Virus record (IMG/VR): IMGVR_UViG_3300030060_003575
Span: 1-64,000 of that record
DNA: 64,000 nucleotides
From: a virus
Strand: one strand, 5' to 3'
Position 1 is the first letter of the stretch. Each line of letters begins with the position of its first letter. A program made the position numbers and the translations under genes. The notes under the pieces are model-generated. The model was not told the origin of the DNA, did not search any database, and worked only from the letters and a program-made list of their open reading frames with translations. Positions 1 through 64,000 of this stretch are shown here, one piece after another.

Positions 1-1
1 C

Positions 2-721
2 GGTAACTTAACAAGCGGATACAAAAATCACGTTATGCTAGAATTAGCAAGACGTTCAGCAAATGGTTCTGAAAGCGGAGCCTTTGAACAGAATAGAATA
101 GGATTGCTTTGTCAACAATTAGATATAAGTACAAATAAACAAACCCTGCCTGTACCTGTCCCGTTCTCTGGTGTTATATCTGGTGAAGCAACTACTATTG
201 CTCTTGATGCTGGAATGGCTTCTAAGACAATTAGTTTAAGCGGTATTATATTAGACCAAGAAATAAAGAAGAAAAACGCACATAATTCAGAAGTTACTAA
301 AACATTAACAGCATTTGAGATAGGACAACTTATACATTCCTATGTTGATTCTTCTTTCTTACACGAAGACCAGAACTTATCTAAGTTAATCGTCTTGATG
401 CCTAGCCGTGTAGACACAGACTTTGATTATTATAGCGGGGTTACTTCAGATACTCCTTTACAAGAATGCCCTCTAGTGCCTTTTACTTGGGCTAATCGTG
501 ATTATGATATACCACAAACAAAATCAGGCACAAAACTATCCTTTGGTGGAACGCCTTGGCCTGATATTATAACTTCAACAGATGAAATACCCGGCATTAC
601 TGGTTTTATAAACGACTTCTCATGTTCATTTACTGGTGCAGAACTACCTGCTATTACCTTTAGTATGACATTCACACAAGCATCAACAGCAATATCAGAC
701 TTTATTAATGCAGGATTTTAG
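2..721 (+). CDS. Tail-associated protein, 5'-truncated
   Basis: The reading frame is open from the first bases of the window, so the gene probably begins upstream; the first internal ATG is at 35. About 240 residues are visible. I do not recognise the family. The beta-rich C-terminal part, with alternating hydrophobic residues and a DFSCSFTG stretch, and the position just before the giant tail proteins suggest a tail or baseplate component. It ends 8 nt before the next gene and is probably co-transcribed with it. Confidence 0.7.
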   Translation, partial: GNLTSGYKNHVMLELARRSANGSESGAFEQNRIGLLCQQLDISTNKQTLPVPVPFSGVISGEATTIALDAGMASKTISLSGIILDQEIKKKNAHNSEVTKTLTAFEIGQLIHSYVDSSFLHEDQNLSKLIVLMPSRVDTDFDYYSGVTSDTPLQECPLVPFTWANRDYDIPQTKSGTKLSFGGTPWPDIITSTDEIPGITGFINDFSCSFTGAELPAITFSMTFTQASTAISDFINAGF

Positions 722-729
722 GTGACAAT

Positions 730-3405
730 ATGCCCGGAGTTTACGTGGGGGAAACAAAGGCATTAGTTTTTCCTATGTTATGTGATGGTTATCTAAAACA
801 AACCTATGCTGATTATAACATAGCAGCCTCGGAAGTAGACACTAGAGGCGGCCCTTGGGGTTTAGAATCATTTACTTTAGAAGCCATAATAACTCCTTAT
901 GATGTAAATGGTTATGGTAGTTGGACTCCATCTGATAGAGGTAATTTAAACTCAGTAAGAACTCCACCGAGTTTAGGAGATAGTACATCTAATCCAGAAA
1001 CATATCAGAGTTATGATTATTTTACTACTAATAGATTATCACATAAGATGATGATTTATTACAATGCTAAATTTCAATTGTATCTAGAGAATCAAGCAGC
1101 GTCTAATTACAATAGACCTGCGGAATATAGATTAGTTGCAGAGTTTGCAGACGGTTCTGACAACGTAACATCTGATGTATTATTAACTGGTACTAATAGA
1201 TTAAATAACTATTCAGATTCTGCAAGTTATTATACTGGTTCATCTAGTACACTAAGACAGATTACAACAAATGCTCAGAATGCTTTACCATATAACACAT
1301 TATCTATTGATAGTACAAGTTGGGGAAATCAATTAGATGTTTTAGCAGCAACGGCCACTGGTAGTGTTAGTATTACAGGTACACCACAATCATATTTTCC
1401 TGCTCAAAATGCTACTACTTTGATAAGTGCCAATAATAATAATTTCAGTGTTGATACTTTAGCAACAGCAGGTACAGGTTCAATTAAATTTGGTGCTAAT
1501 CCAGATTCTACTACAAGTTCGGATGTAAATGAGTATATTGAAGTTGTAAGTGAAAATGGAAATACTACAACTAAATGGTATGCTGTGGCAGGTGCTATTA
1601 ATGGACAGCCTTTAGCAAGTTCTGGTTATCCAGCAGGCTCAAGGGCTTATGATAGAAAAAGCACTGCTGAAGCAAGTCTTACTGCATTTGTTGATGCTGT
1701 TACTACGGTTAGTGCTAGTTGGGCTGGAACAGTTACAGGAGGTACAGACCCATTAGATACATCAGTAGGAGCACCGTCTATTGTTGCTACTTTTGTAGCA
1801 CATATAAATAACCCTACTGGTGGTAGTCTTTCAAAGGGTTCTGCTATGCCTCTTGGTATAGGAATAAATCAAATGGCTGGTGGTGTAGCAGCAAATGTTG
1901 TAACACATAATTACATTACTATTACAACTGGTGGTGATGCTAAAAAATACCATCCTTATCCAAGTGCTTCTACTGTAGTCATTGGTACTCCTGTTAGTAG
2001 AAATGATGGTAATGAAACTATAACAGTATATCCCTTCAAAAAACAAAGCAATGCAACAAATACATTACAATCGTTAATGGCAGCCATAAATCATAGCAAT
2101 GGAAATACACAAGTTACTGCCACTCTTGGTAATGGTTCTCCCGTCAATATAGTATTAACTGTTGATGCGGCAGGTACAACAGGTAATAATTATACTGTAA
2201 CTAACACAAATATGAGTCATGTAAATGTAAGCAATTTTTCGGGTGGAGAGGCTGCTAATGAGCCTTCAACTAAGGCTATTCAATTGGTTGATAGTGATGG
2301 AACAACCACTAAATTTTTAGCGGCTCATGCAACTAAATCTAGTAATCTAACTGGTTCTACTATTACCTTTGGAAGCCCATCTGTAACTTATGTTCTTTAT
2401 CGTCTTCCTAGTGGTGGTGGTTCTAATAGGGCTAATTTTGCAGCAGCCGTTAATAGTGTAAGTGCTTTAGATATAACAGCGTCAAATGATGGTAGTGACC
2501 AGCATAAAGTTAACTTAACACAAGGAACATCAGGTGCTGCGGGAAATACTACTATTACAGAAGACCTTGGTGTTGTTACTAAAGTAGACTTTACAGGCGG
2601 TGTTACTGCTGCTACTCCTGATGAATATATACAAATAATTAGTGCCGATGGAGCAGTAACTGTTAAATTTAAAGCATCGAATTTACCATCTCAATCTACA
2701 GGTTCTACTGGTAGTGGATATACTTATTTTCAGATAGGTGCTAATACAACACAGTCTGCTTCTAATTTAATAAGTGCTATTAATGCAAGTGATTTGAATT
2801 CTAAACTAACTGCATCAAGCCCAAGTAGTAATCACGTAGTAAAAATACAAATTGCTACTGCTGGTAGTAGTCAATCAACCACAGATACATATAGCAATGT
2901 TACTACAGACAATACTTGGAGTAGCGATTCAAATCAAAAAATTATAACTGGTCTTACAACTACGAGTCTAGGTGCAGGTGAAGAAATATATAACTCATCT
3001 AATCAATTAATAGGTACAGTTGCTACTAGAGATAGTGCTACACAAATCACATTAGCAGCAAACCCTGCTGCTACAGTAGGTTCTACCCTATATGCTTCAC
3101 AACCTAGGGAAGCCCTATATTTAGAAAATATATACAAGATTTCTTGTGTGGTTGTCGGTGACGGAACTATAAAATTATTCATAAATAACCAATTAGTTAA
3201 AGAACAAAAGATAACATTTACTCCAAGATTTAAATTTGATGCAACTGATTGTTTTATTGGTCAAAACGGAACTAACAAAAATACACAGTTTTTCGGAGAA
3301 CTATATGAGATGGCTATGTATACAAGATTGGAACCTACACTTAACTATCATACTCTTAATCCGGGATACTCTGATATGATTTTTTACTATAGGTGGGATG
3401 AGTAA
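730..3405 (+). CDS. Large virion protein with repeats and LamG-like end
   Basis: An 891-residue protein. The first ~130 residues look like a distinct folded domain. The middle is Ser/Thr/Gly/Asn-rich and repeats a beta unit of the form YIQIISADG-x-T-x-KF-x-A at least three times (near residues 275, 515 and 635). The last ~110 residues resemble a laminin-G/concanavalin-A-like sandwich, including GDGTIKLFINNQLV and GELYEMAMYTR. Such folds bind glycans in many viral fibres, so a surface or tail-appendage role is likely. Its stop overlaps the next ATG (TAATG). Confidence 0.8.
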   Translation: MPGVYVGETKALVFPMLCDGYLKQTYADYNIAASEVDTRGGPWGLESFTLEAIITPYDVNGYGSWTPSDRGNLNSVRTPPSLGDSTSNPETYQSYDYFTTNRLSHKMMIYYNAKFQLYLENQAASNYNRPAEYRLVAEFADGSDNVTSDVLLTGTNRLNNYSDSASYYTGSSSTLRQITTNAQNALPYNTLSIDSTSWGNQLDVLAATATGSVSITGTPQSYFPAQNATTLISANNNNFSVDTLATAGTGSIKFGANPDSTTSSDVNEYIEVVSENGNTTTKWYAVAGAINGQPLASSGYPAGSRAYDRKSTAEASLTAFVDAVTTVSASWAGTVTGGTDPLDTSVGAPSIVATFVAHINNPTGGSLSKGSAMPLGIGINQMAGGVAANVVTHNYITITTGGDAKKYHPYPSASTVVIGTPVSRNDGNETITVYPFKKQSNATNTLQSLMAAINHSNGNTQVTATLGNGSPVNIVLTVDAAGTTGNNYTVTNTNMSHVNVSNFSGGEAANEPSTKAIQLVDSDGTTTKFLAAHATKSSNLTGSTITFGSPSVTYVLYRLPSGGGSNRANFAAAVNSVSALDITASNDGSDQHKVNLTQGTSGAAGNTTITEDLGVVTKVDFTGGVTAATPDEYIQIISADGAVTVKFKASNLPSQSTGSTGSGYTYFQIGANTTQSASNLISAINASDLNSKLTASSPSSNHVVKIQIATAGSSQSTTDTYSNVTTDNTWSSDSNQKIITGLTTTSLGAGEEIYNSSNQLIGTVATRDSATQITLAANPAATVGSTLYASQPREALYLENIYKISCVVVGDGTIKLFINNQLVKEQKITFTPRFKFDATDCFIGQNGTNKNTQFFGELYEMAMYTRLEPTLNYHTLNPGYSDMIFYYRWDE

Positions 3406-6400
3406 TGACGGAAAATTATTACTATGTTTTAAACACAGGTAAAACTCAAAGTCAGGCCTTGAATTATACATATGCTCAAAGAGGAAACCCGTTTCCAACA
3501 ATTGCTTTTTACGAAACACCAGTCAATCCTATTATAAAAAACCCAGGAATTCCTTCTAGTGGAAACTTTGCGGGTGTAAACAATGTATCTGCTAATTTCT
3601 TTGAGATTAGAAAGGCACCTTTTGATTTAAATTCTAGTGGAGTTGTTGTGAATAGTGAACCGATGATTTCAGGTAATTCAGATACAGGGTTGGTAAATAG
3701 AATACACCCGGCAGGATATTCTGATACTTCTACAGACCCTAATCATATAACCCAACACGCCTCTAATTTACAAGACACTTCATCAAATAGAATCAGATTA
3801 AAGGATTCAGTCTCAGGTACATCTGCTGTTGGTAGTGCTGGGTTAGGGATGGATTTAGAAACCTATGATTATTTTATTCTTATCAATCCTGAGATAACTG
3901 GTAATGATGGAACAGTATCAATTAGACCTCACTTTGCAAAGGTAACTAAAATAATACAGTTTGATAATCATGGGGATGGTATAGAATTCTCACCAAAATA
4001 TTCAGACTCAATACCTAAAGATACAAAATTTGAACTTTACGTTGGGCCGCATGTTAACAATACAAATGTTGTAGCAGTATCTTATGGTTTAAGAGGAAAT
4101 TCCTCCTCTTCCTCCTCGATTATATCTGATAAGTATGATGTTAGTAATGTAGTAAGTAGACCGACATGGTACTTTTATGAAGATAGATTAGATGAAAAAG
4201 ACCAATTAAACTACAATACAAAATATCAATTAACAAGTTGTAGGTTTTATAAAAACTGGACTTCGTTTGGGGGTACAGCCAGTCAAACATCAGATGGCAT
4301 ATATCATAGTACAACTACAATTAACACCACAGTATTATCTAACACGTCATATCAAGGCCACACAATATGGGCAGAAGTAAGTGGTGTTAAAAGAAACTTA
4401 GGAAACCTAGTAACTGCCCATGCTAACTCACCAACATTAGATGATATTAAGTTTGATATTCCTACTGCAACAGAAGTAACAGGAGGGGCTACTGCCCCGA
4501 CATTATATTATGGTAGAGATGTAGTACAAAGTGTATTTCTAACTGAACCTGATTTTGGTACTATTATTACAGATGTTGGGCCTAAGAATTTAGATGCTAC
4601 ATTGGTAGATAACATTAAGGAAAAAGACAGAACTAAGTATGACTATGATACTAATAGCACTTTTACTCCTGACCCTTCTGCATGGAGTATGATAGTTAGA
4701 AACGCACAAAGAAACTCAAATGATAGAATGTCAACTCATAGTAGTTGGTCTAATAATACAAACTATACACATGTTCATGCTGATTTAAATGGGCCAGTTC
4801 GACATCTTCATTACAAAGACGCACATCTAAAAAATAACGTGTTAACTTCTGTTATAGATACTTCGGTAAATTATCCTAGAAATAAGGCTACACAAGTAGC
4901 AAGAGTAAAAACACTAGACCAATCAGGAGTTCAATTCTTAAAGATGAAAGAGAGGGATAAATTTAGAATAAGAAACTCTATTTTTAGTGGGCAATTAGGA
5001 GAATATAAACTACCTTACACTGTAACAAGTAATTCAGCATCAGGATATAAGATAATACTAAACCAGATACCAGAAGGATTTGATTGTAGAAATGATTCTA
5101 TGATTAAAACAACTGACTCAATTAGAGTAGGGACTAATTACTATATTATCTCATCAATCGCTGCACCAGATACATCTGCTAGAACACAAACTCTTACTGT
5201 GAATAAGGTAAGAAGTGGGACTAGTGCTACATATTCTAGTATGACTTCTATGGAATCATTTGATAAAGCAGATGCTTATTTATTTAGTTGGAATGGGGCG
5301 TTAGTTTCTAACACACCCATAGATACAGAAGTAATATATGCATCGAATAACTTTAAGAGATTAACTATGAATGGTAATACAGTTAGTAAAGAATCAACCA
5401 CTATATACAACAATAAGTTGGTTTTATTATCTGGTGAATTTATAGGTTTAGATATTCCAATTGATTATGGTGATTCACAACATAAGTATTTAAAGTTACA
5501 AGATGCTAATAAAGAGTTTTACATACCCACAGGTACAACAGCAGTAAATAAACCATCCTTCATGCATTATGTTTCTGGTGGATATGCAGTAGATGAAGAA
5601 ATATTCTCAGGTCATGTAGAAGATAGTTTGTCTAAAAATGAAAGGGGGCTAGTCACTTATGAAATCACAGGTAGAGATAAGATGGCTAAATTGTTAAACA
5701 ATACTGTCAATAAAAATCTAAACTATTCAAATGATATAATTTACTCTTCATTAAACCCAATGTTTAATCTATCAGAAACAATCAGTATTGCTGTTAGTGG
5801 TATGTTTCTTGCCGGGGCTACAACCTTTACTAGCACAGATGCCTCTAATTTAGCAAAGTATGATTTAATTTTTAGAGTAGATATGACATTTGTGGGAGAA
5901 GTAGAGGGAGTTTCTGGTAATACAGTAACACTGCGCGATAAAGCCTTAGCAGGTAATGGTTCATCTGGCACATCAGTTAAAGCAATTAGTTTAACTAATG
6001 CCACTTCTAATAAGTTTACTCAAAGCCTGACTAAAGCACTAGCAGTTAACCCATTAGCAACTTCTAACGCTACAGATTTAGTCTCCGCAAGTGATAAGGG
6101 TCTTGTCTTTATTGATGGAGAAGAACTAACGTATGATGCCAGCAGAAACCAATCTACAGTCTCTTTGCCTTATACTTCTGCAACAGGTAAATATAGAGAA
6201 GATACTTCATTAGGTTATCATATATCTGGAGTAAAAAGTTTGAAGAGTAAAGACTCTAAGTTTGCATTCAAACTAGGTAATGAAGATACACCAACACCAA
6301 CAGAATCCAGTAAACTTATACCTTCATCTCATAATTATTATTCTATTGTAAATAAAACTGAGAAAGAAGGAGAGGCCACTACCTTAACTTTAGCACCAAC

Positions 6401-9400
6401 TATGCCAATTGTATTAGCAAGTGTTGAAACAAATTCGTCTGATACTAGATTTACCGATAGTAATTCCTATTTATATTTCTTAAACAATAATATACCAAAG
6501 GCAGGGTTCTTACATAGGTTGAGAAGTAAACATGAAGGATACAACTATACGTCTTCTGCTATTTTCAAATACCAAGATTTACAAACCTTTACACCGGGAA
6601 GTTTAACACAGACATCTACTGGTTCTATCTATAATGATTTAGGTAATATTAGTGTATCTGGTGCCGCACCATCTTATAATATTAGGCCTGATGGAGCATC
6701 ATTAGCACCTACATTAACAAATAATACCGACCCTATAGAGGGTAGTAATATAGTTGATTCAGATTACAATGCACACTATCAGGCGGTTATAGGTAACTAC
6801 TTGTATAAACTTTCAGACAATACTGCTTTAACCCCACCAAAGAATCAAGTAACAGGTCTAGTAATAGAAGAGACAGTTAATTATGGAAACGTACAAATTA
6901 ATACTTGGGGTACTGCTGGTGGTAGTGCTGCTACAACCACAGATTCAGTTAGTAAACTACAGAATAAAGATACTAGAGTTAAAAATTATGAACTAATGGC
7001 ATTGGGTGATATATATCCAGAATCTAAATTAAGACATAATCATCTAGGTTTTTCAAGTAAAAGCATGTCTACTTATGGGATGTTATTAGAATCACCCGCA
7101 CAAGAAGGTGATGCAGTAGACCACGCTAATTATGTAGGCTCAAGTAGTGAGTTATTGATGAAAGAAAGTAATTATCAAACAGGGCAGATTTCATCAAGTT
7201 CTATTAATACTGATGGGATAAAAAGGTGGGGTGTAATGCGATTAGTAGAAGCAACATATGATTGGCACTTTAATCCTGTTGATGCTGAAAATATGCCAGC
7301 CACCAGTAAAATACCAGAAATTCCAAATTTTGATTATCAAAGATTTAAAACACCAACAGAACCAGATACAAGCAATGTTACTTTCTGTGATGTAGATTAT
7401 GATGAAGGAACAATACAGTTTAAAACCTCAACAGCCGCAAGTGGTAACAATAAAAGTATTACTGTTCAACCTAATGATATGTTATACGGCGCAGCATCAG
7501 GGTTCTTAATAGCAGTCTATAAAGGCACATCAGCAGTTACATTACACGGTTCTTCGGATAGTAGTAATTGGACAAGCGGTGACTGGTTATTACTAAATGA
7601 GGGTAGTAACGCTAAAGTATATATTTTAAGACAAGAATATAAAGTGTCTACTTCTTCACCAACAACCACTCTTCATCAACTACCGGGTCTTATGCCATTT
7701 AATCTATATGCCACAACAAATGATGGGTTTGACAATCTTGCAGAAAACCCAATCAAGTTTACAAATGTAATACTAGCAAGAGAGCCAATTGACAAAGGAT
7801 ACTTTGATTATAGTATCTTAGAAGGTGATAGCAATAATATCCTAGACCCGCAAAATGTTTTCATACCACTTGTTTCTGGTGTCAAAAGAAACCACGATGA
7901 TACAGATAAAAAATATTATGCTATTTCTGCATTCCACGATACAGAACAATGGGAAAACCTAAGAGCAAATTGGAATAGTTTTACACCTCCTAATTATCAT
8001 CATACTTCTAGAGTCTTAAGCGCATTGTGTTTAGAAACATTTGATAGTGGAGCAGATGAAACTAATCAGGCAAACAAGATTCAAAATTTCCTAATGGGTA
8101 CTGGTCATTTATATGACAACTGTACTGCGGTGTTTAAGGATATTAAGAACAGTTTCTCTGGACAAAACTATGATTTGTCTGTTGTTAGTGCTCCATTAGA
8201 TTGTCCTACTAATGCTGAATATAATGCATATGATGACCACCCAGCAAACTCAGAAGTTGACCAACACGGCCCTAACATTATGATAAAGAGAAAGGGAAAA
8301 AATGCATCGTTTGTTGGTACCAGAACTAAGCAAAGAATTTTAGTAGATGAAGAAGGTAGAGAATCCCCAAGTAGGGCTTCACATCACCAAGCAAATCAAG
8401 CAGATTCTGGAGAAATGTTTAGTGCTCAAATGTTTGTTAAGCCAGGTTTTAACTTAACAGGATTATCTACAAATACACTAGGAACATTAGGAGTACAACG
8501 TAACTCTACTTCAGACGTATTGACTTTTCAAATGAATGATGCATCTACACACAATTGGTTATCATTTGCAAATAATCTAGAAGGGTATTATATTGTGAGT
8601 AATAAGACAGAGACTGGACAATTACCAAATGGTATAGAGACAACGCTTAATGAAGGGTCTCTTACTGCTTCTGATACTACTATTACATTAACTTCTACTG
8701 CTCATCTACCAAGTTCAGGAACAATTAAAATGTTAGGTAGTTTTGCATATAGTAGTAGCACTAAAACAAACGAGTGGGAAATTATAACATATACTGGTAT
8801 TAGTGGTAATAATTTAACAGGATGCACTAGAAATGCAGATGATAGAACACAAGTTTCTGGAAACCAAGTTCATACAATTACTTGGACTCATCCAAATGGG
8901 AGTGCAGTTGTTCTAATATCTGGTTCTGATAAAACGGGTGCTCCCACATATATTGGTAGAATTACAAGTCATGCTGTAAGTGCTGGAACTGATGCTGGTT
9001 CTGGTAGTGATTCAAGGTCACAGCACATCTTAAGTTTAGATAATGCAATCAATATAACTACTCATGGAACAAGTTATAGACTTATGAGAATAGCAGAAAA
9101 AACCTTTGATGAGACTCCAGACTATATTGATTTGAATACTATGTTTGATACTGGACTACAATATGATGTTGAAACTTCTAATCTATTAACTGGTGATACA
9201 GGTATTGCAAACGCATACAGTGAAAATATATACTCAATGTATATCCCTCTTGATATAGATACTGCTGATTCTGGTAATTCAAATAAGTCATTTAATTATA
9301 TAGATAGAAGAGATATTGAAAATACTATATCATTATTTACAAACGGGCAGACTTATGATTGTTATGTAACAGATGGTAATACCACAACCCATGTTCCTAT

Positions 9401-10667
9401 AACTGCTAGTATAACAGGTACTGAAAGAGTTAGGTTAAAGTATAGTGGAAAACTAACAGGTAACGGTGTAGTGTCTTTTGGAGAAACATTCACAATAGAA
9501 ACTAACACACCAGTAAAGGGTGACCCACATAGGTTGTATTTAGGAACGACTGTATCTTTGGGAACAGATGCAAGTGTCGCTATAGATAATTTATTGACTG
9601 AAAACTCATTGGAATTAGATGAAGCAGTCAAAAACTTAAACTATACAGGAAACATAGTAGCAAGTGTTAGTAACGCAACAATTACACTATCTGCTAATGC
9701 TGTCGGGTTATCGCCTAATGATTATATCTATAACCAAGATGGAAAGTTTATAGGACAAATAGCGTCAATAAGTAATGCAAATGTAGTTATAAATAGTATG
9801 GATGGAGATGGTACTTATGATATGTTCTTTGTACCTGCTGCTGAAGATGAAATAGTTACGTATTCTAAAAAACCATTTATATTAAATACAAACTTTACAG
9901 AAAGCACAGTATTCGATGCACTAAACTTCTTAGCAAACAAATCAGGTTTAGAATTTACATTAGTAAATGAAAAGATAATACTACAAGACATTAACAATTA
10001 TGATAGTAAAAGAAGATTTGTTTTAGGCTACAGTGAAGGAAATAATCTAATAGAAGTAGAAAGCAATGAAAGCCTATTCGATGCTGCTAATAGAGTAGTA
10101 GTAATAGGTGATAATGTGAAAGCAACTGTAGATATTTCTGATGAAGAAGACCCTATTGTTTTAACATATGTTGATGGAAACATCAAACATGCTACAGAAG
10201 CAAAGGTTAAAGCAGAGCAATTGTTAGAAATACACAATCAGCCTGCTAGAAAAATAGTTTTAAAAATGCAAATGAAAGGATTTGAATTGATGAAGCCAGG
10301 TGATTTAATAACTCTAAATTTGAAATCTCATAATATACCTGCTAATGAATATATTGTTTATGAAATAGGAAACGCTATGGCAGGAATAACAGAAGTGACA
10401 GTAGGTACTTATAATAAAACTATAGCAGAAAGACTTACAGAGATACATTCAAATCAAAGGAGAGAAAGTATCAATGTTTTAACAACTAATACCGTTGTAG
10501 AATTAACAACAAAGGTAGCAAGAGATTTTGCAAACATAAAAGAACAATCACTTTCATATACTATAACCACCCCTGCTGGTTCAGTCATAGGCTACTCCAC
10601 AAATATAAATTACACAAACACGTTAGGTGGAGATGAAACGGTGGAAACAACGGAGTTAGAAGTATGA
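3405..10667 (+). CDS. Giant tail hub/tip-like protein
   Basis: A 2420-residue protein starting on a TAATG overlap. The C-terminal ~300 residues resemble tail hub or baseplate proteins of the gp27/gpD/Tal type, with SLFDAANRVVVIGDN, an ELMKPGDLITLNL segment and short beta hairpins. The long middle is beta-rich and low in cysteine. By size and place it should be the central tail-tip protein, joining the tube to the fibres encoded next. The hub assignment rests on pattern resemblance only. The closing codons overlap the next start by 4 nt. Confidence 0.75.
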   Translation: MTENYYYVLNTGKTQSQALNYTYAQRGNPFPTIAFYETPVNPIIKNPGIPSSGNFAGVNNVSANFFEIRKAPFDLNSSGVVVNSEPMISGNSDTGLVNRIHPAGYSDTSTDPNHITQHASNLQDTSSNRIRLKDSVSGTSAVGSAGLGMDLETYDYFILINPEITGNDGTVSIRPHFAKVTKIIQFDNHGDGIEFSPKYSDSIPKDTKFELYVGPHVNNTNVVAVSYGLRGNSSSSSSIISDKYDVSNVVSRPTWYFYEDRLDEKDQLNYNTKYQLTSCRFYKNWTSFGGTASQTSDGIYHSTTTINTTVLSNTSYQGHTIWAEVSGVKRNLGNLVTAHANSPTLDDIKFDIPTATEVTGGATAPTLYYGRDVVQSVFLTEPDFGTIITDVGPKNLDATLVDNIKEKDRTKYDYDTNSTFTPDPSAWSMIVRNAQRNSNDRMSTHSSWSNNTNYTHVHADLNGPVRHLHYKDAHLKNNVLTSVIDTSVNYPRNKATQVARVKTLDQSGVQFLKMKERDKFRIRNSIFSGQLGEYKLPYTVTSNSASGYKIILNQIPEGFDCRNDSMIKTTDSIRVGTNYYIISSIAAPDTSARTQTLTVNKVRSGTSATYSSMTSMESFDKADAYLFSWNGALVSNTPIDTEVIYASNNFKRLTMNGNTVSKESTTIYNNKLVLLSGEFIGLDIPIDYGDSQHKYLKLQDANKEFYIPTGTTAVNKPSFMHYVSGGYAVDEEIFSGHVEDSLSKNERGLVTYEITGRDKMAKLLNNTVNKNLNYSNDIIYSSLNPMFNLSETISIAVSGMFLAGATTFTSTDASNLAKYDLIFRVDMTFVGEVEGVSGNTVTLRDKALAGNGSSGTSVKAISLTNATSNKFTQSLTKALAVNPLATSNATDLVSASDKGLVFIDGEELTYDASRNQSTVSLPYTSATGKYREDTSLGYHISGVKSLKSKDSKFAFKLGNEDTPTPTESSKLIPSSHNYYSIVNKTEKEGEATTLTLAPTMPIVLASVETNSSDTRFTDSNSYLYFLNNNIPKAGFLHRLRSKHEGYNYTSSAIFKYQDLQTFTPGSLTQTSTGSIYNDLGNISVSGAAPSYNIRPDGASLAPTLTNNTDPIEGSNIVDSDYNAHYQAVIGNYLYKLSDNTALTPPKNQVTGLVIEETVNYGNVQINTWGTAGGSAATTTDSVSKLQNKDTRVKNYELMALGDIYPESKLRHNHLGFSSKSMSTYGMLLESPAQEGDAVDHANYVGSSSELLMKESNYQTGQISSSSINTDGIKRWGVMRLVEATYDWHFNPVDAENMPATSKIPEIPNFDYQRFKTPTEPDTSNVTFCDVDYDEGTIQFKTSTAASGNNKSITVQPNDMLYGAASGFLIAVYKGTSAVTLHGSSDSSNWTSGDWLLLNEGSNAKVYILRQEYKVSTSSPTTTLHQLPGLMPFNLYATTNDGFDNLAENPIKFTNVILAREPIDKGYFDYSILEGDSNNILDPQNVFIPLVSGVKRNHDDTDKKYYAISAFHDTEQWENLRANWNSFTPPNYHHTSRVLSALCLETFDSGADETNQANKIQNFLMGTGHLYDNCTAVFKDIKNSFSGQNYDLSVVSAPLDCPTNAEYNAYDDHPANSEVDQHGPNIMIKRKGKNASFVGTRTKQRILVDEEGRESPSRASHHQANQADSGEMFSAQMFVKPGFNLTGLSTNTLGTLGVQRNSTSDVLTFQMNDASTHNWLSFANNLEGYYIVSNKTETGQLPNGIETTLNEGSLTASDTTITLTSTAHLPSSGTIKMLGSFAYSSSTKTNEWEIITYTGISGNNLTGCTRNADDRTQVSGNQVHTITWTHPNGSAVVLISGSDKTGAPTYIGRITSHAVSAGTDAGSGSDSRSQHILSLDNAINITTHGTSYRLMRIAEKTFDETPDYIDLNTMFDTGLQYDVETSNLLTGDTGIANAYSENIYSMYIPLDIDTADSGNSNKSFNYIDRRDIENTISLFTNGQTYDCYVTDGNTTTHVPITASITGTERVRLKYSGKLTGNGVVSFGETFTIETNTPVKGDPHRLYLGTTVSLGTDASVAIDNLLTENSLELDEAVKNLNYTGNIVASVSNATITLSANAVGLSPNDYIYNQDGKFIGQIASISNANVVINSMDGDGTYDMFFVPAAEDEIVTYSKKPFILNTNFTESTVFDALNFLANKSGLEFTLVNEKIILQDINNYDSKRRFVLGYSEGNNLIEVESNESLFDAANRVVVIGDNVKATVDISDEEDPIVLTYVDGNIKHATEAKVKAEQLLEIHNQPARKIVLKMQMKGFELMKPGDLITLNLKSHNIPANEYIVYEIGNAMAGITEVTVGTYNKTIAERLTEIHSNQRRESINVLTTNTVVELTTKVARDFANIKEQSLSYTITTPAGSVIGYSTNINYTNTLGGDETVETTELEV

Positions 10668-11041
10668 TAGTAGATAGTGGCAAAAAGGCAGTATTAGATT
10701 TAGCGATAGCGGCTAATCAGTTTAGATATTTAGATTTTGGAGATGGGCAGGATGATACATCTACCTCAGAAACTGTATTAAATAGAAGTATTCTTACTGC
10801 TTCCGGCTCAACCACAATCTCAGATGGTAGTTACAAAAGGCTCATATCCCCTACAAGAGTGGGTAATACTCTAATATATGAAATCACACTATCTGGTTCT
10901 GAACTGGCTTCTAATGTCATAACCGAAATAGGAGTCTTTAATAACGCAGGAACTATGTTATCCCGCGTGAACTTTAAACCCATTGGCCCCCTCGCCTCTA
11001 ATGAAACAATTAGTTTCACCTTTCGATTGGAGATGGCATAA
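10664..11041 (+). CDS. Tail-fibre adaptor-like protein
   Basis: A 125-residue protein. Its second half, ITEIGVFNNAGTMLSRVNF followed by a short beta stretch, resembles the N-terminal attachment domain of phage tail-collar/fibre proteins (P2 gpH-like), where a TEIGLF motif is common. Here that domain is a separate small gene between the hub-like protein and the giant fibre, overlapping both neighbours (4 nt before, 1 nt after). It probably attaches the fibre. Confidence 0.6.
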   Translation: MIVDSGKKAVLDLAIAANQFRYLDFGDGQDDTSTSETVLNRSILTASGSTTISDGSYKRLISPTRVGNTLIYEITLSGSELASNVITEIGVFNNAGTMLSRVNFKPIGPLASNETISFTFRLEMA

Positions 11042-14000
11042 TGCCTCTTAATAACCCTAATTTCATCAGTTCGCTGGCTACCTCTATTACAGGTAGTGAT
11101 GCTACAAATGATAATGATAGACTAAAAGATGGAACCGACACGTTAAATGCAAATTTAATTAATGCTTTAAATATAGCCACATCCGGTTCGTTTGTTGCTA
11201 GTGGTGGAAACATCACAATGTCTGCTGGTAGTAGTAATACTATATATGCCATCTCTGAAATCAAATATTTCCGCGATGGTAAACTTTTAACAATGTCTGC
11301 ATTAAGCAGTAACAATGAACCCACATGGAACATTAATGCAAACTTCGATTGGTTTGGTTTAATTGTTATTGCAGATGGTACTGAAACAAGTGAAGGTGGT
11401 TCTGATGTTATTAAGTTTAGAGGCAGTAGTACATTAGGTGAGACATTTGTTGATGGTGCTACACCTAAAAACGGAGACATTCCAATAGCAGCAGTTCATA
11501 TTTCTAAAGCATCTACTAATACTGCTACTAACAGAAAAATTCAATTCTTAGGTATGGGCAAATTAAACTCAGAGTTTTCTGCTGTCAACAACGGTACTGA
11601 AACACTTAGGATAAATAAAGACGGGACTATAACAAAGGGCGGTCAAACTATAACTTTGCCGTCTACTACAGGAAATGTAGTAACCACAGGAGATACAAAT
11701 ACAATTACAGAAAGTATGATTGCAGATAATGCTATTGGTAATGACCAGATGGCTAATAATGCAGTTAACACAAATGAAATAGCAAATGATGCAGTCACAT
11801 TTGCTAAGATGACTAATATATCAACAAACTCATTTATAGGTAGAAATAGCGCAGGAACAGGTAATCCTGAAAATCTAACTAAAACACAGGCTTTAACAGT
11901 ATTAAATGTAGAAGACGGTGCTGACGTAACGGACACAACAAATGTCAAGGCTGCATTGAACGCTGACTTGGGCGGGTCTATGACAATAGGTGATGCTAAT
12001 GATACAGTTACAATTGCTGGTGATTTAATAGTTACAGGAACCACCACAACTGAATCAGTAGAAACTGTATCAACTTCTAATGGTGTAGTGTTTGAAGGTT
12101 CAGTTGCAGATAATCATGAAATAACATTAAAGGCTGGAACCGTTACAACTGACAGAACGATAACATTACCAAACGCAACCGGGACTATAGCACTTACCTC
12201 TAGTAATATAACTGGTAACGCTGCTACTGCTACGCAATTACAAACAGGTAGAACAATCAACGGTGTTACTTTTAATGGTACTTCTAATATAACTGTTACA
12301 GCAGCAGCCGGAACATTAACTGGTAATACATTAAAGAGCAGTGTAACTGCTTCTTCATTAACAAGCGTTGGTACAATAGGTACAGGAACATGGCAAGGCA
12401 CACCAATTGCAGATGCTTACATTTCTTCTGCTTCTACTTGGAACGCTAAACTTCCAACGATTGATAGTCACGATTTAGAATCTAACATAAATATTAACAA
12501 TGATTTATTATTGATGCATGATGATTCGGCTAGTGGTACTAAGGAACACAAGATTAGTATTGCAACTATGTTAGGTAAAATTACTGCATCTCAATTAGCA
12601 GGTTCTGGTAAGGTTTTCGGTACTCTACCTGAGAGTGGTGCAGAAGTCAATCAAAACGCATTTACCACTATTGCTGTTTCAGGACAATCAAATGTTATAG
12701 CAGACCAAAAAACAGATACATTAACATTAGCAAGTGGTGGTGCTACTACAATTACTACTGCCGCAGGTAGCGATACAATTACTGTTTCTTCTACAAACAC
12801 CACTTATTCAGCAGGAAATGGTATTGCTTTATCTGGGACTACATTTAGTGTTGCTGCTGGGGATGCACTTACTCAAACATCAACAGGTTTAAAATTAGCA
12901 GACCCAGCAACATTATCAGAATTAACAGAAAGCACTGATAATGGTTCGGATAAAATATTACTTTGGGATGAAAGCACCAGTGCTTGGAAATATATGAGTA
13001 TAACAAACTTAGAAGATTCCATTGGAACATATACTGCGGGTACTGGTTTAAGTGTATCAAGCAATGTGTTTACTCACGATTCACATACAGGAGAAGTTAC
13101 TGGTTCTACTGCCTTAACTATTGCTAACAATGTAGTAGATGAAGCAAACCTAAAAGTCTCTAATAGCCCCACAAACGGATATTTCTTATCTGCTCAATCA
13201 GGAAACACAGGTGGTTTAACTTGGGCTGTTCCTGCAAACACCCAATTAAGCCAAGAACAAGTTGAAGATTATGTAAATGGATTACTGGTTGCTGGCTCAA
13301 ATATAACTAAAACTTATGATGATGCGGCAGGTACACTTACAATAGCATCAACAGATACTAACACTCAATTAACTACAGAACAAGTTCAGGACATTGTAGG
13401 AGCAATGTTTACATCTAACACGGAAACAAGAATAGCAGCAACCTATGAAGATGGAGATGGAACCATTGACTTAGTTGTTGATGACATGACAGCAGATACT
13501 AACACCCAATTATCAAACGAGCAAGTTCAAGATATTGTAGGTGCTATGTTTAGTGGAAATACAGAAACAAACATTACTGCAACATATCGAGATACTGATG
13601 GTACAGTAGACCTTGTTGCTTCAAGTGGTGATGTTGTTGATGATACTTCACCACAACTAGGCGGAGATTTAGATGTTCAAACGCATGAAATTAAAACTAC
13701 TAGCGGTAATAGAGATATTATTTTAAGACCAGATGGAACAGGTGCAGTTATAGTTTCAGATGAAGATGAAAGTTTCCCATCTTCTCCTACTCCAAACAAA
13801 GGAAAATTAACTGTATTGCATGATGGCGGAACAGGGCCAACACTATTACTCTCTGATACAGATGGTGATGAACATGGTGGCCCTAATTTAAACATTTACA
13901 GGGGTTCAGCCAGTCCTGCTGATGATGACATTATCGGGCAAATAACTTTTCAAGGAGTTAACGATAATGATGAACTTGCAGGTTATGGTAGAGTTAAAAC

Positions 14001-17000
14001 ATCAATAGAAGATAATACAGATAGTACAGAAAGTGGTATATTAGCCCTAAGCGTATTGAAGAATGGTACGCATTCTGATATGTTAACTATTAGCGGTGAA
14101 AATAATTTAGTTAAAGTCCACGGTAATTTTGAGGTTACAGGAACACAAACCGTTGTTGATACTGTAACTATGAATGCAGCAAATGCAATAGTGTTTGAAG
14201 GAGCAACTGCTGATGCATATGAAACTACATTAACTATTACAGACCCAACGGCTGATAGAACAATTACATTACCCAATACTAGCGGAACTGTTGCTTTAAC
14301 CAGTCAATTAGCAGGTGCTGGTTCAGATACTACTTATTCAGCAGGTACTAACATCTCATTGAGTGGAACTACTTTCAATGTAGATGATGCTTTCTTGAAG
14401 AATGATGGTGATGATACAACAACAGGAACCATTACTGCCGCAGGGTTAAACTTAACAGCCGCAAATGACCATCCTCTTGTAATACGCAATACAACTAACT
14501 CTGGATATGCAGGTATTCAATTCAGCGATAACTCAAACAACAGTTATGCACAAAGCGGTGAATTGAGATTTAATCACGCAGATAGCAGTTCACAAGGTAG
14601 TGGTGCATCATTCCACTTTACGACCACAGAAGCAGATTTAAGCATAGTCGGTGGTAAATTCATAGCATCAGACTCAGTTGCTACTGAACCCGGCTTTGGT
14701 TTTGCAGGTGATACTGATACAGGTATGTATCAGTCTGCTGCTAATACATTACAATTCGTAACTGCTGGAACAAACAGAATGCAAATTGCTTCCGGTGGAG
14801 GAGTTAGTATCAATAACGATGTTTCAATTACTAAGACATTACCAAGTAATAATGCAACAACTCTTAGTGGCGCACAAGCATTTGTTGTTGATTGCATTGA
14901 CGACCAATCCTCTTCTAGTGGGCCGGGTTTTGCAATTAGACTAGAAGCAACAAATGACCATAATGGCCCTAACTATACCAAAACCATTATGGGCGATGGT
15001 GGAGGTATGAGAGTTAAAAACATCTTTGGTAACTATGGGTTTAGTGAATGGTGGTTAGGTGGGACTGCTGATGGTAATAAGCCCATTATGTCTCTTGCGG
15101 CAGGTGGAGCCACAAGTGCAGGTGCGGCTCAAGATGGAATATTAACACTCTATTCAACTACTTCGGCTTGGGCAAACAATACATATTCACCAACCAATAA
15201 CACAGCAAAGGTTGTATTAGACGCAGGTGGAGATTCATACTTTAAAGGCGGAGATGTAGGTATAGGTACATCAACAATAAATGGTATACTTCATATTCGT
15301 GATGAAAGTGATGGTGATGACCAATTCTCTGGTATTCGTTTCTTCCCCGCAGATTCAGAAACAAGTGCTACTGATAATGATTTCTATCATAATATCACGG
15401 GTTTCAGAAAAGGAGGATTGATGTTAAGTGGTGGACAAAGTGGAAACTACACTAGGACATATGCAACACTCAACAATGATGGTTTCAAGGTATTCACGAA
15501 TGCAGGTGATAATACCGCAGTTAATATGTCTACACAACAAAGAATGTTAGTTCCTACAGGTGGAGGCGCAACTACATTCTATACAGATATATTAATAGAA
15601 TCATCAGCGACTTCTGGTGAAGCACCCGTTCTTGACCTATACAAAAACGATAGTGGCCCTGCTGTTAGCGAAGCAATGGGTTCAATTAAGTTCTCTGGTG
15701 AAAATGATGCAGACCAAAAAGTAACTTATGCTGAAATTCAGTCATTTATAGAAGATGAAACTGATGCTACTGAAAATGCTGCTTTACAGTTTTGGGTACA
15801 AGAAATGGGTACTCCAAGAGAGAATCTACGAATTGCATCCAACCAAATCACATTCAACAACACCGAAAGAAACGTAGATGTGTTGATTAAATCAGACGAT
15901 GGAAGTACAAACTTCTTCTCGGATGCTGGTACTAATCGTGTAGGAATAGGCACTACAAGCCCTGCTTCATTATTAGACGTAGCATCTGCTTCTACTTCTG
16001 TCATTAGACTATCAAACACGGATACTGCACTTACTGAAGACCAAATAACAGGTGAGATAATATTCGACCAATCAGATAGCACAAGTGGCGGAGATGGTAT
16101 AAGTGGGCGTATAGGTATGCGCTCGGCAACAAGACCGGATAATGCTAGTTACTTTGGTAATGCAGCAGATATGGGATTCTTTGTTTCAGGTTCGGCTGAT
16201 GGTACTGCTTCTAACAATGCGGCTTTAGAAGCAATGACTATTAGAGCAGGTGGTAAAGTTGGAATAGGCACTACCACACCAACCGGAAAACTAACCATTA
16301 CTGATGGAGGTCACGACATGATTCATCTGAATCGAACTGTGAACAACGCAGGGTACGGAATGGGTATAATTGGTAGAGCAGGAAACTCAGCATCCACAAC
16401 TGCCGCACATGAGTATGCCGCAATATTCCTACAAATAGAAGACAACACAGATGGTGCGGAAAAAGGTAGTATAGCATTCAATACATCAAGTGGTGGAACT
16501 GCGGCGGATTCAGGTAGCACTCATGCTATGCAAATTACATCTGCTGGTAATGTCGGGATAGGCACTACAAGCCCTGATGCTAAATTACGCATACATCAGA
16601 CTGATGGTTCAGTTCATGGATTAAAGGTATCTAGGAACGATTCAAGCACTTCTACCCCGTTAGTATTTTTACTTGATGATAGCGTATATGTGGATAGCCC
16701 TACACTTCATATAAGAAACGATAGAGCAGACCAATATGGTTATTCTGCTTTATTTGAGGGAAGAGTTGGAATAGGTCATGCTGGAAACACGGTAACTGCC
16801 CCTGACCAACAATTACACGTTGAAGGTAGTATTCTGATTGATGCGTACAATCAAGGTACAACAACAGTAGCCTCTAACTATTCAGATGGTGAGACTTCAC
16901 TTGTTTTAACTGATGCAAGCACATTTAATGAAAAGGGAACAGGAACAATTAATGGTGTGAAGTTTAGTTGGACAGCAATAAACTATGGTACAAACACTTT

Positions 17001-19425
17001 AACTGTTCCAGACCTTAATGCAAACTATGCTTCTGGTGTAACTGTTGCTGCTGATACAGGGTTATTCTTTAGAGAAGGGTTTGAAACTGCGGCTCAACCT
17101 AGTGTTACTATCTATGACCAAGCCAATAGCGGTGCTTCAAGAGATGACCTTTCACTTAATGCTAATAGTGCAATTAGAATGCAGTTGGCTAATAATGCGG
17201 AGGTGCTTCTAACTGATGATAAATTAAGCCTAACACCCGGTAATGAAGATGTTGCCTCATTTGTATTCAGAAACAGAGTAGACTTAGGTATGTTTGAAAG
17301 CGGATACAATCTACAACTTGCTGCACCAGAAAATGTTTATGTTCAAATAGATAGTAATAACAACAATGCTGGTACTAAAGGTTTCATTGTTAAGAAAGAT
17401 TCAAACAGCGTTGGTGGTGGTACTGAAATATTCAAAGTTATGGAAACAGGTGCAGTTACCATTAATCAAGCATTTACATTACCAACAGCAGATGGTTCAG
17501 CAAATCAGATATTAAAGACTGATGGAAGCGGTACAGTATCTTGGGCGGCTGATGGTTATGATGGTGATATTACTACGTTAGATATTGACGGTGGAACAGA
17601 CATAGGTGAAGCAATAGCAGACTCAGACTTAATTATTGTAGATAACGGAGCCGGAGGAACAAACCGTAAAGCAACGTTTAGCAGAGTTAAGACTTGGATT
17701 GGGGGTAATGTTTCAGAAGTGAGAATTAGAGATGCTAGAGCAGACGGTGATATAACACCAGATGACCACACTGATAGGGCTGCTTCATTCCATTTCACAG
17801 ATGATATTACTGGTAGCCCTAACTCTTGGGATGGAGTATTAACCATGAAAGGATGGGGTGACAGTTATACTGCTTGGCAATTACTATCTTCAAACGCTTC
17901 TTCAAACATACAAGTAAATCAACCTCTTTACTTTAGGACAGGAGAAGACGCCGCTTGGAGTAACTTAAGAAAGGTAATAACAGAAGATAACAATGGCCGT
18001 GTTGGTATTGGTAACGGTGGTAATGTTCAAGCCACTAACACACTAGAGATAAATCATTCTGGTGCTGATGGCGATAACGGAATAATGATTTCTAGAGATG
18101 TTGAAGAAATATCGCAAAACGATGTTCTTGGTGGTATTGGTTTTGATTCTCACGATGGTAATGACCCAAGCAGTGTTTTAGAAGCATCTGTTGCTATTGT
18201 TGCTAAAGCAAGGGAAGACCACAGTACAGGTGACAAAGGAGGATTCTTAGAATTCATGTATTCACCAACAAACCAAGATGATGATACAACAAGCAGTGTT
18301 GGTATGACATTTATAGATGGTAAGTTAGCCATAAACAATGGTGGGATTCACCCATTAACTACTCTAACTGTGTATCATAATGGCACCGATTTCAATGATG
18401 GAATGTTGATTGTTAGAAACGATGGAACTACTGTTGGTGGTGAATTACTTGGGGCAATTGGTTTTGATTCTAGAGACGGTAATGCTCCTTCACAGGCAAC
18501 ACAAGCATCTGCTGGTATTGCGGCTTATGCGGCAGAAGACCATAGCACAGGTGACAAGGGTGGGGCTTTAGCGTTCTTTACATCACCTCTTGACCAAGAT
18601 GATGATACTGCCTCTATCGAAAGAATGAGGATAAAGGCTGGTGGTTCTATCATGTTCCAAGATGATAACCCGAACAAGACAATCAGGGTTCATGCAGATA
18701 CTAATTCAAGCCCTCAACCAAGAATAGAAATGATGCGAGGTACGCATGATACATGGGGTAGTGGTGATAACTACAATGATTGGAGATTTATCAATGAAAA
18801 CGATTTAGTATTCTATTCTGGTACAAGTAGCATTTCAAGCGGTGCGGCAGTAGAAAGACTAAAACTATATTCAGATGGAAGTGGATTAGAAATAAACAAT
18901 GCTTACAAATTACCGGGAGCAGATGGTAGTAATGGACAAGTTTTAGTTACAAATGGTAGTGGAACATTATCATTCGCTGACCAATCAGGCGGGGGTGGAG
19001 GTTTAGATACAAACACCTTTGTTATTACTGGTGAAGAAGGAGACTTATATGCAGGTACAGGTAGCACAGGCAACGCTAACGGTTATCAATTCTCATACGG
19101 TAATGGTAGAGCAAACGTGCAAAATTCAAGCAGTGGAACTGACTTTGGTATTAACGTACCTGTGAATTGCACATTAACCAGAGTAGATGTAGTATTTGGA
19201 AACAATGGTAATGTGAGTACCGGAACCACTACATTCGTTGTAGTGAAGAACGGTACAAATCAATCAGGTAACTTAAGCACTAGCCATTCATCAGGTGTGC
19301 ATGATACTCATCATACAGGATTATCACATTCATTCTCAGCAGGTGATAGATTCAACTTAAGAACAACAACTTCATCTAAGCAAGTTGGCCCTATGAGAAT
19401 GACAGCATACTTTACTCCAACATGA
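11041..19425 (+). CDS. Giant tail fibre protein
   Basis: A 2794-residue fibre. The phage-fibre hallmarks are clear: DRTITLP(N)xTGT(I/V)ALTS units (near 12150 and 14250), ATQLQTGRTINGV, three NTQL-x-x-EQV(Q/E)D(I/Y)V repeats (13237-13620), and several VGIGT-x-x-P units (about 15250, 15940, 16255, 16550). The final ~130 residues follow a poly-Gly linker and form a separate beta domain rich in His and Ser, probably the receptor-binding tip. No intramolecular chaperone motif is evident. This is expected to be the host-recognition protein. Confidence 0.85.
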   Translation: MPLNNPNFISSLATSITGSDATNDNDRLKDGTDTLNANLINALNIATSGSFVASGGNITMSAGSSNTIYAISEIKYFRDGKLLTMSALSSNNEPTWNINANFDWFGLIVIADGTETSEGGSDVIKFRGSSTLGETFVDGATPKNGDIPIAAVHISKASTNTATNRKIQFLGMGKLNSEFSAVNNGTETLRINKDGTITKGGQTITLPSTTGNVVTTGDTNTITESMIADNAIGNDQMANNAVNTNEIANDAVTFAKMTNISTNSFIGRNSAGTGNPENLTKTQALTVLNVEDGADVTDTTNVKAALNADLGGSMTIGDANDTVTIAGDLIVTGTTTTESVETVSTSNGVVFEGSVADNHEITLKAGTVTTDRTITLPNATGTIALTSSNITGNAATATQLQTGRTINGVTFNGTSNITVTAAAGTLTGNTLKSSVTASSLTSVGTIGTGTWQGTPIADAYISSASTWNAKLPTIDSHDLESNININNDLLLMHDDSASGTKEHKISIATMLGKITASQLAGSGKVFGTLPESGAEVNQNAFTTIAVSGQSNVIADQKTDTLTLASGGATTITTAAGSDTITVSSTNTTYSAGNGIALSGTTFSVAAGDALTQTSTGLKLADPATLSELTESTDNGSDKILLWDESTSAWKYMSITNLEDSIGTYTAGTGLSVSSNVFTHDSHTGEVTGSTALTIANNVVDEANLKVSNSPTNGYFLSAQSGNTGGLTWAVPANTQLSQEQVEDYVNGLLVAGSNITKTYDDAAGTLTIASTDTNTQLTTEQVQDIVGAMFTSNTETRIAATYEDGDGTIDLVVDDMTADTNTQLSNEQVQDIVGAMFSGNTETNITATYRDTDGTVDLVASSGDVVDDTSPQLGGDLDVQTHEIKTTSGNRDIILRPDGTGAVIVSDEDESFPSSPTPNKGKLTVLHDGGTGPTLLLSDTDGDEHGGPNLNIYRGSASPADDDIIGQITFQGVNDNDELAGYGRVKTSIEDNTDSTESGILALSVLKNGTHSDMLTISGENNLVKVHGNFEVTGTQTVVDTVTMNAANAIVFEGATADAYETTLTITDPTADRTITLPNTSGTVALTSQLAGAGSDTTYSAGTNISLSGTTFNVDDAFLKNDGDDTTTGTITAAGLNLTAANDHPLVIRNTTNSGYAGIQFSDNSNNSYAQSGELRFNHADSSSQGSGASFHFTTTEADLSIVGGKFIASDSVATEPGFGFAGDTDTGMYQSAANTLQFVTAGTNRMQIASGGGVSINNDVSITKTLPSNNATTLSGAQAFVVDCIDDQSSSSGPGFAIRLEATNDHNGPNYTKTIMGDGGGMRVKNIFGNYGFSEWWLGGTADGNKPIMSLAAGGATSAGAAQDGILTLYSTTSAWANNTYSPTNNTAKVVLDAGGDSYFKGGDVGIGTSTINGILHIRDESDGDDQFSGIRFFPADSETSATDNDFYHNITGFRKGGLMLSGGQSGNYTRTYATLNNDGFKVFTNAGDNTAVNMSTQQRMLVPTGGGATTFYTDILIESSATSGEAPVLDLYKNDSGPAVSEAMGSIKFSGENDADQKVTYAEIQSFIEDETDATENAALQFWVQEMGTPRENLRIASNQITFNNTERNVDVLIKSDDGSTNFFSDAGTNRVGIGTTSPASLLDVASASTSVIRLSNTDTALTEDQITGEIIFDQSDSTSGGDGISGRIGMRSATRPDNASYFGNAADMGFFVSGSADGTASNNAALEAMTIRAGGKVGIGTTTPTGKLTITDGGHDMIHLNRTVNNAGYGMGIIGRAGNSASTTAAHEYAAIFLQIEDNTDGAEKGSIAFNTSSGGTAADSGSTHAMQITSAGNVGIGTTSPDAKLRIHQTDGSVHGLKVSRNDSSTSTPLVFLLDDSVYVDSPTLHIRNDRADQYGYSALFEGRVGIGHAGNTVTAPDQQLHVEGSILIDAYNQGTTTVASNYSDGETSLVLTDASTFNEKGTGTINGVKFSWTAINYGTNTLTVPDLNANYASGVTVAADTGLFFREGFETAAQPSVTIYDQANSGASRDDLSLNANSAIRMQLANNAEVLLTDDKLSLTPGNEDVASFVFRNRVDLGMFESGYNLQLAAPENVYVQIDSNNNNAGTKGFIVKKDSNSVGGGTEIFKVMETGAVTINQAFTLPTADGSANQILKTDGSGTVSWAADGYDGDITTLDIDGGTDIGEAIADSDLIIVDNGAGGTNRKATFSRVKTWIGGNVSEVRIRDARADGDITPDDHTDRAASFHFTDDITGSPNSWDGVLTMKGWGDSYTAWQLLSSNASSNIQVNQPLYFRTGEDAAWSNLRKVITEDNNGRVGIGNGGNVQATNTLEINHSGADGDNGIMISRDVEEISQNDVLGGIGFDSHDGNDPSSVLEASVAIVAKAREDHSTGDKGGFLEFMYSPTNQDDDTTSSVGMTFIDGKLAINNGGIHPLTTLTVYHNGTDFNDGMLIVRNDGTTVGGELLGAIGFDSRDGNAPSQATQASAGIAAYAAEDHSTGDKGGALAFFTSPLDQDDDTASIERMRIKAGGSIMFQDDNPNKTIRVHADTNSSPQPRIEMMRGTHDTWGSGDNYNDWRFINENDLVFYSGTSSISSGAAVERLKLYSDGSGLEINNAYKLPGADGSNGQVLVTNGSGTLSFADQSGGGGGLDTNTFVITGEEGDLYAGTGSTGNANGYQFSYGNGRANVQNSSSGTDFGINVPVNCTLTRVDVVFGNNGNVSTGTTTFVVVKNGTNQSGNLSTSHSSGVHDTHHTGLSHSFSAGDRFNLRTTTSSKQVGPMRMTAYFTPT
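13237..13620 (+). repeat. In-frame tandem repeats in the fibre gene
   Basis: Three coding repeats of about 125-140 nt each start with Asn-Thr-Gln-Leu and contain EQVQDIVGAMF or a variant, followed by a beta hairpin ending in (G)T(I/V/L)DL. They are typical modular fibre-shaft units that can expand or shrink by recombination. Confidence 0.7.
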
Positions 19426-19434
19426 GGTGATTAA

Positions 19435-19728
19435 ATGACATTGACAGAAGAACAAGCATGGAATAACGTTAGAGCAGGAAGAGACTATTGGTTAGAAAAA
19501 TCAGTAGATTTTTATCAGAGTAAACCTCTTTTATATAACTCATTAACAGATGAACAAAGAACTGAATTAGGAGAATATAGACAAGCATTATTAGATTTTC
19601 CTCAGGATTTAGAGACTTATCTAAATGGAGACATGCCTTTAGACTATGACCAATACTTTCCAATACAGCCTGAGTTCTTTGAACACAGACAGCATACAGA
19701 AGAGACCCAAACTGCTATAACGACTTAA
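19435..19728 (+). CDS. Tail assembly chaperone-like protein
   Basis: A 97-residue acidic protein with R-x-x-W/Y-L near residue 18, then SLTDEQRTELGEYRQALLD and FPQDL. That matches the Phage_tail_APC pattern (R..LL...D.....T.e....Y RqaLRD.P). In bacteriophages this small protein is encoded beside the tail fibre and helps its assembly. A GAGGTGA ribosome-binding site precedes the ATG. It is the last gene of the plus-strand tail block. Confidence 0.7.
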   Translation: MTLTEEQAWNNVRAGRDYWLEKSVDFYQSKPLLYNSLTDEQRTELGEYRQALLDFPQDLETYLNGDMPLDYDQYFPIQPEFFEHRQHTEETQTAITT

Positions 19729-19797
19729 CGCAGAGTCGGTCTAACATATTACCCAACAAGAACGCCATAGAGCGTGTTTGTGAGTCGGTGCTAAACT

Positions 19798-19818
19798 AAC
19801 CGGAATCTGGTTTTTTGT
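19798..19818 (+). terminator. Hairpin plus T-run after tail operon
   Basis: AACC-GGAATCT-GGTT is followed by TTTTTT, about 70 nt after the chaperone stop. A second small hairpin (TGGCC/GGCCA) follows. It is consistent with termination of the plus-strand late transcript; archaeal terminators rely mainly on the T-run. Confidence 0.45.
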
Positions 19819-20025
19819 GGCCTCTAAGGGCCATACAAAGCCCATCTAAGTAGGATTTTTCAGTCGAATCACGGCGATATTTTGCGGGTCACGGGCGACC
19901 CCTATCAGCGTGAACAAGAATGAGAAAACCGACACTATTTAACATCGAATCTAAAATAGGCTATTCTCAAAAGTTGATTTTCCTAGAGCCTTATTTTGAC
20001 GTTTTCTTAAAAAGCCGTTTTTGGG

Positions 20026-20047
20026 GGTTTTGAAAAACCAAAAAAAA
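20026..20047 (-). terminator. Terminator of the minus-strand operon
   Basis: Immediately after the last minus-strand stop (20049) the minus strand reads eight T residues, then a GGTTTT/AAAACC hairpin. A T-run at the 3' end of the operon fits archaeal termination. Confidence 0.5.
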
Positions 20048-20048
20048 T

Positions 20049-20210
20049 TTAGTGAGCCTCCGCTAAGGGTAAGATTTTTTCAGACCAGAGAGCATTACAC
20101 TCCCTGCATTCCCAAATCTTAACCCTTTGCGGAGAACCCACATAGAAACCTAGAATTCTTCTAGGAATCGTTTCCTCGCCACAATTGGCACATTGTTCCC
20201 TAAGTGCCAC
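20049..20210 (-). CDS. Zinc-ribbon microprotein, 53 aa
   Basis: A GTG-started 53-residue protein with two CxxC knuckles (CANC near residue 7, CREC near 35), a typical zinc ribbon. A GAGG sequence lies 9 nt before the GTG, which is why I chose it over the GTG at 20225. The start overlaps the end of the preceding membrane microprotein by 11 nt, implying coupled translation. Function unknown; it is the last gene of the minus-strand block. Confidence 0.65.
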   Translation of the reverse strand: MALREQCANCGEETIPRRILGFYVGSPQRVKIWECRECNALWSEKILPLAEAH

Positions 20211-20355
20211 GTTGTTGTTCCTCACTAATTAGTTGTTCCATATATTCTTCTATGGTTTCATTTGTGACCTTTGCAGACCCAAATGCCGCGAAGAATAGTA
20301 AACTAATAGCGAGTACAAATACAATCCATAGCACTATCTCTAATGTTGTTGCCAT
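20200..20355 (-). CDS. Membrane microprotein, 51 aa
   Basis: One strongly hydrophobic segment (residues ~7-25, EIVLWIVFVLAISLLFFAAF) is followed by a charged, Glu-rich tail. The start overlaps the exonuclease stop (TAATG), and GGAGGT lies 10 nt upstream. It is probably a small membrane protein with a single helix. Its role is not recognisable. Confidence 0.65.
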   Translation of the reverse strand: MATTLEIVLWIVFVLAISLLFFAAFGSAKVTNETIEEYMEQLISEEQQRGT

Positions 20356-20951
20356 TACCAATCTACCTCCAATGTTCTTTCTTCTTCGTCATCAATTGAA
20401 TAACCCTTTACAAACCCCTCATCTTTGCCGTGTTTCCACAAGTCATAAACTAATTGACAATCTTTTAAACAATACTCAGCAACCTCTGAGTATTTACCTT
20501 CTTTCCAAATAACAGGTGCGTCTGCACTATCCATTGTTTTTGCATCACCTAATGTGTGCTTTACTAAATTGCCTAAACTAAAACGCTGTCCTGTTACGGT
20601 ACTTACTTCCCTACTTGTATCAATGTAGGCTTTCTTATTGAAGTATTTATTGATACAAAATATATCCATAGAGTCACGTAATACTGGTAGGTCAAAGGCC
20701 GCTAAGTTATGTCCTAGTAATATACCACCCTTTTGTATATGGTCGTCTAGGTCAAACTTTAACTGCCTTAATGATTTAACAACAGTGCCTCCCTTTGTTA
20801 AATCATCTACAGCCTTATCAATATAAACAGTACCTACATCACCATCCCATGTGCAAACTACAGATGGAAGAAACATATGGGTATTGCCCCACCCACCAAT
20901 TTCGTGAGCAAAGTTTTTTGTTTCAATATCTAATGCTAATACATTACCCAA
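20355..20951 (-). CDS. DEDDy 3'-5' exonuclease
   Basis: A 198-residue protein with the three DnaQ-like motifs: Exo I LDIET (Asp8, Glu10), Exo II GHNLAAFDLP (Asn82, Asp87) and Exo III YCLKD (Tyr160, Asp164), hence the DEDDy subclass. It should be a stand-alone 3'-5' exonuclease acting on DNA or RNA. It is not the PolB proofreader, which has its own exonuclease domain. The only in-frame start after the upstream TGA is TTG (20951), overlapping the preceding microgene by 8 nt. Confidence 0.8.
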   Translation of the reverse strand: MGNVLALDIETKNFAHEIGGWGNTHMFLPSVVCTWDGDVGTVYIDKAVDDLTKGGTVVKSLRQLKFDLDDHIQKGGILLGHNLAAFDLPVLRDSMDIFCINKYFNKKAYIDTSREVSTVTGQRFSLGNLVKHTLGDAKTMDSADAPVIWKEGKYSEVAEYCLKDCQLVYDLWKHGKDEGFVKGYSIDDEEERTLEVDW

Positions 20952-21021
20952 ACAAAGTCAACCCCAATAGTCCTGCAATAACAGTTGCAGTGGTTTTAAG
21001 TATTCCAGGAGATTTATTCAT
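20944..21021 (-). CDS. Membrane microprotein, 25 aa
   Basis: A 25-codon ORF: a short polar N-terminus (MNKSPG) and one hydrophobic helix (TATVIAGLLGLTLFG). It overlaps both neighbours, starting inside the end of the DUF4177-like gene and ending inside the exonuclease start. The tight tiling and the hydrophobic composition argue that it is translated, but its size keeps the confidence modest. Confidence 0.5.
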   Translation of the reverse strand: MNKSPGILKTTATVIAGLLGLTLFG

Positions 21022-21262
21022 CTCCGCCACCCCATAAATTCTTCAATGTCTTTTCTCTTTCTGCCTTTGGTTCAATAACCTTTGGCGCACTAACTTGCCT
21101 GCGTAGGAAAGTTACTATTCTTTCTTCACCTATAGATAAATTGTCATATGCTTCCCAACCATCTTTGCCTTCTGCATTTAGATTATCTATCATATTCTTA
21201 GGCCCATTCAATATACTGAATACAAGAAACTTATATTCATATTTTGCTCCTTCATAACTCAT
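21014..21262 (-). CDS. DUF4177-like protein
   Basis: An 82-residue protein with YEYKFLVF at the start, LNAEGKDGWEAY in the middle and a final beta strand ending in FLRR. This is the layout of the small DUF4177 domain found in bacteria, archaea and phages. The molecular function of that family is not established. The C-terminal ~25 residues are charged and end in GGGDE. It overlaps the ATPase gene by 4 nt. Confidence 0.6.
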   Translation of the reverse strand: MSYEGAKYEYKFLVFSILNGPKNMIDNLNAEGKDGWEAYDNLSIGEERIVTFLRRQVSAPKVIEPKAEREKTLKNLWGGGDE

Positions 21263-22713
21263 GTCATATCCTCCTTTAATTTTACGTAAACGCTTTTATT
21301 TATTCTGTTTTCTTCAAAGTATTCCCCAATAGATTTCTTCCACCAATTGTAAATAGTTTGTTGTCCCTTCTGGGTTTTCTTTCTAACCTCTTGAAGTAAT
21401 AATGTTTTATGCACCCATCCATCGTTACTGTCCATATCACGATATATTGCTTTAAACACTCCTAAATTCGCTGTTTGTGCCACTGCTACCTTCTCAACCC
21501 GAAGTGCCTCATCTAGCCAAGATACGAGACTCTTATAACATTGTCGAACAATCGAGGCCGCTTGTTGCACATTTTTCTGTGTAACAATAAATCTTTTGCT
21601 TTTATCCTTTATACTTGGGGCTTCCGCTACTGCACACAATACTGCCAGTTTTTGGATATGTTTCAATATCCTGTTAATAAAAGTTTCAACTGCTTGAAAC
21701 ACTTCTGGTCTACTATGGCTAATATATTCCTCCATTAGAATACATTCACGCAATAAAGCATCTCTCGCATCAGGTGCTATCTTTATCACCTTAAGTGGGT
21801 CTTGCCCTACTTCATCATAACGTTCCTTTACAGCATCATAAATCGTAGCAATACTTTTTGAGTATTTAATCTTCGGTGCTTCTTTTTGCTGCACAGTACC
21901 ATAATCAGAAATTAACTTTCTTCTCATTTTCTTCTGCACATCTTGTGGCACTTCCCATATAAATATCAAGAGTCTTTGCAGAACACCCTTTTCTGTAATA
22001 ACACTTGTTAGTGTCTTTGGGATATATGATGTACCATAAACTGAACGCTTGCATATACATTCTATAGGTTCATCACCCTGCTTCAACTTCTTAGAGATAA
22101 CGAAAGTTTCTCCCCACATGGTATTCATAAATGTATTCAAATACACAATTGCATTTTCTTTGTGTTGTGATTGTTTAAACACACCAGAATACTCAAACTC
22201 ATCCCAGATTGCCATACCTTCTCCATGTAATTGCCCATAGATAGGTACATTAACGTCAATCATTCTTGTCCTGCCATCTTCTTCTTCTACTTCTTCTCTT
22301 CTTTGCTCAAAGGAACCAATCAATGCAGCGTCTGTATAGTCGGTAATGTCAAACACGTCAAGATTAGTCCCGTGCTTTTCATTAATTAACTTAAACGCCT
22401 CTTCTATTATTGGTAGATACCAATTTGTTAGGGTTGATTTACCAGTTCCTGAGGTTTGCAACCACAATATCTGTAATCGGGTATCATCAACGTTGATACC
22501 ACTAGGTATTGCTATCATATCTTTAATTACTTGTCCTACCATTGCGAAAAATGATAGGGTTGCGGGTGTATAATTATAATTAGATGCTTTAACCGCATCA
22601 TTAGTATAACTAACCGCTACAGCAGGTAGAGTGATTTCTGTTTCACTCTCCTGCATTCCATTATCTATGAAATCATAGTACATTTCGTCTTCATCTGTAT
22701 ATCGTCTATTCAT
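21259..22713 (-). CDS. Replicative helicase-like P-loop ATPase
   Basis: A 484-residue protein with Walker A TSGTGKST (Lys92) and Walker B GMAIWDEFE (Asp171-Glu172). A C-terminal segment (~430-480) looks like a winged helix. The long N-terminal extension and the spacing recall virus- and plasmid-encoded primase-helicases (DUF3987/SF3-like). It lies one gene from the nuclease and close to the primase, so it is the best candidate for the replicative helicase. I see neither the MCM hallmarks nor a DnaB-type linker. Helicase activity is inferred. Confidence 0.65.
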   Translation of the reverse strand: MNRRYTDEDEMYYDFIDNGMQESETEITLPAVAVSYTNDAVKASNYNYTPATLSFFAMVGQVIKDMIAIPSGINVDDTRLQILWLQTSGTGKSTLTNWYLPIIEEAFKLINEKHGTNLDVFDITDYTDAALIGSFEQRREEVEEEDGRTRMIDVNVPIYGQLHGEGMAIWDEFEYSGVFKQSQHKENAIVYLNTFMNTMWGETFVISKKLKQGDEPIECICKRSVYGTSYIPKTLTSVITEKGVLQRLLIFIWEVPQDVQKKMRRKLISDYGTVQQKEAPKIKYSKSIATIYDAVKERYDEVGQDPLKVIKIAPDARDALLRECILMEEYISHSRPEVFQAVETFINRILKHIQKLAVLCAVAEAPSIKDKSKRFIVTQKNVQQAASIVRQCYKSLVSWLDEALRVEKVAVAQTANLGVFKAIYRDMDSNDGWVHKTLLLQEVRKKTQKGQQTIYNWWKKSIGEYFEENRINKSVYVKLKEDMT

Positions 22714-23390
22714 ATTGTCACCTTGTCTTCACTATTTAATGTGTCTATTATTCTTTGTGCTAATGTTATTCCTATTCCGTCTATTTTAGTTAATTCATCA
22801 ACTGTGGCCTCACCTATTTCCATCAAGGAGCCAAAGTCATCTATTAGTATTTGTGCTTTTGTTGTACTTATTCCTTTTATTGTTGCTAACATGTTTATTC
22901 TTAGGTCGTCTGTTGTTATTCTTTTCATCAGTGTTGGGCTTATTACATCTCTATTTATTGGTCTCATCTTACATATTGTTGTCATCAGTTTTGCTGCTTT
23001 CTTTGGGCCTTCAACCCAGAATACTTTTACATCTGTGTCTAAGGTTATTTTTCCTATTGCGCCATAAAATTTATTTATTAATAAATGGCTAGGAATGTTA
23101 ATATTAACGTAGTCTGGATAGGCTAGTGCCTGATGGATAGAACCATGTATAACAAGAATACAATGCTCAAAATATCTATCCATATTATCTAATTGATTCC
23201 ACAATCTCTTGTTAATAACAGATTGTAGAAAGTCAATAGTAGATTTTGCTTCAAAGCAAACATCACTAAATACATAGTCACCAACCTCAATCCATTGTTT
23301 TTCAGTCATAATGTTTAATGCTATACATTCTCTTTTGACTGCATTAGATAAATCAGAATTTTCCCTACTATCTATAATTAACTTATTCAT
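22710..23390 (-). CDS. ERCC4/XPF-family nuclease with HhH domain
   Basis: A 226-residue protein. The N-terminal nuclease domain has LIIDSRE (Asp7, Arg9, Glu10), VGDY (residues 36-39) and FEAKST-x-DF (Glu47, Lys49), matching the GDx(n)ERKx3D signature of XPF/Mus81/Hef with ERK changed to EAK. The C-terminus carries tandem helix-hairpin-helix motifs (IKGISTTKAQIL; KIDGIGITLAQRI). Such enzymes cut 3'-flaps and forks. The ATG at 23390 overlaps the upstream stop (ATGA) and follows GGTGG. Confidence 0.85.
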   Translation of the reverse strand: MNKLIIDSRENSDLSNAVKRECIALNIMTEKQWIEVGDYVFSDVCFEAKSTIDFLQSVINKRLWNQLDNMDRYFEHCILVIHGSIHQALAYPDYVNINIPSHLLINKFYGAIGKITLDTDVKVFWVEGPKKAAKLMTTICKMRPINRDVISPTLMKRITTDDLRINMLATIKGISTTKAQILIDDFGSLMEIGEATVDELTKIDGIGITLAQRIIDTLNSEDKVTI

Positions 23391-23521
23391 TCTAACCACC
23401 CAAATAATTCAGCCATAATAATGACGGCTACTATTAAATTCACAAATCCCACAAGGGTTCTAACTAATGCTAATGTTCCGAAGTGTAGTTCAGACCAATG
23501 TTCTACATCATCTCCATTCAT
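23387..23521 (-). CDS. Membrane microprotein, 44 aa
   Basis: A 44-residue ORF exactly filling the space between primase and nuclease, overlapping both by 4 nt (ATGA at each end). Residues ~17-38 form a hydrophobic helix (LALVRTLVGFVNLIVAVIIM). The N-terminus is acidic. Function unknown. Confidence 0.65.
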   Translation of the reverse strand: MNGDDVEHWSELHFGTLALVRTLVGFVNLIVAVIIMAELFGWLE

Positions 23522-24462
23522 TCAGGATACCTCCAACATTTACCCACACAATAACCTTGTGGTATTAATTTACCTTCACAACTTGGGGCATGATAGCCAC
23601 CACTTACAATAAACCTAACATTCTTTTCAGTTACTGTAGCATCCCAATCTAACCATACATTCTCTTTAGATGCTATAGTGTTTAACTCTTGCATTATAAC
23701 ACTCACCATTTCTTCTTGTTTAGTAGAATCCATTTCACGTTCACCTACTGCTAGTATATCTCTATACCATTGTACCAAATACACTCTTGCATAATGTCCT
23801 GGGTTTTCTACCATTATAGAATTATATAAACATGGTAATATTGGTAACTCTCCCGGTGGCTTTGGCGGTACTACTTCTATCTTAGAAACCTTAATTGGTT
23901 TAACTTCTGTCCATGCTTGTAACTTAGAACCATAGGTTACTGTTGGTCTATTCCCATGTTTTGCTTTATTAGTTATATCATTTAGGTTACCATCTATTAC
24001 TTCTTCAACAGTCAAAGGAATACAAAAATACGGGCCTTCGCTACTAAGATTAACTGTGTTAGGTATTCTCCGAAGCCTATTAGTTTGCACACCAGTATTA
24101 TCAAGAGTTTCTGTCTTCTCGGCATATCTGATAAAAGTAGATTGAATGCTTCTAATATCATCAGCCTTCTCACCCAATACTATTATATGAAACCCCTTCC
24201 CACTAAAGTACATTCTAAAAACTATATCTTTCATTCTTAATTGCTTTACCACTGCAACAAAATCTTCCCATGCTCTTTCTAATGGTTCTCCGTGTGCATC
24301 AAAGTCCAAAAACATTCTATCCAAGATAACAGAAGAGTCTACTTTACTATCTACCGCAAAATGCTCAAAGTCATATACTGTTGTATAACAATTCATCTTA
24401 CCGTTGAAAGCATTAACCCACGTTTCAAATTCAGTCTTGTTTCTTACTATCACTCTTTTCAT
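23518..24462 (-). CDS. AEP primase with fused PriL-type Fe-S domain
   Basis: A 314-residue primase, assuming the ATG at 24462. The PriS-like catalytic half has LDFD (Asp53, Asp55), SGKGFH (87-92) and an R-x-IP motif (near 131). The C-terminal ~105 residues look like the large-subunit iron-sulfur domain, with LPCLYNS, a GHYAR helix, then PSCEG and GYCVGKCW; the four cysteines are 211, 295, 305 and 309. Both primase subunits would thus be in one short chain. An earlier ATG (24528) exists but would overlap the upstream gene by ~100 nt. Confidence 0.85.
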   Translation of the reverse strand: MKRVIVRNKTEFETWVNAFNGKMNCYTTVYDFEHFAVDSKVDSSVILDRMFLDFDAHGEPLERAWEDFVAVVKQLRMKDIVFRMYFSGKGFHIIVLGEKADDIRSIQSTFIRYAEKTETLDNTGVQTNRLRRIPNTVNLSSEGPYFCIPLTVEEVIDGNLNDITNKAKHGNRPTVTYGSKLQAWTEVKPIKVSKIEVVPPKPPGELPILPCLYNSIMVENPGHYARVYLVQWYRDILAVGEREMDSTKQEEMVSVIMQELNTIASKENVWLDWDATVTEKNVRFIVSGGYHAPSCEGKLIPQGYCVGKCWRYPE

Positions 24463-24802
24463 TTGTGGTGCGTTTCTTAGGTGGCTTCCTGCCCACACTT
24501 CTCTTGGGAACTTCATCTTTATCATCATCCTTAAAATTTACATTTGCTGTTTGTAGTTCTTCTTTTATTATATCTGCTATTTTATTATTTAATTGCCTTA
24601 ATACTTCTCCTTGGAAAAACTCACCAAAAAGCATGTCCTCATATATTGGAACATCCCATATTAGGTCTACCTTAGACTTAACATCTAAGTCATCATACAT
24701 CTCACTAGACATAGTAGTTATTATTTCTGCTACGTTACTAATCTCTTGAAATGTCCATGTCTTTTCTTTTAACTTACTTCTTACCTTTTCGCCTATTCTC
24801 AT
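24431..24802 (-). CDS. Hypothetical protein with charged tail
   Basis: A 123-residue protein, helical in its first ~85 residues, with a highly charged Lys/Asp/Ser tail. I do not recognise a family. The ATG overlaps the Cas4-like stop (ATGA), and its own end overlaps the primase gene by 32 nt, so it may be a primase partner. That is only contextual. Confidence 0.65.
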   Translation of the reverse strand: MRIGEKVRSKLKEKTWTFQEISNVAEIITTMSSEMYDDLDVKSKVDLIWDVPIYEDMLFGEFFQGEVLRQLNNKIADIIKEELQTANVNFKDDDKDEVPKRSVGRKPPKKRTTNEKSDSKKQD

Positions 24803-25665
24803 AACCATGCACCTTCTTCTGCCGCAGGGCATATACTCATAAAACTACAATATTGGCATGTATTGTAATAATACTTAGGGTTGAACTCCTGTAACTCATA
24901 TGCCTTTATTAATTGTGTAATGTTCTTATACACCGCAGTTATACTTTGTTTCTTAACTGCTTCTACCTGTAGATAATTAGATTGTGGATAATACCAAGCC
25001 CAATTTGTAACGGGTATATTAGGGTCTAATCCATTATCTAACAACACTTGCTCTGGAGTATTCTCTATCAATATCTTGTAAAAGGCTAATTCTTTACGCA
25101 TCATAGTTAATTTATAATCTTTCCAAGGGCCAGTCTTTAATTCCATAGGTATATACTTACCATCCTGAACAAACATCCTATCAATTATACCTTGTAAATG
25201 CACAACATAATCCCTTTCTAAGACACACTTAGGATTATACGCATGTGGTATTGTGATTTCTGCATCTAGCATAATCTCATTGATAACTGGTAAATACTCA
25301 TCTACAGTATCATCCTCTTTAGCCTGTAGGAATCGTTCTGCTTCAAATATTGATATAGTCTTATACATCTCAGTGTAATCATCTATCGGATGCAGACCCA
25401 TGTTATAAGTCACTAACTCATCATAACTTAAATTCTCTGCCTTCTTAACATCAAAGTCATTGAAGAAATCCTCTCTACTATTGTGTACCGCAGTACCTTT
25501 AATCATAGCCTCCGTTGTTGATTGAGGTAACCTCAATGGATACGAAAACTCATACTTCTTAGGACACCAGTTAAAGGTTCCAAAAGAAGACTTTGTTATT
25601 TTTAATATTGGGTTCTCCGGGTTACTATATTCTGCCGGATACCATTTATATGTATATTCTCTCAT
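24799..25665 (-). CDS. Cas4/RecB-like PD-(D/E)XK nuclease
   Basis: A 288-residue protein with FNWCPKKYEF (Cys34), KGTAVH (His61), GIIDRM (Asp162), MELKTG (Glu175-x-Lys177) and a C-terminal C-x2-C-x5-C cluster (CQYCSFMSICP). The Cys arrangement with the PD-(D/E)XK core is that of Cas4/AddB-type iron-sulfur exonucleases. No CRISPR array or cas1/cas2 is present, so a recombination or end-resection role is more likely. The ATG at 25665 lies 4 nt after GGTGG and overlaps no CDS. Confidence 0.85.
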   Translation of the reverse strand: MREYTYKWYPAEYSNPENPILKITKSSFGTFNWCPKKYEFSYPLRLPQSTTEAMIKGTAVHNSREDFFNDFDVKKAENLSYDELVTYNMGLHPIDDYTEMYKTISIFEAERFLQAKEDDTVDEYLPVINEIMLDAEITIPHAYNPKCVLERDYVVHLQGIIDRMFVQDGKYIPMELKTGPWKDYKLTMMRKELAFYKILIENTPEQVLLDNGLDPNIPVTNWAWYYPQSNYLQVEAVKKQSITAVYKNITQLIKAYELQEFNPKYYYNTCQYCSFMSICPAAEEGAWL

Positions 25666-25666
25666 T

Positions 25667-26584
25667 TTACCACCACTCATTTAAATTTGTTTGATTTATA
25701 TCTTGACTAATTGGTTTAGTGTCCCAACCCATTGCCATGTAAATAGGTTCTGCCTTTTTAATAACAGATAATGCATAATGCCTCCAATCAGGCTGGAAGT
25801 TACAATGCTTATTTAAGTCTACTAAACTAGAAGCCGCAAGATATGTAGGCCTCTTAGATACCCCTGTAATTGGATTAACGTAAGTAGGTCTAGATGGGTC
25901 ATCTGATACTCTCACATAAACATAAGAATCTTCTATGGGAACACCATAGACTTGATTCCACCATATAACACCTTCAATACCGCCACCAATACTAGGGTCT
26001 TTACCCATCATGGTTCTCAACAATAAGTCTTTACCACACTTACTACAAAAAGCATTTTGAGTAAACTCTTTCCTTATCTTTAATACGTCATCTATGTCAT
26101 ATTCTTTAGAACAAAAGTTACACTTGTAACGAACACGTTCTGGTTTGAACCTACTTCTGTTCGTAATATTCTTTATATCAATCTCACCATTCAGAACCTT
26201 GTTATATTCTGTCTTGAGATAGTTAGTTATTTCCTGTTCTGATTTCTTTTCAACCCACATTTTTAAAACTGTCAATTGAATATCTTTTGCTAATTGAGTT
26301 ATTGCCACTCTCTTTGCAGCAAAACCAGTCATAACAAATTCAGGCTCATCTAATGTAACACCGTCCTTCCAAGAAATAAGCCCCGCGTTTCTATTCTTAG
26401 TTATACCAACGCCTAAAGACTCATAATATTTCTCAAACTCTAATGTTACAGGGTGTTCTTTTAATCCTAAAAGATTAGGAAACAGTCCTCTTACATGGTT
26501 ATTCAATAAAGCCAATGTTTCTTCTGCTCGATTCATTGGCATTTCTACATAGATAGAATCAGTATGTCCATAAACCACTTTCAT
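25667..26584 (-). CDS. polB: DNA polymerase B, C-terminal half
   Basis: A 305-residue protein starting a few residues before motif C, which reads VVYGHTDSIYV (His replaces the usual first Asp of YGDTDS; the catalytic DTDS Asp is kept). A thumb-like TLEFEKYYESLGVGITKNR follows, with a KKRY-like region. An unusual zinc ribbon (CNFC...CSKC, near residues 160-190) is inserted in the thumb. Together with 27376-29028 it rebuilds one family B polymerase. GGGAGAG precedes the ATG, which overlaps the previous microgene by 4 nt. Confidence 0.9.
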   Translation of the reverse strand: MKVVYGHTDSIYVEMPMNRAEETLALLNNHVRGLFPNLLGLKEHPVTLEFEKYYESLGVGITKNRNAGLISWKDGVTLDEPEFVMTGFAAKRVAITQLAKDIQLTVLKMWVEKKSEQEITNYLKTEYNKVLNGEIDIKNITNRSRFKPERVRYKCNFCSKEYDIDDVLKIRKEFTQNAFCSKCGKDLLLRTMMGKDPSIGGGIEGVIWWNQVYGVPIEDSYVYVRVSDDPSRPTYVNPITGVSKRPTYLAASSLVDLNKHCNFQPDWRHYALSVIKKAEPIYMAMGWDTKPISQDINQTNLNEWW

Positions 26585-26760
26585 TCTACTCTCTCCCAAT
26601 GTTTTTCATACTTAGTATTAAATCTAAACATCCCGCCTATGTCATCTAGGTATTCAATTACATATACTGGTAGATACCAATCATGTTCTACATTTACTAC
26701 CATTGCTTTTTTGCTGGTTAGTCTATTTACTATTATATCATTTATTCTAAAAATTGTCAT
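26581..26760 (-). CDS. Small hypothetical protein, 59 aa
   Basis: A 59-residue ORF between the PolB halves, ending in an ATGA overlap with the C-terminal half. It is beta-rich at the start (MTIFRINDIIVNRL) with an aromatic, acidic centre. No family is recognised. Confidence 0.6.
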   Translation of the reverse strand: MTIFRINDIIVNRLTSKKAMVVNVEHDWYLPVYVIEYLDDIGGMFRFNTKYEKHWERVE

Positions 26761-26916
26761 TTATATATTCCCCTTCTTTCTAGCATACAAATATTTTGCT
26801 GCTTCATTGATGCATCTAGGACACAGGTTGCCATACATTGTTGATTGTAAAGCAATTACTATACCATCGGTGTCATCTTTACCATCATAGGTCTCACAAT
26901 AAAAACACGGTTTCAT
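26761..26916 (-). CDS. Zinc-knuckle microprotein, 51 aa
   Basis: Two CxxC pairs (CFYC near residue 4, CPRC near 32) in 51 residues make a likely zinc-binding fold. The start shares TAATG with the preceding zinc microprotein. It belongs to the microgene set that separates the two PolB halves. Confidence 0.6.
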   Translation of the reverse strand: MKPCFYCETYDGKDDTDGIVIALQSTMYGNLCPRCINEAAKYLYARKKGNI

Positions 26917-27122
26917 TATTCTTCCTCCCATAAACTTTCATCCCAAGGGTTTACCATGACGATGTAATCATTGACAAAAACATTGATACAAGGAATACAA
27001 ATACTACCCCCGTCTACCTCAACATATTGTCTTATACCAAATATTGTTCTATTGGTATGATTACACACAACACAAGTTTCTATTTGGTGTTGCGATTTAT
27101 CGCCTGCAAACCATATGGTCAT
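26916..27122 (-). CDS. Zinc-knuckle protein, 68 aa
   Basis: A 68-residue protein with CVVC (near 17) and CIPC (near 42), and an acidic C-terminus (WDESLWEEE). It resembles the 51-residue protein that follows (CxxC-x~24-CxxC, IN-containing second knuckle), so the two may be diverged duplicates. Function unknown. Confidence 0.65.
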   Translation of the reverse strand: MTIWFAGDKSQHQIETCVVCNHTNRTIFGIRQYVEVDGGSICIPCINVFVNDYIVMVNPWDESLWEEE

Positions 27123-27181
27123 TCTTCTTCTCTCACCTCAACGAATAACCAAGCACCAGTTTGCATACATTTACATCTCAC
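27119..27181 (-). CDS. Possible 20-aa microgene
   Basis: A GTG-started 20-codon ORF (begins VRCKCMQTGAW, ends EEE) that overlaps both neighbours by 4 nt. Its only support is that it tiles perfectly between two microgenes and has a CxC pair. Confidence 0.35.
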   Translation of the reverse strand: MRCKCMQTGAWLFVEVREEE

Positions 27182-27276
27182 ATTTTCACTTCCTGTTTAC
27201 AATAAGTACACAGGCCTTCATCATCAACACTACGATGATGCTTATTATATTGACAATTACAATAATACTTTCTCAT
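27178..27276 (-). CDS. Zinc-knuckle microprotein, 32 aa
   Basis: A 32-residue ORF with CNC near the start and CTYC near the end plus two central histidines, a plausible zinc knuckle. AAGGAGATATTAAA before the ATG is a strong ribosome-binding site. Confidence 0.55.
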   Translation of the reverse strand: MRKYYCNCQYNKHHRSVDDEGLCTYCKQEVKM

Positions 27277-27277
27277 T

Positions 27278-27379
27278 TTAATATCTCCTTACTTTCTCAT
27301 CTTGTAATGACCTTAATAATGCATGAACAAATACAACATAAAAGGCTACTATAGGTATCGTACATAAAAGTTCCGTCAT
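27278..27379 (-). CDS. Membrane microprotein, 33 aa
   Basis: The first ORF after the N-terminal PolB half, overlapping its stop by 4 nt (ATGA). One hydrophobic helix (LLCTIPIVAFYVVFVHALL) is followed by a basic tail. Function unknown. Confidence 0.6.
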   Translation of the reverse strand: MTELLCTIPIVAFYVVFVHALLRSLQDEKVRRY

Positions 27380-29028
27380 ATTTCCATCACCTTAAACGCT
27401 GCTGCTCTAATTGCCTCTCTAGCACTAGCAGTAATACTAGCAGCCAAATCAACATCAGCCCAGCCAAACCCTTGATAAGCAACGATACCGTAAAAAGAGG
27501 CCATTAATCTTTTTACAGCAAGTTGATTGTTGCTCCACTTAACATAGTTATCTGGGTCAGTCTTCATCTTCTTTTTATATTCATCTCGCAATTCCTTTAA
27601 CTCTAAAACTGCTTTAGGTAAAAGCCCAAGTTTATCTGTTTTATAATAAAGCATTTGCTCATCATCCTCTATCGAGAAATCTCTAGGTGTTAGAATGTTA
27701 ACACCAAACTCAGTAGGTTCATCTGATTTGGTTTCCCATGATATATTCCGGGCTATCATCATAGAGGGATACAGTTGTGCAAAATCAAACGCAGCCACAC
27801 CTAGATGTAAACCGTTTGTCCCTTCTGTTTCGGGGTTGTAAATCATAGCCCCTTGATAATCAACCTTATCACCATGTTCACCAGTAGGTGCCTTCCAAGT
27901 AGCATTACGCATAAAGTATATACCACCCATGTTACTAGCATAAAAGCAAGCATCGAATGGTGCCTTTAGTAAACGCTGTAATGCAATAACTGCTTCCGAT
28001 GTGTAGTTCTCTTCATCTATCCTAACAAGAAGCATAACGTCAACTGCTGCATAATCAAGATAGTGCTTGGTATCTTCCAACCATCCTCTAGAAAAGAATT
28101 CATTCTTATCTGGAAACTTTTCCGATACAAGTTTCTTCTCACCTAATACAATATCAGCAACGTAATCTAATGCTAATGATGGTAGTGTTCCTCTTTGAGC
28201 ATCATTCCATTGTCTCTCAAAAGCCAAGTCTAGATTTAATACTAGCCTTCCTCTGATTGGTTGTTCAATAGGGCTATAATTGTTCACGTTCTTGGAAAGT
28301 TTGATACCTTCATCAAAATAAACCCCCTTCACATCATTATATGGAGATAATTTTCTGGGGTCTAGCCCGTTGGCATAGAGTCTTTCGATTAATTTAGGCA
28401 AATCGAACTTAGACCCGAACCAAGAAATCATCATATCTGGGTCTTCTCTAGTCAAGTGACCCACAAAATTCTCTAACATTTCTTTTTCAGTTAGAAACCC
28501 TTCACCAATAAGATTTCTTTTCGGTGGTGTATCTCTAGGCAACCAATAAGAAACTCTATTTCTTTTAGTGTAGTTATCATAGAAAACCATACAAGTGATA
28601 GCACCATCGTGTTCACCCCCCTGCTGCCATTCTAAATCCCAATACCACTTTCTGAGATTATACTCAGGCATCTCAGATATGTGGTCTATTGCATATCTAT
28701 AATGATAAGCAACGTCTGCTTCATAGGTTTGCTTCCACTCCTTTCTGAGTGTTCGCATATATCCGGGCTTCGGTGGAAACCATGTTACCTTCTTTAACGG
28801 TTCACCATCTAGATTAACAGCGTCACCGCTACTGTCATACACCAAATCAATACCAATGCTTTTACCAAAATCCCGAAAAGAAACCCGGTGTATTTCTCTT
28901 TCACTTTGTTTAATATAAAAATAAGGTGGTGCTTCATTATACTCAACTTCCCTTTCTTGTCTATTATTATTCTGGTCTCTCCATCTTAGACCTATCATAT
29001 TATTTTTATCTACTGTACTAATTATCAT
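27376..29028 (-). CDS. polB: DNA polymerase B, N-terminal half
   Basis: A 550-residue protein carrying the exonuclease and the first palm motifs: Exo I WDLEW (Asp131, Glu133), Exo II SKFDLP (Asp209), Exo III DYAAVD (Tyr326, Asp330), motif A DFAQLYPS (Asp415) and motif B KRLMASFYG (Lys506). It stops shortly after motif B, just where motif C should follow; motif C lies in the separate gene 25667-26584, nearly 800 nt downstream. No intein sequence is visible at either broken end, so the halves must associate without splicing. Confidence 0.93.
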   Translation of the reverse strand: MIISTVDKNNMIGLRWRDQNNNRQEREVEYNEAPPYFYIKQSEREIHRVSFRDFGKSIGIDLVYDSSGDAVNLDGEPLKKVTWFPPKPGYMRTLRKEWKQTYEADVAYHYRYAIDHISEMPEYNLRKWYWDLEWQQGGEHDGAITCMVFYDNYTKRNRVSYWLPRDTPPKRNLIGEGFLTEKEMLENFVGHLTREDPDMMISWFGSKFDLPKLIERLYANGLDPRKLSPYNDVKGVYFDEGIKLSKNVNNYSPIEQPIRGRLVLNLDLAFERQWNDAQRGTLPSLALDYVADIVLGEKKLVSEKFPDKNEFFSRGWLEDTKHYLDYAAVDVMLLVRIDEENYTSEAVIALQRLLKAPFDACFYASNMGGIYFMRNATWKAPTGEHGDKVDYQGAMIYNPETEGTNGLHLGVAAFDFAQLYPSMMIARNISWETKSDEPTEFGVNILTPRDFSIEDDEQMLYYKTDKLGLLPKAVLELKELRDEYKKKMKTDPDNYVKWSNNQLAVKRLMASFYGIVAYQGFGWADVDLAASITASAREAIRAAAFKVMEI

Positions 29029-29032
29029 TTAA

Positions 29033-29809
29033 TCATCTCTGTAAGTATGGCGCAATAACCATCTTACGATTATTGCCCCACAAAATGATGGGTTTATCAT
29101 CATCACTATAAATATACATAGGCCCATCGGTACAGAATTTATCTATGGGTGCAGAAAATGCTACTGTCAAATCAGCAGTAGCAGGTGCAAGCATAGTAAT
29201 TGTTCTATCAACCATCTCAGTCTGATGGAAGTTTTCCGATGATACCTTTAATGTGTCTTTACCAAAAGTAGCATCTATTTTAAAAGATGCTGTTCCTACC
29301 AAGTTACAATACTTGATAGCAGTTGCTAAATCCTTACCCTCAACAAATAGTTTACAGGGTAGGGGTGTTTTACCAAACATCACAGGCTTACCATCTTCGC
29401 CCAAATTAAAATCTCTTATCCTTGAGATTAAAGCCATGTTAGGATGTTCTACTAACTTAGGTAGCCTAACAGATGTTTCTGTAGTCTGAATGAGAATATT
29501 AGCATCGGTTATTTTAATATTTATATTTTCACTCTTTAGGTTTTTAAGATACTTATTTGCCTTTTCAATATCAAAGATAAACAAAGTATCTTCATCTATA
29601 TTAGTGCGTAAGCCATCTAAAGATACGCTTATACCACACTTGTCATTACCATTCAATAGTTGCATTGAAGTCTTTGAAAGAATACCTACTGCGGTATTGC
29701 TTATCACGTCAACCTTAGATGTGGTTGAGGACTTATACTTGCCTTTAAGCCAAATTGCCTCAACCGCATCTTTAAAGTCATTTAAATTTACGGTACAAAT
29801 TATATTCAT
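29033..29809 (-). CDS. pcn: PCNA-like sliding clamp
   Basis: A 258-residue protein of PCNA length. The C-terminal MYIYSDDDKPIILWG...MVIAPYLQR matches the last strands of archaeal PCNA, and the order of beta-alpha-beta units fits the two-domain clamp. It would tether PolB and the ligase to DNA. ATG 29809 overlaps the RecA-like stop (ATGA) and follows GAGGG; it ends 4 nt before the PolB start. Confidence 0.85.
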   Translation of the reverse strand: MNIICTVNLNDFKDAVEAIWLKGKYKSSTTSKVDVISNTAVGILSKTSMQLLNGNDKCGISVSLDGLRTNIDEDTLFIFDIEKANKYLKNLKSENINIKITDANILIQTTETSVRLPKLVEHPNMALISRIRDFNLGEDGKPVMFGKTPLPCKLFVEGKDLATAIKYCNLVGTASFKIDATFGKDTLKVSSENFHQTEMVDRTITMLAPATADLTVAFSAPIDKFCTDGPMYIYSDDDKPIILWGNNRKMVIAPYLQR

Positions 29810-30696
29810 AGTGTTCCCTCTTGTAGTTCTGGAATCCCAAACCATTCATTCTCTCCGTTAGTTGAAAATATAGTCCACTCCGTTCCCACAAGTTTAGGAT
29901 TCGTTTTACTAGCCGTTAACTTGGCTACGTAGTTTGTGGTTTTACCCTTAATTACCTTTTCAATGTGAATCATTTGAATAAATCTAGCAGGTGTAGATTT
30001 ATGCCAATCAGGTACTTCGCCTATTGGTGTAGGTACATTGATATTATCATATACAGGTTTCATGTGTGTAATCAAATACCTATCACATTCTAAACTACAT
30101 ACAAGGTCTAGTAATCTGTTATAGATTCTATTCCTTATCTTCCAGTCAAGAGTAGATACTCTTACTGAATCAGTAGCATGAACAATGCTACCTTCCTTAG
30201 TTTGCTGCTTAACTAGCAACTCTCTAAGCACATCACTTGAGCCTTCAAAGGCCTTATCTACCCCATCTAAACAAAACGATTTAACATCGCCTGTCTTAAT
30301 TAATTCCTTAGCATATTGGCAAAAGTTATTTGCATTGTTAAAGGTCTCTTCCCAATCAGTAGAACCGTCTGGGTTAATTTCTAATGGGCAATAGATAATT
30401 ATATTCTCATCTCTATTCCAACAAGCATCCCATGTAGGTTCTGCTCCATCATCAAAATCCAAGATAAGAATCTTCTTACCCTGCTTTACTTCTTCCTCAG
30501 TTCTACTATCTTGCACTAAACCAGTTTTACCAACCTTGGGGTTGCCTGTTATTGAACATAGATTATATGTTCTATCTCTAGTTAGTCTTGATTGTATTTG
30601 AGCCAATATCTTTGCCTTTGCATCTGCAAAATAATCGCCACTCTTTTCTTCTGTTTCACTACCTGCTTTTCCTTTCTTTTCAGTTGTCCAATCCAT
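29806..30696 (-). CDS. RecA/Sak4-like ATPase
   Basis: A 296-residue P-loop protein: Walker A GNPKVGKT (Lys57) and Walker B SFCLDGVD (Asp144). The size and the motif layout match the Sak4/RadA-like single-domain recombinases common in phages. It sits between the SSB-like protein and PCNA, so a strand-annealing or recombination role is likely. The second ATG (30696) is preferred, because AGGCG lies 8 nt before it. Confidence 0.75.
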   Translation of the reverse strand: MDWTTEKKGKAGSETEEKSGDYFADAKAKILAQIQSRLTRDRTYNLCSITGNPKVGKTGLVQDSRTEEEVKQGKKILILDFDDGAEPTWDACWNRDENIIIYCPLEINPDGSTDWEETFNNANNFCQYAKELIKTGDVKSFCLDGVDKAFEGSSDVLRELLVKQQTKEGSIVHATDSVRVSTLDWKIRNRIYNRLLDLVCSLECDRYLITHMKPVYDNINVPTPIGEVPDWHKSTPARFIQMIHIEKVIKGKTTNYVAKLTASKTNPKLVGTEWTIFSTNGENEWFGIPELQEGTL

Positions 30697-30922
30697 ATTC
30701 ATCGCCTATATCTAATTCTAATGTTTCTTGATATACTTCATCCACTATATCTCTTAGGTCGTCTTCACCGACCTTTATTCTTATCTCTTTACCAGAAGGT
30801 AAATGAAGTTTCACCCAATAATCTTTGGTCTCTTCATTTAGTCTCCAAGTTAGAAACTCTATATTATCTAGATTCAATGCATAACTGCTTCCATGCATTA
30901 TTCTATTTTCAATTTTAAACAT
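30680..30922 (-). CDS. Hypothetical protein, 80 aa
   Basis: A small protein with a beta-rich core (FLTWRLNEETKDYWVKLHL, KEIRIKVGEDD) and an acidic C-terminus. GAGGAATTAAT precedes the ATG. It sits between SSB-like and RecA-like genes and overlaps the latter by 17 nt. No family is recognised. Confidence 0.65.
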   Translation of the reverse strand: MFKIENRIMHGSSYALNLDNIEFLTWRLNEETKDYWVKLHLPSGKEIRIKVGEDDLRDIVDEVYQETLELDIGDEYGLDN

Positions 30923-30936
30923 ATTAATTCCTCTTT

Positions 30937-30972
30937 TGGGGCATCGCACCCCATAGTCGGTCACTACCACCG
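30937..30972 (-). promoter_or_regulatory. Paired hairpins after the SSB-like gene
   Basis: Two short inverted repeats lie in the only sizeable gap of this operon: TGGGG...CCCCA (30937-30953) and CGGT...ACCG (30958-30972). They come just before the ribosome-binding site of the 80-aa gene and could attenuate transcription or stabilise the SSB mRNA. Confidence 0.4.
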
Positions 30973-30986
30973 ATAGGATACAAAAC

Positions 30987-32201
30987 TCAGAACCAGTCCA
31001 AGTCTTCTTCTTCTGCAACAAATGGTTCTGCAACAACACCCATGTTGTTAGTGCATAGAATACCACTAAGGTTCAATGAAACATCTCTCATGCTACCATC
31101 ATCGTTCCTTCCTTGCGAAGTCCTACCAACAACTAATACACTTGAATTGATACCAAAATCAATATCAAGGTGTGTAGGAATCCAGCAGGTAGTACCTGCC
31201 CAAGAACCATCATAACTGTAATCAGCATTTACATCGGTAATAGTAAGTCTTCTGCTACCAACCTTGTTAGGTTGCATGTTCATAGCAGTTACAGTACCAT
31301 CAGTAATCACAAATCTCTCAGCATAAGTCCTATCTGATACAGATGAGTGATACCTGTTTAGGTCAATCAGTGGGCTATAGTTACCCATTGCATGTTCCAT
31401 AGTGTAGTTCTGCATATCTTCAATAGAAGGCTCAGGTAGTCTACCATCAGTCATATCACTATTGTATACCAAACTCTCTAGAGTACCAGTCTTAAACCCA
31501 TAAATCCTGTTAGCATTGTTACTATCTGGTATACACTCAAAGTGAACCAACTTGAAGGTTCTAGGTGTAAACTTCTTTGCTGCTTCCCCCTTGTAGGAGA
31601 AGTAGTAAAGAGCACTATTACCATCAACTTCACCCAAGAAAACACCTTGCATCCTGTTCTGATTAGCAGGCAATGGCTTCCCATAGTTAGGGTTCTTTCT
31701 CTCACCATATGCAGCAATGTTATCTAGTGGTATAACCCAAGTACCAGTGTCAACTTCATGGTGATTAGCAGGTAGTTCCTTTACAGTCCTTTCCTGTGCT
31801 TCGCCATCAAACATCCTCTTAACAACGAAACCGCCATCAATCTGTTCTGCAAGGGCAACCCTACCACTTTGATAAGTAGCATTATTGTCCCTTCTCCACT
31901 CTTCTACAATCTGAGTATTGAGCCTTGCACCCATATCCATAGGCTCATTAACAGAGATAAAGAAACCTACTGCCTTCTTTACCAAACTGCCACTACTACT
32001 GCTTTGTTCTTGTGGTGCATCCTTATACTGGTATGCTCCACTAAACCATTGCCTAAACAATGACAATGCCAATAGCATGTCACCACTTGGGTCAAGGTTA
32101 TTTGTCTTGCAGATTTCGTGATACTTTGCCTCTACAACACTTACTTCCATTCCTAGTTTCTCACTAGCCTTATTTACTTCATTACGTACTTTTTCTTCCA
32201 T
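30987..32201 (-). CDS. Putative single-stranded DNA-binding protein
   Basis: A 404-residue protein with a helical N-terminus, a long beta-rich centre compatible with OB folds, and an acidic, aromatic C-terminal tip (AEEEDLDWF) like the protein-docking tails of SSB and gp32. It lies directly upstream of recombinase, clamp and polymerase genes. The assignment is inferred from tail, size and neighbourhood. ATG 32201 has AGGA 9 nt upstream; the ATG at 32210 sits on the ribosome-binding site. Confidence 0.55.
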   Translation of the reverse strand: MEEKVRNEVNKASEKLGMEVSVVEAKYHEICKTNNLDPSGDMLLALSLFRQWFSGAYQYKDAPQEQSSSSGSLVKKAVGFFISVNEPMDMGARLNTQIVEEWRRDNNATYQSGRVALAEQIDGGFVVKRMFDGEAQERTVKELPANHHEVDTGTWVIPLDNIAAYGERKNPNYGKPLPANQNRMQGVFLGEVDGNSALYYFSYKGEAAKKFTPRTFKLVHFECIPDSNNANRIYGFKTGTLESLVYNSDMTDGRLPEPSIEDMQNYTMEHAMGNYSPLIDLNRYHSSVSDRTYAERFVITDGTVTAMNMQPNKVGSRRLTITDVNADYSYDGSWAGTTCWIPTHLDIDFGINSSVLVVGRTSQGRNDDGSMRDVSLNLSGILCTNNMGVVAEPFVAEEEDLDWF

Positions 32202-32213
32202 AATATTCATTCC

Positions 32214-32315
32214 TTATTTTTTCTTTTTATTTGCTTCCATATTCCTGTGATAGCGTTCCCAGGTCATACCTTCATCTTCAAGAAACCACATAATTATCCT
32301 TTTAAAGACATTCAT
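32214..32315 (-). CDS. Basic microprotein, 33 aa
   Basis: A 33-residue ORF starting in an ATGA overlap with the EF-hand gene. It has an amphipathic N-terminal helix (VFKRIIMWFLEDEG) and a KKKK end. Its stop is 12 nt before the SSB-like start. Function unknown. Confidence 0.5.
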   Translation of the reverse strand: MNVFKRIIMWFLEDEGMTWERYHRNMEANKKKK

Positions 32316-32575
32316 CGTTCTTCCTCATGTGGTATGAGTTTTCTTCTTCTACGCTCGTAGATAATTTCTAATAGTGCTTCCGCACTAATTACGATTCCTG
32401 CTAGTACCCAGAATGTATCTGAGTTAACAGTAATCACACCCAACGAATTGAGTATGGGTAATACAATTAGTAATACCCCACCTAGTAAGATAATTTCATA
32501 TCTTAACATTAGATGCTTGAAATCATTTATATCAATGACTCCATCATCATTAAAGTCTAATATTTTTCTTACCAT
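32312..32575 (-). CDS. EF-hand membrane protein, 87 aa
   Basis: Near the N-terminus is a full calcium-binding EF-hand/dockerin loop, DFNDDGVIDIND (Asp1, Asn3, Asp5, Gly6, Ile8, Asp9, Asp12). Two hydrophobic helices follow, separated by a short turn, then a basic RRRRK end. GGAGGTTTTAAT precedes the ATG. It may be a calcium-responsive membrane protein of the virus or its infection stage. The role is unknown. Confidence 0.6.
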   Translation of the reverse strand: MVRKILDFNDDGVIDINDFKHLMLRYEIILLGGVLLIVLPILNSLGVITVNSDTFWVLAGIVISAEALLEIIYERRRRKLIPHEEER

Positions 32576-32576
32576 A

Positions 32577-32657
32577 TTAAAACCTCCCATAATTATCTCT
32601 AACAAATAGTAGCCGATACAAAATAAAACATACTATAACTACTATGATTCCATCCAT
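32577..32657 (-). CDS. Membrane microprotein, 26 aa
   Basis: MDGIIVVIVCFILYRLLF is one hydrophobic helix with a basic end. The start shares TAATG with the RFC stop, and the stop lies 1 nt before the EF-hand ATG, inside its ribosome-binding region. Tiling supports translation. Confidence 0.5.
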   Translation of the reverse strand: MDGIIVVIVCFILYRLLFVRDNYGRF

Positions 32658-33559
32658 TATATCATCTGTCCTATCATCCATGAAGCCAATATCTTAGGGG
32701 TCATACTACTACTTCTCCATTCTGCTTCACCAATAACACGTAGATACTTAAACTTCTCAGGAGGCGGCAGTTCAGCCTTCAAGAAAACATCATGCAAATT
32801 TTGGCATACTGCTTTCATATCTACCGATAAGTAAACTAATCGCTGTAGTTCTTTGAGTCCTCCATTGTAATCTTTATTGAGAACAGAATCTAATATTTTA
32901 ACATAAGGTTCTTGGGTTCTCTCTATTAGCATTGTTAATGGGGTATTACTATTTACCGAGGCTTGTAGTTCGGTGATTCCCCTGCGTATGTCACCTTGAA
33001 GTGTACTAATAAAGGTGTCGAAATCTTCTGCATCGGGAACGGGTTTACCTTCCATTTGAAGTATATCAGTCAATACCTTCTTTATCTCATCATTACTTAG
33101 TGCGGTAAAACGATAGTTAGCACATCTAGATTGTAAAGGTGCTATAATCTTATGCCTATGATTACATGTAATGATAAACCTACAATTATCAGAATAACGT
33201 TCCATTATTCTCTTCAATGCATTCTGAGCATCAGGAGTCATACCATCCATCTCATCCAATAAAATAATCTTATGTGGTGCATCACCAACCTTTAGAGACA
33301 TAGCAACCTCCTTTATGGTTGTTCTAACTGTCTCTAACTTTCTATCATCAGATGCATTGATTTCAAAGAAGTTTGCCTTCATATCATCCTTCAATACAGT
33401 ATGTCCTATTACATTTGCCGCAGCAGTTTTGCCAACTCCAGCAGGCCCATACAAAAGAACATTAGGCATTGTTACCCAATTTTGTAAATCGTTAGCAAAC
33501 TTATCTTGTCCAATCAATTGTTCTATTTTATACGGTCTATACTTTTCTGTCCATAACAT
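32657..33559 (-). CDS. rfcS: Clamp loader small subunit (RFC-S)
   Basis: A 300-residue AAA+ protein: WTEKYRP start, Walker A GPAGVGKT (Lys44), Walker B LLDEMD (Asp102-Glu103), sensor-1 TCNH and the SRC arginine-finger motif (LQSRC, 144-146), followed by the collar helices. It is slightly shorter than cellular RFC-S (~320). It should load PCNA together with the RFC-L-like protein three genes upstream. AAGGAG precedes the ATG. Confidence 0.95.
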   Translation of the reverse strand: MLWTEKYRPYKIEQLIGQDKFANDLQNWVTMPNVLLYGPAGVGKTAAANVIGHTVLKDDMKANFFEINASDDRKLETVRTTIKEVAMSLKVGDAPHKIILLDEMDGMTPDAQNALKRIMERYSDNCRFIITCNHRHKIIAPLQSRCANYRFTALSNDEIKKVLTDILQMEGKPVPDAEDFDTFISTLQGDIRRGITELQASVNSNTPLTMLIERTQEPYVKILDSVLNKDYNGGLKELQRLVYLSVDMKAVCQNLHDVFLKAELPPPEKFKYLRVIGEAEWRSSSMTPKILASWMIGQMI

Positions 33560-34082
33560 GTTTAATTCTCCTTTCTTCTAATTCTTTTCTTTTGTTGCTC
33601 ATATGGTTTGCAGGATACCAGTCAGGTTTTCCTAGTCTCCATTCAGCAAAATACCACTTATCACCTAAGTAGTAATCTTGATATGATTTAGTTACACTAT
33701 CATAATCTTTATACTCATCTGGCATAGCCAATGCAAATGGTGTAAGTCCCTTGTCTGTTAAGAAATCAAGTAACTTAGCAATCTCATCAGCATACTTATC
33801 AAGGGTAGTTTCAACCTTGTGAACCTTACCATATCTCTCAGTGTAAGTATGACACAATGCATAAGCATGGTCAACCAACCACTGCATGTTTTGTCTACTT
33901 CTTCTTGCCCACATGGTACAAGGATGATTCAACATTACAGGTCTGTATGGTGATTCAAAACCATAGTAATCCAAACATGTAGAAATCATCTGCAAACTTT
34001 CTGTTGGCATTTTGACTACATGTTTATCACACATTTCATTCGCACTCTCAATTGGGCATTCATTCAATACAAAAATATTCAT
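33537..34082 (-). CDS. Pyr_excise-like DNA glycosylase family protein
   Basis: A 181-residue protein with MNIFVLNECPIESA, CDKHVVKMPTES and NHPCTMWARRS, the conserved features of a family common in phages and annotated as pyrimidine-dimer DNA glycosylase (Pyr_excise). In sunlit water a UV-repair enzyme is sensible. Activity is not shown by sequence alone. It overlaps RFC-S by 23 nt. Confidence 0.6.
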   Translation of the reverse strand: MNIFVLNECPIESANEMCDKHVVKMPTESLQMISTCLDYYGFESPYRPVMLNHPCTMWARRSRQNMQWLVDHAYALCHTYTERYGKVHKVETTLDKYADEIAKLLDFLTDKGLTPFALAMPDEYKDYDSVTKSYQDYYLGDKWYFAEWRLGKPDWYPANHMSNKRKELEERRIKHVMDRKV

Positions 34083-34342
34083 TCTTCTTCACTTCCTACG
34101 TATATCCATTTAGCAACCTTATTTGATTTAAGTTGCGTTACTTGAAACTCTTTGTTACCTTTCAGTAAGTTACCTACTTGATGAACATTAGAGTTTGTAA
34201 ACCTATGTGGTTTACCTAAACCATTCTTATACTCATTAAGAAAACGGGTGGCTTCTACTGCGGTGAACATTTCACCTTTCTGTTTTACACCAAATTCTCT
34301 TAATGCCATTAATCTATATTTGTGTCTTAGTGGGCCTGCCAT
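34079..34342 (-). CDS. Small possible DNA-binding protein, 87 aa
   Basis: An 87-residue basic protein. Its helix-turn-helix-like pattern (FTAVEATRFLNEY...TNSNVHQVGNLL) and final beta hairpin (WIYVG) suggest a winged helix. It overlaps both neighbours by 1-4 nt. The function is unproven. Confidence 0.6.
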   Translation of the reverse strand: MAGPLRHKYRLMALREFGVKQKGEMFTAVEATRFLNEYKNGLGKPHRFTNSNVHQVGNLLKGNKEFQVTQLKSNKVAKWIYVGSEEE

Positions 34343-35187
34343 TAGAAATAATCCTCCAGTCTACTGTTTGCTATTGTTGGCTTCTTAGCCTTGCCCTTCT
34401 TAACACCTAACTTAACCCTCTCAACAGAAGAGAGTTTAGTATACATATAGTGTTCAAAGTCAGGGTCTTGCTTTAATAAGTTTAACATCTCATATTCATC
34501 AGGTCTCATACCTATCTTCTTACAAATAGATGGTCGCTTATCATACGCTCTCCTTCTAGGCGGAGAAAAAGAAATCGGCATACCATTATGTGCATAAGCA
34601 AGTAATTCAAAGAAGTAATCTGATGACCACTTTCTTTTTACTTTAGCATCTATCCATGCTATCTTTTCTGTGTTTAGAGATGACATTGCCCATGCTAATA
34701 TCTGTTCATCAAAAGGCTTGTTAAACTTTAGCATTTCTGCTACAGCATCTCTATCCTTAGATTTGAGATAAATATTAATCATCTCAAATATATTCTTTTC
34801 AAGAGTTCCTATATATGATTCTGCATTCACACATGCATTCTCTTCTTGTAATTCAAGAAGGGCATAATTAGTTGTGCCTGCTCTCTTTAGTTTACACTTA
34901 TCATATATCTTTTTATCAACATCTTTCTGATTCACAGATGTTAATACAATCTTACCTTTATATTCTAGTAATGTTTTAACTATAAGGTCAACCTTTGGTT
35001 TATAGTGAACCTCTTCAATTAGAATCCCTGTCTCTCTAGGGATACTAAAGTTATCATCAATGTCATATTCGTCTGCATATTTAATAATAGGATTCGGTGG
35101 TAAGAAATTCAAAGCCTTTGTTGTCTTTCCTGTTCCCGGTTTACCTACTACTATCAATGGTCTTTCTGTTGTTTTTATATTAATCAT
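34342..35187 (-). CDS. RFC-L-like AAA+ ATPase with C-terminal PIP box
   Basis: A 281-residue P-loop protein: Walker A GKPGTGKTT, a Walker-B-like GILIEEV, sensor-1-like IVLTSVNQ, then a helical C-terminal half. It ends in a basic linker and NSRLEDYF, a close match to a PCNA-interacting (PIP) box with Asn for Gln. Archaeal RFC large subunits also end in a PIP box, and RFC-S is three genes downstream. So a divergent clamp loader large subunit is likely, though the core similarity is weak. ATG 35187 follows GAGGA. Confidence 0.6.
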   Translation of the reverse strand: MINIKTTERPLIVVGKPGTGKTTKALNFLPPNPIIKYADEYDIDDNFSIPRETGILIEEVHYKPKVDLIVKTLLEYKGKIVLTSVNQKDVDKKIYDKCKLKRAGTTNYALLELQEENACVNAESYIGTLEKNIFEMINIYLKSKDRDAVAEMLKFNKPFDEQILAWAMSSLNTEKIAWIDAKVKRKWSSDYFFELLAYAHNGMPISFSPPRRRAYDKRPSICKKIGMRPDEYEMLNLLKQDPDFEHYMYTKLSSVERVKLGVKKGKAKKPTIANSRLEDYF

Positions 35188-35395
35188 TATCATTCCTCAT
35201 TGTCATTATCTCTTTATATTCAGTATCACAATCAGGACATTCTACATCTATAAAAAATACTTTAGTACCGTCTGGTTCTCTTGTTACGTGTGTACTAAAG
35301 AATATATATCTAAAACCACAATCTCTACAACCATGTTTGATGGTTTTATCAACGTAATCTTTTAGAGTATCAATGTCCTGCTTGGTGAATTCCAT
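35180..35395 (-). CDS. Zinc-ribbon protein, 71 aa
   Basis: Two CxxC knuckles (CRDC, CPDC) about 30 residues apart, separated by beta strands, form a zinc ribbon. A Lys/Asp helix precedes them. GGTGA lies before the ATG, which overlaps the upstream TGA (TGATG). It may bind DNA or partner with the RFC-L-like protein. Confidence 0.65.
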   Translation of the reverse strand: MEFTKQDIDTLKDYVDKTIKHGCRDCGFRYIFFSTHVTREPDGTKVFFIDVECPDCDTEYKEIMTMRNDND

Positions 35396-35790
35396 CACAA
35401 TTCACCTTTTATTTGTAGTATTCTTTCCAACCCCTCAAGGGTATGATGTTCGCCATTGTCTAAGATTTCTACTATCTCTTCAAAATCATTCCAATTGTTT
35501 TTAGCATCTGGTAAGTCTGGTATTAATTGACATAACTTCCAGATGTTAGTCAAACCACCTATTGTCAATATAGGTCTTGGTCTACTCTTATGTTCTTTTT
35601 CTTTGTAGTTTGCTTCTACACCATTCTGTGCAAGTGTTCTTTGCACACCAATCAAAAAGTCAGATGAACCTCTTATGTTCACCCTAACTCTAACTCTATA
35701 TCCTATCTGTAACTTAGAGGCTTTTGCTACATGAACCTCAGGTTTAGCAATAGATAGGAGGATACCTTGCAATTGTCCTTTACTATACAT
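35395..35790 (-). CDS. LAGLIDADG-fold-like protein
   Basis: A 131-residue protein with an alpha-beta-beta-alpha-beta-beta-alpha succession: GQLQGILLSI, strands VRVRVNIRG, helix FLIGVQRTLAQNG, a strand pair with PILTIGG, then the NIWKLCQLI helix. This resembles one LAGLIDADG domain without the acidic catalytic signature. It could be a domesticated homing-endonuclease fold used for DNA binding. It is not inserted in another gene. Confidence 0.4.
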   Translation of the reverse strand: MYSKGQLQGILLSIAKPEVHVAKASKLQIGYRVRVRVNIRGSSDFLIGVQRTLAQNGVEANYKEKEHKSRPRPILTIGGLTNIWKLCQLIPDLPDAKNNWNDFEEIVEILDNGEHHTLEGLERILQIKGEL

Positions 35791-36262
35791 CTAATCCATT
35801 CCTCAAATACATTTTATAATCTTTAGCCAATTCTCTATTTCCGGGCCACTTTCCAAACCCTTGATGTTTTTCTAGTTCTAACCAATACCAATGTGCTGCT
35901 GTTATTCTATCATCACCCGCTTCTTCTGCATTTGTTTCTGCTCTATCGGCTAACATCATAACTAAAGATTCTAAGTGTTCTGCTACTATGTATGCCAAGT
36001 CGTGTGATATTGGCATATCAACTTGTTCTTTAATTGTTTTCATATAATGAAATCTTGTCATTCTTTTACGATTAACAGGTGGGGGTTTCGGGGTAATAAG
36101 TTGGTTTTTCTCGTCCACAAAAGGGACTAATTTGGCATCCATTTTCCGATACCTACCCCTACTTTCCTCCCCGACCTTCTTCAAATACGCCACGCCGTCC
36201 TCGATTTTAATACAAGTATACGGCAAATGGTCTAATAGGGTCATTGAGCCTACGGTAATCAC
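35783..36262 (-). CDS. Protein with C-terminal histone fold, 159 aa
   Basis: The first ~55 residues form a small beta domain, and a basic PP-rich linker (PKPPPVNRKRMTR) follows. Residues ~80-135 have the helix-strand-long helix-strand-helix pattern of a histone fold: ISHDLAYIVAEHLESLV, then MLADRAETNAEEAG and ITAAHWYWLEL. With the other histone-fold protein at 37828-38052 it could form a heterodimer. The start is GTG, directly after the ligase stop; an ATG at 36244 is the alternative. Confidence 0.55.
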   Translation of the reverse strand: MITVGSMTLLDHLPYTCIKIEDGVAYLKKVGEESRGRYRKMDAKLVPFVDEKNQLITPKPPPVNRKRMTRFHYMKTIKEQVDMPISHDLAYIVAEHLESLVMMLADRAETNAEEAGDDRITAAHWYWLELEKHQGFGKWPGNRELAKDYKMYLRNGLDV

Positions 36263-37831
36263 TTAACTCAACTCCTGCACCCTTTGGAGGGTATCAATAT
36301 CTGCGGCGTACTTATCGTGCCGTACTCGCATACTGCGAGGGAACCTCAAACCAATCTGTCCATCCGCATTGCTGGTTATTAAATCGCTAGTTACTTGTAA
36401 TACAATCCTTGGATTAAAGTAATACGTATTGCCTTCATATCTATCTATGTGTTTCCTTAGTTCAGTAGTTAAAAGTGCCAGTTCATCATCTGAGAAACCA
36501 GTACCTACTTTACCTACTTCAACGTAATCAGCATCATTCTTCACAGATATTCCAAAGGTACCAAACCATCCACTACGCTTACCTTTACCATATTCAGCAG
36601 AAGTAATAACTACATCTAATTCAATCCTCGGTGGTTTATACTTCAACCATCCTTTACTTCTTTTACCGGGTTCATAGGCCATGTCTGCATCCTTAATCAT
36701 AACACCTTCATATCCCCAATCTATAGCCAGATTATAAGCAGCAGTAATAGATGTTATATCCATCTTATCAAACCTCTTTGCGATATAAGGTTCCTCAACA
36801 TTTTCTTCAAGTTTTAGAATACGATTAGATAATGGTTCATCTATTAACGCTCTGCCTTGAATAGATAGAATATCAAACACTGCAAGTTGCACAGGGCATT
36901 GTTGCACCGCTTCTGTTTTATTCTTCTTATGAACTCTCTTTGCCAATAACTTGTGGTCGGCAGGAGAACCATCGGTTTTAACCGGATATATTTCAGTATC
37001 AACAATACAAGGAGAGCATAATACTTTCCCATCTAGTATATCATTTACAACATCAGGGAATTGGTCAGTAACAACAACACCCTTTCTATTAAAAATCAAT
37101 ACACTGGGTTCGTACGGCCCCATAGGGCCATAATGAATTTGATAACGATTACCATCATACTTAACATCAACAATATAATTATCAGGTCTTTCCATTCCCT
37201 TCCTAGGTTTTGCTAACATGGGCGTTACAAACTTACCCCATTCTAAATTACACTCTGGCTCAAAACCCGAATGTAATTGTGAACAAATTTCACTAGCAGT
37301 GTTAAACATATAATACTTTTTAATCTCAGTAATAGTATGCCCATAGTGTTTAGCCATTACCTTAAGCGGTACGTTGTTGTTAACACCATTTCTAGGTTTA
37401 CCTAACCAATAGCGTACAAACCACTTCTTTTCCCTAGCACTCATTTTGTTTAGTGCTTCTGCTATCTGTTGATAGGAATTACTAACCATACTACTACAGT
37501 CTAATCTAAGCAAGTTCCAAAACGCACCTAACGTAATATCAGAATCTTCTTCATTACCTAAGTCAATCTCTAATACTGCTTCACCTAAATCACCCCATGT
37601 ATGAACAGCATCTTCTACTTCATCATCAAACAAGCGTAAAGCATTAGCCACCCATGTTATCGCTCTTTTCTCAGCAATGTTGTTAACACCATACTCTAAA
37701 GAGAGAATAGCAATCGCCAAGTGTTTATCATCACCAAAACTATTTAGTGAACCATCTATAGTATTTATCTTACCAGTCGGTGTTTGGTTTTCAATTACCT
37801 CACACATTCTTGCAAACGTTGCTAAACTCAT
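36263..37831 (-). CDS. lig: ATP-dependent DNA ligase
   Basis: A 522-residue ligase: N-terminal DNA-binding region, nucleotidyl-lysine motif KYDGNR (Lys224), motif III VDTEIY, motif IV EGVMIKD, motif V KGWLKYK, then an OB domain. The length and N-terminal domain fit archaeal-eukaryal LigI-type enzymes rather than short phage ligases. It seals Okazaki fragments. The start overlaps the histone-fold gene stop (ATGA). Confidence 0.95.
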   Translation of the reverse strand: MSLATFARMCEVIENQTPTGKINTIDGSLNSFGDDKHLAIAILSLEYGVNNIAEKRAITWVANALRLFDDEVEDAVHTWGDLGEAVLEIDLGNEEDSDITLGAFWNLLRLDCSSMVSNSYQQIAEALNKMSAREKKWFVRYWLGKPRNGVNNNVPLKVMAKHYGHTITEIKKYYMFNTASEICSQLHSGFEPECNLEWGKFVTPMLAKPRKGMERPDNYIVDVKYDGNRYQIHYGPMGPYEPSVLIFNRKGVVVTDQFPDVVNDILDGKVLCSPCIVDTEIYPVKTDGSPADHKLLAKRVHKKNKTEAVQQCPVQLAVFDILSIQGRALIDEPLSNRILKLEENVEEPYIAKRFDKMDITSITAAYNLAIDWGYEGVMIKDADMAYEPGKRSKGWLKYKPPRIELDVVITSAEYGKGKRSGWFGTFGISVKNDADYVEVGKVGTGFSDDELALLTTELRKHIDRYEGNTYYFNPRIVLQVTSDLITSNADGQIGLRFPRSMRVRHDKYAADIDTLQRVQELS

Positions 37832-38052
37832 CTCATCACCTTCATCTTACCATAAGCAACCCAAACATCTTCTGTAGTAATAGCGTCACTACCAGAAGAA
37901 GCAAGTGCCTCATCCACAATAGCAATACAAAGGACTTCAAATTCCTTTTGCATTATCTCTTGAATGGCTTCAGTTGTTCCACTTCTAATATGATTATTCT
38001 GTGGTATCATAGTTCTAAGTTGTTGCTTAATCTTCCTCTCGCTTATTACCAT
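37828..38052 (-). CDS. Histone-fold protein, 74 aa
   Basis: A 74-residue protein whose last ~50 residues fit the minimal archaeal histone: HIRSGTTEAIQEIMQ helix, long helix EFEVLCIAIVDEALASSG, then DAITTEDVWVAYGKM (histone consensus ...T.edv..A). ATG 38052 overlaps the PC4-like gene; ATG 38010 is an alternative, but it would clip little of the fold. It is encoded between a PC4-like gene and the ligase. It may wrap or bend viral or host DNA, or act as a TAF/NF-Y-like subunit. Confidence 0.65.
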   Translation of the reverse strand: MVISERKIKQQLRTMIPQNNHIRSGTTEAIQEIMQKEFEVLCIAIVDEALASSGSDAITTEDVWVAYGKMKVMR

Positions 38053-38251
38053 GTTGTTCAACTGCCTTTTCAATTGCCCTCAATAACTGAGGGGCTTCTT
38101 GCATATTTACTCTTATACCCTTACGGGATACCTTTCCATTTTCATACCATCTAATATCTAGAATGTCTATATTCCAATAGTTACCTGTTCTGATAACTAA
38201 TTCTTGTGTAGCATTTCTAGGTACTCTGGCAATTATTTTTTCATCATTCAT
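38027..38251 (-). CDS. PC4-like single-stranded DNA-binding protein
   Basis: A 74-residue protein with VIRTGNYWNIDILDIRWYE, GKVSRKGIRVNM and the helix EAPQLLRAIEKAVE. It is the strand-turn-strand plus helix pattern of the PC4/Sub1 domain (..vDIR.w...g...p.kKGI.l). Such proteins bind single-stranded DNA as dimers and modulate transcription or recombination. It overlaps its neighbours by 4 and 26 nt. Confidence 0.7.
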   Translation of the reverse strand: MNDEKIIARVPRNATQELVIRTGNYWNIDILDIRWYENGKVSRKGIRVNMQEAPQLLRAIEKAVEQHGNKREED

Positions 38252-38661
38252 GTTGTCATACCTTCTTTAAATTGTTGTAATCCCTTCAAACTATAGAAGT
38301 ATCTTGGTGCAGCAAATTCATCTAACCTATTGGCTATCCAAACTGCGCCACCTAAACTACTTATTTGAACAATCTCAAATTGTCCGTTTTCAGTTTCTAT
38401 AACTTCTATTGTTTCTACTTCGGGTACGAGACCAGTTACTCTTGTAAGTTCAGAAGCCACAGCACTAAGATTCTCAGCAACATATTTTATGATATGTCCT
38501 CTTTGAATAGGAATCTTAGCATCTACTGTAATTCTAATCTTACCATCAAATTCACAGGCTTTACAGCCCCTGCCCCTTTTACCTTCAACATCTGCACATA
38601 CAGGGCAGGCTATCTCAGCAGGCAAGGGGGCAGGGAATCTGATGGTTATTGCTTCTTTCAT
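38248..38661 (-). CDS. Zinc-binding hypothetical protein, 137 aa
   Basis: A CPVC...GCKAC knuckle (residues ~19-36) resembles half a DnaJ-type zinc finger, followed by an alpha/beta domain. It lies between the lipoprotein and PC4-like genes with ATGA overlaps. No family is recognised. Confidence 0.6.
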   Translation of the reverse strand: MKEAITIRFPAPLPAEIACPVCADVEGKRGRGCKACEFDGKIRITVDAKIPIQRGHIIKYVAENLSAVASELTRVTGLVPEVETIEVIETENGQFEIVQISSLGGAVWIANRLDEFAAPRYFYSLKGLQQFKEGMTT

Positions 38662-39101
38662 TCATGTCCCGTCCATTCTCTATATACACAATAGTATTCT
38701 ATTGTAATATCATAGGGAAACGTAGGCGTATAAATATCTACAGTTCCCATATTAGGTGCATACCCATTACTAAATAATACACCATCTTGCGATGCATAAC
38801 CTTCTAGTTTAAAGGTATAGTTAGAAAACACTATCTGGTTATCAACCACCTCAAAACTCAGATGGGATGCATTCAATGTAATAATCTGGATTTGCATCCA
38901 TGTAGAATTATTACCCACAGTAATTATTGGTGCTGTTGAGTTATTATCTCCAGCCATTACAGTATAATTACCACTTAACGTTTCCCATCCACTTACAACT
39001 ATCACAGTTTCACCATCATCCTCAGACGGTGCATCTGGTATAGCATCTGCACAACCCGCTAATAGTATTGAAACCATTAACAATGTCATTATTCTTTTCA
39101 T
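38658..39101 (-). CDS. Secreted lipoprotein
   Basis: A 147-residue protein with a lipoprotein signal: basic MKR, a hydrophobic helix, lipobox LLAGC at residues ~14-18, then an acidic Ser/Asp/Pro linker. The mature part is beta-rich and holds at least five N-x-S/T sequons, which archaea can glycosylate. It would sit on the outer face of the host membrane, perhaps to block superinfection or alter the surface. ATG 39101 follows AGGTGA; an in-frame upstream GTG/ATG is less likely. Confidence 0.65.
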   Translation of the reverse strand: MKRIMTLLMVSILLAGCADAIPDAPSEDDGETVIVVSGWETLSGNYTVMAGDNNSTAPIITVGNNSTWMQIQIITLNASHLSFEVVDNQIVFSNYTFKLEGYASQDGVLFSNGYAPNMGTVDIYTPTFPYDITIEYYCVYREWTGHE

Positions 39102-39105
39102 TACT

Positions 39106-39234
39106 TCACCTATCACTTAACTCTAGCATTTCATTAACGATTGCTAGATTTGCTCTTATCGCATTCATTGCTGCTACGATTATTGCTTTATCTTTCTTAT
39201 CCAAGTCAACACCTTTCTTTTCGTTACTAATCAT
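39106..39234 (-). CDS. Small helical protein, 42 aa
   Basis: The second half is a clear amphipathic helix (KAIIVAAMNAIRANLAIVNEML). It overlaps the JAMM gene by 4 nt (ATGA) and ends 4 nt before the lipoprotein start. Function unknown. Confidence 0.55.
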   Translation of the reverse strand: MISNEKKGVDLDKKDKAIIVAAMNAIRANLAIVNEMLELSDR

Positions 39235-39740
39235 TCTTCTTCACCTTTGCATTCACTACAACATGTTTCTTCGTTAGTTGTGTTTCCCCATGTAAATTGG
39301 CTGAACACTTCATAGTGGTCTTTACCGTCTTCACCTACTCTAAAGTATACTGAATACTTCTCGCCGTTCCCCAACACGGTGGCGGAGTTTAAGAACCTTT
39401 CATACATCGAAATTGTTCTTAGGTCTGTACCACTAAAATATGCCTTTCCAAATGGATGTGTGTGAATCCATTCTTTAAGTGGAAAGCGCATACCTTCTGT
39501 TTCATCCTGTCCACCAAAGGTTACAAACCCCGGTGAACCCACACTTATGAACAAGCGGTCATTCCCATCAATGACTACTTGAACTTCTCTTGGCTTATCA
39601 AAAGCCGACATAGACATATCCCATATCCTTTGATGAAAGACATGTTCATTTATGTTAAACCCATCTTGGATAACATCTTTCCAAAAGGGTTGCACAACAA
39701 AAAACTCTTCCCCACGTACATCTGCAAGATAATCTGTCAT
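39231..39740 (-). CDS. JAMM/JAB (MPN+) metalloprotease
   Basis: A 169-residue protein with the JAMM zinc motif H-T-H-P-x6-S-G-T-D (His93, His95, Ser103, Asp106) after a strand (PLKEWIHTH), as in MPN+ deubiquitinase-like peptidases. Two cysteines end the chain (CCSEC). Such enzymes process ubiquitin-like precursors or remove conjugates. An E1-like gene lies two genes upstream and a Gly-Gly-tailed ubiquitin-like protein lies 7 kb upstream on the same strand. GGAGG is 7 nt before the ATG. Confidence 0.8.
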   Translation of the reverse strand: MTDYLADVRGEEFFVVQPFWKDVIQDGFNINEHVFHQRIWDMSMSAFDKPREVQVVIDGNDRLFISVGSPGFVTFGGQDETEGMRFPLKEWIHTHPFGKAYFSGTDLRTISMYERFLNSATVLGNGEKYSVYFRVGEDGKDHYEVFSQFTWGNTTNEETCCSECKGEEE

Positions 39741-40390
39741 TGTAGTGCCTCCAATTGCTTTTGGAGTTTCGCAGCCTTTCTCTTCATTCTAAGAGCCTTT
39801 CTTTTACTTCTCCATTCAGTAAACCTAAACCATAGGCTTCTGTTCTTGCAACCTTCACAGCACTCACAGTCTTCTTTAACAGGTTCTCCTGCAAATTCCA
39901 TTGAGCGCATTTGCGGCATTTCCTTACCAGCAATTAGAGTATTGCGGTATTCAGGCCAACGCTTTGTTATCCTGTTAAGCCTAGTTTGGCAACCCTTCAC
40001 ACTTCTGCTTAGGTGTTTTGCTACTGCTTCTCTTTCCTCTGAGTCTGATGACCAGTTTCTAACAAGATACATATCATCCTTTGGACTCCACTTCATTCTG
40101 CTATTAGCATGAAGTTTAGGCTTTACAAGTTCTTTCTTCATCTTCTCTACTTCCTTCTTTAAATCAACCTTAGTTACTCTCTTTCGCACACCCATCTGCT
40201 TTAACTTCGATTTAATCGCGTTAAAGGTTCTATCCTCTTTATCTGGTTGCACTCTATTGTAGTGGTTGTTAAATAGAACAGTTATTAGTTCTACCGTTAC
40301 TGGCCTACCGTCATCCAGTTTTGTTTCCATACACTTTCTCAAGTATTTTTCTTCATCTGCTGTCCATCTCTTTCCCATATTATCACACAT
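39737..40390 (-). CDS. Double SANT/Myb-like DNA-binding protein
   Basis: A 217-residue protein with two SANT-like segments: GKRWTADEEKYLRKC (residues ~5-20) and MKWSPKDDMYLVRNW...VAKHLSRSVKGCQTRL (~100-140). A C-terminal cysteine patch (CECCEGC) precedes a very basic helix. It is probably a DNA-binding regulator. It sits between the E1-like and JAMM genes, overlapping both. ATG 40378 is an alternative start. Confidence 0.6.
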   Translation of the reverse strand: MCDNMGKRWTADEEKYLRKCMETKLDDGRPVTVELITVLFNNHYNRVQPDKEDRTFNAIKSKLKQMGVRKRVTKVDLKKEVEKMKKELVKPKLHANSRMKWSPKDDMYLVRNWSSDSEEREAVAKHLSRSVKGCQTRLNRITKRWPEYRNTLIAGKEMPQMRSMEFAGEPVKEDCECCEGCKNRSLWFRFTEWRSKRKALRMKRKAAKLQKQLEALQ

Positions 40391-40991
40391 TTATTATTAT
40401 TTTATCTGCTACTTTTTCTTCATTAAACCAACGTTGAATCCATTGCGCCCCATATCCAGCAATCGCAACGTGAGTAAAATGTAACACTTCCTTCTTTCCC
40501 GATTCGTTAAAGTTTTCACCTTGACAGGAAAAGGAACCTTCTGGCCCCGTAAGAAATGTTTCACTAAACTTAGGGTCTGTTAAATAACTGATAAGTGCTC
40601 CATTGCGACCCTGCGCCCTCAGGTCTAACCACTTAGTTTTACAATCATCTTGAAACCCTTCTGCATAGAGAAGTTTCCGTACTGCTAGATTATCTGCACA
40701 ACATACAACTAAATCATATCCTTCTATTTGTTTTCTGGTTACGATTGGAAATTGAATCCCAAGTCGGATACCAACATCATTGTAATGATTCATACATGTT
40801 GTTTCTCTTTTCATAGCGGAAACCTTCATCATATCCAGAGACCCTACTGCATAGTTTTGATAACTTAGGTTCTTTTCTTCTACAGTATCTGGGTCTGCTA
40901 TCGTTATTTCATATAGTTCTGTCTTGTGTAAAAGCGGTGCTAGAAAACTTCCAATACCGCCTACACCAATTATTAATATTTTTCTTGTCAT
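40383..40991 (-). CDS. E1/ThiF-like adenylating enzyme
   Basis: A 202-residue protein with a Rossmann fold: IIGVGGIGS (residues 7-15), the acidic strand end IADPDTVEEKNLSYQNYAVG (Asp33/Asp35, the N-L-x-x-Q motif) and DLVVCCADN (93-101). A late SFSC segment (Cys156) sits where a catalytic cysteine could be. It lacks the paired zinc cysteines of MoeB. It should adenylate the C-terminal glycine of a ubiquitin-like protein. The ATG follows AAGG at the TFB stop. Confidence 0.85.
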   Translation of the reverse strand: MTRKILIIGVGGIGSFLAPLLHKTELYEITIADPDTVEEKNLSYQNYAVGSLDMMKVSAMKRETTCMNHYNDVGIRLGIQFPIVTRKQIEGYDLVVCCADNLAVRKLLYAEGFQDDCKTKWLDLRAQGRNGALISYLTDPKFSETFLTGPEGSFSCQGENFNESGKKEVLHFTHVAIAGYGAQWIQRWFNEEKVADKIIINV

Positions 40992-40996
40992 TTTAA

Positions 40997-41911
40997 TTAC
41001 CTTATCCCTGCACAAAATCCTTCTACATCCAACGTTGATAGTTTATCCTTATCTATATTGAACATAGGATATAGTTTCTTAGTTGTCAATCTTTGTGCTA
41101 CTGCTGTGCATTTGCAAGCATCACAAATTGCCTGTTGAGTATGTTCAACCTTACCAATCTTTCTAAGCATAGAGGCTATCCAAACAGCAGAAGCCATATG
41201 ACTCCTTGTAAAATGAATATCTCTCAACGTTAGATAATCATGGATATAATTTACAACCGTCTTTGTTTCCGATGTAAACTCAATCGAGGCATCTAAGTCA
41301 GAACATATTCTATCAACCCAAGGATTAATAGGCATGTTTTGCAGTATGTTAGACTTGCCTAAATGTCTAGCAAAATGTCTAGCATACTTAGATACCTTAT
41401 GTGCATCTTCATTGTTTTGTTCTGCTATTTCAGATATTGTTATAGGAACCCCATTTTCTCTCAAACAAATAACAACAATCGCACATGCTCGTAATGGCAA
41501 TGTCACTCCCCTTAACTTATGGTCTAGATACAAAGAACGATAGTAACTGTGTACTCTGTCCTTTAACCCATGATTTGGTAGGAATGGTGACATAACCATA
41601 TTACATTCTAACAATCCCTTTTGAATAGAGGTTTCATGTGAACTACTTCTAAATCTCTTATTAGTCCTTCTAAGTTGTCTACTCAAACGACTGTTATCAT
41701 CATTACCAATTAGTGACCCTAATTCTCCGGGTCTATCTATTTCATTCTTATAGGTAAAATTACCTGCTTTCAATTGTTCATAGTCAATGGTTCGGTTTGT
41801 CTTATCCTCAAAGATATTACGAACCTGCACATAACCACAATCATCACAGACTGTTTCACCCATTCTATCATCATAACTAAAATTATTTCCATCACATTCT
41901 TCACATTTCAT
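40997..41911 (-). CDS. tfb: Transcription initiation factor TFB
   Basis: A 304-residue protein: N-terminal zinc ribbon (CEEC...CDDC), a B-finger/reader region with basic stretches, then two cyclin-like repeats (~110-200 and ~205-295). The length is right for TFB. It should recruit host RNA polymerase to promoters with TBP. A virus-encoded copy could redirect transcription to viral promoters. The start overlaps the upstream gene (ATGA). Confidence 0.9.
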   Translation of the reverse strand: MKCEECDGNNFSYDDRMGETVCDDCGYVQVRNIFEDKTNRTIDYEQLKAGNFTYKNEIDRPGELGSLIGNDDNSRLSRQLRRTNKRFRSSSHETSIQKGLLECNMVMSPFLPNHGLKDRVHSYYRSLYLDHKLRGVTLPLRACAIVVICLRENGVPITISEIAEQNNEDAHKVSKYARHFARHLGKSNILQNMPINPWVDRICSDLDASIEFTSETKTVVNYIHDYLTLRDIHFTRSHMASAVWIASMLRKIGKVEHTQQAICDACKCTAVAQRLTTKKLYPMFNIDKDKLSTLDVEGFCAGIR

Positions 41912-43236
41912 GAAATCACCGTGTCCCAATTATAATCTATATCCCCCATGAATTCCCAATCTAGACTAAATCTAGATTCTACTTTTCCTTCCATCACTCT
42001 ACGAGGAATATATCTACCTATTGTATTAACTAACTTTACAGTTACATTGTCATTCAATAGTGCTAATGCCCTAGCAGCATATTGGTCACCTAAACTAGAG
42101 TTAGCATGTATATTGTCAATACATATAGGCCCATTGAATCTACCTAGTAACTTAGTATCAAAGTCTGATGGATTAGTTATTGGCTGTGCCTCATCAGAAA
42201 TAAATACATATGTCTTTACTTTCTGAGTATCAGTCTTGTAAGCAGAATTAATGATAACCCAATCACATAGTTTACCTCTAACTAACATTACTTTATATCT
42301 GCTCCTGTGGTTAGTGTAATCTAGAATCTTAATCCTATCTGGGTATTTAACTTCAAGGCTGTTCATCAATTCCTTTGCCCTGTTCTCAATCATATCAGAT
42401 GTTCTGTTTTGAACAAGGAATTCTTCCATAAGTTCCAATGCTGCTTCGCTAGGTTCTTCACCCATAAGTTTAGTCCATAACTTCTTAGGTGTAGTATTAG
42501 CCCATGTCTTTGCTCTAGAATGTTCATGATAAAAATAGTTAACCATAATATCTAAATCAGCAACGTTGATTGGTGCCCAAATACCATCTGATATTTCAAT
42601 AGCGGCTTCTGTATTACTAATCAACACAGTGTTTAACCTACAACTAACCTTCTCTCTTTCCTTTACGTTAAAGTACCAGAATGGTGTTCTGTTTTCCAAT
42701 ACATAGGTAACATTCTCTGGCATTGTTATCATTCTAATTACATATTCGAGTAAAGGTTGCGCCTCTTTCTCAAAGCAAGAACGGTAAATATATCTAGATA
42801 AAGCAAAAAGCAAATTCTTCTTTCTAACTCTTTGATTCATCATCTTGTAATATGTCTGTCCCTTTTCAACCATTACGGCCATACTGCTTTCGGGCAATAC
42901 AAAAGCCATTTTAAATTGCTTAGGAACATGATTACGGTAACTGTTTCTTGAACCCCAACCTAACACAGTCTGAAGAACATTCTTTAGTTCAACCATCAAA
43001 GGTTCTCCTTTATCATATGCTCTTTGCTGCAACTTACAATTTACAATTGTCCTTTCTATCTCTCTATTATTCTCAACAATAGCAAGATAACTCTTACCAC
43101 TATATCTACGCATCTTTAGCCTTTCAATAGGGTAAGTAGAGTATATATCCACCTTTGTCTGGTGAAAACTACTATCATCATTTGCTGAGTATATTCTAAA
43201 TACACACTCATGCTTATTTCCATAATGGTCAAACAT
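41908..43236 (-). CDS. Hypothetical protein, 442 aa
   Basis: A large soluble alpha/beta protein that I cannot place. It has a Tyr/Arg-rich N-terminal half and a C-terminal half with alternating strands (YKVMLVRGKLCDWVIIN; KTYVFISDEAQPI). The central helix run MELMEEFLVQNR... is acidic. It is immediately upstream of tfb with a 4-nt overlap. GAGGAATTAAA precedes ATG 43236; the in-frame ATG at 43257 is too close to the preceding gene's end to have a site. Confidence 0.7.
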   Translation of the reverse strand: MFDHYGNKHECVFRIYSANDDSSFHQTKVDIYSTYPIERLKMRRYSGKSYLAIVENNREIERTIVNCKLQQRAYDKGEPLMVELKNVLQTVLGWGSRNSYRNHVPKQFKMAFVLPESSMAVMVEKGQTYYKMMNQRVRKKNLLFALSRYIYRSCFEKEAQPLLEYVIRMITMPENVTYVLENRTPFWYFNVKEREKVSCRLNTVLISNTEAAIEISDGIWAPINVADLDIMVNYFYHEHSRAKTWANTTPKKLWTKLMGEEPSEAALELMEEFLVQNRTSDMIENRAKELMNSLEVKYPDRIKILDYTNHRSRYKVMLVRGKLCDWVIINSAYKTDTQKVKTYVFISDEAQPITNPSDFDTKLLGRFNGPICIDNIHANSSLGDQYAARALALLNDNVTVKLVNTIGRYIPRRVMEGKVESRFSLDWEFMGDIDYNWDTVIS

Positions 43237-43237
43237 T

Positions 43238-43633
43238 TTAATTCCTCGGTTTCTCATTTACTAGAAGAAAGTCCGGTGGCTTTTGAATAAACTTACCATT
43301 TACATGGAATGTTCTCCATCCTAACTTTCTTCTCTCTTCCCACTTATCTTGCTTTCTAGTAAACCAACCACTCTTCTTCAATTCCTGTAGATAGGGTAGT
43401 TTGCATCCTTTCAAGAAAGCATATACTATTATAACATCTTTCGGTAACTTCTTAAACTGAGTCCAAGAATAGGTAATACCTTCAATGGTTGGTCTTTCTA
43501 ACCCATTACCTTTACTCTTACCGAAGCCGTCACTTCTCTTACGCTTAATCTTATTATCTCTAAGATACTTTTGAAGTCCTGCTATAATTTCACTCTTGGT
43601 GTAATCACCATACAATTCTACTATTTCACTCAT
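43238..43633 (-). CDS. Hypothetical basic protein, 131 aa
   Basis: A Lys/Trp-rich protein. An N-terminal helical segment (KSEIIAGLQKYLRDNKIKRKR) is followed by a compact region with several Trp and Gly. It is perhaps nucleic-acid binding. No family is recognised. It overlaps the next upstream gene by 8 nt. Confidence 0.6.
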   Translation of the reverse strand: MSEIVELYGDYTKSEIIAGLQKYLRDNKIKRKRSDGFGKSKGNGLERPTIEGITYSWTQFKKLPKDVIIVYAFLKGCKLPYLQELKKSGWFTRKQDKWEERRKLGWRTFHVNGKFIQKPPDFLLVNEKPRN

Positions 43634-44069
43634 TTATATCAACCTCAACATATTCTACGTCCTTTACATAGTAACCTGTGTGTAGTCTAACATTAAACTT
43701 ACCCAACGGTACAATGCTTATAAATTCCAACTCAAGTCTCTTTCTTCTCTCGTTGAATTTATACTTCCAGATGATGTGCTTATCTCGCCATCTTGTGCAT
43801 TGAAACTTCTTTCGCTTTGCTACCTTTTCGATAGCGGTTGCTATTTTCAATACATCTTCGACTTCTGCATCTGGCACTCTTTCTTCAAGCCTCTCAATAA
43901 AGTGTGGAGTGAAGATTGCCCAAAAGAAATGGAACCCGTCTTCTTTTATCACCTTTTCGTGAATAGCAGAAAACGGATTGAAGTATTTGCCACATGCTGT
44001 GCATACCATCTTTCCATTACCTTTCATCTCAAATTTATCATTTCCACATCTACAGTCATTAAATCTCAT
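43626..44069 (-). CDS. Zinc-ribbon/DUF4258-like protein
   Basis: A 147-residue protein: an N-terminal CRCGND...CTACG zinc ribbon, then FTPHFIERLEERVPDAEVEDVL, the His-x3-Arg-x2-Glu-Arg pattern of DUF4258/BrnT-like small domains, and a beta sheet. In other genomes this fold occurs in toxin-like RNases, but the role is unknown here. Confidence 0.55.
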   Translation of the reverse strand: MRFNDCRCGNDKFEMKGNGKMVCTACGKYFNPFSAIHEKVIKEDGFHFFWAIFTPHFIERLEERVPDAEVEDVLKIATAIEKVAKRKKFQCTRWRDKHIIWKYKFNERRKRLELEFISIVPLGKFNVRLHTGYYVKDVEYVEVDINE

Positions 44070-44397
44070 TTTTATTCGCCTCTATATAGTTTGCTAATTG
44101 TTTCATTTCCATTATTTTAGTGTTGAATTCACTGTCGTCTTTTGCTTTACCAGAACATATGTAAATACGCTTGGCAAATCTTAACCAATCTCTCACAGAA
44201 TACTTACCAGTAATAGTATCCTGCGTTGCCCTGTCAAATGATGCATGTAAAGTTTCCGCATTGTGATACGGATACCTTGCACTCTTTGACAAGATTGTAG
44301 GCAATATATGTTCAATCTCATGCATTTCGTCACGCATATATGATGCGATTAATGCAACGTGTTCTGGTGTTCTTATAATCTGGTGACTATATTTCAC
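44059..44397 (-). CDS. Hypothetical helical protein, 112 aa
   Basis: A GTG start (GGTGGCGGTGC before it) overlaps the reductase end by 11 nt. The protein is helical, with several His (MRDEMHEIEHILP, HNAETLHASF). An upstream ATG in frame exists but would lie deep in the reductase gene. Unrecognised. Confidence 0.6.
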   Translation of the reverse strand: MKYSHQIIRTPEHVALIASYMRDEMHEIEHILPTILSKSARYPYHNAETLHASFDRATQDTITGKYSVRDWLRFAKRIYICSGKAKDDSEFNTKIMEMKQLANYIEANKNEI

Positions 44398-46270
44398 ACG
44401 CACCGCCACCACACGCTGGTTCATCACCAAAATTAGTATCATCATCATATTCTATTATTTGCGTTAGGTCTAATGCCTTTAGAGATTTCATCATTTCTTC
44501 ATAAGTACCTTTAGTACAAGCCTCAAATGGTGCTTGCACATATACTGAATCATCATTAGGGAAACAGGATAATCCATTGTAGAAGTGTCTGTTTAGCCAC
44601 ATCCACTCTCCAACTTCATTCCAATCATTCTTATTGATGTAAACAGTTGCTGATACATTGTGGGTATTCTGTCCATTACTATGTCCAGGGTTTACCCATC
44701 TAACCGTTGTGTTCTTTACTCTTTCTAAGAACATAAACGTGTCTTCTTGCTTCTTCAATAATGCACCTACTGGTGCTTTCTGTGGTATCTCAATAATCAT
44801 TCCATCAGGATTGAATTGGTCTTCAACAATCAATTCTGGATGGTTTTCTACCAGATAACCACAGATTGCCTCAGTCTTTCCAACTCTTATTCTTCTGATG
44901 TAATAATCGTTATGCCATGCATGTATACCAGAAGATGAACCACAAACCATAGATGCAGTACCACTTGGCTTAACACAAGTAATCCTAGCAGCAGCGTTTA
45001 TTCCTAGAACATCTGCCCATTTCTTGTTAACTTCCTTAGCCATGTATGCAGTACCAGTAATGTCTAGATTAGTTACCTTATTGGATGCTAGTCCTGTCAT
45101 TGATACACCTAGTAATGCATCCTTCTCAGTCGTTGTCTTCCATATATCTCTTAGATAGTGGAAGTCAGTATAAGATGCTTGAAGAGTACCTAGTATAGTA
45201 GCGGCCTCAACTCTAGCATTCAAATCTTCTTGGTCAACAACACTTGAAGAATTTATTTCTGTCAAATTACAGAATTGATAGGGTCTAAGAGCAATCTCGC
45301 AGCAAGGATTCGTTCCCCAATCTTTATCATTTGTTAGATAAATACCCGGTTCTCCAGAACCACCTGCTTCAATTCTATCCCATATCTTATCAAAGAAGTC
45401 TTTCTTTATCCTGTGTCTTAGTAATACTACAGAATTGTTAGCACGTTGTCTCTGAGGATTCTTCTCCCAAAACTGTCCTGCTTTACAATTCATCATGTGT
45501 GCATCATCAGCACTAAACAAAGCAATCAAAGCGGCCCTTCTATTACCACCTGCTGTTACTGCATCTGCAAGATGGCACATAATATCATGGCACTCTAAAG
45601 TAGATAGTTGTTCACCATCTTCCTTTGTTTGTAGTATATTCTCTACTTTAACCATACATTCTCTCAATGGTTCAGGGCCGGGTGCTCTACCGCCTCTTGT
45701 CTTTAACCTTGCACCTTTCGGTCTAATATCATCATAGATAAATCTAGGTCGCTGAGTCAATTCACCAGTATAAGAACGGAATAGTTCTTTAACTGCATCT
45801 GCCCAACCAATAATAGAATCCTGAATAACAATCTTTCTTGTTCTATCTTTGTTTGGTTGTTTAATCTCAGGCAGTTGTCTAACGTGATGTTGTTGAACAG
45901 AATATCCTAATCCTGTCCCATTCATCAACAAAAACATTGCTTCATGGAAACACTCAACCGAATCCACAGGCATGTATGAACAGTTGTAAATACTGTTAGG
46001 TGATACTTCAATAGCCTTACCTGCATATTGCATAGACCTCATAGATGGAAGTATCTTAAATGGTAATACATAGTGCTCATAAATATCTACAACCTTAGTG
46101 TAGTATTCAGACATCTCCCCATATCCCATCTCTTTTAACTTATTCAAATGCATATCTCTGTTTCTATATACAATCTCTTCCCATGTTTCTTTCCTTAACG
46201 CTTCTGGTAGCCACTTGGCATACTTCATGTATATCGTTATGTCACTCATTATTTTACTTGCTAATTCCAT
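44387..46270 (-). CDS. nrdJ: Class II (cobalamin-dependent) ribonucleotide reductase
   Basis: A 627-residue reductase: first redox Cys in NCSYMPVDS (Cys97), GTGLGYS, active-site NPCCEIALRPYQFCNLTE, and the shuttle cysteines in the C-terminal CGGGACEI. The length and the absence of an ATP cone or NrdB partner fit the monomeric AdoCbl-dependent triphosphate reductase type. It makes deoxynucleotides for replication and depends on host or environmental B12. AGGTGTTAAA precedes the ATG. Confidence 0.9.
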   Translation of the reverse strand: MELASKIMSDITIYMKYAKWLPEALRKETWEEIVYRNRDMHLNKLKEMGYGEMSEYYTKVVDIYEHYVLPFKILPSMRSMQYAGKAIEVSPNSIYNCSYMPVDSVECFHEAMFLLMNGTGLGYSVQQHHVRQLPEIKQPNKDRTRKIVIQDSIIGWADAVKELFRSYTGELTQRPRFIYDDIRPKGARLKTRGGRAPGPEPLRECMVKVENILQTKEDGEQLSTLECHDIMCHLADAVTAGGNRRAALIALFSADDAHMMNCKAGQFWEKNPQRQRANNSVVLLRHRIKKDFFDKIWDRIEAGGSGEPGIYLTNDKDWGTNPCCEIALRPYQFCNLTEINSSSVVDQEDLNARVEAATILGTLQASYTDFHYLRDIWKTTTEKDALLGVSMTGLASNKVTNLDITGTAYMAKEVNKKWADVLGINAAARITCVKPSGTASMVCGSSSGIHAWHNDYYIRRIRVGKTEAICGYLVENHPELIVEDQFNPDGMIIEIPQKAPVGALLKKQEDTFMFLERVKNTTVRWVNPGHSNGQNTHNVSATVYINKNDWNEVGEWMWLNRHFYNGLSCFPNDDSVYVQAPFEACTKGTYEEMMKSLKALDLTQIIEYDDDTNFGDEPACGGGACEI

Positions 46271-46271
46271 T

Positions 46272-46655
46272 TTAACACCTTACTGTTTTCCTATATGGCA
46301 TTTCTGCTAGATTGGTAAATGCCGTAACCCATTCGCCGGACTTTTTAATTGCCCATTGCTTTTCTATTTTAATTTCCCATTCAGGGAAAGTCTCTATTGC
46401 CTTAATTCCATATCTTTCAATCATTTGATTAAAGTCTGTGAAAGTGTGGCCATCATATATAACTTGCATTTCCCCATCACAAACAATTAATGCTTTTGTG
46501 CTATATGCAAATACATGACCTAATGGATAAAAGTCTGCTCTAACTACAGCCAATCCATCGTGAGTCATAAAATCTTCTTTTATGTTCCAACCAAATATTC
46601 TCATTAAATCTGGTAGAACATTTTCATCTACAAAATTAATATTATCCTTTAACAT
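46272..46655 (-). CDS. Hypothetical protein, 127 aa
   Basis: An alpha/beta protein with several aromatic residues and strands in the centre (VRADFYPLGHVFAYSTKALIVCDG). GGGGG precedes the ATG. It sits directly upstream of the reductase (1 nt gap). Not recognised. Confidence 0.6.
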   Translation of the reverse strand: MLKDNINFVDENVLPDLMRIFGWNIKEDFMTHDGLAVVRADFYPLGHVFAYSTKALIVCDGEMQVIYDGHTFTDFNQMIERYGIKAIETFPEWEIKIEKQWAIKKSGEWVTAFTNLAEMPYRKTVRC

Positions 46656-46673
46656 TCATTTGCCCCCTTTTTG

Positions 46674-46712
46674 TGAGGGTGGGACGTTGAAGGCTATACG
46701 CCCCAACCCTCA
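46674..46712 (-). promoter_or_regulatory. Strong hairpin upstream of the reductase pair
   Basis: TGAGGGT(T)GGGGCG pairs with CGTCCCACCCTCA across a 13-nt loop (one bulge, one G-T pair). On the minus strand it lies after the ubiquitin-like gene and before the ribosome-binding site of 46272-46655, with AAAAA following. It is a possible terminator/processing site or regulator of the reductase genes. Confidence 0.45.
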
Positions 46713-46723
46713 ATACCAGTGTT

Positions 46724-46930
46724 TTACTGGATACCGCCAACAATGGCTGGTATTAAATCTACAGACTCAACGGAGTCCCAACTTACTGATGAAATCATTT
46801 CTCTGGAGGTTAAGTCGCCATCAATAACTACCCAATGTGAAGGGTGGTCGTTTATTTGGTCTATAACCTTCTCAGCCGTCTGATTTACCAGTTCTGTATG
46901 TCCTGTCTCATTAATTATCGTCAATAACAT
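46724..46930 (-). CDS. Ubiquitin-like (ThiS/MoaD-type) protein with Gly-Gly tail
   Basis: A 68-residue protein with a beta-grasp pattern: strands LLTIIN and HTELVN, helix TAEKVIDQIND, strand HWVVIDGDL, and the last strand VDLIPAIVGG. The end resembles the MoaD/ThiS signature (..v.iP.v.GG), but two residues, Ile-Gln, follow the Gly pair, so a peptidase would have to expose Gly-Gly. A JAMM peptidase and an E1-like enzyme are encoded downstream. ATG 46930 lies 6 nt after GAGGA; ATG 46936 directly abuts that site. Confidence 0.65.
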   Translation of the reverse strand: MLLTIINETGHTELVNQTAEKVIDQINDHPSHWVVIDGDLTSREMISSVSWDSVESVDLIPAIVGGIQ

Positions 46931-46970
46931 ATTCATTCCTCGGTAATTTTTTGTAAAGCAAGCCGCCTTA

Positions 46971-47168
46971 TCAATCTTGCGCTTGCCTTCCTTCCAATAG
47001 CCTAGCAGTAAGCAGGTTAATGGTTTCTTCATATTTGTTTACTAAAACAGCCAAATTCCTATTAGCCGTTACTAGGGATTGATACCCTACACTTAACTGG
47101 TTAAGTTGCTCAGTCGCCTTTTCCAACTCTTCTTCCAGTTCCTTCTTGGTCTTAGTCTTTTCACTCAT
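46971..47168 (-). CDS. Coiled-coil protein, 65 aa
   Basis: Almost entirely heptad-patterned helix (KKELEEELEKATEQLNQL, then NKYEETINLLTARLLEG). The start overlaps the upstream gene (ATGA). It is probably an oligomeric coiled coil; the role is unknown. A small GCAAG/CTTGC hairpin spans its end. Confidence 0.6.
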   Translation of the reverse strand: MSEKTKTKKELEEELEKATEQLNQLSVGYQSLVTANRNLAVLVNKYEETINLLTARLLEGRQAQD

Positions 47169-48322
47169 GTCCAATCATTCCTTGTATTATCGCGCTTTAG
47201 TTTTTTTATCCAAGAACTCGCGTCATGCTTGGAGATTTCATCAAGGTCGCCTTCATACCCTAACTTAATCAAATAGTCCTTTTGTTTCTGTGTGGCTAAT
47301 TCAACGTTCCCATCACCGTTTACTATATCCCACAGTTTATTCACTTGATTTTCACTCAAAACAGTACCATTTAACATTTTCTTCTTAATATCTTTAAGGA
47401 AACTTTCTTCCCAATTGTCCTTACCCTGTTCAGGAACAAACGGTTTTATTCCATAATACTCACAGGCTTCGGCAAATTCTTCCGAATGTGTGATGTTCTC
47501 AAGGTTTGCCACAACTTTTTGCTTCCTTTCAAAGTCTCTCGTCTTGGCTCTCTTTTGATTTCTATCAAATTCTTCCAGAGTCTCGCGTCTTTTAGCCAAC
47601 ATTTTGTCCTCTTTTTCCACTTCTGCCTCTGCCTGTTCCACGTTAAAGAAGAACATCAACAAATCGCTGTAAAGTTTCTGATTAGGAAAACCGTAGGTAT
47701 TTATCTGCGCTTTTGGATTATCTGGATGATTCCATCTCCAAACTATAGAAGCCATTCTATAGCCGGGTTGTCCATACTTTCCACTTGAAGACTTACGGAT
47801 ATAGGTTTTATCTCGATACATTTTGTGGTATGCATCATAATATCTACCTTTCTTTCTAACGTTCACTCTTAGGTCAAGGTCTTTGACCCTATCAAACATA
47901 TTAGTAAACTGCTCCCCATGTAGTCTCCACCAAGCATTTCTCTTTAACGCTTGAACTCTAACAGTAATCCATTCCTCTATCATTTCATCAGTAATCTGGT
48001 CATCTGCTAAACCAGTTTCTTCTTTGATAGCCCTAAAGATTAGGTAAGAGTTAATGTGGTCTGAACCTACACATTCACGCACACCAGTCTCAGTATTGTG
48101 AATCTCAAAGTGATATACTATATCATGTCCACATAAACACTTACGAATATGTTTCTTTGCCCATTCGGGTGGGTCACCCAATTCACTCCACCAAACTTCA
48201 CCAGTGGCTATCCACTCATGTTTGGCATCATCGTAATTATCAGCCTTGGATAGAATAACCATATTTTCTATTAGTTTTCTATCCCAACGACCATTACCTA
48301 ATTGTCTATTAGGCTTAACCAT
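47165..48322 (-). CDS. Hypothetical zinc-knuckle protein, 385 aa
   Basis: The N-terminal third has CLCGH...H...CVGSDH, a zinc-knuckle pattern seen in phage proteins. A long charged coiled region (~230-290) follows. The C-terminus has ATQKQKDYLIKLGYEGDL and a helical pair of the kind found at the ends of some phage DNA-binding proteins. It is likely a nucleic-acid-associated factor. Not further identified. Confidence 0.65.
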   Translation of the reverse strand: MVKPNRQLGNGRWDRKLIENMVILSKADNYDDAKHEWIATGEVWWSELGDPPEWAKKHIRKCLCGHDIVYHFEIHNTETGVRECVGSDHINSYLIFRAIKEETGLADDQITDEMIEEWITVRVQALKRNAWWRLHGEQFTNMFDRVKDLDLRVNVRKKGRYYDAYHKMYRDKTYIRKSSSGKYGQPGYRMASIVWRWNHPDNPKAQINTYGFPNQKLYSDLLMFFFNVEQAEAEVEKEDKMLAKRRETLEEFDRNQKRAKTRDFERKQKVVANLENITHSEEFAEACEYYGIKPFVPEQGKDNWEESFLKDIKKKMLNGTVLSENQVNKLWDIVNGDGNVELATQKQKDYLIKLGYEGDLDEISKHDASSWIKKLKRDNTRNDWT

Positions 48323-48771
48323 TAGGCATTACTCCCTGCTGGCCCCTTATCATACTTATCATATGGGGTATTAGTCTGATGTTTAAATCTATTCAATTTA
48401 GACTGCGTTGCTTGCCTTCTTCTTGCTATTGCATTGTTCTTCGTTAATTCATCAACAGCAATACGTGAAAACTGGGGCTGATTACCTCCTGCACCAGTCA
48501 ATAAATAATCCCACACTTTAATAGTGCTGTCTTTATTTTTAAGTGTATACATGAAATATCTGCCTTCCTTTTTTGCCTTCTCTCTTACTTCTGTTGTCCA
48601 CTCTAATCCTCTTTCAAATATAGTGAGGTCTTCTCTATAATCATTCGGCATTGGAGGAACACCGTCTATTTGCATAACATTCTTTCTGTCTACAACAACA
48701 TAGACTTTACCAGAGTATTGTCCTTTTATTCCTCTGACAATTTCGCCATCTGTTAATACTTTATATGCCAT
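48322..48771 (-). CDS. Hypothetical protein, 149 aa
   Basis: Beta strands at the N-terminus (YSGKVYVVVDRKNVMQI), a central helix, and a basic, disordered end rich in Asn/Lys/Gly. It overlaps both neighbours by 1 nt (TAATG). No family is recognised. Confidence 0.6.
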   Translation of the reverse strand: MAYKVLTDGEIVRGIKGQYSGKVYVVVDRKNVMQIDGVPPMPNDYREDLTIFERGLEWTTEVREKAKKEGRYFMYTLKNKDSTIKVWDYLLTGAGGNQPQFSRIAVDELTKNNAIARRRQATQSKLNRFKHQTNTPYDKYDKGPAGSNA

Positions 48772-48935
48772 TATTCTTCCTCTTCGTTTGTATTATAGTA
48801 CAAAAGATGGTAAATTGCATCATTCAAATAAGTTTCATCGTTCACATTATAATTGATGAGCAATTCTATTATTTGTTCCATGCCTTCATCTGTTTGTGCT
48901 TTCTTCATCGTTGCTCTAATCAATTCTAGATTCAT
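48771..48935 (-). CDS. Small acidic helical protein, 54 aa
   Basis: A 54-residue helix-rich ORF (MNLELIRATMKKAQ, EGMEQIIELLINY) ending in EEEE. It joins the next gene by TAATG and overlaps the upstream membrane microprotein by 20 nt. Confidence 0.55.
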   Translation of the reverse strand: MNLELIRATMKKAQTDEGMEQIIELLINYNVNDETYLNDAIYHLLYYNTNEEEE

Positions 48936-49074
48936 TTAGATACCTCTCATATACATTCTTATCCCAATACCAAATTGCTGCGATTGCTACTGTTGCATAC
49001 AAAGCAAACAGTTCTGCAAAATCCCTAAAGGTATATTCTATTTTCTCAATCCACGGATGGTAGTTATAATTCAC
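48916..49074 (-). CDS. Membrane microprotein, 52 aa
   Basis: A GTG start with a near-ideal GGAGGTTTTCAAA site. One hydrophobic segment (FAELFALYATVAIAAIWYW) is flanked by charged ends. Likely a single-pass membrane protein. Confidence 0.6.
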   Translation of the reverse strand: MNYNYHPWIEKIEYTFRDFAELFALYATVAIAAIWYWDKNVYERYLNESRID

Positions 49075-49187
49075 TTTGAAAACCTCCGTAGTTTGGCTAC
49101 TCTCCTACAATGAGCGCAGGGTGATTGCTTATGAATTGCTCCCTTCGGGATGCCGAATCCGCAAACCTCACAATTATGTTTAGCCAT
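49071..49187 (-). CDS. Zinc-ribbon microprotein, 38 aa
   Basis: CEVC and CAHC knuckles with a basic tail (RRVAKLRRFSK). It overlaps the next GTG start by 4 nt and the preceding gene by 1 nt. Confidence 0.6.
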   Translation of the reverse strand: MAKHNCEVCGFGIPKGAIHKQSPCAHCRRVAKLRRFSK

Positions 49188-49378
49188 TATTGCACACCTG
49201 CCTTGTAATCATACCATTCCAAGAATGGTACTGTTTTAGTCTCTATGGTGAATATAGTTCCACTACATAGATGCACTTCAACAAACCCATCATCTGTTCT
49301 TGTTACTGCTGCTATCTGTTCATATTTAAATCTGGTATAACCAGTTCCTGTCTTATAATAATTATCTATCTCATTCAT
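49187..49378 (-). CDS. Hypothetical protein, 63 aa
   Basis: A beta-rich small protein (FKYEQIAAVTRTDDGFVEVHL, TIFTIETKTV). The fold could be an SH3-like barrel. Unrecognised. Confidence 0.55.
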   Translation of the reverse strand: MNEIDNYYKTGTGYTRFKYEQIAAVTRTDDGFVEVHLCSGTIFTIETKTVPFLEWYDYKAGVQ

Positions 49379-49547
49379 ATTTATTCCTCAAAAATTTCTT
49401 TGCATCTTCCAAACTATCAATTATTTGAACTTGATGCATAATGCCCAAATGGACTTTCTTCCTCTTTTTGTCTTCTATATATTGGTCAGCCATCCATTGC
49501 CTGAGTCTTAACGCTTCTAACTTATCTAATACTATTAAATAATCCAT
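49371..49547 (-). CDS. Small basic helical protein, 58 aa
   Basis: GGAGG precedes the ATG. The protein is Leu/Arg/Lys-rich and mainly helical (LEALRLRQWMADQYIEDKKRKK). It overlaps the next gene by 8 nt and shares TAATG with the upstream one. Confidence 0.55.
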   Translation of the reverse strand: MDYLIVLDKLEALRLRQWMADQYIEDKKRKKVHLGIMHQVQIIDSLEDAKKFLRNKYE

Positions 49548-49666
49548 TATTCTTCCTCCATACTAGGTATAGTCACTAAGACTACTTTACAATCATCACA
49601 CAAATCATCCATTCTTGTCATCCATTCGTTACAAGTTGGACACTTTACTGATACTCTTCCCGACAT
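49547..49666 (-). CDS. Zinc-ribbon microprotein, 39 aa
   Basis: CPTC and CDDC knuckles 14 residues apart with a short acidic end (SMEEE). The start is 5 nt after the preceding stop. Confidence 0.6.
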   Translation of the reverse strand: MSGRVSVKCPTCNEWMTRMDDLCDDCKVVLVTIPSMEEE

Positions 49667-49671
49667 ACTTT

Positions 49672-49920
49672 TCACTCCATTTTCTGGAATGCTCTTTGGT
49701 CTGCTAGATGACTTGTTAATAGTTCATCTATCTTACCAAACAATGCTTCTGCACATCCTCCAATAGTCTTTCTATGTAAACATAGCCAAATCGCATAATC
49801 ACGATTGATAACTACCTTTGGTTGGTCTTGCTCATCCATAGTTATTACTATGGGTGGCATATCCACATCTTCAATTAAACGAAACTCAATCTCCCTTTTA
49901 TCTTGTTCCTCTAATCTCAT
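49672..49920 (-). CDS. Hypothetical protein, 82 aa
   Basis: Acidic N-terminal strands (EIEFRLIEDVDMPPIVI) and a C-terminal helical half (IGGCAEALFGKIDELLTSHL). It overlaps the upstream gene by 4 nt. Not recognised. Confidence 0.6.
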   Translation of the reverse strand: MRLEEQDKREIEFRLIEDVDMPPIVITMDEQDQPKVVINRDYAIWLCLHRKTIGGCAEALFGKIDELLTSHLADQRAFQKME

Positions 49921-50294
49921 TCTATTCCCACCGCTTTATCTTTTGTTTCCTTGAGCCTTTGTTCTTGGTCAAAAGAATTCTTTTGAATCTCTAGTTCATT
50001 ATCTAGATTCTTGATTCTAAAGACGGCAGAATCAACTACCTGTCTTTCTTCCAATAACGTCCACTTTGGCATATTTAGCCATTCTATCTTCATTACAAGA
50101 GGGTAGGCAATACTTACCATCTGTCCCTCTTTCGTCTTAAGGTTCAAGAAGGAGTTTGCCATTGGCATATTGACATAAATCATCTCTCCTTCTATAGTCT
50201 CCAAACTCTCCCCATAGTCCTCAGACTCCTTATACTTATCCATTGAGTATGTTACTCTCATGTTTAACTTGTTTTCTTTTTTCCAACTTTTCAT
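49917..50294 (-). CDS. Hypothetical protein, 125 aa
   Basis: The central part has strands that could form a small barrel (GEMIYVNMPMANSFLNL, GQMVSIAYPLVM), and a helical, charged C-terminus follows. GAGGTAATAAA precedes the ATG. Unrecognised. Confidence 0.6.
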   Translation of the reverse strand: MKSWKKENKLNMRVTYSMDKYKESEDYGESLETIEGEMIYVNMPMANSFLNLKTKEGQMVSIAYPLVMKIEWLNMPKWTLLEERQVVDSAVFRIKNLDNELEIQKNSFDQEQRLKETKDKAVGIE

Positions 50295-50331
50295 TTTATT
50301 ACCTCGTAATTGTCCTATCTTTCAGAACCTA

Positions 50332-50478
50332 TTAAGGGTTTGCCCTCACGTTATTAAACCATCCACCATAACGCTTGCATTCTTCCTTAACATAACAATC
50401 ACATGGTTCTGGTATGTATTCACCGATTGCTATCTGTTTCATTATTATTCCTTTTATACATTTTTTGCATTCTTTCAT
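50332..50478 (-). CDS. Cysteine-rich microprotein, 48 aa
   Basis: CKKC near the start, CDC and a further Cys later make a possible zinc site. AGGAGGCAAATAAAA is a strong ribosome-binding site. It is the first protein gene after the tRNA on this strand. Confidence 0.55.
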   Translation of the reverse strand: MKECKKCIKGIIMKQIAIGEYIPEPCDCYVKEECKRYGGWFNNVRANP

Positions 50479-50514
50479 TTTTATTTGCCTCCTATAAATA
50501 TAGGTTTGAATTGG

Positions 50515-50598
50515 TTGCGGGAGGGGGATTTGAACCCCCGAAGCACTACGCACCGAATCTTAAGTCCGGCCCCTTTGACCATACTTGGGAATCCCGCA
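50515..50598 (-). tRNA. tRNA-Leu (anticodon UAA)
   Basis: The minus strand folds as a class II tRNA. The acceptor stem TGCGGGA/TCCCGCA has 7 bp. The anticodon loop is CTTAAGA (anticodon TAA), on the stem CCGGA/TTCGG. A long variable arm follows, and the T arm is GGGGG-TTCAAAT-CCCCC. A discriminator A and an encoded CCA (50512-50514) come next. It reads UUA, which is very common in these AT-rich genes, so it may supplement the host supply. No intron is seen. Confidence 0.9.
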
Positions 50599-50603
50599 TT
50601 ATG

Positions 50604-50704
50604 ATTGAGCAAAGGAAAAAGGAGGGAGAACGAATCCCTAAATCTCGGAAGATAACACAAGAGAACTTCTACCTTTTATTACCGATTCAAAACCTTTGCT
50701 CAAT
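50604..50704. repeat. 12-bp perfect inverted repeat beside the tRNA
   Basis: ATTGAGCAAAGG (50604-50615) is exactly complementary to CCTTTGCTCAAT (50693-50704). The pair encloses 77 nt upstream of the tRNA. The rest of 50599-50855 has no credible ORF. The repeat could be a structured leader, a tRNA processing element or a recombination remnant. Confidence 0.55.
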
Positions 50705-50855
50705 AGTGAGTTTAATTGTGTAGGAAAAGCAAACGATTACAATATTACTTGTGCCGAGCATCAATCGTTGTATTGGGTTTAATTGATTACTATGTCAACA
50801 GGGGCAACCCGTTATTTTTGCTTTTTAGTTACAAACCTACCTTTATCCATTAGGA

Positions 50856-51437
50856 TTATTCACGCATATTAACTAGCAAAAGAACCAAGTATCCTATTAG
50901 GTCTTTTACTACGTCTTCATCAGATTCTAATGATGCATTACCTTGCATCAACCTGTTCAATTTATCATCTATGCGAACTTTCAACTGTTCTGTCTTATCA
51001 GCCCTAGAAAATATTCTTATTGGCTGTAAAGCGGAATCACCATATTGGTCATTCTTATCAAGGAGAAACTGTGTTATTTCTCCCATTGTCTTTGAAATCT
51101 TAAAACTGGATTCGTCTTGGCCCTTCACAGGCTTGGCCTGCTCTTTCGCCTTATTATACTTACCCGCTATCAGATTAGGTTGCATATGTGTTCCCCATTG
51201 AGAGGAACCCATTATCTTTTTAAGATAAGGTTCATTTATTATCTTCTCTTTAGATTGACTCTTTGGTTTTCTACCACCATTTCTTTTACTGATTGTTCCT
51301 TGAGCCTGTAGTCTGTAAATGCGTTGTCTTACAGAACCGACTGTTCTATTCATTTTCTTGGCTATTGCTATCGCAGTTAGCCCTTGCTTCCACAGTTTCA
51401 TTAACTGTGTTTCTTCTTTCTTTGTCCATTTCGTCAT
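50856..51437 (-). CDS. SANT/HTH–MazG-like fusion protein
   Basis: A 193-residue protein. Residues 1-45 form a SANT/HTH domain (WTKKEETQLMKLWKQG...VRQRIYRL). The C-terminal ~75 residues (LLDKNDQYGDSALQPI, VRIDDKLNRLMQG, DVVKDLIGYLVLLL) match the all-alpha MazG-like pyrophosphohydrolase family common in phages. It is perhaps a regulator tied to nucleotide pools. GGTGATTTT precedes the ATG. It is the first gene of the minus block next to the control region. Confidence 0.7.
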   Translation of the reverse strand: MTKWTKKEETQLMKLWKQGLTAIAIAKKMNRTVGSVRQRIYRLQAQGTISKRNGGRKPKSQSKEKIINEPYLKKIMGSSQWGTHMQPNLIAGKYNKAKEQAKPVKGQDESSFKISKTMGEITQFLLDKNDQYGDSALQPIRIFSRADKTEQLKVRIDDKLNRLMQGNASLESDEDVVKDLIGYLVLLLVNMRE

Positions 51438-51479
51438 AAAATCACCGATGTTAATTATCTCAGTTTCTTGCAGAGTGTT

Positions 51480-51753
51480 GTTTCCACAACATTTCTACAA
51501 GTCTGGAAACGACATAATGATGCGGTTAGCATCACTAACTCAGCCATATTGCCCCCATTCGTTTTCGTTTCCATTTTTCCATCATTTACACCCCCTGCTC
51601 AAAAGGAAGGAAGGAAGGAAGGAAGGAAGGATAGAGAGAGAGGGGTGGAAAAGTATGTAATAATGTAAATATATTATAATGTATTAGATATATTATCTAA
51701 CTCTTCCATTCTATCTCACTTTCATTTCCAACTCCAATTGGAAACGTGGAAAC
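51480..51753. promoter_or_regulatory. Cluster of TGGAAAC/GTTTCCA motifs
   Basis: At least five copies occur: 51480-51486, 51504-51510, 51567-51573, 51739-51745 and 51747-51753, plus TTTCCA at 51725. The last group forms TTTCCAA-x6-TTGGAAA. The cluster lies upstream of the first minus-strand gene and could be an operator or iteron set. Confidence 0.5.
51603..51630 (+). repeat. AAGG microsatellite, 7 copies
   Basis: Seven uninterrupted AAGG units are followed by a GA-rich tract. It is a purine-rich, slippage-prone tract in an otherwise non-coding upstream region. Confidence 0.8.
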
Positions 51754-51859
51754 GTTTGACCCCCTTATCATATCATATAGGATATGTCATATGCATAAGT
51801 GTATAGTATATACATATATTATACATAGAGAGTCTTCCCGGTACATATCGAATCAATGG

Positions 51860-51960
51860 CGCGATTTAACATCATAACATTTTACGCCATAAATTCTGAT
51901 TAGTATATACTGGCCTTTGGTGGAATACGTGCTTGTAAGGCCATTGATTGTAATTGCCAC
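51860..51960 (-). ncRNA. Possible small structured RNA
   Basis: Downstream of a TATA-like CTTATATATCC (51982-51992) the minus strand contains TTGGTGG, TGGCCTT, CCACCAA and AGGCCA in that order. These pair as interleaved stems (a, b, a', b'), so a pseudoknot is possible. No credible ORF explains the stretch. The RNA itself is inferred. Confidence 0.3.
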
Positions 51961-52166
51961 CAACAATTCTATAGATGGCAGGGGATATATAAGTCGGCGG
52001 CACCCCTCGATGCCCCTCGTCTATAAATATCCTATTTGTCGAACCATATGGTATCAACAACTTTGTCCAGTTGAAACCTGATTTTGAGGAGTCCGACAGG
52101 AAAGGGCGACTTTATCCCTTTCCTGCCAGACAAGAATTGCTGCTAACTAGGCGTGAAAGAAGGGTT

Positions 52167-52676
52167 TTATTCCTCTTCCTCCACAAAGTCGTATTCTGCA
52201 CAAGCGGCAAGTCCATCTAGTGAACCATCCCATGAGCCGTCCTTGTAAAGTTCCCTTGCCGTCTGCTTTGCTTTCTTAGCGAGGGTGTTTGCGTAATCAT
52301 TAGCATCTGTGAACACAGGTGGCCCTGCGCTCTTTCCGTGCTTTCTGAGCAATGGCTGAGAATACTGCGCTGTGCTCTCAAAGAACGTATATGCAGCCTC
52401 TCGGATTGCTTCAGCAGCAGAATCAACCACTACTGATGCAGCAGCAGGTAGTAATCCTTGATTACCTCTGCGCCATACAACCTTTCCTGAAGGGAAGTCC
52501 TTCAGCATTGCTTTAATGGATAGAGCCAAAGCAGCCCTATTATCCACATTGTTGTCACCAGTCTCTATTAGCATAGTTGCTAGAGACCTTACATCATCGG
52601 GGATTGTTCCATCAACGTCACCCTCGATGCATGAGTTTACCTTCATCTTTACCGATTCCCAATTTACTTCATCCAT
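52167..52676 (-). CDS. Cassette protein A, 169 aa
   Basis: An acidic protein of unknown family. It is helical, with LPAAASVVVDSAAEAIREAAY, then KHGKSAGPPVFTD, YANTLAKKAK and YKDGSWDG, ending EEEE. The C-terminal motifs HGKSxG and DGS recur in the other cassette protein (54406-54939), so the two are probably diverged paralogues. GGAAAG precedes ATG 52676. The promoter is the TATA at 52738-52748. It occupies the cassette bounded by CATATG 52045 and 52770. Confidence 0.65.
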   Translation of the reverse strand: MDEVNWESVKMKVNSCIEGDVDGTIPDDVRSLATMLIETGDNNVDNRAALALSIKAMLKDFPSGKVVWRRGNQGLLPAAASVVVDSAAEAIREAAYTFFESTAQYSQPLLRKHGKSAGPPVFTDANDYANTLAKKAKQTARELYKDGSWDGSLDGLAACAEYDFVEEEE

Positions 52677-52737
52677 AATATTCACTTTCCTATTTTTTCT
52701 TTCTTTGCCCGTTAGCGGCATAGTTGTCAATTCTCTG

Positions 52738-52776
52738 GGATATATAAGAGGTTTCAAACAAAGCGAAACCATATGG
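52738..52776 (-). promoter_or_regulatory. Promoter of cassette protein A
   Basis: Read on the minus strand: CCATATGG, then GGTTTCG-CTTTGTTT-GAAACC as an imperfect hairpin, then TATA box CTTATATATCC. The ATG lies about 60 nt downstream. The same order occurs at the right ends of the other cassettes, with the palindrome ~22 nt before TATA, where an activator could bind. Confidence 0.6.
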
Positions 52777-52935
52777 TAATGAGAGTTTTTTCAGGATACA
52801 AAGAAACATGCATAGAAAAACGCGCGAATTTTCCTTAGTCTAAATTCTTAGTGTGTTTTCTGCACCTCAGTTTCCACTGGTTTTGTTATTTAACATCACT
52901 TCTTTTACGCCCATTACATGACCATATGGATAGTT

Positions 52936-53081
52936 AGTACGTAGTTACGAGAGGGTCTATGAGAGTCGAGGACTCGTTTAGACTGCTATAAAGTCGAATA
53001 GACGTAAACTGCGTTAAGCAGTAGTAGACGGTAGCATAGGGTGAAGTAAAAGAAGGATTGCGGGTGACTGGTCTACGTACT
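52936..53081. repeat. Hairpin unit (apical GTTAA)
   Basis: AGTACGTAG (52936) pairs with CTACGTACT (53073-53081). The apical stem-loop CTGC-GTTAA-GCAG is at 53009-53021, with further small stems (CTATG/CATAG, GAGTC/GACTC). Confidence 0.55.
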
Positions 53082-53320
53082 CAGTTTCCCGATACATGAG
53101 GATATTTTACATGCTTACGCATAATTAACACCATATGATAGCAGTGTAACGTTAGTTAAACGTAATGAATAATGGTGTTTAATGAAACACCAATGAAATG
53201 TAGTAACGATACGTGTAACGAGGTATCTGATTGCTTCTACGAAGACGCTACGCTACAATCATATGGTGTTGATAAAACATAGGTGGCACTGAAAAGGTAC
53301 CGCTTGTTTACAATATCCTT

Positions 53321-53395
53321 ATGATTTGCTCCGCTTTTTACTATAGCCTATGCTACGTGCTTAATGCACTGTCGCAAAAAGAGTTCCCAAATCAT
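53321..53395. repeat. Hairpin unit (apical TTAAT)
   Basis: ATGATTTG pairs with CAAATCAT at the next CATATG. A CTTTTT/AAAAAG stem lies inside, and GTGC-TTAAT-GCAC (53357-53369) is the apex. Confidence 0.55.
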
Positions 53396-53559
53396 ATGGT
53401 TGGTTAAGGTTTCCTCTGGTTACCAGTGTGAGGTGCGGAACTAAGGTGCATTACGCACCAACGAAGGTGGTTTGTTCCGGCACGAACATGGTAAGCGGAG
53501 GTGCCAATTATACAACCTCAATGGGATTGGTCTATTCATCTCATTTAACCAACCATATG
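53393..53559. repeat. Unit with 15-bp inverted ends
   Basis: CATATGGTTGGTTAA at one end is the exact complement of TTAACCAACCATATG at the other. Inside lie CGGAAC...GTTCCG with apex GGTGC-ATTAC-GCACC, and a GGCAC/GTGCC stem. Confidence 0.65.
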
Positions 53560-53565
53560 GTTATA

Positions 53566-53630
53566 ATTCCTCTGGTATACGATTAAAGATGATTAGACAC
53601 ATTAAGTGTCCATCAGGATACCAGAGGAAT
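53566..53630. repeat. Hairpin unit (apical ATTAA)
   Basis: ATTCCTCTGGTAT pairs perfectly over 13 bp with ATACCAGAGGAAT. A GATG/CATC step follows, and the apex is GACAC-ATTAA-GTGTC (53596-53610). It is the most compact example of the class. Confidence 0.75.
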
Positions 53631-53680
53631 ATATACCCTAATAAAAAAAATAGGGTCTTGCGTCATAAGGCCTATATCCC

Positions 53681-53852
53681 TTAGCCTGTAACTTGACAGC
53701 ACACCTCGTCCGGTACTACTGTGCGAGAGAAAATATGAATTCTTCATAATCCCTACATAAATGTAAACGGACGCTAAATGCGTCTTATCGTTTTATATAC
53801 ATTTATTCTCGCCCGTTGTACCACGACGATTGTGCTGCAATTTACAGCCTAA
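53681..53852. repeat. Long multi-tier hairpin (apical TAAAT)
   Basis: The outer TTAGCCTGTAA/TTACAGCCTAA arms have one mismatch. Further paired steps follow (AGCACA/TGTGCT, GGTAC/GTACC, GCGAGA/TCTCGC, ATAAATGTA/TACATTTAT, AACG/CGTT), with the apex GACGC-TAAAT-GCGTC at 53770-53784. Confidence 0.65.
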
Positions 53853-53902
53853 CGCCTATAAAACCTTATCTCATACCATATGGTCGTAGACCTTAAGGGA
53901 AC

Positions 53903-54015
53903 GTTAAAGGAATCTAACTCCGCGCACTTGTACGCATTGTCTCATGCACCTTTGTTGGTGCTAAATGCACCTTTTCGACAATGGCACGAAGTCCACTTCC
54001 GTTATATCCTTTAAC
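53903..54015. repeat. Hairpin unit (apical TAAAT)
   Basis: GTTAAAGGA/TCCTTTAAC form the outer stem, CATTGTC/GACAATG the middle stem, and GGTGC-TAAAT-GCACC (53957-53971) the apex. Confidence 0.65.
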
Positions 54016-54047
54016 TTCTTCGACCCATATGATACTAATGAAATGGT

Positions 54048-54145
54048 GTTTGTAAAAAAAGTCGCGGTAACTTGTTAGCGTGACTACTCTACGTTAGTGC
54101 GTTAAGCACTAATCTAGATGTAGTAGCATAGGGTTTTTTACAAAC
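54048..54145. repeat. Hairpin unit (apical GTTAA)
   Basis: GTTTGTAAAAAA/TTTTTTACAAAC form a 12-bp outer stem. The CTAC/GTAG steps and the apex AGTGC-GTTAA-GCACT (54096-54110) follow. Confidence 0.65.
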
Positions 54146-54204
54146 AAGTATCTGATAGTCCAAGTATTCCTATCATATGGGTTTAGGTTCCAAAGATATA
54201 CAAG

Positions 54205-54283
54205 AGGTGAAGATAAAAGAAAAATGCATTAAGCATGAGCCGTAGGCGGTTCTTTTATTATTGGCGGAAGCCATGCTTCACCT
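54205..54283. repeat. Hairpin unit (apical ATTAA)
   Basis: AGGTGAAG/CTTCACCT, then directly ATAAAAGAA/TTCTTTTAT, then apex ATGC-ATTAA-GCAT (54224-54236). Confidence 0.65.
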
Positions 54284-54405
54284 ATTGTATAGCACGGAAC
54301 AACTACCCTCAATTGGGGTCATGTTCTCTAAAGTGAGAACATGTTACCATATGGTCATAACTTTGTGAAAAAGACCAGAAGAGGTTGGTGGCGACTAAAA
54401 CCAAC

Positions 54406-54939
54406 CTATTCTTCTGAACCCCCATTATCGGTGACGGCTGGATAGCCATCATCGGTGTACGACCCGTCCCAGTAGTATCTCTTATCGGTACCATTGGTAA
54501 ACGCATTGAAAGCGGCATTCAAGAATAGCCTCTCTTTCTTGGTCATATCATCTGCGTATGCAGATGCACCATCATCCATAGTGGAGTAAAGAACCCCACC
54601 GGACTTTCCGTGTGTCTTCGCAGTACCAGCCACTAGAGGGTACACGACTGTTGCCATGTTATCCCTGAAGGTTGCTAGGTACTTGTCGAAATCGGACTTA
54701 ACGGCAGTTGTCATTAGAGACTTTCTACCGCCACCAATAGGTGAATTGTCCAAATCAGCGAATACTACGCTGATGCTCGACCAGTGCCTCTTCCTGAGGT
54801 CAGGCTGTGCATCGCCTATTGCGAAGAGACCATCTACAATGACCCTTCTTCCCTCATGCTCTGGGTTCGCGTCAAACCACTCATTGACGTGTTCTTTCTT
54901 GTTGTTCCATACGCTGTCTTCCATGCTGTAATCAACCAT
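54406..54939 (-). CDS. Cassette protein B, 177 aa
   Basis: An acidic alpha/beta protein of unknown family. It has a basic-acidic N-terminus with NKKEHVNEWFDANPEHEGR, a central strand pair, then KTHGKSGGVLYSTMDDG and YYWDGSYTDDG. HGKSxG and DGS(Y/W) are shared with cassette protein A. AGGAGTGATAGAT precedes ATG 54939. Its cassette runs from CATATG 54348 to 55033. Copies of the GGTGGCGACTAAA sequence flank the gene in inverted orientation (about 54387 and 54962). Confidence 0.65.
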   Translation of the reverse strand: MVDYSMEDSVWNNKKEHVNEWFDANPEHEGRRVIVDGLFAIGDAQPDLRKRHWSSISVVFADLDNSPIGGGRKSLMTTAVKSDFDKYLATFRDNMATVVYPLVAGTAKTHGKSGGVLYSTMDDGASAYADDMTKKERLFLNAAFNAFTNGTDKRYYWDGSYTDDGYPAVTDNGGSEE

Positions 54940-54997
54940 ATCTATCACTCCTGTGAATTAGGTGGTTTAGTCGCCACCATAGCACTATTTTCAATGG

Positions 54998-55040
54998 TAT
55001 ATTTAAGGTACAGTTTAAACAAAGTAACGTACCATATGGG
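54998..55040 (-). promoter_or_regulatory. Promoter of cassette protein B
   Basis: Minus-strand order: CCATATGG, hairpin arms GGTACGTTA-CTTTGT-TTAAACTGTACC, then TATA-like CTTAAATATA. It has the same layout as the promoter at 52738-52776. Confidence 0.55.
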
Positions 55041-55148
55041 TGCAGGTTTAAGAATGCGTAGCATTCTCATTTAGTTGCTCGGCAACGATAAACGAGCAAC
55101 AAATGGCAAACCAAAGCCCCGTGGGAATGTTTGAGGCACGTAGTAAGA

Positions 55149-55197
55149 TGCTGCTGGTGTCCTTAGACTTGGCTTAATGCCAACGAGTCCAGCAGCA
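55149..55197. repeat. Hairpin unit (apical TTAAT)
   Basis: TGCTGCTGG/CCAGCAGCA outer stem, GACT/AGTC step and TTGGC-TTAAT-GCCAA apex (55169-55183). Two smaller hairpins (GAATGC-GTA-GCATTC, GTTGC-TCG-GCAAC) precede it between 55050 and 55095. Confidence 0.6.
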
Positions 55198-55244
55198 CCT
55201 GTTATCTACTTCCATATGGTCATACTTTGTTAAACAGACCATAA

Positions 55245-55615
55245 TCGCTCAACAATGATGCAACGATTTAAACTTGCGCTAACATCAATTTTACAAGTCG
55301 TTGTCTTACTCACTATTGAGATGCATCGTTTTTTGGTAACTGCCAGAAACGTGCAAAACTGGCTCAAGGATGGATGAGTGGATTCGTTTCCTTACCCTCA
55401 AGGTTACATGGGTGTTAGTTCATGCCATTAATTTTGCATGGGCTTTAACCCGTACCTACCAATAACCGACCCGCTAAGGTCATTGTAGTGCCTGTCTTTT
55501 TCTTCGACCGACTCCCTGTGCCGCTAAGCACCGATTATTGTGCCTTTCACCCTAACAACGGTGATATTCAGCCAATCCGGGTCACTCCGTCAAGTGACAT
55601 AGCAATAATATTGAT
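55245..55615 (-). ncRNA. ORF-less cassette, possible non-coding RNA
   Basis: The cassette between CATATG 55213 and 55653 has the same inverted CTTTGT ends as the gene cassettes, and a promoter-like right end (GGTAATGTAA-CTTTGT-TAAACATTACC then TTAAGTAAA). It contains no ORF longer than a dozen codons on the expected strand. Several short stems (GGG/CCC, GACC/GGTC) suggest structure. A transcribed RNA is inferred from the shared layout. Confidence 0.35.
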
Positions 55616-55660
55616 GGTTTACTTAAGGTAATGTTTAACAAAGTTACATTACCATATGGG

Positions 55661-55781
55661 TTGGCATTAAGCCAATGTTTAGACATTCCCTCATTTATCT
55701 GGCTGCGAGTACCGCTAGGCTTACATTAACCTCTGAAGGAGGTCTAAACAACCTCTTATCTTCCGAGGTTAATTGATACTC
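55661..55781. repeat. Hairpin pair (apical ATTAA and CTAAACA)
   Basis: TTGGC-ATTAA-GCCAA (55661-55675) is followed by a larger unit. GAGTA (55707) pairs with TACTC (55777), TTAACCTC with GAGGTTAA (55765-55772), and inside them GAGGT with ACCTC around a CTAAACA loop. Confidence 0.6.
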
Positions 55782-55819
55782 TCATCCATATGGTATTGAA
55801 CTTTGTCAACAATACCTGA

Positions 55820-56020
55820 CTAACTGGAATCATCTCCAGTTAAGCCAAGATAATCATTCAATGCTAGATTCAAATCATCCATGACTTGACCCAAATCATC
55901 ACCTGATACACGTAGTTTACTGATTGAAAGCACCAGTGAAGAACCAGATTTCATATGCTTGACTTCAAGCACATATTTGGGTTCGTTGATTTGTTGAACG
56001 ATTGTTTTTTCTTCTGTCAT
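55820..56020 (-). CDS. Cassette protein C, 66 aa
   Basis: A small protein with an N-terminal charged stretch, strands YVLEVKHM and SLVLSISKLRV, and the helix VMDDLNLALNDYLGL; it ends GDDSS. No family is recognised. GGTGATATT precedes the ATG. It occupies the cassette bounded by CATATG 55787 and 56176. Confidence 0.6.
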   Translation of the reverse strand: MTEEKTIVQQINEPKYVLEVKHMKSGSSLVLSISKLRVSGDDLGQVMDDLNLALNDYLGLTGDDSS

Positions 56021-56036
56021 AATATCACCAAAGGTG

Positions 56037-56122
56037 GAGGGGCCATTGAACCAAGTGACTACTTACAGGCATTGAATGCTCGGCGGCAATATACTGTATT
56101 ATCCAGTGTTGGTTGGCCCCTC
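56037..56122 (-). promoter_or_regulatory. Structured 5' leader of cassette protein C
   Basis: GAGGGGCC (56037-56044) pairs with GGCCCCTC (56115-56122), extended by GGTT/AACC. On the minus strand this hairpin lies between the promoter and the ribosome-binding site of gene 55820-56020, so it could control translation or be an independent RNA. Confidence 0.45.
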
Positions 56123-56143
56123 TATATCAATAGGTATTATGTA

Positions 56144-56182
56144 ATTTATAAGGTAATGTTTACAAAGCCCATTACCATATGG
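56144..56182 (-). promoter_or_regulatory. Promoter of cassette protein C
   Basis: Minus-strand order: CCATATGG, arms GGTAATGGG-CTTTGT-AAACATTACC, then TATA-like CTTATAAATTAC. The layout is identical to the other cassette promoters. Confidence 0.55.
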
Positions 56183-56198
56183 TTTAGTAAGTGACGGT

Positions 56199-56308
56199 CT
56201 TACTTGCCAGGGAAGGTACGTATACGCGCTTCAGGAACGTAAGTCGTTTAAACGCATTAAGCGTTAGACAAGTGAACGCGCGTAAACGTCCTGGAACTGG
56301 CAAGTAAG
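56199..56308. repeat. Hairpin unit (apical ATTAA)
   Basis: CTTACTTGCCAG/CTGGCAAGTAAG outer stem (12 bp), then TACGCGCTTC pairing with GAACGCGCGTA (one bulge), and apex AACGC-ATTAA-GCGTT (56251-56265). Confidence 0.7.
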
Positions 56309-56361
56309 AGCAGGAACGCACGTTAAAACCCCGTTAAACCTGAAGGGCATAAGGAACCTCC

Positions 56362-56491
56362 TTTAAGGCACTCTTGCTTAACGTAACTTAGACAAGACAT
56401 ATCTTCCGTTAAACGCTTTTGCTGGTACTTAATGTACCTACCACTCCATATCTGTCTTGTCTAACTTACGTTAAGCAAGGTAAACCTTAAA
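56362..56491. repeat. Longest hairpin unit (apical TTAAT)
   Basis: TTTAAGG/CCTTAAA, then CTTGCTTAACGTAA/TTACGTTAAGCAAG (14 bp), then TTAGACAAGACA/TGTCTTGTCTAA (12 bp), all perfect, then unpaired flanks and apex GGTAC-TTAAT-GTACC (56424-56438). It has more than 30 paired positions. Confidence 0.75.
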
Positions 56492-56504
56492 TCCAACTCC
56501 ATAT

Positions 56505-56570
56505 GATACGAGGTAGGATTCATCTGGGCTTTAGGCCCAAACTAAGGTGGTATGAATCCTTTGAAGTATC
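56505..56570. repeat. Hairpin unit (apical TTTAG)
   Basis: GATAC/GTATC outer step, AGGATTCAT/ATGAATCCT stem and TGGGC-TTTAG-GCCCA apex (56525-56539). Confidence 0.65.
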
Positions 56571-56768
56571 TTATGAGGATAGGATAAGCAAGCGGTATAT
56601 CCACAAGGGAGAAACCTATGCAATATTCCCACCATATGTTCACATAAGTGGGCGAACTCAATGGGGATTTATGGGCAATTACCTCCATCTTCGTTCATGT
56701 CTTATATCAAGACATTGTGTGTATTATCATATGCCCATTACCATATGGTTCCAGCATCGCTGGAAGAT

Positions 56769-56854
56769 AACTTGCAATGGAAGCATACAGCAATGAAAGA
56801 CGCATTAAGCGTCCACTTAGGTGTAGCAGGCTGTATGCATCCTAAATGCAAGTT
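56769..56854. repeat. Hairpin unit (apical ATTAA)
   Basis: AACTTGCA/TGCAAGTT, then GCATACAGC/GCTGTATGC, then GACGC-ATTAA-GCGTC (56799-56813), separated by internal loops. Confidence 0.7.
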
Positions 56855-56899
56855 ATTCACAGCCCCATTTGAGGATATACATCCATATGGTTATTAATC

Positions 56900-57004
56900 A
56901 CTTTCTACAAGAATGTCCTCCAAGGGCTTGTAAAATGTCCTAGAGACGCATTAAGCGTCTAACAAAGGTGAAGGGACATTTTAAGGGGATTCGCCGTAGA
57001 AAGT
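56900..57004. repeat. Hairpin unit (apical ATTAA)
   Basis: ACTTTCTAC/GTAGAAAGT outer stem, TAAAATGTCC/GGACATTTTA middle stem, AGACGC-ATTAA-GCGTCT apex (56944-56960). Confidence 0.7.
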
Positions 57005-57058
57005 TACAACGCAGTGTTAATCACCTCAGGTTGCTTAACGCTTCGCTACAACCATATG

Positions 57059-57487
57059 CTTTGCATTCGATTTTTTTTCTTATTAAACATTCGTTTGTTT
57101 ACCCGATTTTGGCATAAGATTTTGTTCTACCTAAGAACACTTTGATATAGAAGCATCTTAGATGCGCGTATAGAGAAGGCTCAGGTGTGCTAAACATATT
57201 TTAATTAATTAAAAATAGATTCGCGGTGCTTCAAGGATACAAAGAAACAAGTATGCTCTAAACACTGCTATTCAACCATTGATACACTGTGATTAAATAA
57301 CAAACAAAGGCTTATTCTGGAAATGCACAAGTTTTATATAGAAAAAAAACGCAAGTGCCGGATAAATTACAGGTCAAATTTTGAAAAATAAAGGTCTAAA
57401 AAATTCCGCCAAAAAAATGGGGTAAATAGAGAATGAAAAAACTACCATTAAAGAAGGTAAAATTAACAAAGTTTAGGTGGTGGGACT
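57059..57487 (+). promoter_or_regulatory. Leader region of the rightward operon with TATA box
   Basis: AT-rich and without a sizeable ORF. TTTTATATA (57332-57340) is a good TATA box about 150 nt before the first start. AGGATACAAAGAAACA at 57234-57249 repeats exactly at 52793-52808, the other edge of the array. A 22-codon ORF (57433-57501) overlapping the first gene might be a leader peptide, but it has no good ribosome-binding site. Confidence 0.5.
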
Positions 57488-57895
57488 GTGAGTTGGTTTG
57501 AAGTAGTTAAAAATACGCCAGACATAAACTTTCAAGAAGAAGGAAATCAGTCTTGTTGTAATCAGGCTCAAAGAAACATTAGAAAAGAGAGACCTATAAT
57601 GTATGGTGATATGTGGCATAGTGGTTATTTTGACCAAAGGAACATGTGCTATATATTAAAAGAGTGGTTCACTAATAGATTAAATTGGGACGGTAAGGTA
57701 ATTTTTGATTCTGGTAAAAGATTAAGATTGGAACAACAGAAAAAGGGCTGGTTACAAGATTGGGAAGACTGTAATAAAATCCAAGGAGAAAAAGGCCCGT
57801 TTCCTACGTTACAGAATCGTTTGAATATTCCTGATAAATCTAGAAAAGATATAGGTATAGATGAATCTATGTTTGAGGACACGGGGTATGAGTGA
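57488..57895 (+). CDS. MSW-tag protein 1, 135 aa
   Basis: GTG start after AGGTGGTGGGACT. The N-terminus MSWFEVVK is the motif shared by most proteins of this operon. The rest is Trp- and charge-rich, with a Cys-Cys near residue 22. No family is recognised. As the first gene of the rightward, probably late operon it may be a virion or assembly protein. Confidence 0.7.
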   Translation: MSWFEVVKNTPDINFQEEGNQSCCNQAQRNIRKERPIMYGDMWHSGYFDQRNMCYILKEWFTNRLNWDGKVIFDSGKRLRLEQQKKGWLQDWEDCNKIQGEKGPFPTLQNRLNIPDKSRKDIGIDESMFEDTGYE

Positions 57896-58250
57896 TTTTA
57901 TGACTATCAGAAATGAATGGAGAGACCAATTACTCAAAGAGTATGCAGAACAAGAATTTGAAGACGATGGAACGATGTTAGAAATTAACATAGATACTGG
58001 TGATGATGATGAGTGTTGTGAAATGATTAAACGAAAATATAATAATTTTGATAATCGTTATGGTACAGATTGCAATCAAATAAGACTGTACGTAGAAAAA
58101 AATGCCTATGAACTTGTTCCAGATTTTGCAACATTTACACCAAAAGACCCTGAGGCTGCGCGGAGAAGAATGGCAAAATATAAAGCAATAGTAGAAGAAT
58201 GGGATGAGTGTGAAATGAAAAAGAATAGTTGGAAGACTCAATTGGAGTGA
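57888..58250 (+). CDS. MSD-tag protein 2, 120 aa
   Basis: ATG 57888 overlaps the previous stop region; GAGG is 9 nt upstream. MSDFMTIRNEW looks like a diverged form of the operon's N-terminal motif. The protein is acidic and helical, with Cys-Cys near residue 45. Unknown function. Confidence 0.65.
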   Translation: MSDFMTIRNEWRDQLLKEYAEQEFEDDGTMLEINIDTGDDDECCEMIKRKYNNFDNRYGTDCNQIRLYVEKNAYELVPDFATFTPKDPEAARRRMAKYKAIVEEWDECEMKKNSWKTQLE

Positions 58251-58254
58251 TATT

Positions 58255-58743
58255 ATGTGTAATAATTGTGATGATTGGAAAGACATTTTAAAGAGTGATG
58301 AAGATAATGATGTATTTTTGAAGGACATTTTTGATAGAGATGACTTTGGTGATGATGATGATGGTGGTTTAGATTTCGGTTCAAGGAAAGTCCATCAAAG
58401 AAGTATGGATAATTACAGTGATAAAACAGCAGTTGGGTTGTTTGATACTCAAGAACAAGAAGACTTGTACCAATATGGTATAAAATGTTATTATTGTGAT
58501 GAACCAGCAGAATGGAAGTGTATTAACGGGTTAACAAAAGGCTGTGCATATGAAGGCCCATCTAATGATGGAGTTCAAGTATGCGGTTCAAATAGTAACT
58601 TTGCAGATGACACCCACCCAGAAGGTCATAAAACATATGCACTGAACCGCAACTCAGGACACACCTTTGTTCCTATTGAAGATTATTTCGATTTAGACCC
58701 AGAATTTGGGTATCAACATGGAAAACACAGGGGTAATAGATAA
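58255..58743 (+). CDS. Tagged zinc-finger protein 3, 162 aa
   Basis: MCNNCDDWKDILK carries a variant of the shared motif (DWKDILK) at the N-terminus. An acidic linker follows, then a zinc-binding region with CYYC, C, C, C and several His (residues ~80-150) that resembles a treble-clef or AN1-like arrangement. GGAGTGATATT precedes the ATG. It is probably a virion-associated or host-targeted factor. Confidence 0.65.
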   Translation: MCNNCDDWKDILKSDEDNDVFLKDIFDRDDFGDDDDGGLDFGSRKVHQRSMDNYSDKTAVGLFDTQEQEDLYQYGIKCYYCDEPAEWKCINGLTKGCAYEGPSNDGVQVCGSNSNFADDTHPEGHKTYALNRNSGHTFVPIEDYFDLDPEFGYQHGKHRGNR

Positions 58744-58826
58744 TGGCTAAAAGACACCCAAATGGAGATTGCAAATTCTTTAGGGATTTTATGAAAGAAC
58801 TAATTGCAGAAGAGGAAGATGAATGA
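58743..58826 (+). CDS. Microprotein, 27 aa
   Basis: A 27-codon ORF linked by TAATG to the previous gene and by ATGA to the next. Sequence features: HPNGDCKFFRDFMKELI, then an acidic end. Tiling is the main evidence. Confidence 0.5.
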   Translation: MAKRHPNGDCKFFRDFMKELIAEEEDE

Positions 58827-59122
58827 GTTGGCATACTGTGTTAAAAGAGGATTGTTTTAAAAGAGCAAGACAGACCTTTGTTTTACACACAATAGAAGGA
58901 TTGCAGAGAAAAGGTTATCCATTTACTCAAAAAGATATAGATACTTTAACCAGTAAAATTAAGAAGGCTTCATCAAGCGGGTTTAAGAGAAGTTTAAGAG
59001 AATTTTCAAAAGGTAAGAATTTACCAGATGATGAAAGATTAGCAGCAATTAGAAAAGAAGCAGCAACAGAAGCAATTAATGAGTGGGACAAATGTGTAGA
59101 AAGGAGCCGTGATTTCATATGA
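58823..59122 (+). CDS. MSW-tag protein 4, 99 aa
   Basis: MSWHTVLK at the N-terminus, then a basic, helical protein (KKASSSGFKRSLREFSKG) with a C-terminal acidic/aromatic helix. No family is recognised. ATGA overlaps at both ends. Confidence 0.65.
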   Translation: MSWHTVLKEDCFKRARQTFVLHTIEGLQRKGYPFTQKDIDTLTSKIKKASSSGFKRSLREFSKGKNLPDDERLAAIRKEAATEAINEWDKCVERSRDFI

Positions 59123-59427
59123 CATGGGAACAAATAATAAAAAGAGGATATGGTAAGAAGTATATGCACCCTGTAACAAGAGAAGCACTTTCGACTGTTA
59201 GGACTCCCTCAGAAATTGGAACTATTCAAACTATAATTAGAGAGCATATTAGAAAAGAAAATGAAAAGAGAAAAGCACAGGTAGGTGGAAACAAAAAACC
59301 TAAAATTTCAGAATCTAGAGCAATGCTTCCTAATTCAAGATTAAAGGTTTTTATAAATAAAGAAATTAGATTAGGTAATATGCGCCAACAAGGTGATAGG
59401 TATTTATGGGTGGGTAAGGATATATGA
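59119..59427 (+). CDS. MTW-tag protein 5, 102 aa
   Basis: MTWEQIIK start; a Lys/Arg-rich helical middle; the C-terminal NSRLKVFINKEIRLGNMRQQGDRYLWVG looks like a small winged-helix end. Basic, possibly DNA-associated. Overlaps neighbours by 4 nt. Confidence 0.65.
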   Translation: MTWEQIIKRGYGKKYMHPVTREALSTVRTPSEIGTIQTIIREHIRKENEKRKAQVGGNKKPKISESRAMLPNSRLKVFINKEIRLGNMRQQGDRYLWVGKDI

Positions 59428-59891
59428 CTTGGCAAGATATTCTTAAGATTAGACCTAGAAAAAGAAAGCGTCAAATCAACCCACCTAATATCTTTGCTGG
59501 AGAAACTAATGAAGAGAATCCAAGAAGAATTATGGGCAGGGGTGTAATGAGAGATTTACGAACAGGAGAAGAAGTCGAATCCATAAAAGAAAATACTCCC
59601 AAAGCAAAGCACCACGCACGAAAAATAAAACAAAGACAGGGTTCAATAAGAGAATCAAACACAAGAGCAGGAATTGCCAGTGCAGAACCGGGAGATTTCA
59701 CAGGGTTTAGTAAAAACCCTAGAATTGGTGCAAAAAAAGCAAGGAAGGCAACAAAAACATTTCCTAGAAATAGATGTGCTAGATGTGGCCGTATGTTATC
59801 AGCAAGGAAAAGAAATGATATTAGGGTGAAAGGTAAAGACTTAAGATTATCATTTTGTGATGAATGTGCAGCAGACATGGTGAAAGAATGA
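59424..59891 (+). CDS. MTW-tag basic zinc-ribbon protein 6, 155 aa
   Basis: MTWQDILK start, a very basic, Gly/Asn-rich disordered middle, and a C-terminal zinc ribbon (CARCG near 122, CDEC near 148). The charge suggests DNA binding, perhaps packaging with the genome. Confidence 0.65.
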   Translation: MTWQDILKIRPRKRKRQINPPNIFAGETNEENPRRIMGRGVMRDLRTGEEVESIKENTPKAKHHARKIKQRQGSIRESNTRAGIASAEPGDFTGFSKNPRIGAKKARKATKTFPRNRCARCGRMLSARKRNDIRVKGKDLRLSFCDECAADMVKE

Positions 59892-60376
59892 CTTGGTTCG
59901 ATATAGTCAAACAATTTGATTGGCGTAAAAATAGAGATGCAAGAATAATGAGACCATCAGGAGAACCATCAGGAGATGCACCAACAGAAGAACTTGAAGA
60001 TATTAAATTTACAAATGTTGGGGGTAGCGGTAAAACACAGGTTAGCGCAATGGGGTTTAAAGCAGCAAGAGACAACTATACAGCATTTAAAAAAGCAAAT
60101 ATAAATTCGCATTATGAAAATGTTGCAAACATATTAGAAAAGTATTCAAAGACAAGAACTGTTCAACCACAAAGAAATCTTATGGAAGAGTATATGGCTG
60201 ATTATTGGGAAGATAGTTTAGTATCACTTAGAAATTTGTATGTGAATATAGAAAAGATAGCAAAAGAAGTGGATAATAAATTCAAAGATGAACCTGAATA
60301 TCTAACTGGTAAAGATAGTGCATATGTTTTACAGCAGGCTAATAAAATCAGACAAGAAGATGAGGCGGCGTTATAA
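59888..60376 (+). CDS. MTW-tag protein 7, 162 aa
   Basis: ATG 59888 gives MTWFDIVK; an earlier in-frame ATG (59864) would place the motif internally. The rest is helical, with two long amphipathic stretches (YENVANILEKYSKT; LRNLYVNIEKIAKEV). It overlaps the neighbours by 4 and 1 nt. Unknown function. Confidence 0.65.
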   Translation: MTWFDIVKQFDWRKNRDARIMRPSGEPSGDAPTEELEDIKFTNVGGSGKTQVSAMGFKAARDNYTAFKKANINSHYENVANILEKYSKTRTVQPQRNLMEEYMADYWEDSLVSLRNLYVNIEKIAKEVDNKFKDEPEYLTGKDSAYVLQQANKIRQEDEAAL

Positions 60377-60699
60377 TGGAAGTTTGGTTTGAGATAATTC
60401 AAAAGAAAAGTAAACGCCGAAGAAAGGCTGGTCGCAAGAAAAGAAGAAAGAAATCTTCTGGTGGTCGCTGCACAAGAGCAACGAAGAAAACATCATCTAC
60501 AAGAAAAGGTAAGAAATGGATGAAATGTGTACCTGACGGTAATGGTGGATATAAGAGAGTTCATTGGGGTCAAAGAGGTGTAACTGTTTCTGGTAAAAGA
60601 AAGGGTAAGAGAAGAAAATCATTTAGAGCAAGGCATAACTGTTCTAGTTGCGATAGTAGTGATTATTCTGCTAGATGTATGGCTTGCAGGGATTGGTGA
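60376..60699 (+). CDS. Tagged, extremely basic zinc protein 8, 107 aa
   Basis: MEVWFEIIQK is an altered tag. Lys/Arg-rich stretches follow (RRRKAGRKKRRKKSS). The C-terminus has CSSC...CMAC. The composition resembles packaged DNA-condensing proteins. Confidence 0.65.
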   Translation: MEVWFEIIQKKSKRRRKAGRKKRRKKSSGGRCTRATKKTSSTRKGKKWMKCVPDGNGGYKRVHWGQRGVTVSGKRKGKRRKSFRARHNCSSCDSSDYSARCMACRDW

Positions 60700-60704
60700 A
60701 AATA

Positions 60705-60785
60705 ATGGGATATGCGGCTAAACCTACAGAATGTTATAAAACTTATAGAGCAAGAAAGAAGGCTATGATTGAGGAGGAAGAATAA
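60705..60785 (+). CDS. Microprotein, 26 aa
   Basis: A 26-codon ORF (YKTYRARKKAMIEEEE end) joined to the next gene by TAATG. It has a basic helix with an acidic tail. Moderate support from tiling. Confidence 0.45.
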   Translation: MGYAAKPTECYKTYRARKKAMIEEEE

Positions 60786-60970
60786 TGTCTTGGTTTGAAG
60801 TTGTAAAGGCTAAAAAGAAGAAAGCCAGAAGGCGTAAGAAAAAGAAAAATGTAGATGATTGTTGTACTAGAAAGGTAAAGGCAAGATATGATGTTTGGCC
60901 GTCTGCTTATGCTTCTGGTGCAGTTGTGCGATGTAGAAAGGTTGGCTGTGCAAACTGGGGTAAATCATAA
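60785..60970 (+). CDS. MSW-tag basic protein 9 with WPSAYASG motif, 61 aa
   Basis: MSWFEVVK start, a Lys/Arg cluster, then KVKARYDVWPSAYASGAVVRC and GCANWG. The KVK-R-Y-x-V-WPSAYASG...CRKVG motif recurs in many phage and large-virus proteins; its function is not established. GGAGGAAGAATA precedes the ATG. Confidence 0.75.
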   Translation: MSWFEVVKAKKKKARRRKKKKNVDDCCTRKVKARYDVWPSAYASGAVVRCRKVGCANWGKS

Positions 60971-61803
60971 TGTCTTGGATGATGGTTCTAAAGAAAGATT
61001 CTAAGTGGAATGAAAAAACACTTAATGCCGAGCGAAGGCAACTCTTAAACAAAGAACCATCATTAAAGGTAGAATTTCCAGAAATGTCACACCCAAGTAA
61101 TGAAAGTGAAATACCAAAAGTTATTGAAGCAATTAAGAATAATAAATTAGATGATAAAACACAAACTGATTTAGACAAAAACTTCAATGAAAAAATGCTT
61201 GAGATTGTAGGCGAAGATATAAAAGATTGGCAACAGTTAATTGAAGATATGAACATAATGATAATTAAATTAAAGATGAAATATAAAAGACCAAGACCTT
61301 ATGAGGTGACAGATAAAATAGATTCAGTAACTGGAACTGATGATAGCCCTTCTTTCCCTAGTGGACATGCAACAGAATCTCATGCAATGGCAAAAATACT
61401 TGGTAATAAATATCCTGATAAGCAAGGTGAATTAGAAGACTATGCAAATAAAATAGCATTACATAGAATGCAAATTGGAAGTCATTATCCTAGTGATATA
61501 GAAGCAGGTAAAAAGACAGGGCAGTTAATTGCTGATGCATATTTATCTACAAATAAACTTGAGAAGTGGCAAGACATTATTGTTAAAGGTAACTTACATC
61601 AATGGTTTAAAAGAAGGGGAGGAAAAGAAACCAAAGATGGAAAAACACAAGGAGGATGGATTGACTGTTCCTCCTGTGGAAGTAAAAATGGGCCTAAACC
61701 ATGTGGAAGAAAAGACGCTTCAGTAGGCAGAAAGAGAAGATGTAGACCAACTTGTTCAGCCTGTAAAGATTATCCAAGAAGAAAAGGGAGAGGAAAAAAA
61801 TGA
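60970..61803 (+). CDS. MSW-tag PAP2-family phosphatase with zinc tail
   Basis: A 277-residue protein. MSWMMVLK start; the PAP2/acid phosphatase core has KYKRPRP (~117), PSFPSGHATES (~133) and GSHYPSDIEAG (~175), the three motifs carrying the catalytic His residues and Asp. No membrane helices are seen, so a soluble phosphatase is expected. The last ~45 residues are basic and Cys-rich (CSSCG, PCGRKD, CRPTCSAC), a motif also seen in other viral proteins. It could dephosphorylate lipids or surface polymers during entry or exit. Confidence 0.75.
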   Translation: MSWMMVLKKDSKWNEKTLNAERRQLLNKEPSLKVEFPEMSHPSNESEIPKVIEAIKNNKLDDKTQTDLDKNFNEKMLEIVGEDIKDWQQLIEDMNIMIIKLKMKYKRPRPYEVTDKIDSVTGTDDSPSFPSGHATESHAMAKILGNKYPDKQGELEDYANKIALHRMQIGSHYPSDIEAGKKTGQLIADAYLSTNKLEKWQDIIVKGNLHQWFKRRGGKETKDGKTQGGWIDCSSCGSKNGPKPCGRKDASVGRKRRCRPTCSACKDYPRRKGRGKK

Positions 61804-62117
61804 GTTGGTTTAAAGTGATGAAATTAGATAACGTTGATATTGCTAGGATAGTGTTAGAAGGGCAACCAACCGACAATACTCCGGGAAACTATGACCCTTG
61901 CTGTGAAGGAGCAAGAGAAGCAGCAGAAAGACAATTACGTGATTATGGCGACATTGGAGATAATGTAATAGGAAGTTCAGATTGGAAAAATTTAAATTGT
62001 GTTAATCTAAGAAAAGAAATAGAAATGTTTGCTGATATGGGTTTTCCTGGTATGATACTAATAGTAGAAGCATGGGATAAATGTGCAAATATGGGTGGTG
62101 CCGATGACTTGGTTTGA
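61800..62117 (+). CDS. MSW-tag protein 10, 105 aa
   Basis: MSWFKVMK start, then a compact helical protein with Cys-Cys near residue 33, Cys near 67 and a C-terminal Cys, and Trp-rich ends. No family is recognised. Overlaps the previous gene by 4 nt. Confidence 0.65.
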   Translation: MSWFKVMKLDNVDIARIVLEGQPTDNTPGNYDPCCEGAREAAERQLRDYGDIGDNVIGSSDWKNLNCVNLRKEIEMFADMGFPGMILIVEAWDKCANMGGADDLV

Positions 62118-62457
62118 TTTAGTTAAATCTTCAGAAATGAAGGAATTTGAAATGCTTGCTGAGAAGTATGCAAAACCTAATGATATGAAACATTTAGATT
62201 ATCTTAGAAAGAAACACGGAAAGAAAAGTCCACAGTTTTATGATACATTAGACAAACAAATAGACTCTTTCTTAACTGATGAGTGGGTTAGCATTCAAGA
62301 AATTGTTAAATCTTTAAGAAAACAAAATCCCGGATTAAAGGATTCTGATGAAAACCTAACTGCATTTTTACGCAAGCGATTAGATAGTATGGACATTAAG
62401 AAGAAACAAGAACCCGCAGTAGGAAGAACGGGTAAAAAAACATTTTACAGGTCATAA
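62104..62457 (+). CDS. MTW-tag protein 11, 117 aa
   Basis: ATG 62104 gives MTWFDLVK; the overlap with the previous gene is 14 nt. The helical, charged body has the pattern VSIQEIVKSLRKQNPGLKDSDENLTAFLRKRL, a winged-helix-like C-terminal half, and a basic end. Confidence 0.65.
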   Translation: MTWFDLVKSSEMKEFEMLAEKYAKPNDMKHLDYLRKKHGKKSPQFYDTLDKQIDSFLTDEWVSIQEIVKSLRKQNPGLKDSDENLTAFLRKRLDSMDIKKKQEPAVGRTGKKTFYRS

Positions 62458-62458
62458 T

Positions 62459-64000
62459 ATGAGTATGTTAATGAAGGCTTTACTTAAAGCATTAGGTGTT
62501 GGTCGTGAGATTGGTACCGAAGATGAAGCACAAGCATTATGGTCAGAGACATTAGGAAAGTTGGGATATAAACCACAACAAGCCTTTCCTGATAATATGA
62601 CAAAGGGAACAGATAGGCTTCTTGGTGACCCTACTATTGGAAGAACGACAAGTGTTGTAGACCATGTGTTTAAACCTCGTTTTATAACTAAAACTTATTA
62701 TGATTTAGAAACTGGAGTGCCTTTGTATAGTAGAACTAAAGGAGTATTAAGTAATCCTGACCTTGTTATTTGGGCTGGAATAGTTGGAATGAGAGATGTT
62801 CTAGGTAATAGATTCCCTAAATCAGATGATGATAAAAGAACAGATATTTATAGAGAAGGCCATCCAGCATTAGGTGGTAAAAAACAACAGCCTGTAATGA
62901 TTGAAGCAAGTAAAATACTTAGTCGAGAGGGACAACCGTTTACTGGTGAACAACCAGATAAATTACCTGCCTTTGATTCTTTAGAGGAACAAGAGAAATG
63001 GTTAGAAACAAACTATCCTGAATATCATAAATGGCTAGTAGAGAATTTACACATGCCAATTGAAGCACAAGGTAATTTAGACAAGTTAGGTGTAAGCAAA
63101 GATAGAGCAGATTTATTAAGATTAGTAGATGAAATAACTCCTAAAAATTTAATAAATACAGTGTTTGATGATGCTGTCAAAGAAGACAATGATAAATATC
63201 AAATAGTTTTAATCGCAAATGACAGCGTTAAAAGTAAAGTTACTGATAGAGGTTTTGTTAGAATATTTTCAGATGGTTATTATAGAACACTCATGGATTC
63301 AGATGAAGTTTCTGATTACATTAAATTAGCATTAGAAAAAATAAACAGCGATGAAGGTAGAGTTATCGGGGCAAAGTCCGAATACTTTATTAGACTGCCT
63401 CAGGGTGCAAAGTTGAAGTCTAAAGTTGCTAAATGGTTAAACGAATTAAAGGTAGGTAAAACAATGTTTGATGACAAAAAGAAAGATTCCGAATGGCGGA
63501 ATATAATTAAAAACGAAGGTAAGAAAGGTGCCGATGAACAAGCAACCATTTCGCAAAGGTCTAAAGGTAGTATGTATCAGGATGATTGGGAAGTTGAGGG
63601 TGAGTTAGATAGATTTACAGCACTTCCAAAAGATGCTGCTAAAGTGGTTAGAGATAAAGGAGTAGCGAGTGAAGATACTAACTGTTGTCTTTTAGTTAAA
63701 GATAACATTCAAGACTATATTAGATTTGAAGAGCCTAGAATTCATCAAGTTTTCGGTACTGACAGAGTTCGACAAATTATTAGTGAACAATTAACCTGCC
63801 CAGATATAGAGGAAATGTTTGTGGAGGAAGGCCGAAGAACAGGTGAGGTAAAAAACCAGCAGGGTACTGTTCTGTATAGAGGTAGATTACCAGAAAAGAA
63901 GATAACTATTGATTTTAATGACCAAATGACTCCTAAAGGTAAACCATATAGAGCAGGTGGAACTGCAAAGGTAACAATAGATATACATAAACCTGCACCG
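62459..64000 (+). CDS. Large protein, cut at the window end
   Basis: An open frame of 514 codons with no stop before the window edge, starting 1 nt after the previous stop. MSMLMKALLKALG may be a variant of the shared tag. The region is a soluble alpha/beta protein (SEYFIRLPQGAKLKSKVAKWL; WRNIIKNEGKKGADEQA; LYRGRLPEKKITIDF). No known domain is recognisable from the visible part. Its place suggests a head or internal virion protein. Confidence 0.7.
   Translation, partial: MSMLMKALLKALGVGREIGTEDEAQALWSETLGKLGYKPQQAFPDNMTKGTDRLLGDPTIGRTTSVVDHVFKPRFITKTYYDLETGVPLYSRTKGVLSNPDLVIWAGIVGMRDVLGNRFPKSDDDKRTDIYREGHPALGGKKQQPVMIEASKILSREGQPFTGEQPDKLPAFDSLEEQEKWLETNYPEYHKWLVENLHMPIEAQGNLDKLGVSKDRADLLRLVDEITPKNLINTVFDDAVKEDNDKYQIVLIANDSVKSKVTDRGFVRIFSDGYYRTLMDSDEVSDYIKLALEKINSDEGRVIGAKSEYFIRLPQGAKLKSKVAKWLNELKVGKTMFDDKKKDSEWRNIIKNEGKKGADEQATISQRSKGSMYQDDWEVEGELDRFTALPKDAAKVVRDKGVASEDTNCCLLVKDNIQDYIRFEEPRIHQVFGTDRVRQIISEQLTCPDIEEMFVEEGRRTGEVKNQQGTVLYRGRLPEKKITIDFNDQMTPKGKPYRAGGTAKVTIDIHKPAP

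Follow-up and report, generated by a model that had tools for sequence, protein, structure and literature searches.

What kind of region is a stretch of viral DNA in which one palindromic hexamer, CATATG, separates long hairpins from small gene cassettes, and how do its units come and go? In the window analysed here (64,000 nucleotides of IMG/VR virus record IMGVR_UViG_3300030060_003575), we counted 46 CATATG sites, 23 of them within positions 52045-57058, where CATATG is the commonest hexamer; a first-order Markov model (500 simulations) gave a mean of 1.9 sites and a maximum of 9 for the same 5.0 kb. The original prediction had counted 22 sites in this region: the enrichment stands (against ~2 expected) with the count corrected to 23, but the "handful" that it saw elsewhere in the window amounts to ~23 sites in 59 kb, roughly chance level. 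Its statement that nearly all sites fall at unit borders agrees with our ~21 of 23, the two others probably not being borders, since one (55952) falls within the ORF of cassette C (55820-56020) and the other (56728) only 14 bp from 56742. Each pair of adjoining units has one CATATG in common. On the left, the leader and a helix-turn-helix (HTH) gene begin at the first CATATG; on the right, the backbone alignment to a relative (G001) runs outward from the last one. The features are as follows (unstranded unless a strand is given):

50856-51437, minus strand: gene for the HTH protein (193 aa), which opens the leftward operon adjoining the array; a candidate DNA-binding partner
51438-52044: conserved ~600-bp leader, putative replication origin, from an alignment of 19 genomes
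52045-52775, minus strand: gene cassette A1, with an ORF at 52167-52685 (172 aa, family A) and inward CATATGGT..ACTTTGT at both ends
52770-54353: nine noncoding CATATG-bounded units with borders at 52770, 52923, 53132, 53260, 53393, 53554 (double), 53877, 54026 and 54174; folding z of -2.5 to -11.3, and an apical AUUAA-type hairpin in nearly all
54348-55038, minus strand: gene cassette A2, with an ORF at 54406-54939 (177 aa, family A paralog), inverted against its relatives
55033-55218: noncoding hairpin unit, z -3.5
55213-55658, minus strand: RNA cassette D, with a manA-like RNA at 55367-55597
55653-55792: noncoding hairpin unit, z -4.2
55787-56181, minus strand: gene cassette C, with an ORF at 55820-56020 (66 aa, family C, 12 members)
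56176-57058: noncoding units and right array edge, with borders at 56176 (double), 56500, 56633, 56742 and 56884; z of -1.7 to -8.3

The CCATATGG array was found on ~50 independent virus contigs, all of them metagenomic, and its position was constant in every case in which synteny could be examined; even relatives with as little as 41-52% protein identity retain CCATATGG clusters at this locus. We left out one contig (L029) as evidence, as a likely chimera at tRNA-Leu. The original prediction had named mis-assembly and a lack of enrichment in related genomes as grounds for doubt. Related genomes do carry the CATATG array, and in the corresponding place, so it is no mis-assembled repeat; the agreement among independent contigs obtained from many samples likewise rules out mis-assembly. 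The full site pattern ACAAAGT-n-CCATATGG-n-ACTTTGT occurs in 43 viral stretches, against one match in 257 Gb of cellular genomes (in Clostridium), which we took as chance. There is one main array locus per genome, with elements lying almost nowhere else, and in several relatives the array is made up of gene cassettes and has hardly any hairpin units, or none.

The ends of gene cassettes consist of inverted CATATGGT-n4-8-ACTTTGT and often fold into small stems; inward pairs of such ends delimit 155 distinct gene-type cassettes. TATGG-n-ACTTTGT is preceded by CA in 163/163 occurrences, and complete GGT-n-ACTTTGT-n-ACC ends are preceded by CATAT in 181/186. End stems of at least 6 bp numbered 45, against 5 expected and a maximum of 11 when arms were permuted, and many cassette ends pair over just 3-5 bp. 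The distance of ACTTTGT from the start of CATATG varies from 12 to 17, unlike a rigid recombinase site. The attC boxes RYYYAAC/GTTRRRY are absent at the unit borders, and a profile of cassette ends shows only CATATGGT and ACTTTGT conserved, which confirms that the array has no attC. By eye, we saw a TATA-like motif of archaeal type just inside one cassette end and a terminator-like hairpin inside the other; each gene cassette therefore looks like a self-contained transcription unit.

Comparison between relatives showed how such units have moved. Alignments ended on CATATG in both genomes at 81/408 HSP ends, against 1.4 expected and a maximum of 6, an excess to which CATATG may contribute partly by being the best-conserved word at cassette ends. 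In G001, cassettes A2, C and D are inverted against the backbone, and their ends lie within 2-10 bp of CATATG; cassette C is also inverted in a second relative (L010). One exact empty/filled pair was retrieved (empty at L065:1442, filled at L068:3403-3779), in which the gain equals one unit plus one CATATG and the common border is ~20 bp long. Two contigs that are 86-89% identical (L050 and L067) hold different cassettes between the same neighbours. The core cassette order B-A-A'-C is interrupted by accessory cassettes (f6, f13, f14 and f3), and since it is broadly conserved over large distances, shuffling must be slow. These relatives therefore display both the whole-cassette gain and loss at a border that characterizes integrons and CALINs, and the shuffling of modules between related viruses that characterizes promoter/stem-loop (PeSL) borders. 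Judging from this comparison, CATATG is the point at which entire units have been inserted, lost, swapped for others or flipped; their insertion, replacement and inversion strongly support one option of the original prediction, a recombining platform.

The long hairpins proposed from the letters are real: 18 noncoding or short units gave a mean folding z of -4.7, against -0.44 in 25 control windows from the same genome. The units were said to differ. Their primary sequences do, but one apical AUUAA motif recurs in most of the noncoding units in the window's lineage. The apical motif gave no significant match in 18 other loci; outside arrays, one viral match on a stretch devoid of CATATG was taken as chance. 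Cassette D matched Rfam RF01745 (manA) with 39.2 bits (E=1.3e-7), below the gathering threshold of 55.2, and manA-like RNA also occurs in L012, L017 and L030; full-model scores in the four arrays were 32-46 bits (E 2e-4 to 1e-8), all under that threshold. The noncoding units form a lineage-specific structured family. An array of small-RNA genes, also suggested originally, is partly borne out, by the manA-like RNA of one cassette and by this structured family, but no promoters are visible in the noncoding units of the window.

Family A has 55 members, among which A1 and A2 are paralogs; the predicted structure of the A2 protein is helical (AlphaFold pLDDT 92). Cassettes A and B gave no Pfam match and no convincing PDB fold, cassette A matched one unnamed viral model, and isolate phages yielded no relative of either cassette A or the flanking protein. 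The 193-aa HTH protein matched Pfam HTH_28 below the curated cut-off (E=2.8e-4); homologs of its gene occur in 23 contigs and start 501-645 bp from the array edge in 22/23. In 22 contigs, the array is bordered by this gene and the conserved, origin-like leader of ~600 bp, which contains AT-rich ATAT repeats, a pyrimidine tract and TTTCTCA/TGAGAAA repeats and is a putative replication origin. In most of 9 complete contigs, the GC-skew minimum coincides with the array.

Among viral replication genes we found PolB, an ERCC4 nuclease and a clamp loader, the latter nearest, among isolates, to cyanophages (33%), and a TFIIB zinc ribbon matched below the cut-off. The hosts are most likely marine archaea and the viruses magrovirus-like dsDNA tailed viruses. 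Magrovirales/Aoguangviridae have large marine dsDNA genomes with two opposed gene clusters and encode PolB, TFB and an RFC small subunit (PMC10768690); our viruses may share these features and are candidate members. A magrovirus survey (PMC10160649) makes no mention of arrays, hairpins or cassettes. In agreement with the original prediction of no integrase, we detected the tyrosine recombinase domain PF00589 in 0/47 records, with control genomes giving a signal, and the serine recombinase domain PF00239 in 0/48.

We propose, with a probability of roughly 0.78, that this region serves magrovirus-like archaeal viruses as a modular platform for exchanging cassettes. Each gene cassette, enclosed by inverted CCATATGGT-n-ACTTTGT ends that can often pair into a short GGT/ACC-closed stem, would hold one small gene or RNA between a TATA promoter, just inside one of these ends, and a terminator-like hairpin, just inside the other. 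Viral or host enzymes would join units at the palindromic core through recombination or template switching, either orientation probably being accepted because the core is symmetric; some accessory units stand between conserved core cassettes. Exchange may be favoured by the location of the array, next to a probable replication origin and flanked by two divergent operons. In the window's lineage, the noncoding units are structured hairpins that move along with the array and may be read either as RNA or in the form of single-stranded DNA.

How the borders work can be read in several ways. It is quite plausible, if somewhat short of an even chance, that they are PeSL-like and regulatory, CATATG/ACTTTGT serving as operators, terminators or insulators for a viral regulator, for example the HTH protein encoded next to the array, with shuffling a by-product of homologous recombination between similar borders, as in T4-type phages. 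This would fit the TATA and terminator-like motifs directly inside the ends, the HTH gene adjoining the array in 23 contigs, the lack of tyrosine or serine recombinases in 47-48 records and the L065/L068 border, long enough for short-homology recombination; however, cassettes lie in both orientations, and the inward half-site also stands at 3' gene ends that have no promoter nearby (e.g. at 52045). Slightly less likely is dedicated site-specific recombination, in which a viral or host recombinase outside PF00589 and PF00239 would insert circular cassettes at the palindromic core in either orientation. The gain of precisely one unit and one CATATG, the full CATATG obligatory beside every ACTTTGT arm, the inverted cassettes and the single main locus per genome argue for it; the negative recombinase searches and the variable arm spacing argue against it. 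Rather unlikely, in our view, is integrase-independent gene capture, in which an unrecognised enzyme would recombine units in either orientation at palindromic CCATATGG, end stems would display ACTTTGT, and hairpin units would serve as single-strand substrates or RNA parts. That the array itself is a replication origin or packaging site, its hairpins being DNA structures for that role, is improbable: the skew minimum and the divergent operons suit such a role, but the skew also follows gene direction, several relatives have few or no hairpin units, and it is the leader, outside the array, that holds the conserved origin-like sequence. The control or origin region of the original prediction suits the leader and the skew minimum better than the array itself. 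Tandem non-autonomous MITE-like transposons that duplicate a TA target and end in ACTTTGT terminal repeats, suggested by the inverted ends, the TA-centred junction and the MITE-like shape of the hairpin units, are very improbable given the full CATATG kept at 163/163 ends, the near confinement to one locus instead of scattered TA sites, and core cassettes that retain conserved genes in broadly conserved order.

Read as a cassette-exchange platform, the region looks like a natural plug-in system of uncultured marine viruses, with a fixed dock by a probable origin and self-contained genes with standard ends that enter and leave in either direction. CCATATGG with ACTTTGT arms offers a signature by which the rapidly evolving genes of these viruses could be located, possibly those that deal with the host, and cassette exchange with no recognised integrase becomes testable.

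No comparable border was found in the literature searched, and known systems resemble the array in part. The pdif/Xer modules of Acinetobacter plasmids are genes between short inverted recombination sites that are exchanged as modules; the array differs in having no 28-bp XerC/XerD site, variable arm spacing and no viral tyrosine recombinase. It differs from invertase and shufflon systems in the absence of a serine (PF00239, 0/48) or tyrosine (PF00589, 0/47) invertase. The integron integrase is a tyrosine recombinase, and a CALIN is an integrase-less attC cluster, for which the absence of an integrase is allowed. Like integron arrays and phage CALINs (PMC9892861), the array has gene-sized units, folding end sites, gain and loss of whole cassettes and a fixed locus with a leader; unlike them, it has neither integrase nor attC boxes, its ends are symmetric, and its cassettes lie in both orientations, each apparently with its own promoter. 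In T4-type phages, PeSL borders repeated between small genes in hyperplastic regions are tied to modular shuffling (Arbiol 2010 and Comeau 2014, as cited in PMC4503421), with no dedicated integrase reported. The array is like them in its repeated borders between small genes and its modular shuffling and, against the PeSL descriptions given there, stands apart in a palindromic CATATG border with symmetric ACTTTGT arms at both unit ends, in units that invert, in its noncoding hairpin units and in viruses that look archaeal.

The window belongs to a 75,141-bp IMG/VR virus record and contains 46 CATATG sites, of which 23 lie within 52045-57058. A Markov model of this region yielded a mean of 1.9 and a maximum of 9 sites, and density elsewhere in the window was about at chance level, which bears out the enrichment claimed in the original prediction. 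That the sites mark unit borders held for most of the 23, but two probably do not: 55952 (within a gene) and 56728 (14 bp from 56742). The region comprises about 15 noncoding units and the four gene or RNA cassettes listed here with the manA-like RNAs.

Cassettes and manA-like RNAs
52045-52775, cassette A1
54348-55038, cassette A2
55213-55658, cassette D
55787-56181, cassette C
55367-55597, minus strand, manA-like RNA in cassette D
L012 3117-3355, L017 2901-3129 and L030 3036-3270, manA-like RNAs in arrays of relatives

Using the 385-aa protein flanking the array as a query, we retrieved 35 related loci, and the CCATATGG cluster was present at the array region in most of those reaching it, so the CATATG cluster seen in the window is kept in relatives. 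Because gene-cassette ends read CATATGGT-n-ACTTTGT, we scanned for the symmetric pattern ACAAAGT-n-CCATATGG-n-ACTTTGT, which occurred in 43 stretches in viral contigs but just once when 257 Gb of genomes from bacteria and archaea were scanned. Altogether about 50 distinct contigs, from many samples, carry arrays.

We collected 155 distinct cassettes with paired inward half-sites (median 691 bp), whose ends conserve the letters CATATGGT and ACTTTGT, the latter 12-17 bases from the CATATG start. CA preceded TATGG-n-ACTTTGT in 163 of 163 occurrences, and the GGT-n / n-ACC arms paired above expectation (stems of at least 6 bp at 45 of 272 ends, versus 5 expected). Promoters and terminators were assigned by eye: a TATA box (CCYTATATA, TTAAATA) directly within one end and, in many cassettes, a hairpin followed by a T run directly within the opposite end (e.g. 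GACCCTTTAGGGTCATTTTTT). The ends of A2 (54373-54404, 54965-54985) hold a 13-bp complementary pair, GGTGGCGACTAAA/TTTAGTCGCCACC; since this is partly retained in a relative (L010) with compensating changes, the A2 mRNA ends may pair with each other.

Cassette families were A (55 members, often two per array, with two paralogs in the window), B (17) and C (12), and singletons were numerous among the others. The A and B members scanned had no Pfam match; family A matched one unnamed viral model (E=2.6e-9) and was predicted to form a confident helical fold (pLDDT 92), for which comparison with the PDB returned no match. No conserved ORF was found in cassette D, whose manA-like RNA scored below the Rfam gathering threshold, the whole model being matched in four arrays. 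Previous descriptions of manA RNA are of an element acting in cis on gene regulation in bacteria and cyanophages; here it is a free-standing cassette of a probable archaeal virus.

Noncoding units folded much better than shuffled sequences (mean z of -4.7, -3.7 and -3.5 in three arrays; controls -0.44) and occur in both orientations; no promoters were seen in them. Most of those in the window and in the related contig G001 share an apical hairpin, NNNGC-AUUAA-GCNNN, often followed by AACUAAGGUG-like sequence, and matches to its covariance model were essentially confined to these two arrays. The AUUAA-reading strand was more stable by 2.7 +/- 0.8 kcal per 100 nt and richer in G-U pairs (99 versus 68, Wilcoxon p=0.03), a difference to which the choice of loop may itself add; this points to units acting as a single strand and is equally compatible with RNA and single-stranded DNA. 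Several noncoding units of L017 (2737, 3664, 3934) have a different common apical hairpin, of the TTTAA-TTACA-TTAAA type, as though loops were homogenised separately in each lineage.

Units are exchanged at CATATG, as the proposal of a recombining cassette platform had it. Taking all array alignments of at least 150 bp, 81 of 408 ends fell on CATATG in both genomes, versus 1.4 with shifted sites. A single CATATG at L065 1442 corresponds to a CATATG-bounded 376-bp gene cassette in L068 (flanks 82-91% identical), and L050 and L067 (86-89%) have different cassettes between the same neighbours. Compared with G001 (78-83% identical), the window carries A2, C and D in inverted orientation against its backbone; their alignments end within 2-10 bp of CATATG, and their order is unlike the outcome of a single simple inversion. 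The broader group has the core order B-A-A'-C, interrupted in some members by the accessory cassettes f3, f6, f13 or f14, of which f6 and f13 are reverse-oriented. L012 and L087 share a noncoding unit at 93% identity; because this exceeds the ~74-81% of adjoining regions, exchange between lineages is suggested. Separately, in L029 an L012-like array (99.98% identical) meets a flank resembling that of the window (95%) within a 96-bp tRNA-Leu region (L029 7723-7818, window 50505-50600), either as an assembly chimera or through recombination at the tRNA.

The right array edge is sharp, the backbone alignment to G001 running outward from the final CATATG. On the left lies a leader of about 600 bp (51438-52044) with ACCATATGGT at its start in 19 of 19 aligned genomes. 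It contains a block of AT-rich (ATAT) repeats, a tract of pyrimidines and repeated TTTCTCA/TGAGAAA, and looks origin-like. A GGAA microsatellite occupies 51605-51640, where relatives show CT, CCT or TTCC tracts with the same strand bias, and a solitary ACCATATGGT lies outside the array at 27105-27121, lacking ACTTTGT arms. Nine whole or near-whole contigs have one main array each, at or near the cumulative GC skew minimum in 8 of 9; in G024 (cut at 100 kb), the minimum is at the contig end, some kilobases from the array. GC skew also tracks gene direction and is therefore weak evidence for an origin. Past the leader begins a helix-turn-helix gene (23 contigs; 501-645 bp from the array edge in 22 of the 23). 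Other groups (L032, L046, L049, L050 and others) yielded no copy of this gene, which therefore cannot be a universal site partner unless diverged past detection there.

We read the array as a modular cassette-exchange platform of magrovirus-like, probably archaeal viruses, and infer the manner of exchange. Recombination between similar regulatory borders, akin to the PeSLs of T4-type phages, and a dedicated, unrecognised enzyme are about equally probable; a search of 47-48 records for tyrosine or serine recombinases found none. As both are sub-mechanisms of the same platform, confidence in either overlaps that in the platform itself. Several features are consistent with magroviruses as described for Aoguangviridae (PMC10768690): PolB, a nuclease of the ERCC4 type, a clamp loader, a TFIIB zinc ribbon with a weak match, the TATA boxes and the pair of opposed operons. 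Because the closest isolates for the clamp loader are cyanophages, however, an archaeal host is likely rather than proven.
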